Shown piece by piece: positions 1-40,462 of a DNA stretch of 40,462 bases (position 1 is its first letter; each line of letters begins with the position of its first letter). The notes beneath the pieces were generated by a model, which saw only the letters and a list, made by a program, of their open reading frames with translations, was not told the origin of the DNA and made no database searches. A program made the position numbers and the translations under genes. Source of the stretch: Actinomycetes bacterium (GTDB lineage Bacteria > Actinomycetota > Actinomycetes > Propionibacteriales > Propionibacteriaceae). The DNA lies in NCBI GenBank assembly GCA_021781735.1, contig JAJXWF010000008.1, forward strand, positions 1 through 40,462, in the 5' to 3' direction.

Positions 1-2
1 CG

Positions 3-290
3 CTCGGCCAGCCCTGGGCCTATGCCGGGGGGCAGCGAGACGACCGTTTCGACGCCCAGATCTGCGAACGCCCGCCGATCCAGGATGATGCCGGGTTCGT
101 CGAGTGGCTGGACATCGCGGCCGACGAGCTGAACTTCGCCGCGAACATGAGCACGTTCCCCGACGCGTGGGACGGTTCGCTCAACTTCCAGCGCTCGGCC
201 GGCACCCTCGACGGCGGCCCCTTCGACCTCGGGCCGTTCCTGCTCACCTACTCATCGATCGGCAGGAGCGAGCCGGACGCCGCCGGCTGA
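3..290 (+). CDS. C-terminal end of an unrecognised protein (partial)
   Basis: The gene enters from the left edge and ends at the TGA at 288-290, leaving 95 visible codons with no internal stop. Third positions are strongly G/C, as in its neighbours, which argues for real coding. The visible residues are acidic and aromatic-rich (FVEWLDIAADELNFAAN, then FPDAWDGSLNFQRS) and the tail is GPFLLTYSSIGRSEPDAAG. I see no membrane segment and do not recognise a family. The last 43 bases overlap the 3' end of the convergent membrane-protein gene. No function is assigned. Confidence 0.5.
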   Translation, partial: LGQPWAYAGGQRDDRFDAQICERPPIQDDAGFVEWLDIAADELNFAANMSTFPDAWDGSLNFQRSAGTLDGGPFDLGPFLLTYSSIGRSEPDAAG

Positions 291-970
291 ACGGGTGCTG
301 CCCGGCGCTCCGGCGTCCGGGCGAGGGCCATCCGCGCCACCGAGGCCGCGGCGGCCGCGAGCCCCACGAGGTAGACCGGCCACAGGAACGGGGTCGGTGC
401 GATCCGGGCCAGTTGCTGCGGGGACGCCGGCAGCGCGAGCAGCGAGTCCCACATGAACGCGACGAGCATCAGCAGCGACCCACCGCCGAGCAGGGCGGCG
501 TCCGCGGCGGTGACCCGCACCCGGACGCCGCGATCGGCCAGCCGAACCGCGCGGGCGCCCCCCACGACCATCAGCACGGCGATGAGCACGGGGGACAGCA
601 CCGGGCCCCACCACGGCAGCGGGATGAGGAACAGCAGGTCGCGGTCGAACAACGACGTGGGCCACCCCATAAACACATACAGCCACAGGTAGTAGAAGAT
701 GTCCCACACGCCGAAGGCGACGAGCAGGTACCCGATCCGAGCCTGCCGGGTGTGGCCGGCGATCCACCCGACGACGATGAGCATGACCAGGGTCGCGGCC
801 TCGCGTCCGACCTCGATGGCCGAGATCCGCGGGTCGAACCGGACCAGACTGGTGGTGAGATCGGTGATCCCGTAGATGCGGCGCAGGTACACGACGACCG
901 CCGACTCGAGATAGGCCATCGCGATCGCGTAGAGGCCGACGAGCCAGAGCGTGGATCTGCGCGGTGCCAT
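248..970 (-). CDS. Multi-pass membrane protein, unknown function
   Basis: A 240-residue protein with about six hydrophobic segments, starting MAPRRSTLWLVGLYAIAMAY. A conspicuous aromatic stretch, VWDIFYYLWLYVFMGWP, is followed by DRDLLFLIPLPWWGPVLSPV; I recall similar unnamed bacterial membrane proteins but know no function. The ATG at 970-968 is preferred over longer upstream starts because a TACTCT hexamer (982-977 on this strand) ends exactly 6 nt before it, which fits a leaderless transcript, and because residues upstream of it look non-coding. The gene overlaps its convergent neighbour at the left edge by 43 bp. Confidence 0.75.
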   Translation of the reverse strand: MAPRRSTLWLVGLYAIAMAYLESAVVVYLRRIYGITDLTTSLVRFDPRISAIEVGREAATLVMLIVVGWIAGHTRQARIGYLLVAFGVWDIFYYLWLYVFMGWPTSLFDRDLLFLIPLPWWGPVLSPVLIAVLMVVGGARAVRLADRGVRVRVTAADAALLGGGSLLMLVAFMWDSLLALPASPQQLARIAPTPFLWPVYLVGLAAAAASVARMALARTPERRAAPVQPAASGSLLPIDE

Positions 971-1089
971 GCGCCCAGAGTAGGTCGGCGCCCGACCGCG
1001 CCGGAATATCGATACACCGTGATCAGCCCATGGCCATCGGGGGAGCGGGACCCTACGCTGGAGCGACGTCAACGGCGTGGGGAGTGGAC

Positions 1090-2034
1090 ATGGCTGCATC
1101 GACTGTCGGGCGCACGCTCGGGCGCATCGTTCTCCAGGCGGCGGTGGTCGCCGCGGTCGCTGTCGCCGGCGCGCTCCCCGCCTACGCGGCCCCTCCCGCC
1201 GTGCACGGAGGCGGTCATGGGGGCGGCGGGACGGTGGCTCCCACCGGCAACGACGTCTCCTATCCCCAGTGCGGTGGCAGCCTGCCCTCGAACGCGGCGT
1301 TCGGCATCGTCGGGGTGAACGACGGGTTGGCCAGCACCCTCAACCCGTGCTTCGGCCCCTCATCGGCGTATCCGAGCTACACCCAGAGCGAGTTGTACTG
1401 GGCGGTCGCCTCGACCATCGGCGGCACCCCTCAGCCCGGGGCGTCCCTGTACGTGAACACCGCCGATCCCGGCAACGTCGTCAACGGCACGATCATCGGC
1501 GACTGGCCCACGTCCGGAAACACCCCCGACGGTTCGTGCGCGACGACGACGGTGACCCTGTCGGGCGTCACGTCGACGGTGGGTGAGAACTCCACAGCCT
1601 GCGCCTGGCAGTACGGCTACGACATGGCGACCCGGGACGCCGGGTGGCTCACCGACGCCGCCACGGCGATCAACGCTCAGCAGCCCGGCGTCCCCGTTCC
1701 GACGACGGCGTCCGCGTACCCCTGGTGGCTCGACGTCGAGACGGGCAACTCCTGGCTGGCGGACACGACGATGAACGTCGCCGACCTCCAGGGGATGGTC
1801 GCCGGGTTCGCGGCGGCCGGAGCGGTGTCCGTCGGTGTGTACTCCACGTCGAGCCAGTGGGGAACCATCACCGGCGGCTCGACCGCTGGTTCGCTCCGCG
1901 GGCTCCCGAGCTGGATCCCGGGCGCCCGCAACCTGTCCGGGGCCGAGCGGAACTGCTCCGACGCGTCGTTCACCGGGGGCACGGTCACGCTCACCCAGTG
2001 GTTCGCCAACCCCGACGGCGACTATCACTGCTGA
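1090..2034 (+). CDS. Secreted GH25-like (lysozyme-fold) protein
   Basis: A 314-residue secreted protein. Residues 1-33 form a Sec signal peptide with a hydrophobic core (VVAAVAVAGALPAYA) and a likely cut after AYA, then a Gly/His-rich spacer. The mature domain opens with GNDVSYPQCGG, like the first-strand Asp motif of GH25 and related TIM barrels, and later has PWWLDVETGNSW, like the GH25 D-x-E catalytic strand, then VGVYSTSSQWGTITGG and LPSWIPGAR. The family reading is from these motifs; whether it cleaves peptidoglycan is inference. Several cysteines suggest disulfides outside the cell. The ATG is chosen because GGGGAG (1079-1084) sits 5 nt upstream; a GTG two codons earlier overlaps that site. 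TACGCT near 1053 is a possible -10. Confidence 0.7.
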   Translation: MAASTVGRTLGRIVLQAAVVAAVAVAGALPAYAAPPAVHGGGHGGGGTVAPTGNDVSYPQCGGSLPSNAAFGIVGVNDGLASTLNPCFGPSSAYPSYTQSELYWAVASTIGGTPQPGASLYVNTADPGNVVNGTIIGDWPTSGNTPDGSCATTTVTLSGVTSTVGENSTACAWQYGYDMATRDAGWLTDAATAINAQQPGVPVPTTASAYPWWLDVETGNSWLADTTMNVADLQGMVAGFAAAGAVSVGVYSTSSQWGTITGGSTAGSLRGLPSWIPGARNLSGAERNCSDASFTGGTVTLTQWFANPDGDYHC

Positions 2035-2053
2035 GCCGGTTCGACCGCTGCAG

Positions 2054-2072
2054 CGGACCCCGAGTGGGGCCG
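2054..2072. terminator. Candidate bidirectional hairpin between convergent genes
   Basis: Seven base pairs (CGG and CCCC against GGGG and CCG, one bulged A) around a GAGT loop fill the 39-bp gap between the two convergent stops. There is no T-run, which is common for actinobacterial terminators. Support is structural only. Confidence 0.4.
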
Positions 2073-2073
2073 G

Positions 2074-3162
2074 TCAGTGGAAGGTTCCGGTGAGCGCCTG
2101 CAGCCCGAGGCTCGAGCCGGCGACCAGCGCCCACAGGATCGCGCCCATCAGCAGCGGGCGCACCCCGGCCTTGCGCATCTCCCCGAGGTCGAGGGTGAGC
2201 CCGATGGCGGCCAGGGCGGTCGTGATGAGGAACGCGCCGAGCCAACCCAGCCCACCGTGCCACCCCGCGGGGATGAGCCCGAGGGAGTTGAGCGCGGCCG
2301 CCGCGACGAAGCCGATGATGAACAGGGGCACCACCTTGCGCCACGGCACGCTCGTGTGGTCGCCGGCCGTACGACGCCGCCGGTTGTGCAGGATCGACAG
2401 GACGATGACGATCGGCACGATCATCAGCGAACGGGTGAGCTTCACGACCAGGGCGTAGGATCCGGAACCCTGTCCGTAGCTGTAGGCGGTGGCGACGACC
2501 GAGCTCATGTCGTTGACCGCGGTGCCGGCCCACAGGCCGAACGAGCGCCCGGACATGTGCATGAGGTGTCCCAGCACCGGGAAGATGATCACCGCGGCGA
2601 TGTTGAAGGTGAAGATCGTCCCGATCGCGTAGGCGACGTCACGCTCCTTCGGCTTGATCACGGCGGTGGTGGCGGCGATCGCCGACGCCCCGCAGATGCC
2701 GGTGCCGACGCCGATGAGCGTGGTGGCGTCGCCGTCGATGTGGAGCAGGCGTCCGACGACCGCGGCGCCCACGAGGGCGACGGTGAGGGTGCCGATCATC
2801 ACCGGGAACGAACTGCCACCCACCTGCGCCACCTGATGCAGTGACAACCCGGTGCCGAGCACGACGATCGCCAGCTGCAGCAGCGGCTTGGCCGCGAACC
2901 GCAGTCCCGGGTCGAGGCTGTGGGCGAGCCGCGAATCGTCCTCGGGGGCCGTGTGCAGCACGAGATGGCCGATGACGGCGCCGAGCACGAGCCCGAACAC
3001 GGGGCCGCCGATCACCGGCACCCAGGTGCCGAGCACCGTCGCGACGCCGGCGAGCGCCAGCGCGGCCACCAGGCCTGGAACGTGACCTCGGGGCCCGGGG
3101 GGCGCCGCGGCGGGGTCGTCACTCGGGTCGAGGATGTCGGACGGGGTGGCGGTGATCGTCAT
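2074..3162 (-). CDS. YeiH-family putative sulfate/anion exporter (UPF0324)
   Basis: A 362-residue integral membrane protein of the YeiH/UPF0324 family, with about ten hydrophobic segments after a roughly 40-residue polar N-terminus. Family-typical stretches are GTGLSLHQVAQVGG, GTGICGASAIAATTAVIKP, IGTIFTFNIAAVIIFP and LWAGTAVNDMSSVVATAYSY. Members are called putative sulfate or sulfonate-related exporters, but the substrate is poorly established. The ATG at 3162 has a purine-rich site (AAGGGTGG) a few bases upstream; longer starts run into the divergent regulator. A LysR gene is divergent across 70 bp, the same arrangement as yeiE/yeiH in enterobacteria, so control by that regulator is likely. 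Confidence 0.88.
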   Translation of the reverse strand: MTITATPSDILDPSDDPAAAPPGPRGHVPGLVAALALAGVATVLGTWVPVIGGPVFGLVLGAVIGHLVLHTAPEDDSRLAHSLDPGLRFAAKPLLQLAIVVLGTGLSLHQVAQVGGSSFPVMIGTLTVALVGAAVVGRLLHIDGDATTLIGVGTGICGASAIAATTAVIKPKERDVAYAIGTIFTFNIAAVIIFPVLGHLMHMSGRSFGLWAGTAVNDMSSVVATAYSYGQGSGSYALVVKLTRSLMIVPIVIVLSILHNRRRRTAGDHTSVPWRKVVPLFIIGFVAAAALNSLGLIPAGWHGGLGWLGAFLITTALAAIGLTLDLGEMRKAGVRPLLMGAILWALVAGSSLGLQALTGTFH

Positions 3163-3202
3163 GGTTCCACCCTTGCGGTCGCACCGGCGGGGTACCAGCC
3201 CC

Positions 3203-3226
3203 GGTATCGCTATCGGGTCATATCCT
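3203..3226 (+). promoter_or_regulatory. LysR-type operator candidate and leaderless -10
   Basis: GGTATC (3203-3208) and ATATCC (3220-3225) form an imperfect interrupted dyad in the 70-bp YeiH/LysR gap, a plausible LysR autoregulatory box. The hexamer TATCCT (3221-3226) ends 6 nt before the regulator's ATG and would give a leaderless transcript. Both calls rest on pattern only. Confidence 0.35.
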
Positions 3227-3232
3227 GTGCAC

Positions 3233-4147
3233 ATGTCACTGCCGGAAGTGAGGGCCCTGGCCCTGCTGGTCGCGGTCGCCGACCAGGGCGGACTCGGTGC
3301 CGCCGCGCGGCAACTGGGGGTCGCCCAACCCAACGCGTCCCGGTCGCTCGCCCGCCTCGAACGCACGCTGGGCCTGCCGCTGCTCGTGCGGCGTCCCCAG
3401 GGTTCGACGCTCACCCCTGCCGGACTGGCGGTCGCCGGCTGGGCGCGCACGGTGCTCGCCGCGATGGACGACCTTCAGCGCGGTGCGGCGGCGCTGGCCG
3501 GAGAATCGGCCCACCGGCTCGTCGTCGCGGCCAGCCAGACGGTGGCCGAATACCTGCTGCCCGGCTGGCTCGCCCGGCTGCACGGAGCGGGCCATCACGT
3601 GCAGATCGACATCCGGGTGCTCAACAGCGCATCGGTTCTCGACGGCGTGCGCTCCGGCGACCTGGGGCTCGGTTTCGTCGAAACCTCCGGTGGCACTCGG
3701 GGACTGCACAGCCGGGTGGTCGGGCGCGACGAACTGGTCGCGGTGGTGTCGCCCACGCACCCGTGGGCGAGGCGCCGGCGTCCGGTCACCGTGGCCGACC
3801 TGGCCGCCACCCCGCTCGTCGTGCGGGAGCCCGGCTCGGGCACCCGGGACGTGCTCGAGGGGGCGCTGCGACGCGCCCTCGGCCCCGACGCCGTGATCGT
3901 CGCCCCGGCCCTCGAACTGTCGAGCAACGCGGCGGTGCGGGTGGCCACCCTCGCCGGCACGGCACCAGCGGTGCTCAGCCGGCTGGCGGTCGCGGACGCT
4001 GTCGCGTCCGGGTCGCTGCGTCGGGTCGAGATCGACCTCGATCTCAGCCGGGACATCCGCGCGGTGTGGGCCGGACCGCGGGCGCTGTCGGGCCCCCGGG
4101 CGGAGCTGCTCCGGGCCGTGGTGGGGCCGCCTCCGCTCGCTCGGTAA
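3233..4147 (+). CDS. LysR-family transcriptional regulator
   Basis: A 304-residue LysR regulator. The N-terminal winged helix-turn-helix is plain (LALLVAVADQGGLGAAARQL, then AQPNASRSLARLERTLGLPLLVRRPQGSTLTPAG, here in two pieces), followed by a periplasmic-binding-like effector domain from about residue 95 to the end, including VVREPGSGTRD. The start is the ATG 6 nt after TATCCT; the reading frame is open further upstream but lacks LysR-like residues. It faces the YeiH exporter gene and probably controls it in response to an anion or sulfur compound, by analogy with YeiE. Its TAA stop forms part of the TAAGGT hexamer of the next gene. Confidence 0.9.
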   Translation: MSLPEVRALALLVAVADQGGLGAAARQLGVAQPNASRSLARLERTLGLPLLVRRPQGSTLTPAGLAVAGWARTVLAAMDDLQRGAAALAGESAHRLVVAASQTVAEYLLPGWLARLHGAGHHVQIDIRVLNSASVLDGVRSGDLGLGFVETSGGTRGLHSRVVGRDELVAVVSPTHPWARRRRPVTVADLAATPLVVREPGSGTRDVLEGALRRALGPDAVIVAPALELSSNAAVRVATLAGTAPAVLSRLAVADAVASGSLRRVEIDLDLSRDIRAVWAGPRALSGPRAELLRAVVGPPPLAR

Positions 4148-4156
4148 GGTGAGGCC

Positions 4157-4870
4157 GTGACAAGTGAGACGGTCCACCTGCTGGTTCCCGACGCGGTTGC
4201 TGCGAGCCCCGAGGGCCGCCTGGTGCTGGCCTACGACCCGCCCGCCCCCGACAGCGACGTCGCCGCGTGGATCGAGCGGCTGGTCGACTCCGCCCTGTGG
4301 GCGGTGCGCTCCGGTCAGGCCGACAGCTGGGCATCGACCAGTGGCTACGCCGGATACGACGTGGTCGTGCTGGCCGACCAGCCCGCTCCCGAGGGGGCGA
4401 CCGGCCCGATCGCCGTCGGCGGGGAACGCCTCGCCGAGTTCGACATCCGGCTGTTCTGGCGGCCCCGGCCGGCTCACCGGGTGGTGGTGGTCGATCAGGC
4501 GATCGCCGACCTGCTGGCTCCCCTCGGGGGCGAGACCGCCGGCGTCCTGCTGTGGGCGGCGCAGGTCGGCACCCACCGGGAGTTCGGGGTGCACCTGGTC
4601 GACCCGGTCACCGGCGAACCCCGCGAACCCGATGCGCCGCTGCCGGACGACCTGGGTGCCAACCTCGGCGTGCACAAGGACCTCTACTACGCCGCCACCG
4701 GCAGCCCGTGGCGTTCGCTGCGCCTCATCACCCATCCCGGCGGTCAGTTCCAGTCGGTGCCCTCGCCCGATCCGCTGGCGTGGGCGGGCCCGTTCACCGA
4801 CGCCGACTGGGCGAGCGAGGCGGCCCTCTACCCGCCGGTCGTGGCCTCCGGAGGGTCGTGGCGGCCATGA
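4157..4870 (+). CDS. Conserved hypothetical protein upstream of a glycerophosphodiesterase
   Basis: A 237-residue soluble protein beginning at GTG (MTSETVHLLVPDAV). It contains RRLAEFDIRLFWRP-like and HPGGQFQSVPSPDPLAW segments, no signal peptide and no membrane helix; I do not recognise a family. The GTG lies 6 nt after TAAGGT (4145-4150), which includes the previous gene's stop codon, so it is probably leaderless, although AAGGTGAGG could also serve as a ribosome site. Its TGA overlaps the ATG of the GDPD gene (ATGA), implying translational coupling and a shared role, perhaps in phosphodiester or lipid head-group metabolism. That role is inference from position only. Confidence 0.7.
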   Translation: MTSETVHLLVPDAVAASPEGRLVLAYDPPAPDSDVAAWIERLVDSALWAVRSGQADSWASTSGYAGYDVVVLADQPAPEGATGPIAVGGERLAEFDIRLFWRPRPAHRVVVVDQAIADLLAPLGGETAGVLLWAAQVGTHREFGVHLVDPVTGEPREPDAPLPDDLGANLGVHKDLYYAATGSPWRSLRLITHPGGQFQSVPSPDPLAWAGPFTDADWASEAALYPPVVASGGSWRP

Positions 4871-5583
4871 GCACCGACATCTGGGCGCACCGGGGCGCCA
4901 GCGACCGCGCACCCGAGAACACGCTGCCGGCGTTCGCACGGGCGATCGAGCTGGGGGCGGCCGGCATCGAGCTCGACGTGCAACGCACCGCCGACGGCCA
5001 CCTGGTCGTCTGCCACGACGAAACCGTCGACCGCACCAGCGACGGGCAGGGGGCGATCGCCCGGCTCACCCTCGAGGAGCTGCGCCGCCTCGACTTCTCG
5101 GCCGGGATGCCCGGCTTCTCCGGCGTCCGGGTGCCGCTGCTGGCGGAGGTGTTCGAGTTGGCACGCCCGGCCGGCCTGCTCGTCAACGTCGAACTCAAGG
5201 ACTCCGAGGAGCCGTACCCCGGGATGGCCGACCAGGCGCGGACGCTGGCGGCGTCCATGGGCATGGCCGACCGGGTGCTGTGGTCGTCGTTCAACCACCA
5301 GACGCTGCTCGCCATCCACGAAACCGACCCGACCGCGGCCACCGGTGTCCTGGTCGGCGAGCCGATGGTCGACATCTGGCGCTACGCCCGCTGGGTCGGG
5401 GCCCGGGCGATCCACCCCTACTTCCGCTCGTTGCGGTTGATGCCCGACGTCGTCGAGCGCTGTCACGCCGCCGGCCTGCGGGTGAACGTGTGGACGGTCA
5501 ACGCCGGCGCCGATCTCGCCGACATGAGCGGGCGGGGCGTTGATGCGGTGATCACCAACACGCCCGACCTCCGCCCCGCCTGA
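4867..5583 (+). CDS. Glycerophosphodiester phosphodiesterase (GDPD family)
   Basis: A 238-residue cytoplasmic enzyme of the UgpQ/GDPD family, which hydrolyses glycerophosphodiesters to glycerol-3-phosphate and an alcohol with a divalent metal. Diagnostic residues are visible: HRG at 8-10, PENT at 16-19 (metal-binding Glu17), ELD at 35-37, and the second catalytic His in CHDE at 49-52. Later family strands include NVELKDSEE, WSSFNHQTL, VNVWTVN and VDAVITNTPD. The length is normal for single-domain members and there is no signal peptide. It is coupled to the preceding hypothetical gene through an ATGA overlap and faces the S9 peptidase gene 18 bp away. Confidence 0.93.
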   Translation: MSTDIWAHRGASDRAPENTLPAFARAIELGAAGIELDVQRTADGHLVVCHDETVDRTSDGQGAIARLTLEELRRLDFSAGMPGFSGVRVPLLAEVFELARPAGLLVNVELKDSEEPYPGMADQARTLAASMGMADRVLWSSFNHQTLLAIHETDPTAATGVLVGEPMVDIWRYARWVGARAIHPYFRSLRLMPDVVERCHAAGLRVNVWTVNAGADLADMSGRGVDAVITNTPDLRPA

Positions 5584-5601
5584 TTGCGGACGCCGCCGAC
5601 C

Positions 5602-7602
5602 TCAGGCCTGCACGGGCAGGTGGCGCTTCCACCAGTCGAGGATCGCCTCGAAGCGTTGGCGGCGGTGCCAGGGGGTCCCGGCGCGGGACAGTTCGTGCGT
5701 CTCGCCCGGGAACACCAGCAGCTCGCTCTCGACGCCGCCCAGCTTGAGTTGGGTGTAGTACTGCAGCCCCTGGCTGATCGGGCAGCGCAGGTCGTCCTCG
5801 CTGTGGAGCACGAGCGTCGGGGTGGTGACCCGCCCGGTGAGCAGCATCGGGCTCTGGGCATCGATGGTCGCCTTGTCGGTGCCGTTGTACTCCCGGGGGA
5901 AGAACCAGCCGATGTCGGACGACCCGACGAAACTCCACGGGTCGAGGAAGCCGCGTTCGACGATCGCGCCCGCCCAACGGTGGTCGTGGGCGATGATCCA
6001 TGCGGTCATGTAGCCGCCGTACGACCCGCCCATGACGCCGACCCGCTCCCCGTCGAGCCCGGGGACCGCGTTCACCGCGTGATCGAGGAAGCCGAGGATG
6101 TCTGCCATGTCGCGGTCACCGAAGGCGCCGCGGATCGCGCGGACATGATCGGCGCCGTAGCCGTCGGAGCCGCGCGGGTTGCACAGCACGACCGCGTAGC
6201 CCGCCGAGACGTAGACCTGCGCCTCGTCGAACCAGGCCGGACCGTACGACGCCGCGGGGCCGCCGTGGATGTTCAGCAGCACCGGGTGCGGGCCCTCGCC
6301 GGCGGGCACGAACACCCAGCCGTGCACCGGGTAGCCGTCGTCGCTGGTGCTCACGAGTTCCTGCGGCCGCACCGGGGCGGTTTCGTCGCGCAGCCGGTGG
6401 GAGAAGTCGGTGATCACCGTGGCGTCGCCGAGGGGGCCGAGCCGCACGACCTCGCCCACCCCGGTCTCGTCGGCGAGGATCACGGCGGCATCGGGTGTTC
6501 CGGGGATCTCGGCGACCTCGAGCACCGAACCCGGGGCGGGCATCTCGTCGTCGTGGCCATCGGCCCGGATCCGGTGCAGAACCCCGGTGCCCCGCACGTT
6601 GACGATCGCGAGGGCGGTGCCGTTCTCGCCCGGCTGCAGGTCGAGGACCGACGTGTCGGTATCCGTGAGCCTCGTGGCCTTCCCACCCGCCACGAGGTGG
6701 ACGCCGGTGAGGGCGCCGACGAACCCGAGGCCGGACTCGCCGAGGTCTTCGCCCAGGGCATAGAGGTTGCCGTCGCTGACCACGGGGTGGCCGCACGACA
6801 GCGGCGCGCCCGGCGTGATCGACACCGGTTCGCCGCCGGTCACGGGCAGCTCGTAGATGTCGCTGACCAGGTCGCGGTCGCGGGTGTCGTGGCGGGCCGA
6901 GGTGAACAGCAGGTGCCGCCCGTCGGCGCTGAAGGTGAGCTCGGACGCGTCGTAGTCGCCGGCGGTGAGCTGGGCGGCGTGCGGCACGAGCGGGGACGGC
7001 GCGGCGTCGGAGTCCTTCGCGGCGTCGGCGATCTGCTTGGCCACCCGGCCCACCGGCTTGACCGGCGGCTCGGCCCCGAGGTCGGGAACGTGCACGAGGA
7101 ACACGTGCTTGCGCTTGTCGGTGGTGTATCCCACGCCGTTCATCCGGATCTTCACGGCGGAGAAGCGACGGGGATCCTCCTGCTTGGCGGCCACGCCTTC
7201 GAGCGTGCCGTAGCGCCCGTCGTCGGCCACCCGGGAGATGAACGCCACCGAGCGCGAGTCGGGGGAGAAGACGAACTCGCCGACTCCGAGCGTCTGGTCG
7301 GTGAGCGCCAGCGGCTCGCCACCGCTCGCCTCGACCACGTGCAGCTGGGGCTTGCCGTCGGCGTCCGGACGCAGGAACCCGACGAGCCGGCCGTCGGGGG
7401 AGAATCGGGGAGCGGTGTCTGCCTGGCCGCGGGTGAGTCGATGCGCGACACCGTGGCCGGCGAGGGGAACCCGCCAGATCTGTCCGACGTAGGCGTCGGC
7501 CTCGAAGCTCGGCCGACCGGTGGCGACCACGGCCCAGGTGCCGTCGGGATGGACGCGAAGGCCGGACGGACGGACGATGAGATCGAGTTGCGCTGGTCGC
7601 AT
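5602..7602 (-). CDS. S9 family acylaminoacyl/dipeptidyl peptidase
   Basis: A 666-residue prolyl-oligopeptidase-type serine peptidase. The N-terminal two thirds is a beta-propeller with repeated SPDGR/SPDSR/SADGRHL blades; the C-terminal third is an alpha/beta hydrolase. The triad is legible: Ser527 in GGSYGG, Asp604 in HSEDDLRCP and His636 in GETHELS. HGGPAASYG provides the oxyanion-hole loop. No signal peptide is seen, so it should act on short peptides in the cytoplasm, removing N-terminal acyl-amino acids or dipeptides. It starts 5 bp after the rhomboid gene's stop on the same strand, so the two form an operon. Longer upstream starts read into the rhomboid gene and are rejected. Confidence 0.93.
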   Translation of the reverse strand: MRPAQLDLIVRPSGLRVHPDGTWAVVATGRPSFEADAYVGQIWRVPLAGHGVAHRLTRGQADTAPRFSPDGRLVGFLRPDADGKPQLHVVEASGGEPLALTDQTLGVGEFVFSPDSRSVAFISRVADDGRYGTLEGVAAKQEDPRRFSAVKIRMNGVGYTTDKRKHVFLVHVPDLGAEPPVKPVGRVAKQIADAAKDSDAAPSPLVPHAAQLTAGDYDASELTFSADGRHLLFTSARHDTRDRDLVSDIYELPVTGGEPVSITPGAPLSCGHPVVSDGNLYALGEDLGESGLGFVGALTGVHLVAGGKATRLTDTDTSVLDLQPGENGTALAIVNVRGTGVLHRIRADGHDDEMPAPGSVLEVAEIPGTPDAAVILADETGVGEVVRLGPLGDATVITDFSHRLRDETAPVRPQELVSTSDDGYPVHGWVFVPAGEGPHPVLLNIHGGPAASYGPAWFDEAQVYVSAGYAVVLCNPRGSDGYGADHVRAIRGAFGDRDMADILGFLDHAVNAVPGLDGERVGVMGGSYGGYMTAWIIAHDHRWAGAIVERGFLDPWSFVGSSDIGWFFPREYNGTDKATIDAQSPMLLTGRVTTPTLVLHSEDDLRCPISQGLQYYTQLKLGGVESELLVFPGETHELSRAGTPWHRRQRFEAILDWWKRHLPVQA

Positions 7603-7607
7603 GCCCG

Positions 7608-8225
7608 TCAGACTACGCGGCGTCGGGACCTTGCTTCCACAAGCCATGCCGCCAGGACGCCGCCCACCGCGCCCCCCAGATGAGCCTGCCAGCTGATGCC
7701 GGGGTTCTGGGGCAGCATGCCCCACAGGACGCCGCCGTAGATCACCAGCACGGCCAACCCGACGAGGATGTGGCGCCAACTGCGGGAGAAGATCCCGCGC
7801 GCCAGCACATAGGTGAGCCAGCCGAAGATCAGCCCGCTGGCGCCGGCCGTGATCGTGTGCGGAGCGCTGAGCAGCCAGGCGCTGAGCCCCGACGTGAGCG
7901 TGGGGATCGCGGTCGCCGTGATCCAGCGCCACAGGCCGCCGAGCAGCACCACGACACCGAGCACGAGGAACGGCAGGGAATTGGCCTCGAGGTGACCCCA
8001 ACCAAAATGAACGAATGGAGCAGTGAAAATTGACCACAGGTCTCCGACATCTCGAGTGCGGATGCCGAGCGCGTCGAGCGAGTTGTGGGTGAGCTGGTCG
8101 ATGACCTCGAGCACCCACATGATCGCAAGCAGCGTCCCCATGATCGTCACCGCACCGGGAAGGCTGGACGCTCGCCGCGCCAAGCTCCTGCGGCCGGTGT
8201 CGTACGGGCTGATGGCCGTCGTCAT
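7608..8225 (-). CDS. Rhomboid-family intramembrane serine protease
   Basis: A 205-residue membrane protein with about six helices. The catalytic dyad is in place: Ser130 in TAGASGLI and His182 in SWQAHLGGAVGG. The HFGWGHLEAN segment (73-82) corresponds to the HxxxN region of the family. Rhomboids cut other membrane proteins inside or at the edge of the bilayer; the substrate here is unknown. The ATG at 8225 gives a short cytoplasmic N-terminus. The S9 peptidase gene follows after 5 bp, suggesting co-expression and possibly degradation of released peptides, which is inference. Confidence 0.9.
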   Translation of the reverse strand: MTTAISPYDTGRRSLARRASSLPGAVTIMGTLLAIMWVLEVIDQLTHNSLDALGIRTRDVGDLWSIFTAPFVHFGWGHLEANSLPFLVLGVVVLLGGLWRWITATAIPTLTSGLSAWLLSAPHTITAGASGLIFGWLTYVLARGIFSRSWRHILVGLAVLVIYGGVLWGMLPQNPGISWQAHLGGAVGGVLAAWLVEARSRRRVV

Positions 8226-8356
8226 GCACCCAGTGTGCACCGTGCGGCTGTGGCGGGGCTGTGGGGCGCGACCATGGCCCGCGCCGGGGGACCCTCCGGT
8301 CCGCCGAGGCGACCGACAGTGGGCCGGCGGGTTCGGCATCCAATAGATTCGGGGCC

Positions 8357-9277
8357 ATGAGCCAGCCGTTCAACCCGGACGCGTGGGACGCCGTCGAGGG
8401 CTTCGAATTCACCGATATCACCTACCACCGGGCCAAGGACGTACCCGCGGTCCGGGTCGCGTTCAACCGGCCGGAGGTGCGCAACGCGTTCCGTCCGCAC
8501 ACGGTCGACGAGCTGTACGCGGCCCTCGACCACGCCCGGATGTCGGGCGATGTCGGCTGCGTACTTCTCACCGGGAACGGGCCGTCGGCCAAGGACGGCG
8601 GCTGGGCGTTCTGCTCCGGCGGGGACCAGCGCATCCGCGGCCGGGCCGGTTATGAGTACGAGCAGGGGTCCGAGGGGTTGAACACCGGGGCGGAGGAACC
8701 GAACCCGGTCGATCGGGCCCGGCTGGGACGCCTGCACATCCTCGAGGTGCAACGGCTGATCCGCTTCATGCCCAAGCCGGTGATCGCCCTGGTCAACGGC
8801 TGGGCCGCCGGCGGCGGACACTCGCTGCACGTCGTCTGCGACCTCACGCTCGCCTCGGCCGAACACGCCCGGTTCAAGCAGACCGACGCCGACGTCGGCA
8901 GCTTCGACGCCGGTTTCGGCTCGGCCTACCTCGCTCGGCAGGTGGGCCAGAAGGTGGCCCGGGAGATCTTCTTCCTCGGCGAGACCTACGACGCGCAGCG
9001 CGCCTACGAGATGGGCGCCATCAACAAGGTGGTGCCGCATGCCGACCTCGAGGACGTCGGGCTGGAGTGGGCGGCCAAGATCTGCGCGAAGTCGCCCACG
9101 GCTCAGCGGATGCTCAAGTTCGCCTTCAACGCCATCGACGACGGGCTGATCGGCCAGCAGGTGTTCGCCGGTGAGACCACCCGGCTCGCCTACATGACCG
9201 ACGAGGCGGTCGAGGGTCGCGACAGTTTCCTCCAGAAGCGCCGGCCCGACTGGTCGAACTTCCCGTATTACTACTGA
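8357..9277 (+). CDS. menB: 1,4-dihydroxy-2-naphthoyl-CoA synthase
   Basis: A 306-residue crotonase-fold enzyme of menaquinone synthesis that cyclises O-succinylbenzoyl-CoA to 1,4-dihydroxy-2-naphthoyl-CoA. Visible signatures are FNRPEVRNAFRP, WAFCSGGDQRIRG, the oxyanion-hole stretch GWAAGGGHSLHVVCDLTLAS, and QTDADVGSFDAGFGSAYLAR. An Asp follows QT, where the E. coli enzyme has Gly, so this is the bicarbonate-independent Asp type as in mycobacteria. The C-terminus RRPDWSNFPYYY is typical. TAGATT (8344-8349) ends 7 nt before the ATG, fitting a leaderless start. No other men gene is in the window, so it stands alone here. Confidence 0.95.
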   Translation: MSQPFNPDAWDAVEGFEFTDITYHRAKDVPAVRVAFNRPEVRNAFRPHTVDELYAALDHARMSGDVGCVLLTGNGPSAKDGGWAFCSGGDQRIRGRAGYEYEQGSEGLNTGAEEPNPVDRARLGRLHILEVQRLIRFMPKPVIALVNGWAAGGGHSLHVVCDLTLASAEHARFKQTDADVGSFDAGFGSAYLARQVGQKVAREIFFLGETYDAQRAYEMGAINKVVPHADLEDVGLEWAAKICAKSPTAQRMLKFAFNAIDDGLIGQQVFAGETTRLAYMTDEAVEGRDSFLQKRRPDWSNFPYYY

Positions 9278-9278
9278 C

Positions 9279-9825
9279 ATGTGGCCCCTTCTTGTCAAGG
9301 GGGCGTTGTCCACGGTGCCGGTGGCTGATCGACTGTCGGCCACCCCGAGTTGCTCGCCCCGACGGTTGCGGCGGCAATCCGGCATGTGCCCAGCGCGATG
9401 GTCTTCACGATCGACCCGGGCTTCGCCGACACGGCCGCGCTGTGCGGGGCCTACCAGCTGCTCCTCGCGTCATGCGTGAACTGCGTGATCGTCACCGGAC
9501 GCCGGGGGGACGTCGCGCGGCATGTCGCGTGCCTGGCGCTCGCCACGACGCGGGTCGATGTCAATGCGACCGTGCGCCGGCGGCTGGACGCTCGCAAGGC
9601 ATCGTTCTCGCCGATGGATTTCGCCGTGGAGAACTCGGGCATGGAGTACGCGGGATCACGCCCGCGGGGCTGCCCGTCGGCCGGCCCGTGGGGGTGGACG
9701 CCGCCGTCGCCGAGGCGGGGTGGGTGTGCATCGGGTCGGGTGTACGCGGATCCAAGCTCGTGCTGCCCTTTGATGAACTCCTGCAACCACCGAACGCCGA
9801 AGTCGTCGCAGGTTTGGCGGGGTGA
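9279..9825 (+). pseudogene. YbaK/EbsC-type aminoacyl-tRNA deacylase gene broken by two frameshifts
   Basis: Three reading frames in turn spell one YbaK-like protein. Frame one, from the ATG at 9279, reads LLVKGALSTVPVADRLSA; near 9340 it must slip to read HPELLAPTVAAAIRHVP, then VTGRRGDVARHVACLALATT and RKASFSPMDFAVENSGMEYAG; near 9652 it slips again to GITPAGLPVGRPVGVDAA, then WVCIGSGVRGSKLVLP and a stop at 9825. Both slips equal loss of one base, one beside GGCCACCCC and one in GCGGGATC, where one more G would restore GMEYAGGITP or similar. The family removes wrongly attached amino acids from tRNA or binds such substrates. Loss of function is likely if the bases are truly missing; sequencing or assembly error is the alternative. 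It follows menB by one base. Confidence 0.8.
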
Positions 9826-9897
9826 GTGCGCCCGGTCCGCACGGGGTCGGCGCGAGCCCGAGTAGAACCGGCTGGCGCCTGCCCCTAATCTGGACAG

Positions 9898-10998
9898 ATG
9901 CCGACACGTTCCTCCGCGCGACTTCGGGGGATGTTGACCCTCGCGGCGGGCCTGAGCGTGGCCTTCGTAACCGGGTGCACCACGCAACCCCCGCCGCCGC
10001 CGGTGGTCACATCGCACGATCCGGCGTGGGTCGACGCGGCGGTCGGGCTGGTGGGTACCGCCTCCGATCACGACCCCGTGATCAAGGTCACCATCACGCC
10101 GCGTGGAGCCACCGTCATCACCCGCCGGGCCGACAGCCGCCAGCAGCGTTCCTGGTTCGTCGGCGTGTCGGCAACCTCGCCACAGCCGGGCCCGACGATC
10201 TCCCCGACACCCACGCCCACGCCCACGCCGTCCGCGTCGGCCCCGGGCGCACCCATCCGGCCGTCCAGCTCCCCGAGGCCGGACGCCGCCTCGCTCCCGG
10301 TGACCGACCAGCCCGGGCTGCCGCAGCTTCCCCAGCCGAGTGCGCCGGCCACGCCGCTCGGCAAGGTCCAGGTCGACAACACCTACGGGAACATGAGTCT
10401 CGGCACATTCGGAGACACCCAGATCCTGCCGATGTGGCAGAAGCTGCAGGCGCTGGGCTGCACCGGCGATTCCTGGAGCATCGTGGGGACCGCCGGCTGG
10501 AGCGGCACGATCATCACCCACGGCACCTGCGGGGCGCTGACGGCGGTGGAGGTCAACGGCCGGCCGCTGCCGAACGGCAGCGACGAGGCCACGCTGCTCC
10601 AGAAGCAGTTGTCGGTGCTCACCTCGCTGATGCCGAACGACGTGTCGATCCTGTCGATCCAGCGCACGCTGGTGCCCGGTTGCCCGACCACGCTGACCGC
10701 CGACTACGGGGTGCGCCTGGGCGGACCGCTGCAGTTGCGCACCACGCTCACGTGTGGCGACGTCACCACGGTGACGCTCGACGACGGCTACCTGCCCAAG
10801 CAGGCGCTGGCGGTGAACAACGTCAGCGCGAGTGTGATCGGCGACGTCACGACCCGGTTGAGCGAACTCCCGGCACCGGTCTCGGCGAGCACGCTCACGG
10901 TGCAGTGGTCGTCGCTTTACGGCGAGGAGGCCATCGTCCCCGAGGACGGTGCGCCGAGCTTCAGCCTGGGCGGCACGGAACTCAGACCCGGGACCTGA
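9898..10998 (+). CDS. Secreted lipoprotein with a Pro/Thr-rich linker, unknown function
   Basis: A 366-residue predicted lipoprotein. A short hydrophobic signal ends in the lipobox VTGC with Cys27 as the lipidation site, directly followed by a proline run. A short domain (about 40-95) is joined by a P-T/S-A linker containing PTPTPTPTPSAS to a C-terminal domain from about 155 to 366. That domain has several Cys residues (LGCTGDSW, THGTCGAL, VPGCPTT, LTCGDVTT), which suggests disulfides outside the cell. I do not recognise the fold. TAATCT (9886-9891) ends 6 nt before the ATG, and no ribosome site is visible, so a leaderless transcript is likely. Confidence 0.8.
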   Translation: MPTRSSARLRGMLTLAAGLSVAFVTGCTTQPPPPPVVTSHDPAWVDAAVGLVGTASDHDPVIKVTITPRGATVITRRADSRQQRSWFVGVSATSPQPGPTISPTPTPTPTPSASAPGAPIRPSSSPRPDAASLPVTDQPGLPQLPQPSAPATPLGKVQVDNTYGNMSLGTFGDTQILPMWQKLQALGCTGDSWSIVGTAGWSGTIITHGTCGALTAVEVNGRPLPNGSDEATLLQKQLSVLTSLMPNDVSILSIQRTLVPGCPTTLTADYGVRLGGPLQLRTTLTCGDVTTVTLDDGYLPKQALAVNNVSASVIGDVTTRLSELPAPVSASTLTVQWSSLYGEEAIVPEDGAPSFSLGGTELRPGT

Positions 10999-11043
10999 CC
11001 GGCCGACCGGTGCGGGCCGACGGGCAGGCTGCCGGGCGTGCCG

Positions 11044-11685
11044 TCATTCGGCGAGACCGAACAGACGGTCACCGGCGTCCCCGAGGCCAGGGATGATGTA
11101 GCCGTGCTCGTTGAGGTGGTCGTCGACCGCCGCGACCACCAGGGTGCAGGGGACGCCCAGACCATCGATCAGTGCGCGGAAGCGCGCGATGCCCTCGGGG
11201 GCGGCGAGCAGGCAGATGCAGGTGATGTGGTCGGCCCCACGGTCGACGAGGAACTGGACCGTGCCGCCGAGCGAGCCTCCCGTGGCGAGCATGGGGTCGA
11301 GCACGTAGCACTGGCGCCCGGACAGGTCGTGGGGGAGCCGTTCGGCGTAGGTGACGGGCTGCAGCGTCTGCTCGTCGCGGGCCATGCCGACGAACCCCAC
11401 CTCGGCGGTGGGGATCAGCCGGGTCATTCCTGCGAGCATGCCCAGGCCTGCCCGCAGGATCGGCACCACGAGGGGACGCGGGCGGGCCAACTGCACGCCG
11501 CGGGCCACCGCTACCGGCGTCTGGATCTCGCGCGGTTCGACCCGCACTTCACGGGTGGCCTCGTAGGCCAGCAAGGTGACGAGTTCGTCGACCAACTGCC
11601 GGAACAGCGGGCTGGGCGTTCGGGCGTCACGGAGCAGGCCGAGTTTGTGAGATACCAGCGGGTGGTCGATGTCGCGCAGTTCCAC
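11044..11685 (-). CDS. upp: Uracil phosphoribosyltransferase
   Basis: A 213-residue cytoplasmic enzyme that makes UMP from uracil and PRPP. The PRPP-binding loop [15 protein letters not shown] is present, along with [10 protein letters not shown] in the core, [13 protein letters not shown] at the N-terminus and the C-terminal [12 protein letters not shown] that contacts uracil in the family. Length matches. The GTG at 11685 is chosen because the protein then starts where the family starts ([15 protein letters not shown]) and because GATAGT (11697-11692 on this strand) ends 6 nt upstream. It is convergent with the lipoprotein gene across 45 bp and divergent from the tRNA-deaminase-associated gene. 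Confidence 0.96.
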
Positions 11686-11871
11686 GGCATCACTATCCCA
11701 CGGGGCATCTCCCCGACCCACCCCGCCCTCGCGACGTCCGACGGTCTCGCTCGGGGTGGGGTGTCGACCCGGAGTCCGTGGCATGCTTGTCGCTCCCGAC
11801 GGATATCGGTGGTCGGCGGGGCACTACTCTGCAAGGGTGGGTGTGTTCCCGCGGTGGCAAGGAGGCAGGTC

Positions 11872-12600
11872 ATGGGCCAGAACGACGCCAACAGCGACGT
11901 CGAGCAGCTCGACGACGAACTCGACAGCGACGACACCATCGAACTCGACCCGGAGGCGCTCGACGTCGATGTCGTTGACGACCTCGACGTCAACGACCCG
12001 CTCGACGACACCGTCCCGCTCGACGACACCGTCCCGCTCGACGACACCGACTCCGACGATGACGACGACGATGATGACGACGACGACGACGACTCCGACG
12101 ACTATGACGATCTCGACGACGCCTCCGACGACGAGATCGATCTGGTCATCGCCATGTACCGCGAAGACGGCAATCCGGTGGTCGTGTCGATGCCCAAGGA
12201 CCTCGCGAACGATCTCGACGAGCTCATCACCCAGCTGCGCCGCCTGCCGGCCGACGGTGGCGCGATCGGCATGGTCTCGATCGCGAGCGAGTTCTTCGTC
12301 ATCTGCCGCGCGCGCGGGCGGAACGTTCAGGTGCTGCTCAGCGACGGGGTGTCGGCCAACGACTGGCCCATCGCCCGCGACGTCGCCGACTATCTCGGCA
12401 TCGACATCCCCGACCCCGACGACGACTCCGAACCGATGGGCGACCTCGGGCTGCTGAGCGACCAGGGGATCAGCGACTTCGATCTCGAGGGCTACGCCAC
12501 CGACCTCGATGAAGATTCCGACGAACTGCTCACCCGGATCGCCGACCGGATGAAGCTGGGCTCCCAGTTCCGTCACGCGGTGTCGCACCCGCACCGCTGA
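11872..12600 (+). CDS. tRNA adenosine deaminase-associated protein (TIGR03941-like)
   Basis: A 242-residue acidic protein. The first 88 residues are low-complexity, with LDDTVP repeats (44-56) and an unbroken run of 13 Asp at 62-74. From about 89 it matches the actinobacterial family found beside tadA: IDLVIAMYREDGNPVVVSMP, LDELITQLRRLPADGGAIGM, RARGRNVQVLLSDGVSAND and a C-terminal LTRIADRMKLGSQF. The family has no established activity; association with TadA is inferred from conserved adjacency. Here tadA follows after 17 bp on the same strand. The start is the ATG 6 nt after a strong AAGGAGG (11859-11865). TACTCT near 11824-11829 is a candidate -10. The long Asp tract seems beyond the usual acidic N-terminus. 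Confidence 0.88.
   Translation: MGQNDANSDVEQLDDELDSDDTIELDPEALDVDVVDDLDVNDPLDDTVPLDDTVPLDDTDSDDDDDDDDDDDDDSDDYDDLDDASDDEIDLVIAMYREDGNPVVVSMPKDLANDLDELITQLRRLPADGGAIGMVSIASEFFVICRARGRNVQVLLSDGVSANDWPIARDVADYLGIDIPDPDDDSEPMGDLGLLSDQGISDFDLEGYATDLDEDSDELLTRIADRMKLGSQFRHAVSHPHR
12001..12050 (+). repeat. 18-bp in-frame tandem repeat encoding LDDTVP
   Basis: Two exact 18-base copies (12001-12018, 12019-12036) and a partial third encode LDDTVP LDDTVP LDDT. They lead into an Asp-codon tract in the acidic N-terminus of the tRNA-deaminase-associated protein. Slippage at such repeats would change length without breaking the frame. Confidence 0.85.
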
Positions 12601-12617
12601 GCGCCGCGGGCATCCCC

Positions 12618-13073
12618 ATGGCCTCTCGCTGGGACGCCGCCATGGGCGTCGCGCTGCGGCAGGCACGGCTGGCCGTGCTCCACGACGACGTGCCGGTCGG
12701 TGCGGTGGTGCTCGCCGCCGACGGGAGCGTGCTCGCGTCGGCCGGCAACGAGCGGGAACTGCACGACGACCCCACCGCCCACGCCGAGATCGTGGCCCTG
12801 CGCCGGGCGGCGCGTGCGCAGGGAGCCTGGCGGCTCGACGGATGCACCCTGGTCGTGACCCTCGAACCCTGCACGATGTGCGCCGGATCCCTGGTCGCCG
12901 CCCGCGTCGAGCGCCTGGTGTTCGGGGCGTTCGACCCGAAGGCGGGGGCGGTCGCGTCGTTGTTCGATGTGGTCCGCGACCCCCGGCTCAACCACCGCCC
13001 CCAGGTGGTGTCCGGCGTCCGCGCGGAGGAGTGCTCGGCCCTGCTCGACGAATTCTTCTCCGGCCGCCGCTGA
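12618..13073 (+). CDS. tadA: tRNA-specific adenosine deaminase
   Basis: A 151-residue zinc deaminase that converts A34 to inosine in tRNA-Arg(ACG), letting one tRNA read three arginine codons. The HAE motif (His55, catalytic Glu57) and PCTMC (Cys85, Cys88) supply the zinc site, and FGAFDPKAGAVASLFDVV, LNHRP and a GV..EEC near the end are typical of TadA rather than of cytidine deaminases. The length is normal. It lies 17 bp after the deaminase-associated gene, probably in the same transcript, and 62 bp before tRNA-Ser(CGA). Confidence 0.95.
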   Translation: MASRWDAAMGVALRQARLAVLHDDVPVGAVVLAADGSVLASAGNERELHDDPTAHAEIVALRRAARAQGAWRLDGCTLVVTLEPCTMCAGSLVAARVERLVFGAFDPKAGAVASLFDVVRDPRLNHRPQVVSGVRAEECSALLDEFFSGRR

Positions 13074-13097
13074 GGCCGTCAGGGCCTTCCCGCCCGA

Positions 13098-13128
13098 TTG
13101 GCGCCCCCCGGCGACGACCCGGTAAAGT
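13098..13128 (+). promoter_or_regulatory. Promoter of tRNA-Ser
   Basis: TTGGCG (13098-13103) and TAAAGT (13123-13128) are separated by 19 bp, slightly long. The -10 ends 7 nt before the first base of the mature tRNA, so transcription would begin at or next to the tRNA 5' end. Confidence 0.5.
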
Positions 13129-13135
13129 CACCCGC

Positions 13136-13223
13136 GGTGACGTGTCTGAGCGGCCGAAAGAGCTCGCCTCGAAAGCGAGTGTGGTGCAAGCCACCGAGGG
13201 TTCAAATCCCTCCGTCACCGCCA
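13136..13223 (+). tRNA. tRNA-Ser (anticodon CGA)
   Basis: An 88-base tRNA with encoded CCA (13221-13223). The acceptor stem pairs GGTGACG with CGTCACC, and the discriminator is G at 13220. The anticodon stem CTCGC/GCGAG encloses the loop CTCGAAA, giving anticodon CGA for UCG codons. A long variable arm (GTGGT-GCAA-GCCAC) marks it as class II serine, and the T arm is GAGGG-TTCAAAT-CCCTC. All helices pair well, so it should be functional. UCG is a frequent serine codon in DNA this rich in GC. Confidence 0.97.
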
Positions 13224-13226
13224 TCT

Positions 13227-13264
13227 GAGAACTCCCGACCGGGTGAGCCCGGTCGGGAGTTCTC
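13227..13264 (+). terminator. Perfect 17-bp hairpin just after the tRNA
   Basis: Seventeen uninterrupted base pairs (13227-13243 with 13248-13264) close a TGAG loop, beginning 3 bases after the CCA end. No T-run follows. It most likely terminates the tRNA transcript, in the T-poor style of high-GC actinobacteria, and lies just ahead of the antiporter's promoter. Confidence 0.8.
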
Positions 13265-13314
13265 TCGTCCCACTGGGACACCTGGCCGTCACACGGGTCT
13301 GTGACAATGAGGAC

Positions 13315-14883
13315 ATGCTGAACCTCGACCTCGCCATGCTGGTGGGGTCGGTCGTGGCCCTGGTCGCCGTGTTCGCGGCGTTCCTCGGCACGAGGGTCGG
13401 ACTGCCGGCGCTGCTGCTGTTCCTGTTCGTCGGAATGGGCATGGGCGATTCCGGGTTGGGCTTCCACTTCAGCAATGCCACTCTGGCGCACCAGCTCGGG
13501 TTCGCGGCCCTGGTGCTGATCCTCGCCGAGGGCGGCCTCACGACGAAGTGGTCCGAGATCCGGCCGTCGGTCGGGCCCGCGGCGATGCTGGCGACGGTCG
13601 GCACCCTGGTGAGCATCGCGGTGATGACAGGCTTCGGCCACTGGGTGCTTGGGCTGTCGCTTCCTGTTGCGGCGCTCCTCGGCGCGGTCACCGCGCCCAC
13701 CGACTCGGCTGCGGTGTTCTCGGTGCTGCGCGGACTCCCGCTACCGGCCAGCCTGCGGGCCACCCTCGAGGCCGAGTCCGGCATCAACGACGCTCCGGTG
13801 GTGCTGCTCGTCGCCACCTTCACCGGCATCGCCACGGGTCACAGCCTGCAGGGCGGGCCGCTGCTCGTGGCGCTGCTGGTCGTGCTCGAATTGGTCGGGG
13901 GGGCCCTGCTCGGTCTCGCTCTGGGGGCGGTCGCCGTCTACCTGATGCCCCGGGTGGCGCTGCCGGCGTCCGGGCTCTACCCGCTGGCGGCGATCTCCTG
14001 GGCCGTGATGGCCTACGGCGCGGGCGTGTTCGTGCACGTGTCGGGGTTCGCCGCGGTCTACGTGTGCTCGGTGATGATCGGCAACGGCAAGCTGCCCCAC
14101 CGCCAGGCGGTGCGCTCGTTCGCCGAGGGGATCGGCTGGGTGTCCCAGATCGGCTTGTTCGTCATGCTCGGTCTGCTCGCCTCACCGAGCCGCCTCACCA
14201 TGCGCACGATCGCCGTCGGGATCGGGGCGGGGCTGTTCCTCACCGCCGTGGCCCGTCCGCTGGCGGTGTTCGTCTCCACCGTCTGGTTCCGCCTGCCGTG
14301 GCGTCACCAGGCGTTCCTGTCCTGGGCGGGGCTGCGGGGGGCGGTCCCGATCATCCTGGCGACCGTTCCCATGTCGCAGCACATGGCCAACGCCGACGTG
14401 CTGTTCGACGTTGTGCTCGTGTTCGTCATCGTGTTCACGGCCCTGCAAGGACCCAGCCTGCCGTGGGTCGGACGTCGGCTCGGCCTGGTCGACCCCGACA
14501 GCGCCCGCGACGTCGACATCGAGGCCGCCCCACTCGACCGGATCAACGCCGACCTGCTGCAGGTGCGGGTGCCCGAGGGCTCGAGGATGGCCGGCGTCAC
14601 CGTGGCCGAACTGCGCATGCCGACCAATGCGGTGGTGTCCCTGGTGATCCGCGATGGGCACTCGTTCTCGCCCAACGGTCGCGACGTGCTGCGTATCGGC
14701 GATGAACTGTTGATCGTCACTCCGACCAGCGAGCGGCGCCTCATCGAGACCCGCCTTACCGAGATCGGACGCGGGGGACGTCTCGCCCACTGGTACGGCG
14801 TGCGGAGCCCCGGAATCGCGGAGGCCCCGGCGCGCCGGCCGCCTGGCTCAGCTGTGCGACGCCGTCGCCTTCGCGGAGGCTGA
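13315..14883 (+). CDS. CPA1-type K+/H+ antiporter with C-terminal RCK_C domain
   Basis: A 522-residue cation/proton antiporter of the NhaP2/CPA1 class. About 12-13 hydrophobic segments fill residues 1-390, with core motifs TAPTDSAAVFSVLRG, LEAESGINDAPVVLL and WAGLRGAVPIILAT. After a cytosolic linker, a TrkA-C/RCK_C domain (about 413-485: LLQVRVPEGSRMAG to DELLIVTPT) should bind a regulatory ligand. By family it exchanges K+ or Na+ for H+ at the membrane; K+ is preferred because of the RCK_C domain. The ATG at 13315 is 6 nt after GACAAT (13303-13308), fitting a leaderless start; an earlier GTG would begin inside the tRNA terminator. The 3' end overlaps the convergent LytR_C gene by 36 bp. Confidence 0.92.
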   Translation: MLNLDLAMLVGSVVALVAVFAAFLGTRVGLPALLLFLFVGMGMGDSGLGFHFSNATLAHQLGFAALVLILAEGGLTTKWSEIRPSVGPAAMLATVGTLVSIAVMTGFGHWVLGLSLPVAALLGAVTAPTDSAAVFSVLRGLPLPASLRATLEAESGINDAPVVLLVATFTGIATGHSLQGGPLLVALLVVLELVGGALLGLALGAVAVYLMPRVALPASGLYPLAAISWAVMAYGAGVFVHVSGFAAVYVCSVMIGNGKLPHRQAVRSFAEGIGWVSQIGLFVMLGLLASPSRLTMRTIAVGIGAGLFLTAVARPLAVFVSTVWFRLPWRHQAFLSWAGLRGAVPIILATVPMSQHMANADVLFDVVLVFVIVFTALQGPSLPWVGRRLGLVDPDSARDVDIEAAPLDRINADLLQVRVPEGSRMAGVTVAELRMPTNAVVSLVIRDGHSFSPNGRDVLRIGDELLIVTPTSERRLIETRLTEIGRGGRLAHWYGVRSPGIAEAPARRPPGSAVRRRRLRGG

Positions 14884-15402
14884 CGTCGAGGCGCTGGCCG
14901 AGTGCGAGGCGCCGGCCGGCAGGCACACGACGCCGCCCGGCACCGAGATCTGCCGCGCGCCCTTGGCGTTGAACCCGGCGTACTTGTCACCGACGAGCAC
15001 GTCGACCGTACCGTCCGTGCGCTGGTCGGCCCGGACCGTGGCGCCCTTGAGGAAGCCCAGCACGAGCTTGACCTCGGGAGCATTCTTCGACGCGCCGACC
15101 ACGACGGTCGACGAGATGACCTCGCTGGTGTTGCCGACATCGGTGACCTTGAAACCGGCGCCGGTCAGTTCGGCGCCGACGCGGCCGGCCAGGCCCACCT
15201 GCGTCCCGCCGTTGAGCACCCTGACGCTGACCTGGCTGGACTTGAGTTCCTTGCCGACATTCTGCGTCACGCAGGGATCGGGAGTGTTGCCCGCAAAGGG
15301 CGCCGTCACGTTCCGGTAGCCCCACCAGGCCCCGTAAAGGAGCACGCCGAGGAGCAGCAGCAAGGTGATGGGGGTGCCGAACAGCCGCAGGTAGCGCTGC
15401 AC
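14848..15402 (-). CDS. Membrane-anchored LytR_C domain protein
   Basis: A 184-residue envelope protein. One N-terminal membrane anchor (about 8-28, GTPITLLLLLGVLLYGAWWG) is followed by an extracytoplasmic LytR_C domain: VRVLNGGTQVGLAGRVGAEL, then GFKVTDVGNT, VVVGASKNAPEVKLVLGFL and TVDVLVGDKYAGF. The tail is Ser/Ala-rich (SASASTSASAKATAS). Actinobacterial relatives such as mycobacterial Cei are linked to cell-envelope integrity, and LytR_C domains accompany LCP cell-wall ligases; no LCP domain is here. The GTG is chosen for the GGAAGGGGG site just upstream. It lies 68 bp downstream of the 97-residue conserved gene on the same strand and probably shares its transcript. Confidence 0.88.
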   Translation of the reverse strand: MQRYLRLFGTPITLLLLLGVLLYGAWWGYRNVTAPFAGNTPDPCVTQNVGKELKSSQVSVRVLNGGTQVGLAGRVGAELTGAGFKVTDVGNTSEVISSTVVVGASKNAPEVKLVLGFLKGATVRADQRTDGTVDVLVGDKYAGFNAKGARQISVPGGVVCLPAGASHSASASTSASAKATASHS

Positions 15403-15470
15403 AGTGCCCCCTTCCGTCGGATCGTCGGTGCCCGGCGGTGCGCGATCCGCCCACCGGGTCATCGGTGAGG

Positions 15471-15764
15471 TTACCGGAGTTCGAGAACCCTGGCATGCAT
15501 GGTCTGGCGTTGCTGCAGGGCGGCCCGGAGGGCGCGGTGCAGTCCGTCCTCGAGATAGAGCTCGCCGCGATAGCTCACGACGTGGGCGAACAGGTCGCCG
15601 TAGAACGTGGAGTCGTCCTCGAGCAGGGCCTCGAGATCGAGGGTGCGCTTCGTGGTCACCAAGTCGCCGAGGCGCACCTGCTGCGGCGCGATCGCGGCCC
15701 ACTGCTTCTGGGCGTAGCCGTGATCGGGGTAGGGGCGGGAGTCTCCGACTCGCTTGAAGATCAC
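15471..15764 (-). CDS. Conserved actinobacterial 97-residue protein
   Basis: A 97-residue soluble protein, MIFKRVGDSRPYPDHGYAQK at the start, then VRLGDLVTTKRTLDLEALL, DDSTFYGDLFAHVV and RGELYLEDGLHRALRAALQQ. I recognise it as a family widely conserved in actinobacteria next to LytR_C proteins, where it is sometimes labelled a VapB-type antitoxin; no toxin gene is adjacent, so I do not adopt that label. The LEDGLHRALRA segment resembles the ParB-like signature of residues after a short strand. The GTG lies 6 nt after TAGAAT (15776-15771 on this strand), consistent with a leaderless message covering this gene and the LytR_C gene. Confidence 0.75.
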   Translation of the reverse strand: MIFKRVGDSRPYPDHGYAQKQWAAIAPQQVRLGDLVTTKRTLDLEALLEDDSTFYGDLFAHVVSYRGELYLEDGLHRALRAALQQRQTMHARVLELR

Positions 15765-15846
15765 ATGCGAATTCTAGCCGGGACCGGGACGGCCTCCCGG
15801 GATCGCACTTCCGCCCGGGACGAGGGGGCGCACTATTGTGTGCCGC

Positions 15847-15945
15847 ATGACCCCAGTTGGGAGCGCTTCGGCGTTCGAGCGGTTCGCCCGCTCCGCGGGG
15901 CGTGAGATCGTCCGATCCCTGTTCCACACCGCCCGCAGGCGCTGA
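15847..15945 (+). CDS. Possible 32-residue leader or small protein ahead of thpR
   Basis: A 32-codon frame (MTPVGSASAFERFARSAGRE, then a basic tail ending HTARRR) starts exactly 7 nt after TATTGT (15834-15839), the same spacing seen at other leaderless starts here, and ends 3 nt before the GTG of thpR. The placement suggests translation coupled to thpR. It is rich in Arg and amphipathic but has no recognised family, and chance cannot be excluded at this length. Confidence 0.4.
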   Translation: MTPVGSASAFERFARSAGREIVRSLFHTARRR

Positions 15946-15948
15946 GCC

Positions 15949-16518
15949 GTGAGTCGACGACTGTTCGTCGCCCTGCTTCCACCCGCATCGGTGCGCGACG
16001 ACCTGACCCGCTTCCTTGAACCGCGCTGGGAGGCCGAGACGCCCTGGCGATGGACGCGCCCCGAGACGTGGCACATCACGCTGGCATTCCTGCCGGCGGT
16101 GAGTGATGCCCGCATCGACCCGCTCATCGGGAGTCTTGCCGAGGTCCGCACCGGGGCGGTCCCGCTCGCGCTCGATGGTGGTCTGGCCTTCCCCGACGCC
16201 CTGCGCGCCCGGGTGCTCGCACTGCGGGTCGGACCCGATGCGGAGCGCACCACCCGGTTGGCCGGAACCGTGCGCCGGGCCTGCAACCGCGCCGGTGTCG
16301 AGGTCGATGGCACCCGCTTGCGTGCCCACCTCACCCTCGCCCGAACATCGCGCCCCCATCCCGCGGGATCGTGGATCGACCTGCTCGACACGTTCCGATC
16401 CGAGCCCTGGGTGGGCACCGAGGTGGTACTCGTGGAGTCGCACCTCGGGCAGGGACCGGGTGGAACTCCCCTCTACGAGATCGTCGAGACCTTCGGTCTT
16501 GCCGCCCCATCACGATGA
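15949..16518 (+). CDS. thpR: RNA 2',3'-cyclic phosphodiesterase (2H family)
   Basis: A 189-residue enzyme of the LigT/ThpR 2H phosphoesterase family, which opens 2',3'-cyclic phosphates at RNA ends to 2'-phosphates. The two HxT motifs are present: HITL with His42/Thr44 and HLTL with His127/Thr129. The N-terminus RRLFVALLPP and the WRWTRPETWHITLAFLP stretch are typical. The GTG is 3 nt after the stop of the 32-codon frame, with no clear ribosome site of its own, which fits translational coupling. The DUF1349 gene follows 37 bp downstream. Confidence 0.92.
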   Translation: MSRRLFVALLPPASVRDDLTRFLEPRWEAETPWRWTRPETWHITLAFLPAVSDARIDPLIGSLAEVRTGAVPLALDGGLAFPDALRARVLALRVGPDAERTTRLAGTVRRACNRAGVEVDGTRLRAHLTLARTSRPHPAGSWIDLLDTFRSEPWVGTEVVLVESHLGQGPGGTPLYEIVETFGLAAPSR

Positions 16519-16555
16519 CAAAGCCTGATGCCCTGTCCGATGAAAGGATCGACCG

Positions 16556-17134
16556 ATGACACGCAGTGCCTGGTCCGAAGGCCGCTGGACCACCCCGCCG
16601 GTGGCGGCGTCCGAGCATGACGGCCGCCTGATGGTCACCTGTGCCGAGGGCAGCGACGCCTGGCGGATCACGAGCTACGGGTTCGTGCACGACGACGAGC
16701 ATGCCCTGGTCGGGCCGTTCCCCGACGACAGTGCCGTCGAGGTGAGTTTCGAGGTCGAACTCTCCGGGCAGTTCGACCAGGCGGGCCTGTTCATCCGCGG
16801 TTCTGACCGGCGCTGGATCAAGGCCGGCATCGAGGTCGCCGACGGCGTCGCCCAACTGGGGGCGGTGGTCACCGACGAGTACTCCGACTGGTCGGTGGCA
16901 CCGGTTCCCGACTGGAACCACCACCGGGCGACGATCCGCGCCTCACGCACCGGCGACGCGGTCACGGTGCGGGCCCGCCGTGATGACGGGCCGTGGCAGC
17001 TGGTGCGTCTCGCGCACCTGAGGCCCGGGGAGGAACTCGAAGCCGGCCCGTTCTGCTGCGCGCCGACCCGCGCGGGCCTCGAGGTCACCTTCGTCTCCTG
17101 GGAGACGGGACCGGCGGACGCCTCGTTGCACTGA
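16556..17134 (+). CDS. DUF1349 concanavalin-like protein
   Basis: A 192-residue protein of the DUF1349 family, a concanavalin-like beta sandwich. Typical segments are VEVSFEVELSGQFDQAGLFI, RRWIKAGIEVADGVAQLGAV, TDEYSDWSVAPVP and a C-terminal GPFCCAPTRAGLEVTFVSWE. No signal peptide is seen. Relatives are often found with carbohydrate genes and may bind or act on sugars; the activity is unknown. A GAAAGGA site lies about 7 nt before the ATG. It is convergent with the sugar importer genes 33 bp downstream, so a link to amino-sugar use is possible but only positional. Confidence 0.85.
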   Translation: MTRSAWSEGRWTTPPVAASEHDGRLMVTCAEGSDAWRITSYGFVHDDEHALVGPFPDDSAVEVSFEVELSGQFDQAGLFIRGSDRRWIKAGIEVADGVAQLGAVVTDEYSDWSVAPVPDWNHHRATIRASRTGDAVTVRARRDDGPWQLVRLAHLRPGEELEAGPFCCAPTRAGLEVTFVSWETGPADASLH

Positions 17135-17167
17135 GCCGTCCGCCGGAAACCATCGAGTCCGGATCGC

Positions 17168-18061
17168 CTACTTCATCGTGCCCTGGCTCACCGACCCCTG
17201 GAGTTGACGCTGGAAGATGACGTACACCACCAGCACCGGCGCGACCGTGATGACCACGGCGGCGAACAGGGCGCCGAAGTCGACCGAGTAACCGGCCTGA
17301 CTCGCGAACGCGCCCAGGCCCTGGGACAGCACGTAGTTCTTCTCGTTGGTGTTCAACGCCACGGGGATGAGGTACTGGTTCCACAGCCCGAGGAAGTTGA
17401 AGATCGCCACGGAGGCCAGGCCCGGGCGGGCCATCGGCAGCATGACGCTGAAGAACGTGCGCCAGTCTCCGGCCCCGTCGATGGCGGCCGCCTCGCTGAT
17501 CTCGTAGGGAAGTGCCCGGAAGAACGCGTACAGGAAGAACACCGTGAACGGCAACGCGAACGCCACATACGTGATGATGAGGCCGGGCAGGGTGTTGAGC
17601 AGGCCGAAGCCGCGCAACACGAAGAACAGCGGCACGATCGCGAGGAACACAGGAAAGGTGAGTCCCGCGAGCATCAGGTAGTAGATGACCCGCGATCCGA
17701 AGAACCGGAACCGGGCCAGCACGTAGGCGCACATGGCCCCGAGCAGCATGACGATCACCAGGGCCGAGCCGACCACGATGATCGTGTTGATGAAGTAGCG
17801 TCCGATGCCTGCGGTCGTCCAGGCGTGCGCGTAGTTGACCACTGCCGGTCGGGTGGGCAGCGTGAACGGCGAGTCGAAGATCTGGGTCGTCGTCTTGAAC
17901 GAGGTGACCAGCGTCCACAACAGGGGACCGACCACGAGCACCACCCACAGCACGAGCACCGCGTGCGCGATCGAGGCGACCGTGCGGTCGCCCGGATTGG
18001 TCCGCACGGTGCGGGGGTTGTCGGTGAGGGGGGTCGAGAGATTCGTCGTCGAGGCGCTCAT
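17168..18061 (-). CDS. Sugar ABC transporter permease (NgcG/MalG type)
   Basis: A 297-residue inner-membrane permease with six helices after a 30-residue cytoplasmic N-terminus. The EAA loop that docks the ATPase reads EAAAIDGAGDWRTFFSVMLP, and LYAFFRALPYEISEAAAIDG just before it is typical of the CUT1 MalG branch. It is the last gene of a three-gene importer operon; its ATG overlaps the stop of the partner permease by 4 bp (ATGA). By comparison of the binding protein with NgcE, the substrate is probably N-acetylglucosamine or chitobiose. Confidence 0.93.
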   Translation of the reverse strand: MSASTTNLSTPLTDNPRTVRTNPGDRTVASIAHAVLVLWVVLVVGPLLWTLVTSFKTTTQIFDSPFTLPTRPAVVNYAHAWTTAGIGRYFINTIIVVGSALVIVMLLGAMCAYVLARFRFFGSRVIYYLMLAGLTFPVFLAIVPLFFVLRGFGLLNTLPGLIITYVAFALPFTVFFLYAFFRALPYEISEAAAIDGAGDWRTFFSVMLPMARPGLASVAIFNFLGLWNQYLIPVALNTNEKNYVLSQGLGAFASQAGYSVDFGALFAAVVITVAPVLVVYVIFQRQLQGSVSQGTMK

Positions 18062-19068
18062 GCCAGCGTCACCGAATCCTTGCCCCCGGTGAGGCGATTG
18101 ACGAGGAACACCAGGCCGGCGAAGCTCATGGTGACCGCGGCGAGCACCACGCCCATGGCACAGGCGAGACCCCATTGCCCCTTGGTGAACGCGGTGCGGT
18201 AGAGGTACTGGCTCATGACCAGGGTGGAGTTGTTGGGTCCGCCGTTGGAGTTGAGGGCCTGCATGTACACGAACGCGTCGAGCGCGGCGATGCCGAGGTA
18301 GATGTAGGCCGTCTGCACGTTCTCACGGATGAGCGGCAGCGTGATCGTCAGCGCGGTGCGGAAGCGGCCGGCGCCGTCGATGCGCGCCGACTCGTAGATC
18401 TCACTCGGGATGCCCTTGATCGCGGCGATGAACAGCACCATGTAGAAGCCGACCAGGCCCCAGATGATGACGAACATCGATACGGGCATGGCGGTATCGA
18501 TGTTGCCCAACCACGGGAAGGAATCGAACTGCTTGAACCCGACGGCCGTGAGGATCCCGTTGACCAGGCCGTTCGACGGGTCGAACACCTGGCTCCACAT
18601 GATGCCGATGATGATCGCGGGGATCGTGTACGGGAAGAACGAGATCACCCGGTAGAAGCCGGCCGCGCTGAGGCCCCGGATCTGTCCGTGGCTGGAACCA
18701 CCGACGGTGATCAGCGTCGCCAGCGTCAGGGCGAGTGCGATCGTGACGAACGGCACCACGATCGCGAGTTCGACGCTGTTGCGGATCGACTTGAGGAAGA
18801 TGTTGTCGGTGAACGCCCTCGTGTAGTTGCTCAACCCGACATAGTCCATCTGCGGGTTGAACCCGGTCCAGTCGGTGAGGGAATAGTAGAAGGCCTGGAT
18901 GAAGGGGCTCACCACGAAGATCAGGTAGACCGAAAGCGGCAACCCGAGAAACGCGAGGAAGAACGTGACCCGATCGACGCTCCAGTTGCGTCGACGCCGC
19001 CGGCGCCCCGGGGTGGCCGTACGGGCCAGCCCCGGGGTCCGGCGGTGGGTGAATCCCTGAGCCGTCAC
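18058..19068 (-). CDS. Sugar ABC transporter permease (NgcF/MalF type)
   Basis: A 336-residue CUT1-family permease. A basic N-terminus (GRRRRRRNWSVDRV) precedes the first helix, then SPFIQAFYYSLTDWTGF, which is typical of MalF-like subunits. The EAA loop is YESARIDGAGRFRTALTITL with PLIREN after it. The GTG start overlaps the stop of the binding-protein gene (GTGA), and the end overlaps the next permease by 4 bp, so all three genes are translationally coupled. No ATP-binding subunit is present anywhere in the window; NgcEFG-type systems in Streptomyces use the shared ATPase MsiK, so a distant ATPase is expected. Confidence 0.93.
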   Translation of the reverse strand: MTAQGFTHRRTPGLARTATPGRRRRRRNWSVDRVTFFLAFLGLPLSVYLIFVVSPFIQAFYYSLTDWTGFNPQMDYVGLSNYTRAFTDNIFLKSIRNSVELAIVVPFVTIALALTLATLITVGGSSHGQIRGLSAAGFYRVISFFPYTIPAIIIGIMWSQVFDPSNGLVNGILTAVGFKQFDSFPWLGNIDTAMPVSMFVIIWGLVGFYMVLFIAAIKGIPSEIYESARIDGAGRFRTALTITLPLIRENVQTAYIYLGIAALDAFVYMQALNSNGGPNNSTLVMSQYLYRTAFTKGQWGLACAMGVVLAAVTMSFAGLVFLVNRLTGGKDSVTLA

Positions 19069-20492
19069 GAGACCGTGATCTTCTTGATCGTCGGGTCGTT
19101 GGCGATCTTGTCGGTGATCTGCTGCAGTCCGGCGGTGAGCTGCTTCACCGACGAGCCGCCGCCGAGGAATGTGTTCCACAGCACCAACTGGTCGGCGTTC
19201 ATGCCGTAGTAGTCGACGAACTGCCAGCTGAAGACGTCGGTGGCGGCGTTGTCGAGCATCTTGATCTGGCTCACCAACGCGGTCGACCCGAACCCGTCGG
19301 CGGGCACCGTGCCCTTGACGATCGTCGGAGCCAGCTTGGTCTTGGCGAAGTTGGTGGCGGCGTCCTTGCTCAGCATCACCCGCATGAACTCCTTGCCACC
19401 GGCGACGTTCTTCGCCTGGGTGGGCACGATGTAGCCCTCACCGGCGGTGGCGTGCAGGGCGGTGGCCGGCATCTGGGAGTTCTTGGTGACGGTGAGCTCG
19501 GGGGTGCCGGTCATCTTGAAGCCCGCCTTGGTCTGGGACTTCATCTCGTTCTCGATCCAGGAACCCGACGGGTAGAGCAGTGCCTGTTCCTGGCTCGACC
19601 ACTGCGCCTGTGCCTGGGTGAACTGGGTGCCCGAGCCGCCCGGCTTCACCATGCCGGCGTCGATGATCTTCTTCATCGCGGTGAAGACCTGCTGGATCGG
19701 GTCGAGGCTCCAGCACTTGGGCTTGAGGTTCTCCAGGGCCAGCCGCACATCGTTGCCGCCCTCCTTGATGGCCGAGCCGATCGCGGTGGTCTGGTAGTAG
19801 GTGGCGGCCTCCTTGCCCCACAGGAACAGGTACTTGTTCTTGGCCTTGGCCTCCTGGCCGAGTGCGTACGCCTCGTCCCAGGTTGTCGGCGGCTTCCAGC
19901 CGTTGGCGTCGAACATCGACTGGGAGTACCACAGGGCGTACACGGTCATCACGTAGTTGATCACGGCGAACTTGCCGTTGTAGGTGCCCGGCGCGGTGAC
20001 GCCGCCGTAGAGGGTGTCCTTGATCGGGGTGCCCTCGAGGTTGTTGGCCGCGAACACGTCAGTGAGATCCTCGATCTCGCTGAGGATCGTCTGGATGCCG
20101 ATGAGGTTGGCGCCGGAGTCGTCGATCACGTCCGGCGGGTTGCCGGCGTTGAACCGCGGCTGCAGGGTGGTGGCGATCGTGGTGGTGGGCGTGACCGTGC
20201 AGTTGGCGGCGTACGGCTGCTGTCCCATCAACTTGGCGGCGTACTGGGCGTAGTCGACGCCGTATCCACCGTTGAAGATCACGGCGTCGACGCTGGATCC
20301 CTTGGCGACGCCGAAGGGGTTGTCGGGGGAGGTGGACACCGCGCTGGTCGCGCTGGAGCCGCTCGTCGACGTCGTGTTGCCGGCGCCGCTCCCCGCGCAG
20401 GAGGCCAGGGTTCCCGCCAGGGGAATGACGGCCGCCGACGCGAGCAGGCTGCGACGCCCGATACGGGCCTGACCGAAGGACGAATTCTGCAT
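19065..20492 (-). CDS. N-acetylglucosamine/chitobiose-type ABC substrate-binding lipoprotein (NgcE-like)
   Basis: A 475-residue extracellular solute-binding lipoprotein. The signal has twin-arginine character (RRSLLASAAVIPLAG) and ends in the lipobox LASC with Cys32, followed by a Ser/Thr/Gly spacer. The body resembles Streptomyces NgcE in order and spacing: SPDNPFGV, VDAVIFNGGYGVDYA, LQPRFNAGNPPDVIDDSGA, YALWYSQSMFDANGWKPP, PSGSWIENEM, ATAGEGYIVPTQAKNVAGG and GKEFMRVMLSKDAATNF. I therefore favour N-acetylglucosamine or chitobiose as substrate; this is a recalled comparison, not an alignment. AGGAGA lies 6 nt before the ATG. It heads the importer operon and is divergent from SIS and kinase genes that fit amino-sugar use. 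Confidence 0.87.
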   Translation of the reverse strand: MQNSSFGQARIGRRSLLASAAVIPLAGTLASCAGSGAGNTTSTSGSSATSAVSTSPDNPFGVAKGSSVDAVIFNGGYGVDYAQYAAKLMGQQPYAANCTVTPTTTIATTLQPRFNAGNPPDVIDDSGANLIGIQTILSEIEDLTDVFAANNLEGTPIKDTLYGGVTAPGTYNGKFAVINYVMTVYALWYSQSMFDANGWKPPTTWDEAYALGQEAKAKNKYLFLWGKEAATYYQTTAIGSAIKEGGNDVRLALENLKPKCWSLDPIQQVFTAMKKIIDAGMVKPGGSGTQFTQAQAQWSSQEQALLYPSGSWIENEMKSQTKAGFKMTGTPELTVTKNSQMPATALHATAGEGYIVPTQAKNVAGGKEFMRVMLSKDAATNFAKTKLAPTIVKGTVPADGFGSTALVSQIKMLDNAATDVFSWQFVDYYGMNADQLVLWNTFLGGGSSVKQLTAGLQQITDKIANDPTIKKITVS

Positions 20493-20752
20493 GAACCATC
20501 TCCTGTGACAAGGCATTCCATGAATGACGTTACGCGGAAGCCGATTGGTGGTTGGCTGACAAACTAATGCGGGACGGCGGGCGTGTCGCTACCTCAGGGG
20601 CGTTCTGCACCGTTTCGCTCACTCTGATCGCGCGAAGTTGCACGCTTGTTACATTCCAGTGTCACCGGCGCGGCGGCCATCAGGGCCGCAATGGCCGGTT
20701 TCTGCGGCGTGTCGGGCGGTGAGCATTCGGGTTGTTCGCCGTTGCGGAGGTT

Positions 20753-20772
20753 GGTCCGACCGGTCCTAGAGT
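20753..20772 (+). promoter_or_regulatory. Overlapping palindromes and leaderless -10 before the SIS gene
   Basis: The 287-bp gap between ngcE-like and SIS genes holds GGTCCGACC (20753-20761) overlapping GACCGGTC (20758-20765), directly followed by TAGAGT (20767-20772), which ends 7 nt before the SIS ATG. A repressor there would block the promoter. The rest of the gap shows no gene; ngcE's promoter was not located with confidence. Confidence 0.4.
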
Positions 20773-20779
20773 TCCGCCC

Positions 20780-21547
20780 ATGAGCTCTGCCGAGAAGTTC
20801 CAACAAGAAGTCACGTCCAGGTTGCCGTTGCTCGTCGCCTCCGCCGCCGACGGCCCGATCGGCCGCGCGGCCGACCTGATGGCCGATTCGATCGCCGCCG
20901 GCGGCGTGGTGCACGCCTTCGGCAGCGGCCACTCCGAGGCCTTCGCGATGGAGGTCGCGGGACGGGCCGGAGGCCTGATCCCCACATCCAAGGCCGCGCT
21001 GCGCGACGTCGTCATCTGGGGTACGCGCGAACGCGGGTCACTCAACGGTTCCGATCTCGAACGCGACCCGAGCGTCGCCGTGGAACTGTATTCGCTCCAG
21101 TCGGACCACCCGGCCGACGTGTGGATCATCGCGTCCAATTCGGGTGTGAACGGGTCGATCATCGGCGTCGCCCAGGCGGTCAAGGACGCCGGCCACCCCC
21201 TCATCGCGGTCACCAGCCTGCAGCACACGATGGCCGTCAAGCCGAAGCACCCGTCGGGCAAGCGGCTCAGCGACCTGGCCGACGTGGTCATCGACAACCT
21301 GGCACCGTTCGGCGACACCACGGTGCCGCTCGAGCCGGGTGAACTCACCGAGGGGATGGTGGGGGGCGCGATCTCGTCGATCACCGGCGCGTTCATCGCC
21401 CAACTGCTCACCCTGGGTGTCGCCGAAAGGCTCGCGGCCCGGGGGATCCGGCCGCCGATGTACATCTCGGCGAACATCCCCGGCGGCGATGAGCACAACC
21501 GGGAGCTCACCGACACGTACGCGGGCCGACTGAGGATCGAGGCCTGA
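20780..21547 (+). CDS. SIS-domain sugar-phosphate protein (UPF0309-like)
   Basis: A 255-residue cytoplasmic protein with one SIS fold covering most of its length: VVHAFGSGHSEAFAMEVAGR (phosphosugar-binding loop), IIASNSGVNGSIIGVAQAVK and LIAVTSLQHTMAVKPKHPSG, then SDLADVVIDNLAPFGD. This is the UPF0309/SIS layout rather than MurQ or GlmS. SIS domains isomerise or sense phosphosugars; beside an NgcE-like importer and an N-acetylglucosamine-type kinase it probably acts on an amino-sugar phosphate, which is inference. The ATG is 7 nt after TAGAGT. The kinase gene follows 71 bp downstream on the same strand. Confidence 0.85.
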   Translation: MSSAEKFQQEVTSRLPLLVASAADGPIGRAADLMADSIAAGGVVHAFGSGHSEAFAMEVAGRAGGLIPTSKAALRDVVIWGTRERGSLNGSDLERDPSVAVELYSLQSDHPADVWIIASNSGVNGSIIGVAQAVKDAGHPLIAVTSLQHTMAVKPKHPSGKRLSDLADVVIDNLAPFGDTTVPLEPGELTEGMVGGAISSITGAFIAQLLTLGVAERLAARGIRPPMYISANIPGGDEHNRELTDTYAGRLRIEA

Positions 21548-21618
21548 ATCTGGCCCGCCACCCGTTAGGGTGCTGGCCATCCACCCGTGCGGTGAGGGGG
21601 GAAACCGACAGGAGAGTC

Positions 21619-22620
21619 ATGGTTCCGGCAGTCATTGCGGTTGATGCGGGGGGTACCTCGACCCGGGCGGCCGTCGTCGGCCTCACCGGGGACGTCCTGG
21701 GCGTCGGGCGCGCCGGTGCGGGGAACCCGATCTCGTCGGGTGTCGAACTGGCGACGGCGAACGTCGTCGAGGCGTGTCGGCAGGCGCTCGCACAGTCCGG
21801 CAACAGCGAGCGGATCGTGTCCTCGCTGGTCACCATGGCCGGGGGCGCCAACGGGTCGACGCCTACCGACGGGCTGGTTGCACGGCTCATCGACAGTGGC
21901 GTCCCGGGTCCGCTCGCCATCGACAGCGACGTGCTGAGCGCCTACTTCTCGGGAAGTCCGGCGTCCGAGGGCGCCGTGCTGATCGTCGGGACGGGGGCCG
22001 TGGCCGGCCGGATCAGCGACGGGCTCCTGGCGCGGGTGGCCGACGGTCTCGGCTGGCTGCTGGGGGACGCCGGATCGGGGTTCTGGATCGGGCGCCGCGC
22101 CGCGATCGCCGCCGCGGCCGATCTCGACGGGCGCGGGGAGCCGACCGCGCTGACCGACGACGTGCTGGCCGAGTACGGACTCTCCCGCGGACGCCGCAAG
22201 CGGACCGGGCGTCCGGAGGTGCTCTCCCCGCTCGTGCACGAGATCTACGGGCGGCGTCCGATCGAGCTGGCCAGGTTGGCCCCGATCGTGCTCCGGCACC
22301 CCGACGATCCCGTGGCCTCGCTGATCCTCGAGGGCGCCGCGAACGCCCTGACGAACACGATCACCTCGCTGCTGGGCGACGACGACGTCCCGTTGGTGCT
22401 GGCCGGGGGCCTGATCGGCCCTGCCAGCGCCCTGCACGACCGGATGTCCCAGCGCCTGGCCGGACGGCATTGCCTCACCGCCACCGACGGTCTCGCGGGG
22501 GCGGCGCTGATGGCACTTCGGCGGGTGGGGGCCGAGGCGAACCAGGCGGTCCACGCGCGCCTGGTGGCGGCCCTGGCCGCCCGCACCCTTCCCGTGGGAC
22601 CGCTCGGGGCCTCCCGGTAG
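21619..22620 (+). CDS. BadF/BadG-type N-acetylglucosamine kinase
   Basis: A 333-residue sugar kinase of the ASKHA superfamily (BadF/BcrA branch, which includes N-acetylglucosamine kinase). Visible sites are the phosphate-1 loop VDAGGTSTRAAV (residues 6-17), VGTGAVAGR, GDAGSGFWIGRRAA and the adenosine-motif region VPLVLAGGLIGP. It should phosphorylate an incoming amino sugar at the 6-hydroxyl. CAGGAGAG precedes the ATG. TAGGGT (21566-21571) in the gap after the SIS gene could be an internal promoter. The position next to the importer and SIS gene supports N-acetylglucosamine as substrate. A second kinase of the same family starts at 30158. Confidence 0.85.
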   Translation: MVPAVIAVDAGGTSTRAAVVGLTGDVLGVGRAGAGNPISSGVELATANVVEACRQALAQSGNSERIVSSLVTMAGGANGSTPTDGLVARLIDSGVPGPLAIDSDVLSAYFSGSPASEGAVLIVGTGAVAGRISDGLLARVADGLGWLLGDAGSGFWIGRRAAIAAAADLDGRGEPTALTDDVLAEYGLSRGRRKRTGRPEVLSPLVHEIYGRRPIELARLAPIVLRHPDDPVASLILEGAANALTNTITSLLGDDDVPLVLAGGLIGPASALHDRMSQRLAGRHCLTATDGLAGAALMALRRVGAEANQAVHARLVAALAARTLPVGPLGASR

Positions 22621-22636
22621 CTGCTCGCGCTCCCGG

Positions 22637-25156
22637 TCAGTCGGTGCCGGGGACGCCGCAGTAGCGGGCCAGGTGGCGTCCGGTGAGGGTGGAGGCGTCG
22701 GCCACGAGGGCTGCCGGGGTTCCCTCGAACACGACGAGCCCGCCGTCGTGGCCCGCGCCCGGACCGAGGTCGATGATCCAGTCGGCGTGGGCCATCACGG
22801 CCTGGTGGTGCTCGATGACGATCACCGAGTGCCCGGCGTCGACCAGCCGGTCGAGCAGGCCGAGCAGCTGCTCGACGTCGGCGAGGTGCAGGCCGGTGGT
22901 CGGTTCGTCGAGCACGTAGACACCGCCCGTGTCGCCGAGGTGAGTGGCGAGCTTGAGACGCTGGCGCTCACCGCCCGACAGCGTCGTGAGCGGCTGGCCC
23001 ACCGTCAGGTAGCCCAGCCCGACATCGACCAGTCGCTCGAGCACCGTGCGGGCCGCCGGGATCGGGACCCCGCCGGCGCCGAAGAACGCCAGTGCCTCGG
23101 CCGCGGTCATCGACAGCACCTCGTGGATGTTGCGGCCACCCAGGAGATGGTCGAGAACCGCCGGCTGGAAGCCCAAGCCGTCGCACTCCTCGCACACGGT
23201 GGTCACGGTGTCCATGAACCCGAGCTCGGTGTAGATGACGCCGGCGCCCTTGCAGGTGGAGCAGGCCCCCTCGGAGTTGGCGCTGAACAGGGCGGGCTTG
23301 ACGCCGTTCGCCTTCGCGAACGCCTTGCGGATGGGGTCCAGCAGGCCGGTGTAGGTGGCGGGATTGCTGCGTCGGGACCCCTTGATGGGGGCCTGGTCGA
23401 TCGTGACCACGCCATTGCGGGGTGACACGGACCCCTCGACGAGGGAACTCTTGCCGGATCCGGCGACGCCGGTGATCACGGTCAGGACGCCGAGCGGGAT
23501 GTCGACGTCGACGTCGCGCAGGTTGTGGTCGCGGGCCCCGCGGACCTCGAGCCGCCCGGTGGGGGTGCGCACGGCGTCCTTGACCCGGGCCCGATCGTCG
23601 AGGTGGCGTCCGGTGAGGGTGTCGCTGCGGCGAAGGCCGGCGACGCTGCCCTCGAACACGATCCTGCCGCCCGAGGTGCCCGCGCCGGGGCCGAGGTCGA
23701 CGGCGTGGTCGGCGATCGCGATGGTCTCGGGCTTGTGCTCGACGACCAGTACCGTGTTGCCCTTGTCGCGCAGTTGCAGCAGCAGCTCGTTCATCCGCTG
23801 GATGTCGTGGGGGTGCAACCCGATCGTCGGCTCGTCGAACACGTAGGTGACGTCGGTGAGCGACGACCCGAGGTGCCGGATCATCCGCACCCGTTGCGCC
23901 TCCCCGCCCGACAGGGTGCCCGACGACCGGTCGAGCGACAGGTATCCGAGACCGATCCGGACGAACGCGTCGAGATGGTCCTGCAGGGAGGCCAGCAGCG
24001 GCGCGACGCTGGGCTCGTCGAGGGTCCGCACCCAGGCCGCGAGGTCGCTGATCTGCCTCGCGCAGGCGTCGGCGATGCTGATGCCTGCGATCGTCGAGGA
24101 GCGGGCCGCGGTGCTGAGCCGGGTGCCGCCGCACTCGGGGCAGGTGGTGAAGGTGACCGCCCGCTCGACGAACGCCCGGATATGGGGCTGCATCGCCTCG
24201 ACGTCCTTGGAGAGCATCGACCTCTGGAGCCGGGGGATCAGCCCCTCATAGGTCATGTTGATGTTCGCGATCTTCATCCGGGTGGGCTCCCGGTAAAGCA
24301 GGTCGTGGCGCTCGCGCTTGCTGAACTCACTGATCGGCTTGTCCGCCGGGAAGAAGCCGGACGCCGCGTACAGGCGGTGGTTCCACCCGCCGGGGGTGTA
24401 GCCGGGCACCTTCAACGCCCCGTCGGCGAGCGACAGGTTCTCGTCGAACAGCTCGCGGAGCGCGATGTCGTTGACGTTGCCGATGCCTTCGCACCGGGGA
24501 CACATGCCGCCGGTGACGGTGTAGGTCTTCTTCGTGGCCATGGTCCGGTCCTCGCCGCGCTCCACGGTGATCGCGCCGCCGCCGTGCACGGTCGGGACGT
24601 TGAACGCGTACGCCTGGGGCGAGCCGATGTGTGGCCGGGCCAGCCGGCTGAACAGGATCCGCAGCAGCGCGTTGGCGTCGGTGACGGTGCCGACGGTCGA
24701 CCTGATGGTGGCACGCATCGGCTCCTGGTCGACGATGATCGCGGTGGTCAGCCCGTCGAGCACGTCGACGTCGGGTCGTGACAGCGTCGGCATGAACCCC
24801 TGGATGAACGCGCTGTACGTTTCGTTGATCATCCGCTGCGACTCGGCGGCGATCGTGCCGAACACGAGCGAACTCTTGCCCGACCCGGACACCCCGGTGA
24901 ACACGGTGAGCCGGCGCTTCGGCAGGTCGACGGAGACGTTCTTCAGGTTGTTCTCCCGCGCCCCCTGCACCCGGATGCGGTCGTGGGCGTCGGCCCGATG
25001 CGAGGCCGACGACTCTCCGGCCGGTTGCGGCGGTGGGGTGGGTTCGGGCTGCCCAGCGGGTTGGGTGGGTTCGGGTTGTTCGGTGGGTTCCGGCTGTCCG
25101 GGTTGTTCGGTGGGTTCCGGCTGTCCGGGTTGTTCGGTGGTCGAGGACGCTGGCAC
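22637..25156 (-). CDS. UvrA-like ABC ATPase lacking the UvrB-binding region
   Basis: An 839-residue tandem ABC protein of the short UvrA-like class (DrrC/UvrA2 type), not the roughly 950-residue repair UvrA. Both Walker A sites ([28 protein letters not shown]), both signatures ([22 protein letters not shown]) and both Walker B strands ([21 protein letters not shown]) are intact. Zinc-type CxxC pairs occur in [23 protein letters not shown] and CEECDGLG. Such proteins protect against DNA-binding drugs in some actinomycetes; the role here is unknown. The first 50 residues are Pro/Glu/Gln repeats. GTG at 25156 is chosen for the GGGAGGGA site just upstream; a GTG 16 codons earlier is possible. Confidence 0.9.
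25084..25137 (-). repeat. 27-bp tandem repeat encoding GQPEPTEQP
   Basis: Two identical 27-base units (25084-25110, 25111-25137) with degenerate copies on the gene-internal side encode a nine-residue Pro/Glu/Gln motif in the disordered N-terminus of the UvrA-like protein. The period is a multiple of three, so copy-number change keeps the frame. Confidence 0.9.
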
Positions 25157-25310
25157 GCTCGGTCCCTCCCGGTGATGTCCTGGTGGCACACCCGATCCTG
25201 CCACCTGATCCGAACGCTCTCTACCGGCCGGGCGGCCTCACGTGGGGGTGGGTTGAGCGCACCGGACGGCGTCCGCCCCGCCCGTCCGCTCGCCCGCGGT
25301 CGGGGCTCGG

Positions 25311-25412
25311 GCGGCGTACGAGTCGGTCATCGGCGTACGAGTTGGGCACCGTTTTCGGCCGGGTCGTACGCCGCGGGGCCCGGGTCGTACGCCGCGTTGG
25401 CCGGGTCGTACG
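25311..25412. repeat. CGTACG repeat cluster in the UvrA-like/PEPCK gap
   Basis: The 310-bp gap 25157-25466 contains no convincing gene. It holds five CGTACG palindromes: 25315-25320 and 25334-25339 inside GGCGTACGAGT, and 25365-25370, 25386-25391 and 25407-25412 inside GGGTCGTACGCCGCG, the last three at a strict 21-bp period. On the minus strand the three units could be read as AAYDPxx heptads, but this frame is not that of the gene ending at 25467. Confidence 0.75.
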
Positions 25413-25466
25413 CCGCGACAGAGCCGAGGACCCGGGGTTCCGGTCCGGGGGGGCCAGGCCTCCGGA

Positions 25467-28400
25467 CTACAGCACCTGCCGCCCGAGGGTTCCGCGGAGC
25501 GACGTCACGTAGCCGTCGGACGCGGCGCGCTGGCGCTCGCCGCGGGCCCACGCGAGCCTGTCGGTGAGTCCGAGGCGCTCGACGGTGGCCGCGTTGGCCT
25601 CGACGGCGATGAAGGCCTCGAGGTCGGCGATCGCGCGGTCGAGTCGGCTCGCGTCGGCGTCCCGCTTGGCGGTGAGGCGGTCGGAGTACCACGGGGACGC
25701 GAGCACCGATCCGCGGGTGAACATCTGCCGGAACTCGGGGGTGGCGAGGGTCCAGCCCTCCTCGCTCACCCCATGGGCCATGATCTCGAGCAGTGCCCGC
25801 AGGGGCGGTACCGCCAGCGAAACCGTGCCGTCGGCGAAGTAGGCGCGGGCCACGCGCTCGTGGGTGCTGACGATGGTCTCGAGGGAATCGGCGAAGATGT
25901 CGAGGTCCTGGGTCTCGGGTCGGAGGATGGCCTCGTCGAACACCGCGTGCGGATGCATGAAGATGCGCCCGAAGTAGGTGGTGGCGAACTTGCGGGTCAT
26001 CCGGAAGCCGAGCCTGCCTGCGAGGATCGGGCGCCCGTCGTGGTCGAAGTCGACGAGCCGTTCGAGCGCGCCCTCGGCGAGGAGCGCGCCGGCGTCCCGC
26101 TCGGCGGGTGTCATCCGCGAGAACACCTCGGGCACGAGCAGGCTGAAGTCGTGGTCGATGCGGACCTTCGGCCCGACGTAGCCGGCGCACGACACCCACC
26201 CGTCGTAGCCGGTGAGCGCGTACGACAGGAACGCCGCGTTGAGGTCGATGATCGCGGGCAGCGCGTTGAAGGGCCCCTTGGTGAGCGCCCCTTCGGAGCC
26301 GGCGCCCGTGGTCGAGGGCGACTTGCCGGTCATCGAGCTGATGAACTCCATGAACAGTTCGGGCAACTCCATGTAGTGCAGCGGGTTGAACGGGCACAGC
26401 GCCGGAACACCCGGCTCCGGCGGGTTGTTGCGGCGTCCGGCGGCGACGACATCGACGGGCAGGGCCAGGCGCTCCGCGCCGGGGCGTCGGGCCTGCAGGT
26501 GGGCGGCAAGATCCGACGCGGCCGTGGCCAGCGGGTTGGCGAGGTCGGGACGCCGCTGCAGGTAGCGCGGGTTCTTCGAGCGTTGCCCCTCGACGATCCG
26601 GGGATCGGCGGACGACACGAAGTAGGCGGGCGAGGTCCCGTCGGGTTCGTCGGCGACGCGGGCGATGAGATCGCGCATGGGCTGGGTGAACGCGCTGAAC
26701 GCCCTGGCGTCGTCGCGCAGGTCGCGGGCGTCGGCGTGGGTCAGCGGCTCGAAGTTCGACAGGAAGGTGCCGGGGGTGGCGATGTCGCGTTCGGCCTGCT
26801 TGTCGTAGCCGCGGTGGATCGCGTCGTCGGGACGCTGGAACAGCAGCGTTTCGCAGTTCTGGACGAACTTGCGCGACGGCCCCTCGGGCGAGGGCAGCAC
26901 GACGCTCGCGGTGATGTCGTCCTCGGTCTGCACCTTGACGGCCGGGTTGAAGTCGGGACGCAGGGTGAACAACCGCCATGACCCGTCGGCCTCGAAGCCG
27001 ACCCGCAGCATCGTGGTCATCACCTTGTCGCCGTCGAGCCTCACGAAGTTGCCGAGCCGGCCGTTGATGCGGGCCACGCTGAAGTGCTCGCGCCAGTTGT
27101 CGCCCCACTCCGGTCGGGCGAACCGCTTGACGGTGAACACGAGTTCCTTGACGTACTGCGGGATCGCTTCGAGGAACGCGTTGTATTCGTCGGTGAAGTC
27201 GGGGGCGGGGGTCAGCAGCTTGATGACCGAGCCCATGCTGCGCTCCCTGCTGAGGATCGAGCGGTGATCGCCCGTGTCACCACTGGCGAACCGCCCGGAG
27301 TAGTCGCGCTCCAGCAGTGCGGTGACGCGGTCCATGTCGTCGTCGAAGTCGGGGGAGTAGAGGTTGCCGAAGATGAATGCATCGGCGATCGCCTTGCTGA
27401 TCTCGCTCTTGCCCCCACCCGACACGGTCGACGGTTTGTGGCAGGTGGTCGAGGTCGGTGAGACACCGACCAGCGTCCATTGGCCGGGGTCCGCGGCCAG
27501 CGGCTGCATCGACACCCGGTACCCGTCGGGCGCGAAGTAGGTGCGGTCGGCCCGCAGGCGGATATTGCGGGTCTCTCCCCGTGGGTCGACCCAGCTGACC
27601 GTGCGCTCGTCGAGGCTGAATGTGGGATTCGACGGGACGAGCACGAACTCGGGGTGCAGCGTGTCGAGCGCGTGCCCCTCGGGCCGGCGGATGAACCGGT
27701 CGGGGTCGCGGTCGAGTACGTCGGCGAGCCCGTAGCCGGCCTCGGAATAGGTGTCGATGAACGTGCTGCCGAGCGCGTAGCTGGGGAAGACCCGGGCCCC
27801 GCCGGAGTGCTCCTCCTCGGCGTTGCCGAGCAGGTTCGCCGAGTAGCTGATCTGGGTCTTGACCTCCTTCTTGCAGTAGCCGAAGTAGTTGTCGGCGATG
27901 ACGGTGACGATGACGCCGCGCTCGTCGCGGGCGCACGCCTTGAACGCCCGGCCGCCGTTGTACAGCTCGGACGCCTCCCGGTAGCACATGCCGTCGCGGC
28001 GCTGGCGCTCGGTGGCGTCGTCCCAGTGCGGCAGGCCGAGCGACTTCTTGGTGGCCCGGATCAGGTGCGGGGCCAGGACGACGCACCCGGTGTGGCCGGT
28101 CCATCGCTCGGGGTCGAGGGCGGCGTCGTGGTCGCTGAGGTAGGGGTCGCCGGCGGTGCCGAACACCCCTTCGACGAAGTCGAGGTTGGCGACCAGGCCT
28201 CCGGGCACGATGAAGCGGATCTCCATCCGCTTCTCGGGGGTGACGCCTGCCACTTCGGGGAGCACGAGCGGGCGCAGCAGCATCGACACGAAGCAGCGGG
28301 CCGACTCGGCGTCGCCACTCGTGTAGGGCAGGGTCTGGTCCGCGTCGGGTGGTTGGAAGGCGAGGTCGAGCAGGCGGGCGAACACGTCGCGGGGCACCGC

Positions 28401-28814
28401 GAGCTTGTCGTCGGGGATGGGCATGCCGCCCTCGGCCACGTGGAACACCCCGGCGGTGGTGCGCCTGTCGTTGGCAGGGTTGTGCAGGACCCCGTTGGCG
28501 AGCCGATGGCTCGTCAGCAGGTCGGAGCGGAACTCGTCGGCGTCGTGGGGAAGACTCAGTTCGCGAGCGAGGCCGGGCAGGTCGAGGATCAGCGTGCGCA
28601 GCGGCAACTGCGGACGCACCGGCGCCTCGGCGAGGTAGTCGTCGAGGTAGTCCTGGATCCGCTGGTCGGCCGCGCACGGCCGGTATTCGAGCCGGCGATT
28701 GAACTCCTGTTGCCGGGCGACCAGGGGTCCGACAAGGCTGTCCGGATCGGCTTCGGCGAGGCCCAGCAGGGCGAGGCGGAGGTTGATGGCCGCGGCAAGC
28801 GTCGGGTTCGCCAT
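25467..28814 (-). CDS. Putative PPi-dependent phosphoenolpyruvate carboxykinase
   Basis: A 1115-residue cytoplasmic protein whose length and motifs fit the PPi-type PEP carboxykinase of Propionibacterium and Entamoeba, which interconverts oxaloacetate + PPi and PEP + Pi + CO2. A P-loop-like [12 protein letters not shown] lies at 465-476, where ATP/GTP enzymes carry their kinase loop, and a second conserved-looking stretch, [20 protein letters not shown], at 828-847. Other landmarks are [18 protein letters not shown] and [19 protein letters not shown]. There is no similarity I can see to ordinary ATP or GTP PEPCK beyond the P-loop. GATACT (28826-28821 on this strand) ends 6 nt before the ATG, so it appears leaderless and singly transcribed. 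The family call is from memory without alignment. Confidence 0.72.
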
Positions 28815-28847
28815 GGATCCAGTATCCGGGCGCCCGTTGACGGGCCG

Positions 28848-29900
28848 TCAGCGGGTACCGGTAGGGGCCGTCCCGGACGTCGCGCCGCGCGCTGCCGGAC
28901 GCTCGCCCGACCCGCGCGGAATGTAGGTCAGGGGCAGCAGGCGGTGTTCTGGTGCGCCCGTCGGCTCGCCCATCCGATGGACGGCCAGCCGCGCCGCCAC
29001 GCGTCCCATCTCCTCGGCGTCGTGGGTGATCACCGACACGTCGAACAGGTCGGCGAACTCGAAGTCGTCGACGCCGACGACCGCCAGATCGAGGCGGCGC
29101 CGGGTGAGTTGGCGGATGATCGCGGCGGTGGCCCGGTTGTTGCCGCCGATGATGGCGGTGGGAGGGTCATCGGCGTCGAGGAGCGAGCTCACCAGGTCGT
29201 CGAGCGAGGTGTGCGGGTCGTCGGAGGTCCGCTCCCAGCGGGTGGTGGACTCTCCCGTCGCCTCGCGAACCGTCTGCCGGTAGGCGGCGACGCGCTGCTC
29301 CTGGGTGAACACCGAGCGGGGGTTGCACACGTAGCCGATCCTGGTGTGACCGTGCTCGAGCAGGACGCGGGCGGCGTCCCGGCCGCCCTGCGCGTTGTCG
29401 AGCAGCACCGAGTCGGCCAGCAGGTTGGGGGTGGGCCGGTCGATCGCCACGATGGCCGTGCCCAGGTGTCGCTCCTGGTCGAGGTGGGCGTAGTCGTCGA
29501 GGGAGGGGACCAGCAGGATGGCGCGCACCCGCTGGGCGACGAGGGTGTCGATGACGTCGGTCTCGCTGCCGGGATCCGCCGACGACGCGATCATCATCGT
29601 GAGCCCCTGCTCGGCGCAGACCTGCCCGATCCCCGCCGCCACGTGGACGTAGAAGGGGTTGGTCGGTTCGGGCGTCACGAACCCGACCGTGTGCGACACC
29701 GCCCCGCGGCGCAGGTCGCGTGCCAGCCGGTTGGGGGTGAAGTGCAGGCGGCGGGCGGCGTCCATCACCCTCGAGGTCGTGGCGGGGGACACCGACGCGG
29801 GTTCGGTGTAGACGCGCGACACGGTCTTCGCACTGACTCCGGCCAGCCGGGCGACGTCGGACATGGTGGCCCGCGAGCGTGGTGGTGCCATCGGATGCAT
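28848..29900 (-). CDS. LacI-family transcriptional repressor
   Basis: A 350-residue regulator. The N-terminal LacI helix-turn-helix and hinge are clear (MSDVARLAGVSAKTVSRVYT, then RLHFTPNRLARDLRRG), followed by a periplasmic-binding-like sugar domain to about 335 (HTVGFVTPEPTNPFYVHVAA, AIVAIDRPTPN, HTRIGYVCNP, AVVGVDDFEFADLFDVSVIT). It is divergent from the kinase-manA operon and two matching operator-like dyads lie between them, so it probably represses that operon and perhaps itself until a sugar or sugar phosphate binds. The ATG at 29900 is preferred for the nearby GGGAG; an ATG three codons later is equally plausible on protein grounds. Confidence 0.92.
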   Translation of the reverse strand: MHPMAPPRSRATMSDVARLAGVSAKTVSRVYTEPASVSPATTSRVMDAARRLHFTPNRLARDLRRGAVSHTVGFVTPEPTNPFYVHVAAGIGQVCAEQGLTMMIASSADPGSETDVIDTLVAQRVRAILLVPSLDDYAHLDQERHLGTAIVAIDRPTPNLLADSVLLDNAQGGRDAARVLLEHGHTRIGYVCNPRSVFTQEQRVAAYRQTVREATGESTTRWERTSDDPHTSLDDLVSSLLDADDPPTAIIGGNNRATAAIIRQLTRRRLDLAVVGVDDFEFADLFDVSVITHDAEEMGRVAARLAVHRMGEPTGAPEHRLLPLTYIPRGSGERPAARGATSGTAPTGTR

Positions 29901-29941
29901 CGTCTCCCAACCGGCTTGCGGGCGCCGCGCCCGAGACCAGA

Positions 29942-29958
29942 ATGACAACGATAGACAT
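29942..29958. promoter_or_regulatory. LacI-type operator candidate 1
   Basis: ATGACAACGATAGACAT has the CG-centred dyad form of LacI operators. It matches the reverse complement of the second site (ATGTCAACGATGACAT) with one substitution and one extra base. It lies about 40 bp upstream of the regulator gene, where it could mediate autoregulation. Confidence 0.6.
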
Positions 29959-30042
29959 TCGGGGGATTTGCCGACAACCCGCCGAGGACCTGAGGATTCC
30001 GCGCAGCGAACGCGCACCGCTCGGGCGCCATCGGGATCTGAG

Positions 30043-30080
30043 ATGTCATCGTTGACATGCCGGGTGGAGGCGCCTAGGCT
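30043..30080 (+). promoter_or_regulatory. Promoter of the kinase-manA operon with overlapping LacI-type operator
   Basis: TTGACA (30052-30057) and TAGGCT (30075-30080) are 17 bp apart, an excellent primary-sigma promoter. The near-perfect CG-centred dyad ATGTCATCGTTGACAT (30043-30058) covers the whole -35, so a bound repressor would block RNA polymerase. The expected transcript has a leader of about 70 nt before the kinase ATG. Confidence 0.75.
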
Positions 30081-30157
30081 CGCGCCGTGGTGACGCCGTT
30101 GTCCACGATGGGTGGGGCCGTTGGCGGCCCGGGACGTCACCTCGACGGAGGAGCGCG

Positions 30158-31096
30158 ATGAGTGAATCGACCAGCCTGGCCCTTGTCGTCGACTCGGGGC
30201 AGACCGACATCCGGGTGAGGGCGCTCGGCCCGGACGGCTTCGCAGCGACCTACCCGGGCGTGCGCACCAACGCGGGATTGCTGCCGCAGTTGGCGGGGGT
30301 GATCGGCGCCGCCACGCGGGAGTCCGGACGCACGTTCCCGGTGGTCGCGATCGGCACGTCCGGGCTCACCGAGGTCGACGACGATCCCGACCGTCTGCTG
30401 GGCCTGTGCCGCGAGGCCGGGGTTGTCGAGGTGCGCCTGGCGCACGACTCGATCACCTCCTACCTCGGGGCCCTGGGGCTCGGATACGGCGTGGTCGTGG
30501 CGGCCGGCACCGGGGTGGTCACTCTCGGCGTGGGCCCCGCGGGAGTTGCCCGGGTCGACGGATGGGGACATGTGATGGGCGACGCGGGCAGCGGATTCTG
30601 GATCGGGCGGGAGGCCCTGGAGGCGGTCATGCGGGCCCACGACGGTCGCGGCCCCAGGACCGCACTGACCGACGTCGTGCGCGACCGCTATCCGAATCTG
30701 GAGCGGGCCTACATCGAGATTCAGGCCGATCGCGACTGGGTCAGGGTGGTGGCGGGCTTCGCCAGGTCGGTGGCCGCCCTGGCGACGTCGGATCCGGTCG
30801 CCGGTGAGATCTGCCGGGCGGCCGGGTCGGAACTGGCCCAGTCGGCGGTCACCGCCCTGGCCAGGGCGGGACTCGAGCACGACCCCGCGCCGCGGGTCGC
30901 CCTGATCGGCGGCATCATGAAATCGGCCGTCATCCGGGACAGCTGCGAGGCGGGGATCCGTCGGGTCATGCCATCGGCCGGCATCGTGACGCCCGGCGGC
31001 GACGGATTGGCCGGAGCAGAGCTGCTGCTGGCGGTGTCCCACGACAACGCGCTGTCCGGGGCGGTCGCGATCGCCCGGCGGGCCCACCATGGCTGA
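30158..31096 (+). CDS. BadF/BadG-type sugar kinase, second copy
   Basis: A 312-residue ASKHA kinase related to the one at 21619, sharing GDAGSGFWIGREA and the same order of motifs: VVDSGQTDIRVRA (phosphate-1), VVAAGTGVVTLGV (phosphate-2) and RVALIGGIMKSAVI. The family includes N-acetylglucosamine and glucosamine kinases. CGGAGGAG precedes the ATG. It is the first gene under the LacI-type operator and overlaps manA by 8 bp, so its substrate is likely a hexose or amino sugar processed through mannose-6-phosphate or fructose-6-phosphate. The phosphate-1 loop has Gln where the other copy has Gly (GQTD versus GGTS), which could reflect a different substrate. Confidence 0.83.
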   Translation: MSESTSLALVVDSGQTDIRVRALGPDGFAATYPGVRTNAGLLPQLAGVIGAATRESGRTFPVVAIGTSGLTEVDDDPDRLLGLCREAGVVEVRLAHDSITSYLGALGLGYGVVVAAGTGVVTLGVGPAGVARVDGWGHVMGDAGSGFWIGREALEAVMRAHDGRGPRTALTDVVRDRYPNLERAYIEIQADRDWVRVVAGFARSVAALATSDPVAGEICRAAGSELAQSAVTALARAGLEHDPAPRVALIGGIMKSAVIRDSCEAGIRRVMPSAGIVTPGGDGLAGAELLLAVSHDNALSGAVAIARRAHHG

Positions 31097-32303
31097 GGCG
31101 TCGGTACCCGGACTGTTCCGCGTGACCAATCCGGTGAAGGACTACGCCTGGGGATCGCCCACCGCCATCCCCGAACTTCTCGGAACGGTGCCCACCGGCG
31201 ATCCGCAGGCCGAGATGTGGCTCGGGAGTCATCGCGGCGGCTCGTCGGTCGTTGTCGGCGGGGGACGCCTCGATGCCTTCCTCGCGGCCCACCCTTCCCT
31301 GCTCGGTGACGCCCCCGCGTCCGGGCTCCCGCAGCTGCCGTTCCTCATGAAGGTGCTGGCCGCATCGCGGCCCCTCTCGTTGCAGGTCCACCCGACCCTC
31401 GACCAGGCCCGGGTCGGATTCGCCCGCGAGGAGGCCATGGGCCCTGCCCGCGACGATCCGCGCCGCACCTACCGCGACGACCAGCACAAGCCGGAGATCA
31501 TCGTGGCGATCTCCCCGTTCCGCACCCTGTCGGGCTTCCGGGACCCCGCCACAGCCGGGGCCGAGCTGGCGGACCTGCTGGGCCGCGACATGCACACCGG
31601 TGTCGGAGCCGAGCTCGCAGCGGTGCTGGCCGACCCCGACCCGCGAGCCGCGCTGCGGGGGGCCCTGCAACTGGTCCTGTCGGGCAGGCCGGAGGTGCGC
31701 ACGCTGGCGGGAGTCGCGTACGGTGCCGCCGGTCGATCGCCGGGGGTGCTCGCCGACACGCTGCGGATCGTCGGGGCGCACTACGGCGACGATCCCGGCG
31801 TGCTCGGCGCGGCACTGCTGCATCGTGTCGACCTGGACCCCGGCGAGGCCCTCTACCTCGACGCCGGCAACATCCACGCCTACCTGTCCGGGCTGGGGAT
31901 CGAGGCCATGGCACCGTCTGACAACGTGCTGCGCGGCGGGTTGACACCCAAGTACGTCGACGTTGCCGGACTGCTCGACATCGTCGACTTCTCGCCGAGC
32001 GTGCCCCATCGCGTCCCCGGGGTGCGGACCATGGCCGAGGGCGTCGAGGTGACCAGTTACCGTCCTCCGGTTCGGGAGTTCTCGGTGCACTCCGTCGCCG
32101 CGGACGGCGGCCCCCGCGTGCTCGAGGGGATCGGTGGACCGTCGATGCTGATCGTCACGCAGGGGGTGCTGTGCGTGCGCGCGGGCGACGCCGAGATCGT
32201 CGTGGAGCGGGGGGAGTCGCTGTTCCAGGCGGCCGGACCCGATCTGGTCGTCACCTCGTGCGGTGGCTCCGCGCGGGCCTACATCACCACGGTCGGCGGG
32301 TAG
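31089..32303 (+). CDS. manA: Mannose-6-phosphate isomerase, class I
   Basis: A 404-residue zinc isomerase that interconverts mannose-6-phosphate and fructose-6-phosphate. The zinc ligands are visible: Gln99 and His101 in SLQVHPT, Glu136 in HKPEIIVA and His263 in GNIHAYLSG. The catalytic-loop segment DNVLRGGLTPKYVDV is intact, and the N-terminal VKDYAWGS is typical. The ATG lies 8 bp inside the preceding kinase gene, which implies coupling. It ends 7 bp from the convergent pfkB-type gene. Together with the kinase it would feed a phosphorylated hexose into glycolysis. Confidence 0.95.
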   Translation: MAEASVPGLFRVTNPVKDYAWGSPTAIPELLGTVPTGDPQAEMWLGSHRGGSSVVVGGGRLDAFLAAHPSLLGDAPASGLPQLPFLMKVLAASRPLSLQVHPTLDQARVGFAREEAMGPARDDPRRTYRDDQHKPEIIVAISPFRTLSGFRDPATAGAELADLLGRDMHTGVGAELAAVLADPDPRAALRGALQLVLSGRPEVRTLAGVAYGAAGRSPGVLADTLRIVGAHYGDDPGVLGAALLHRVDLDPGEALYLDAGNIHAYLSGLGIEAMAPSDNVLRGGLTPKYVDVAGLLDIVDFSPSVPHRVPGVRTMAEGVEVTSYRPPVREFSVHSVAADGGPRVLEGIGGPSMLIVTQGVLCVRAGDAEIVVERGESLFQAAGPDLVVTSCGGSARAYITTVGG

Positions 32304-32310
32304 CACGCGA

Positions 32311-33198
32311 TCAGTTGCTGGCCCCGGGCGACATGAGGACGGTCGCGGCCAGGGCGTGACCGTCCTCGACGGCCGGCACGAGGGCCGGCGGCGGCGCGTC
32401 CAGCAGATGCGGGTGACGCAGCACGTGGGTGAGGAATCCGGCGTTGAACGCGTCGCCCGCTCCGGTGAGGTCCCGGGGCGGGCGTCCCAGCGGAGGCACG
32501 GGTACGACGACCGGCTCGACGCCCGCCCGGACGATGAGGGTCGGTTCGCCACCGTGCCGGGCCAGCAGGGTCGCGCCGTGGGGTACCGATGCGGGTCCGA
32601 GCCGCAGCGCCCCGGTTTCGTGGGCGTTCGCGCTGATGAACCGGGGTGCCAGGTCGGCGACCAGTCGAGTGAAGGGATCCCGGCCCATCGCGTCGATGAG
32701 CGCGAGCGATGACACGTCGAGGCTCACCGCGATGCCGCGCTCGTGGGCGTCGGCGACGAGCCCGCGCATCGCCGCCGCCGTGGTGCCGGGTCCGAACGCG
32801 TACATCGGCACGTGCAGCAGGCCGACGCCGTCGAGCCACGACGGGTCGACCGCCTCGAGCCGGGCGGACGCGCCGCGGCTGGGGAACATGCTGCGTTCCC
32901 CGTCGGCGTCGATCATCACGACGATCGTGCCGGTGACGTCGCGCCACTGCAGGCGGACGTCGACGTCGTGGCCCTGCAGTTCCTGCTGCAGCACGTGGCC
33001 GCCGAGATCGGGTCCGACGCAGCCGATGAACCGTGTGGGGTGCAGTGGGCCGGCGAAGGCCGCGACGTTCGCCGCCGAGCCGCCGCGCTGGATCGACACC
33101 CGCGACCGGGTGTCGCTCCCGCGCCGCACGGGTTCGAGCTGCCAGACCACGACGTCCTGCACCAGGTCGCCGGCCACGGCGAGCATCGGGATGGCCAT
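32311..33198 (-). CDS. PfkB-family carbohydrate kinase, probable pseudouridine kinase
   Basis: A 295-residue ribokinase-family enzyme. The N-terminal GGSAANVAAFAG and the C-terminal DLTGAGDAFNAGFL, with its catalytic Asp and anion hole, mark the family. It begins 10 bp after psuG on the same strand. In other bacteria a PfkB kinase beside psuG phosphorylates pseudouridine at the 5' position, so pseudouridine kinase is the best guess, though a ribonucleoside or other sugar substrate cannot be excluded. The ATG at 33198 gives MAIPMLAVAGDLVQDVVVW, aligned with the usual family start; an internal ATG four codons later is also possible. Confidence 0.88.
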   Translation of the reverse strand: MAIPMLAVAGDLVQDVVVWQLEPVRRGSDTRSRVSIQRGGSAANVAAFAGPLHPTRFIGCVGPDLGGHVLQQELQGHDVDVRLQWRDVTGTIVVMIDADGERSMFPSRGASARLEAVDPSWLDGVGLLHVPMYAFGPGTTAAAMRGLVADAHERGIAVSLDVSSLALIDAMGRDPFTRLVADLAPRFISANAHETGALRLGPASVPHGATLLARHGGEPTLIVRAGVEPVVVPVPPLGRPPRDLTGAGDAFNAGFLTHVLRHPHLLDAPPPALVPAVEDGHALAATVLMSPGASN

Positions 33199-33208
33199 CG
33201 CCGTGGGC

Positions 33209-34120
33209 TCAGGCCGACGCCAGCGCAGTGGCGATCCGTGCCCCCAGCCGCACGTTGTTGAGATACAGCGCGACGTTGGCCTCGAGGCTCCGGTCGCCGG
33301 TCGCACGTCGGATGTAGTCGAGCAGGTAGGGCGTGGTGGCCTGTCCGCTGATCCGGTCGGCCTCCGCGGCCGCCCAGGCCTCCTCGATGACGGCGTCCAG
33401 GTCGTGCGGGTCGAGCGAGTCGGCCTCGGGGATCGGGTTCGCGATCAGCACGGACGCGGGCAGGCCCAGCGCCTGGGACGCGCGGAAGATTTCGGCGGCC
33501 TGTCCGGGGGTCTCGATCCGCGACGTCAGCCGGTGGCCCGAGGAGCGCACGTAGAACCCCGGATAGTCGAGGGTGCGGTAGCCGATGACCGGCACGCTCA
33601 GGGTCTCGAACCGCTCGAGGGTGGCCGGAATGTCGAGGATGGCCTTGGCGCCCGAGCTGACGAGCACGATCGCCTCGTGGGCGAGGGTCACCAGGTCGGC
33701 CGACTCGTCGAACGTCGTCGACGCGTGGTGATGGACGCCGCCGAGACCGCCGGTCGAGAACACCGAGATGCCCGCGCGACGGGCGAGCAGCGTGGTCGCG
33801 GCGATGGTGGTGCCCGCGTTGCGTCCGAGGGCCGCGCACACCGGAAGGTCGCGCACCGAGGCCTTCGCCACGTCGTCGTCGTGGGCCAGCCGCTCGATCT
33901 CCCCACCCGACAGGCCGACGACCCCGACACCGTCGACGACCCCGATCGTCGCCGGGACGACGCCGAGCTCGCGCGCAACCCGCTCGCCCCTGGCGGCGAC
34001 CTCGACGTTGCGGGGGCGCGGGAGTCCGTGGGTGAAGATCGTGGATTCCAGGGCCAGCACCGGGCGTCCGGCGGCGACCGCGTCGGACACTTCCTCGCTG
34101 ACACGGATCGGCTCGTTCAT
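33209..34120 (-). CDS. psuG: Pseudouridine-5'-phosphate glycosidase
   Basis: A 303-residue enzyme that splits the C-C bond of pseudouridine 5'-phosphate to uracil and ribose 5-phosphate. Family landmarks are ALESTIFTHGLPRPRN with the catalytic Glu25, DDVAKASVRDLP with Lys86, STGGLGGVHHHA, and SSGAKAILDIPATLE with the catalytic Lys159, then IANPIPE. Using the ATG at 34120 leaves 7 nt to GGAG; an ATG two codons upstream would sit too close to it. The pfkB kinase follows immediately, completing the two-step pathway. The uracil released could be salvaged by the upp product also encoded in this window. Location is cytoplasmic. Confidence 0.95.
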   Translation of the reverse strand: MNEPIRVSEEVSDAVAAGRPVLALESTIFTHGLPRPRNVEVAARGERVARELGVVPATIGVVDGVGVVGLSGGEIERLAHDDDVAKASVRDLPVCAALGRNAGTTIAATTLLARRAGISVFSTGGLGGVHHHASTTFDESADLVTLAHEAIVLVSSGAKAILDIPATLERFETLSVPVIGYRTLDYPGFYVRSSGHRLTSRIETPGQAAEIFRASQALGLPASVLIANPIPEADSLDPHDLDAVIEEAWAAAEADRISGQATTPYLLDYIRRATGDRSLEANVALYLNNVRLGARIATALASA

Positions 34121-34230
34121 GGGCATGCTCCGATCGGGGAGGTGCTGTGGATGGGACCTCGTAGGCGAGGAGGGTCACGCTCGGCGCGCGCAGCGAGTGG
34201 TCTGGGCCGTCGGCGTGTTTCGATCTTCTC

Positions 34231-34569
34231 ATGAGCACGTCACCGCTTCCGCGTGAGGACTTCGAGGCCGCCCTGGCGGCCCGCAAGGAGCTGGGGGCCG
34301 ACTATGAGCCGGCCCTCGTCGATTCGTTCGTGGAGAAGGTGGAAGCCGCTCTCGTGGCCCGCGGACAGCAGAGGCAGCAGTTGCAGCCGGCGCCCACCGC
34401 GGCCGTCCCTCCCGGGGGCCGGGTCGCGGTCGCCATCGTCAGCGTTGTGATGGGAATCCCGCTCACCGCGATCACGCTGGGCACCGGGTCGCTCTTCGCG
34501 ATGATCATCTGCTGGCTCGGCATCGTCGGGGTGAATCTCGCGATGGGGCTGCATCGCGGCCCGGCGTGA
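34231..34569 (+). CDS. Small two-helix membrane protein, unknown function
   Basis: A 112-residue protein. The N-terminal half is soluble and helical, with an acidic DFEAALAARKELGADYEPAL segment and a Gln-rich stretch (ARGQQRQQLQPAP). The second half holds two membrane helices (about 63-84 and 87-106: VAVAIVSVVMGIPLTAITLG and LFAMIICWLGIVGVNLAMGL). Similar two-helix proteins are common in actinobacteria, but I cannot name a function. No clear ribosome site or canonical -10 precedes the ATG; the promoter is not evident. It is divergent from psuG by 110 bp. Confidence 0.75.
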   Translation: MSTSPLPREDFEAALAARKELGADYEPALVDSFVEKVEAALVARGQQRQQLQPAPTAAVPPGGRVAVAIVSVVMGIPLTAITLGTGSLFAMIICWLGIVGVNLAMGLHRGPA

Positions 34570-34596
34570 ACCGACCCGCCGTCACCTCGCGGGTGC

Positions 34597-34620
34597 GATT
34601 AGGGTGGGGTCGAACTAATC
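34597..34620 (+). promoter_or_regulatory. Inverted repeat and -10 candidate upstream of the CE7 esterase
   Basis: GATTAG (34597-34602) and CTAATC (34615-34620) form a 6-bp dyad with 12 bases between. TAGGGT (34600-34605) inside it is a plausible -10, which would place the start of transcription within the dyad. An operator is possible; support is pattern only. Confidence 0.35.
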
Positions 34621-34650
34621 CAGAGGCCCGCTCCCCGACAAGGAAGTTCC

Positions 34651-35631
34651 ATGCCCCGTTTCGACTTCGAGCCCGATGTCCTGCGCAGTTACCGTCCCGA
34701 CGTCACCGAACCCGCCGACTTCGACGCGTTCTGGACCACGACCCTCGAGGAATCGAGGGCGCTGGTCCAGCCGCCGACCCTCACCAGGGTCGATACGGCG
34801 TTGTCGCTGGTCGAGGTCGACGACCTCGAGTTCTCGGGGTTCGGGGGTGACAGGGTGCGCGCCTGGGTGCTGCGGCCCGCCGGCGTCCCGGGCCCGCTGC
34901 CGGTCGTCGTCGAGTACCTCGGCTACGGGGGTGGACGCGGTCTGCCGCACGAGCGGCTCACGTGGTCGAGCGCCGGATACGTGCACGTGATCATGGACAC
35001 CCGAGGTCAGGGCAGTGCGTGGGGGTCCGGCGGCGACACCGCGGACCCGCACGGGTCGACCCCGGCCGTCCCGGGGTTCATGACGAAGGGCATCACCGAT
35101 CCCTCCGACTACTACTACCGGCGGGTGTTCACCGACGCCGCGCTGCTGGTCGAGGCGGTTCGCCGGCTGCCGGGCGTCGACCCGGCCCGGGTGTCGGTCA
35201 CGGGGGGCAGCCAGGGGGGCGGCATCACGATCGCGGTCGCGGGCCTGATCGGAGGCCTGGTCGGCGCGCTGCCCGAGGTTCCGTTCCTCTGCCACTTCGA
35301 GCGGGCGGTCGGTCTCACCGATGCGATGCCCTACGGCGAGATCGTCAGGTACCTCTCGGTGCACCGCGACCTCGTGCGGCAGACCTTCACCACCCTCTCC
35401 TACTTCGACGGGGTCAACTTCGCCAAGCGGGCGACCGCCCCCGCGCTGTTCTCGGTCGGGCTCATCGACCCCATCTGCCCGCCCTCGACGGTGTACGCGG
35501 CCCGCAACCACTGGGGGTCCGGACCGGCCGCGGCCGACATCGTCGAGTACGCGTTCAACGAGCACGAGGGCGGCGGCGCCTACCAGTGGCAGCACCAGGC
35601 GGCGTGGCTCGCCGATCGGCTCGCCGGCTGA
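34651..35631 (+). CDS. CE7-family acetylxylan esterase / cephalosporin-C deacetylase
   Basis: A 326-residue alpha/beta hydrolase of carbohydrate esterase family 7, which removes acetyl groups from acetylated xylo-oligosaccharides and similar small esters. The CE7 triad and motifs are all present: RGQG at 118-121, GGSQGG with nucleophile Ser187, Asp273 in LIDPICPPS and His305 in NEHEGGG. No signal peptide is seen, so it should act inside the cell on imported acetylated sugars, as CE7 enzymes usually do. AAGGAAG precedes the ATG. It fits the carbohydrate theme of the region but has no sugar-transport gene beside it. Confidence 0.93.
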   Translation: MPRFDFEPDVLRSYRPDVTEPADFDAFWTTTLEESRALVQPPTLTRVDTALSLVEVDDLEFSGFGGDRVRAWVLRPAGVPGPLPVVVEYLGYGGGRGLPHERLTWSSAGYVHVIMDTRGQGSAWGSGGDTADPHGSTPAVPGFMTKGITDPSDYYYRRVFTDAALLVEAVRRLPGVDPARVSVTGGSQGGGITIAVAGLIGGLVGALPEVPFLCHFERAVGLTDAMPYGEIVRYLSVHRDLVRQTFTTLSYFDGVNFAKRATAPALFSVGLIDPICPPSTVYAARNHWGSGPAAADIVEYAFNEHEGGGAYQWQHQAAWLADRLAG

Positions 35632-35662
35632 ACGGGTCCGCCGACGGCTACGCCGACCCCGA

Positions 35663-36090
35663 TCAGGCCTCTGGCTTCCGGGTGACGTAGAGGGCGTGCA
35701 CGCCGTCGTCGGGCTTGACCACGCTGATGTCGGAGCCGATGCCCGCCCGCCCGAACAGGTCGGTGGCCTCGGCCACCGAGCGCGGCCGCACGTGCGGCCG
35801 CTGGAGCACGTTGAGGGTGAATCCCAGGTGCGGGGGGTGCGAGCCTCCACGATCCCGTAGTCGCCTCCGATGACGCGGCGGGCGCGACGACTCTCGACAC
35901 CGTCGCGGCCGAGGACCGAGGTGCGGACCGTCCGGAGCCCGTCGAGCCGCGCGGCCACGGTCGGCACCTGGGCGATCAGCCATGCCGTGGGCGGGTTGGA
36001 GTGGTCGACACCCGCTGCCCCCGGGAGACGGTGGCGGCCTGCCCCGACGGGGCGGGTTTTCCTGCAGAGAATCTGGTTGAAATCCGTCAC
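35663..36090 (-). pseudogene. Frameshifted remnant of an unrecognised gene
   Basis: Two frames together spell a continuous protein. From 36090 one frame reads through NPPTAWLIAQVPTVAARLDG, RTVRTSVLGRDGVESRRARR and IGGDYGIVEARTP. At a run of six G (35832-35837) it must gain one base to continue as PHLGFTLNVLQRPHVRPRSV, then GIGSDISVVKPDDGVHALYV and TRKPEA with a stop at 35663. One more base in the homopolymer would fuse them, so a sequencing error is possible. The start region (FNQILCRKTRPVG) is unconvincing, suggesting N-terminal loss too, and it abuts another decayed gene. I do not recognise the family. Confidence 0.6.
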
Positions 36091-36746
36091 CCGCGGATCA
36101 GGCCCAATGCTCCCCGGTGGAGCCGCTCGATGAGGTCGTTCGCCTGGTCAGCACGTGTGCGTCGCACCTTGCCCGTGGGGGTGAGGTGCCCGGCGCCTTC
36201 GGTCAGCGGCACCCTCAGCGCGAGCCAGCGCTTGACCTGATGGTCCGGGAGACGGTGGCGTTGGCGGCGTCCACGACCCTCTGCAGGGCGGCGAGCCGTG
36301 CGGGTCGTCGACGACCGCATCGGCTCAGGTGTCGACGCACCCCGGGAGGGTGTCCGACACGCGCAGCAAGGCGGCCGCGTAGGCCGCCGGTCGCCCACGA
36401 CCACCGCGTGCTCGGCCGCCCCGTCGCGCTCGACGAGGCGTTCCGATCCCGCCGGGGCGATGTTCTTGCCGGTGGAGGTGACCACGAGGAAGCCGGGGCG
36501 CACCTCGGCGAGTGAGGCCACGGCCCGCGCGGGGTCGGCGACGTGGGCGACGGTCATCCTGGCCGAGACCGTGGCGACCTGCACGGGGGAGGCGGTCGAG
36601 ACGGGTACGGCCACCGCTCCGCAGCGCCAGATCGCGAAGTCGGCGATCGCCCACTCGTAGCTGGTGGCCCCCATGACGAGCACCCGGTCGCAGGCGCTCA
36701 CCGCCGGGTCGGTGGGGACGAGGATCGGACTGCTGGTCTCAGGCAT
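36087..36746 (-). pseudogene. Decayed long-chain acyl-CoA synthetase (AMP-binding) remnant
   Basis: Only the two ends of a FadD-type enzyme of about 600 residues remain. Near the start CDRVLVMGATSYEWAIADFA and IWRCGAVAVPVSTASPVQV match the N-terminal adenylation region. After a short unrelated-looking join, VVTSTGKNIAPAGSERLVER and AEHAVVVGDRRP match the C-terminal domain. The frame then slips to a +1 frame (YAAALLRVSDTLPGC, ALQRVVDAANATVSRT) and returns for VKRWLALRVPLTEGAGHLTP and TGKVRRTRA. The core, including the TSGTTGxPKG ATP loop and the catalytic region, is missing, so it cannot be active. The first ATG (36746) overlaps the MarR stop by 8 bp, so it was once coupled to the regulator. 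Confidence 0.82.
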
Positions 36747-37251
36747 CCGGGCGCCCATCGGATGCGGCGCCGTCGGGCGCCCGGTCGGCGAGGCACGACT
36801 CCAGGGCGTCGAGCACCTGGGCCAGATAGGTCTCGACGGCGGCAGCCTGCTTGTCGTCGAAGCCGGCGAGACACTGTTCGGACGCCGTGACGATCGGCAT
36901 GAGCCGGTCACGCACCTCTCCCGCGGAGCGGGGGGCGGGTGTGACGGTCCGGCGACGCCGGTCGGTGCCGTCGATGCGCCGCTCGACGTGCCCGAGACCC
37001 TCCAGCCGGTCGAGCGACAGCGAGACGAGGGCGGGGCTGATCCCGAGTCCCCTCGCCAACTGTCCCGGTGTCATCGCCCCCCGATTCAGCAGCAGGCCCA
37101 TCGTGCGGTAGTCGGTGGCGTTCACCCCGAGATGGTCGGCGAGGGCCGACTCGACCCGGCGGTTGGCGACCACGACCCGCCGTAACAGGCGGGTCGCGCG
37201 GCGTGGTTCGCGGCCGAGGGCCGCCCGGGTGAGGGAGCGTTCCGATGTCAC
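36739..37251 (-). CDS. MarR-family transcriptional regulator
   Basis: A 170-residue winged helix-turn-helix regulator. The DNA-binding core is LGVNATDYRTMGLLLNRGAM, then TPGQLARGLGISPALVSLSL and the wing HVERRIDGTDRRRRTVTPAP, followed by a C-terminal dimerisation helix. The GTG at 37251 is chosen because AATAAT (37263-37258 on this strand) ends exactly 6 nt before it; a TTG at 37266 would lie in the operator. It is divergent from a DUF1295 gene across 38 bp, and a palindrome fills the gap, so it very probably represses both. Its former downstream partner, an acyl-CoA synthetase, has decayed, which leaves the lipid-related DUF1295 protein as the likely target. Confidence 0.88.
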   Translation of the reverse strand: MTSERSLTRAALGREPRRATRLLRRVVVANRRVESALADHLGVNATDYRTMGLLLNRGAMTPGQLARGLGISPALVSLSLDRLEGLGHVERRIDGTDRRRRTVTPAPRSAGEVRDRLMPIVTASEQCLAGFDDKQAAAVETYLAQVLDALESCLADRAPDGAASDGRPDA

Positions 37252-37257
37252 CCGGCC

Positions 37258-37283
37258 ATTATTCAATACTTCTGAAGTAATGT
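37258..37283. promoter_or_regulatory. Back-to-back leaderless promoters around a MarR operator
   Basis: TACTTCTGAAGTA (37267-37279) is a perfect 13-bp dyad, extending with one mismatch to CA...TG at 37264-37282. AATAAT for marR (37263-37258, minus) and TAATGT for the DUF1295 gene (37278-37283, plus) flank it, each 6 nt from its start codon. One bound MarR dimer would cover both -10 regions. Confidence 0.78.
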
Positions 37284-37289
37284 GTGGTG

Positions 37290-38102
37290 ATGCCCCACTT
37301 CCCCACGTCGGCCTGGCTCGCGAGCCTGCCCGTCAGCCTGCTCGCCCTGCTGGCCCTGCTGGTGATCACCTACCTCATCGGCGTGCGGCAGCGCCGGCAC
37401 GTCGTGATCGACGCCGCCTGGGGGATCGGATTCGTGGTCGTGAGCACCGCGGCGTTCCTCCAGTCGGGCTCCGACGGCGACACGGGGCGTCGGATCCTGC
37501 TGCTCGTGCTCACCGCCGTGTGGGGCCTGCGGCTCGGTGGCTATCTCGCGTGGCGGATGCGCGACGGCCACGAGGATCCGCGCTACGACGACCTGCTCGC
37601 CCCGGGCGGTGCTCGGGGCAGCAGGCAGCGCAATCTCTTCGCGATCCGCCGGGTCTACCTTCCGCAGGCGATCGTGCTGTTCCTCGTCTCGATGGTTCAA
37701 CAGGTCGGCATGTTCGAGACCGGGCCGCTCGGCTGGATCGCCTGGATCGGCGTGGCCGTCTGGGCCGTCGGCATCGTGTTCGAGGCGCTGGGCGACCGGC
37801 AGCTCGCGCAGTTCCGGGCCGACCCGTCGCGCCGCGGGACGATCCTCGACACCGGTGTCTGGGCGTGGACCCGCCACCCCAACTACTTCGGCGACTCCGC
37901 CGCATGGTGGGGGTTGTTCCTCGTGACCGCCGGCAGCTGGCCCGGCGTCCTCACCGTGATCTCGCCGCTGCTCATGACCTGGGCGCTGGTGGCGCGCACC
38001 GGCAAGGCCCTCACCGAACAGCGGATGTCGGGCCGGCCGGGCCACGCCGACTACGTGGCCCGCACCAGCGGGTTCGTCCCCCTGCCGCCCAAGCGGCGCT
38101 GA
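37290..38102 (+). CDS. DUF1295 / steroid 5-alpha-reductase-like membrane protein
   Basis: A 270-residue membrane protein with about seven hydrophobic segments. DUF1295 hallmarks are VIDAAWGIGFVVVSTAAFLQ, WGLRLGGYLAWRM, GHEDPRYDDL, and the C-terminal NADPH-binding-type stretch WTRHPNYFGDSAAWWGLFLV followed by GHADYVARTSGFVPLPP. Relatives reduce steroid or lipid double bonds, but the substrate of bacterial DUF1295 proteins is mostly unknown. The ATG at 37290 lies 6 nt after TAATGT; two in-frame GTG codons just before it would fall at the expected transcript start. The divergent MarR gene and shared palindrome point to repression. Confidence 0.87.
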   Translation: MPHFPTSAWLASLPVSLLALLALLVITYLIGVRQRRHVVIDAAWGIGFVVVSTAAFLQSGSDGDTGRRILLLVLTAVWGLRLGGYLAWRMRDGHEDPRYDDLLAPGGARGSRQRNLFAIRRVYLPQAIVLFLVSMVQQVGMFETGPLGWIAWIGVAVWAVGIVFEALGDRQLAQFRADPSRRGTILDTGVWAWTRHPNYFGDSAAWWGLFLVTAGSWPGVLTVISPLLMTWALVARTGKALTEQRMSGRPGHADYVARTSGFVPLPPKRR

Positions 38103-38332
38103 GGTCGGCGGCCGCCGGGGGCGCCGCCACGTGTCCTCGGGCCGTGCATCCGCCTCCCGATTGCGTGCACCGACCCCGGCGCCGACACTGCACGGATGTG
38201 AGGTGGGCATGCTGCACGAATGGTCGGACGCCCCCGGGGCATTCCCCGGGGCCCCGCCGGGTGGATAGCGTGCCTCCAATCCCAGCGGCCCGCCCCACGC
38301 CGGCCGTGCGATCAGGAACGGAGGATCATGTC
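38103..38332 (+). other. Intergenic region upstream of the subtilase
   Basis: No gene is seen in these 230 bases. CCCCGGGG occurs twice (38232-38239, 38244-38251) around CATT and could fold as a GC-rich hairpin, perhaps terminating the DUF1295 transcript. The subtilase ribosome site GGAGGA is at 38320-38325. An ATG-TCG-TGA minigene (38328-38336) overlaps the subtilase GTG. Confidence 0.45.
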
Positions 38333-40462
38333 GTGAGCCGACATGCTTTCACCCGCAAGGCGTCCGGGATCGTCGCCGCGGTCACCCTGGCGGTGGCCAT
38401 GGCGGCGGGCCCCGGCATCGGCACCGCCCAGAGTGCCCCGAACCCCCACGGTTCCCAGAACAATCCCACCAGCGACTCGACGACGCCGTCGGGCATCGAC
38501 ACGAGCAGCGCCATCGTGCGGCTCAGCCTCGACCCCCTCGCCACCAATCCGAGCGCCGACCGCTCGAACGGACGGGTCAACCCCTCAGGCGTGCACAGCC
38601 AGGCTCTGCGCGCCGATCTGGCCCACCAGCGCAACGCGTTCCTCGCCTGGTTGCGCACGAACGCGCCGCAGGTGAAGGTCACCGGACAGTACGACTTCGC
38701 ACTCAACGCGGTGGCGGTGCGGCTCAACGGCACCCCGCTCGACCAGCTGCGGCAGGGGCCGGGCGTCGTCTCCGTCGGGTATCAGGACACCTACACGCCC
38801 GCCTCCGAGCCCGACCCCGACCTGGCCCAGATCAAGGCCGTCGAGGGGTGGACCGAGGCCGGTGCCGCCTCGCAGGCCGGTTCTCCGGAGACCTGGGCGG
38901 GCTACGGCGTCAAGGTCGGCATCGTCGACACCGGAATCGACAAGAACCACCCCTGCTTCAACGACGCCGGCTTCCCGGCGACCACGCAGCTCGGTGATCC
39001 GCAGCTCACCAACAACAAGGTGATCGTCGCGAAGGTGTTCAACAACAAGCTGCCCCAGAGCCACTACGACGCGAGCGCGGTGCAGGAACACGGCACCCAC
39101 GTGGCCGGCACGGTCGCCTGCGACCTCATGACTCCCGCCGTCGTGCAGGGTGTCAACATCCCCTACGACCCGAGCGGCGTCGCGCCCGGCGCGCAGTTGG
39201 GCAGCTACAACATCTTCCCCGGTGACGTGCAGAGCGCCCGCACCGAGGACATCCTCAACGCGCTGCAGGCCGCGGCCTACGACGGCATGGACGTCATCAA
39301 CATGTCGCTCGGCGGCGGCTACCACGGCGTCCAGGATCTTGGCACGATGGCCGTCGACAACCTCGACCGGGCGGGCATCGTCGTCGCGGTCGCCGCGGGC
39401 AACAGCGGACCGGGCTACCAGACCGTCGAGTCCCCGGGATCGGCCCAGCGCGCCCTGACGGCCGGCGCCTCGTCGGTGGGTCAGTACATCGGCCTGCCGA
39501 TCAGTTCCGGTGGTCAGCAGATCGCCAGCGCCGCCACCGGTGACTTCCCGGTGCCCACGAGCGACCTCACCGCACCTCTCGGCGTCGTCAGTGACGGCGG
39601 CACCGGTCTCGGCACCGCGTGCGCAGCCCTGACGGCCGGCTCGCTCTCCGGCGAGATCGCGCTGATCTCCCGCGGCACGTGCACCTTCGGGGCCAAGGTC
39701 TACAACGCCCAGCAGGCCGGCGCGATCGCGGTCATCGTCGTCAACAACGTGGCCGGTGATCCGATCGCGATGGCCCAGGACGCCGCCTACACCAGTGACA
39801 TCCCGGCGGTCATGGCGGGTCTCAACGACAAGGCTGCCCTCATGGCGGCCGACGGGTCGTCGGTCACCATCGGTGCGACGCCCACCTACGTGCGCACGGG
39901 CAACGACAACTGGTTCGCCAGCTTCTCGTCGTGGGGCCCGACCCGGGTCAGCTACCTCGTCAAGCCCGACGTGGTCGCTCCCGGCGTCAACGTGCTCTCG
40001 TCGATCCCGCTCCAATACTGCAAGGGCACCGCGTGGGTGGGCGAGTACGGGTGCTGGGCGTTCTTCCAGGGCACGTCGATGGCCACCCCGCACCTCGCGG
40101 GCATGGCCGCGGTGGTCGAGGCGGCCCACCGCGGGTGGGACGCGTGGGAGGTGCGCTCGGCGATCGTCAACACCGCCAACCCGAACGGCGTGCTGAAGAC
40201 ATCCGGGTCGGGCGTCGAGACCGACGTGCAGAAGGTCGGGGCCGGCCTGGCCGACCTGCAGGCTGCGGTGCAGGCCAAGGTGGCGCTGAGTGACGTGAGC
40301 GTGTCGTTCGGCCAGGTCGCCAAGGGCCAGCCGACCCAGACGCGCAAGCTCGGCATCACGAACCTCACCGACGCGGTGCTGACCCTGCCCGTGCGGGTCG
40401 AGGATTCGACCGGCGGCGGCAGCTTCGCGGTGTCGACGAAGTCGGTGACGATCCCGGCCGGC
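38333..40462 (+). CDS. Secreted subtilisin-like S8 peptidase with PA insert (partial)
   Basis: The first 710 codons of a subtilase that runs off the right edge. Residues 1-35 are a signal peptide (core ASGIVAAVTLAVAMAAG), and about 58-155 resemble an I9 propeptide. The catalytic domain follows, with Asp199 in VGIVDTGID, His253 in EHGTHVAGT, oxyanion Asn357 in AAGNSGPG and Ser582 in GTSMATPHLAG. A PA domain is inserted between Asn and Ser (about 415-520, ALISRGTCTFGAKVYNAQQA). After about residue 660 an Fn3-like or Ig-like domain begins. This is the layout of large extracellular S8A proteases. The GTG is 7 nt after GGAGGA; the ATG five bases earlier is in another frame and stops after two codons. 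Confidence 0.94.
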   Translation, partial: MSRHAFTRKASGIVAAVTLAVAMAAGPGIGTAQSAPNPHGSQNNPTSDSTTPSGIDTSSAIVRLSLDPLATNPSADRSNGRVNPSGVHSQALRADLAHQRNAFLAWLRTNAPQVKVTGQYDFALNAVAVRLNGTPLDQLRQGPGVVSVGYQDTYTPASEPDPDLAQIKAVEGWTEAGAASQAGSPETWAGYGVKVGIVDTGIDKNHPCFNDAGFPATTQLGDPQLTNNKVIVAKVFNNKLPQSHYDASAVQEHGTHVAGTVACDLMTPAVVQGVNIPYDPSGVAPGAQLGSYNIFPGDVQSARTEDILNALQAAAYDGMDVINMSLGGGYHGVQDLGTMAVDNLDRAGIVVAVAAGNSGPGYQTVESPGSAQRALTAGASSVGQYIGLPISSGGQQIASAATGDFPVPTSDLTAPLGVVSDGGTGLGTACAALTAGSLSGEIALISRGTCTFGAKVYNAQQAGAIAVIVVNNVAGDPIAMAQDAAYTSDIPAVMAGLNDKAALMAADGSSVTIGATPTYVRTGNDNWFASFSSWGPTRVSYLVKPDVVAPGVNVLSSIPLQYCKGTAWVGEYGCWAFFQGTSMATPHLAGMAAVVEAAHRGWDAWEVRSAIVNTANPNGVLKTSGSGVETDVQKVGAGLADLQAAVQAKVALSDVSVSFGQVAKGQPTQTRKLGITNLTDAVLTLPVRVEDSTGGGSFAVSTKSVTIPAG

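Follow-up and report, generated by a model that had tools for sequence, protein, structure and literature searches.

Two predicted operators of unequal form beside a LacI-family gene, mostly kept at nearly the same distance in relatives

Two similar palindromes lie in the gap between a LacI-family repressor gene and divergent genes for a sugar kinase and a mannose-6-phosphate isomerase, and the locus raises the question of whether they are operators of the adjacent repressor and whether they act singly or as a pair. The window, that is the whole stretch of 40,462 nucleotides analysed, is contig C33 of a 3.19 Mb actinomycete genome (G000) in 285 contigs. An earlier note on this DNA had taken the palindromes for LacI operators and had predicted control of the kinase-manA operon by the adjacent LacI protein. 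The features concerned are as follows.

29942-29958, strandless: O1, predicted lacI-side operator, ATGACAACGATAGACAT; core TGACAACGATAGACA, 15 bp (6+CG+7), one half-site being one base longer
30043-30058, strandless: O2, predicted kinase-side operator, ATGTCATCGTTGACAT; core TGTCATCGTTGACA, 14 bp (6+CG+6)
29959-30042, strandless: DNA between the operators, the proposed loop
30052-30057, plus strand: TTGACA, -35 of the kinase-manA promoter, inside O2
30075-30080, plus strand: TAGGCT, -10 of the same promoter, spacer 17
29972-29977, minus strand: TTGTCG, likely lacI -35, in the best -35/-10 pair on this strand by consensus match only
29948-29953, minus strand: TATCGT, likely lacI -10, inside O1, by consensus match only
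28848-29900, minus strand: lacI, LacI-family repressor, 350 aa; PF00356 (LacI) and PF13377 (Peripla_BP_3) above cut-off
30158-31096, plus strand: sugar kinase of the BadF/BadG/BcrA/BcrD ATPase family, 312 aa; Pfam PF01869
31089-32303, plus strand: manA, class I mannose-6-phosphate isomerase, 404 aa; TIGR00218 above cut-off, PF20511

The dyads, the promoters and the proteins

Both dyads were found, letter for letter, where the earlier note had placed them, as was its promoter TTGACA-N17-TAGGCT with the -35 inside the second site, and its distance of about 100 bp from centre to centre is borne out at 101 bp from CG to CG, or 100.5 bp between dyad midpoints. Its description of the sites as versions of one dyad holds in that both are of the same kind, but not in full, as the core of O1 is 15 bp and that of O2 14 bp. 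O2 is a 16-nt even palindrome with a central CG and one mismatched pair, and O1 is an odd 17-nt form. Both have the form expected of LacI/GalR operators, for which PMC4052901 gives the rule of an even palindrome with central CG and a length of 16-22 nt, odd forms being found for about 4% of regulators.

With a generic sigma-70 scan the gap shows no promoter; TAGGCT matches TATAAT at three of six positions, and the scan requires four. Toward lacI there is a promoter-like pair, TTGTCG-N18-TATCGT (29977-29948, minus strand). O1 covers the -10 of this likely promoter and is therefore a natural candidate for an autoregulatory site. Going beyond the earlier note, we prefer to see in O1, first of all, an operator of the lacI gene, and by its position it is probably also the site of autoregulation.

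The lacI gene starts with the ATG at 29900, and there is a second in-frame ATG at 29891. Its product has the helix-turn-helix domain PF00356 at 12-57 and the periplasmic-binding-protein-like sugar domain PF13377 at 178-331, both above cut-off, which places it in the LacI family; 17 NCBIfam models matched it, none at cut-off. Repressors that are tetrameric in the manner of E. coli LacI have a leucine-rich tetramerisation helix at the C-terminus. No such helix is visible in the window LacI, which has 17 leucine-free residues after RGSGE. With regard to the divergent genes, kinase and manA overlap by 8 bp; solved relatives of the kinase include an N-acetylmuramic acid/GlcNAc kinase and a hexokinase, and Microbacterium is among its matches.

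Recurrence beside orthologous lacI genes and extent of the regulon

At a cut-off of E <= 1e-60, the search of 198 genomes of the family gave LacI orthologues in seven, that of the window included. Dyads precede lacI in each of the six others, and in L080 the distal dyad has another form. Further matches came from the class (14 of 394 genomes, again with our own), from one family of the class (17 of 398), from another family (3 of 22, all already known) and from one genus (58 of 366). Our set comprises 60 loci, that of the window among them, in 59 genomes, since G842 has two copies (L149 and L159). Class matches G248 and G559 were left out; 28 of the 58 genus matches have no locus from that search, and of these G539, G400 and G600 are covered through the class search while 25 are left out. 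The orthologous LacI proteins are about 45-62% identical to that of the window.

The earlier note had made its reading depend on conservation of the dyad upstream of orthologues, and dyads do recur beside orthologous lacI genes. The 31 upstream regions compared with dinucleotide shuffles (window included) yield 46 perfect TGWC..CG..GWCA dyads where 0.6 are expected, and at seven of eight matching positions 80 against 10.9. All 60 regions together hold 81 perfect dyads, with at least one in 59 and at least two in 21, and many regions have a distal site with a single mismatch (AGAC for TGWC). In 56 of the 60 loci the lacI-side dyad reaches a score of 8.5 or more out of 9; L142, where the divergent gene is by eye kinase-like as in the window, has none at a threshold of 7. 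A pair can be measured at a loose threshold in 59 loci, 54 of them with at least 8.5 of 9 on the lacI side and at least 7.5 of 9 for the distal site.

These numbers make it hardly credible that the dyads are chance palindromes. Only the shortness of each site speaks for such an origin, and it is refuted by the conservation and by the score of O2, which reaches 24.0 bits with a leave-one-out matrix against 2.7 for the next best in the region. It could also be that the dyads belong to a LacI-family paralogue or to some other regulator, with the adjacent LacI acting elsewhere. There are 21 LacI-family matches in G000, and in a control set of 28 regions of more distant LacI genes we found 8 perfect dyads in 6 regions, so that a paralogue could share the sites. 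However the dyads accompany the orthologous lacI in different families and beside divergent genes that vary, and the exact O2-type motif occurs nowhere else in the genome, so we regard another owner of the sites as improbable. A second control, the regions of 28 kinase homologues that have no orthologous lacI immediately next to them, gave 0 perfect dyads (L065 was too short and was left out, and for L061, in G091, an orthologous lacI lies some 7 kb upstream); it is a weak control because several of the kinases are inside operons and their upstream DNA is coding. That the dyads are operators of the adjacent LacI is on this evidence very probable.

The placing of the operator on the -35, as described in the earlier note, applies to the window and to most family orthologues: five of the six (L078, L079, L081, L082 and L083, the exception being L080) have TTGACA inside the second site followed by TANNNT at 17-18 bp. 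It does not extend to most class-level relatives, in which the best-scoring -35 sits 13-17 bp downstream of the O2 CG (39 of 52 measured loci).

A genome search for the dyad had been proposed as the way to define the regulon, and it places the exact O2-type motif at the lacI locus only. The O2 16-mer is present once without mismatch in the 3.19 Mb genome, and among 15 genomes the exact motif was found only beside lacI, in three (G000, G180 and G187), so the regulon looks local. Sites upstream of both the regulator gene and the divergent operon, as for a local autoregulated regulon, are present in the 59 of 60 loci with a pair. A wider regulon in G000 was considered and rejected: there are 11 other places at two mismatches, and between 4 and 24 strand-matches to the O2-type motif turn up in genomes where no LacI orthologue reaches E <= 1e-60, so that two-mismatch matches look like background. 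Within the window the pattern recurs at 8 other places with three mismatches and at none within two. GH2 homologues are encoded elsewhere in this genome, on C140 and on C91 with C150, the latter perhaps two pieces of one gene; no convincing dyad was found in the fetched flanks of either. A search of open-access literature found no title about this regulator.

The genes near lacI in relatives give an indication of the sugar. The kinase is near lacI in four (L078-L081) and manA in L080 and L082. A solute-binding protein, two permeases and the kinase are near lacI in L079; in L080 there are a solute-binding protein, permeases, a GH2 glycosidase, the kinase and manA; in L082 a binding protein, permeases, a protein that is GH2-like by eye, and manA; and in L081 an ABC transporter of another type with the kinase. 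In L078 the kinase follows a reading frame labelled GH2-like by eye, for which Pfam gave no match. The GH2 domains of the L080 glycosidase score above cut-off and its Ig_mannosidase match falls narrowly short, and our reading is that the enzyme is a beta-mannosidase. From these transporter, GH2, kinase and manA partners the gene content points to use of mannose or beta-mannosides. According to PMC4052901, ManR-type LacI regulators form five orthologous groups for mannose and mannoside pathways, and our protein resembles them as a member of the LacI family with a probable link to mannose or mannosides.

We suggest that the LacI protein encoded at 28848-29900 represses genes for mannose or mannoside use locally and is autoregulated, a reading to which, leaving any loop aside, we give a probability of about 0.8. 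The conserved dyads, with kinase and manA near lacI in relatives, support the predicted control of kinase-manA by the adjacent LacI, and its repression of both promoters is likely. The kinase-manA operon thereby gains a candidate regulator and an operator motif.

There are other frames around the locus. An 1115-aa frame with strong coding bias (25467-28814, minus strand) begins 33 bp past the end of lacI, with which it could be co-transcribed; it gave no match in Pfam or NCBIfam. Beyond it is a UvrA-like ABC protein of 855 aa (22637-25204, minus strand) with a score below the UvrA cut-off. On the other side, 32311-34126 (minus strand) holds a PfkB-type kinase-like frame with weak ribokinase-type matches, adjoined by a frame that by eye resembles pseudouridine-5'-phosphate glycosidase. 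A second sugar cluster at 17168-22620 has a solute-binding protein (Pfam SBP_bac_1) and two frames that are permease-like by eye, with a SIS-like frame and another BadF-type kinase-like frame, also by eye, on its divergent side. This cluster looks like one for amino-sugar uptake, and the O2-type pattern has no match in it.

Distance between the operators

In the 59 loci with a pair, the spacing from CG to CG is 109-113 bp in 40 (111 bp in L079 of G188), 122-124 bp in 4, 131-133 bp in 5 and 101 bp in the window. The other nine are at 51, 76, 76, 98, 139, 148, 151, 157 and 175 bp, among them L149 (98), L172 and L176 (76), L146 (157) and L158 (175, with a weak distal site). L142 is left out of all spacing counts, its lacI-side site being below threshold, and weak sites are retained for L158 (distal) and for L137, L146 and L148 (lacI side). 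Where the distal site is even, 48 of 53 loci are at 101, 109-113, 122-124 or 131-133 bp.

Over 280 equal-length pairs of the 109-113 bp loci, the inter-operator DNA shows 38% identity when compared without gaps, so length has been kept better than letters. On a quick LacI tree with 20 open forks, the fewest length changes that are needed number 28 for the operator-to-operator interval and 49 for that from lacI to O1. In the best sampled genus (L160-L188) 24 of 29 loci are at exactly 111 or 112 bp, and in the same 24 the distance from lacI to O1 ranges from 59 to 82. A spread of 0.47 bp in operator spacing holds for loci already limited to 109-113 bp, so we rely instead on the unfiltered counts and on the tree. 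We see in these a clear sign, at the sequence level, that the distance between the operators is under evolutionary constraint. As relatives mostly keep the pair at nearly the same distance, the two sites probably work together, perhaps by DNA looping. In the 111-112 bp loci of this genus we also note a third half-site, GACAT, roughly one helical turn inward from O1, a GGACA at a similar distance ahead of O2 and, mid-way, a short conserved element, and such conserved bits could also fix the length.

If shifts from 111.5 bp are tallied by hand and treated as independent, five of eight are no more than 1.5 bp off a whole turn (P 0.048), as are four of seven without L158 (P 0.11) and four of six without L158 and L146 (P 0.06). 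The reference and the tolerance were picked after seeing the data, so phasing is only suggestive. Strict periodicity was considered and is not established, the P values being borderline and there being off-class loci, of which the 76-bp case is well defined. The earlier note had called the sites close enough for looping; the conserved spacing makes a loop plausible, but nine loci are elsewhere and the phasing is borderline.

DNA looping by LacI-family proteins is known best from the lac and gal systems of E. coli. In the lac system O1 is an odd operator. The likeness to lac is in the protein family, in an operator over a promoter and in odd and even operators for one protein (LacI with O1, O2 and O3). 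However E. coli LacI is a tetramer, whereas the orthologues here end 3-23 residues after RG[ST]GE (L158 is without the motif), and operator sequence and sugar are different. Spacing-dependent repression by lac was measured between 57.5 and 155.5 bp, according to PMC1762422. For gal, PMC4693257 describes GalR dimers that loop the DNA between operators 113 bp apart (OE-OI), with the best repression at 103, 113, 123 and 133 bp and its relief at 108, 118 and 128 bp. Those optima are near the 101, 109-113, 122-124 and 131-133 bp of our loci, and gal resembles them further in a LacI/GalR-family protein bound as dimers to two short operators, which here is predicted. It differs in that both gal operators flank the promoters of one operon, whereas here each operator sits at one of two divergent promoters, of which one belongs to the repressor gene itself, and in that the gal loop requires HU and supercoiling, the loop here being a predicted one. 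For other LacI-family regulators with double sites, PMC4052901 reports more than one site for about 20% of regulated operons, with helical spacing read as cooperative binding; the spacing peaks there are 13, 22 and 32 bp, in contrast to the usual 109-113 bp here.

In the mechanism that we propose, when inducer is absent one LacI dimer would sit on O2 and cover the -35 of the kinase-manA promoter, and another would occupy O1 and with it the lacI promoter. Contact between the two dimers may close the intervening stretch of roughly 100 bp into a loop, like the one formed by GalR at the gal operon, and a shared loop would couple both promoters. With no tetramerisation helix visible, the contact would be gal-like, dimer to dimer. 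An inducing sugar, for which the genes suggest mannose, mannose-6-phosphate or a short beta-mannoside, would release the dimers; the kinase would then make a hexose phosphate, its substrate again being suggested by gene content, and ManA would convert mannose-6-phosphate to fructose-6-phosphate. The help of O1 would matter more in the class-level loci, with their -35 13-17 bp downstream of the O2 centre, than in the window.

For physical contact between the bound dimers we put the odds at even. A little below even we place the possibility that the two operators are independent and unlooped, their distance being kept for another reason, for example by two promoters and a factor bound between them. 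Each operator of the window overlaps its own promoter-like sequence, so no loop is needed for repression, and 72% of the LacI-family regulators studied are autoregulated according to PMC4052901. The conserved bits between the operators in one genus, the loci that break the spacing rule and the borderline phasing of independent shifts also agree with it. However it leaves the near-fixed spacing in L160-L188 hard to reconcile with the drifting distance to lacI, and divergent promoters alone do not account for steps near the helical turn. In the 39 class-level loci with O2 upstream of the best-scoring -35, moreover, a lone dimer would be expected to block poorly.

Whichever applies, the kind of system is itself known, and what is added to the earlier note is the inequality of the sites and the constrained distance. 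A spacing kept across families while the DNA between has diverged is a natural record of the spacing rule, and the loci offer natural spacer variants of 76, 98, 101, 111, 122, 132 and 151 bp for testing it.

Unequal half-sites

We call a half-site short if it has six bases to the CG and long if it has seven. Over the 59 loci the distal, metabolic-side operator is short/short in 53 and long/short in 6, whereas on the lacI side 46 loci have a short/long operator, 6 a long/long and 7 a short/short one. The usual core is thus 14 bp on the metabolic side and 15 bp on the lacI side. Distal sites were picked by a leave-one-out short/short matrix, a choice that favours that form.

CytR of E. coli reportedly has a relaxed spacing between operator half-sites; here, by contrast, the difference is one base in a half-site and goes with position. 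PMC4052901 gives even palindromes for 1251 of 1303 LacI-family regulators, with a spacing usually constant within an orthologous group, and an inserted position, NT-2bis, is noted for the YQ class of the family in PMC2978694. Our loci suggest that one regulator tolerates operator cores of 14, 15 and 16 bp, depending on position, and we infer that the lacI-side operator is bound more weakly or with another geometry. More tentatively still, and with somewhat less confidence than for either account of the spacing, we propose a wider reading: a dimeric repressor family of actinomycetes would loop its own promoter together with a sugar operon, keeping the loop length within 1-2 bp or changing it by whole helical turns while the looped sequence is mostly rewritten, with the even operator on the metabolic side and the one-base-longer operator at its own gene, a difference that would set unequal affinities and with them the order of derepression.

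There are several minor observations on operator form. Two of the more distant LacI genes, L028 and L033 (31-32% identical), have two perfect dyads each upstream of lacI, exactly 100 bp apart, one short/short and one long/long. In L136-L141, L146 and L160-L188 there is, by eye, a second LacI-type palindrome near or downstream of O2, of GGGAGCGCTNCC, TAAAGCGCTTTA or GAANCGNTTC form, which in many of these relatives lies on or next to the likely promoter and may point to a second regulator. The long/short distal sites are at spacings of 51, 110, 113, 139, 148 and 151 bp, and in L137, L171, L180 and L184 such a site, for example TGTCCTACGCTGTCA, is 51, 139, 148 or 151 bp from the lacI-side site. 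That of L137 falls by eye on the likely -10, and direct blocking of a -10 might make a loop needless and so allow the odd spacings of such loci.
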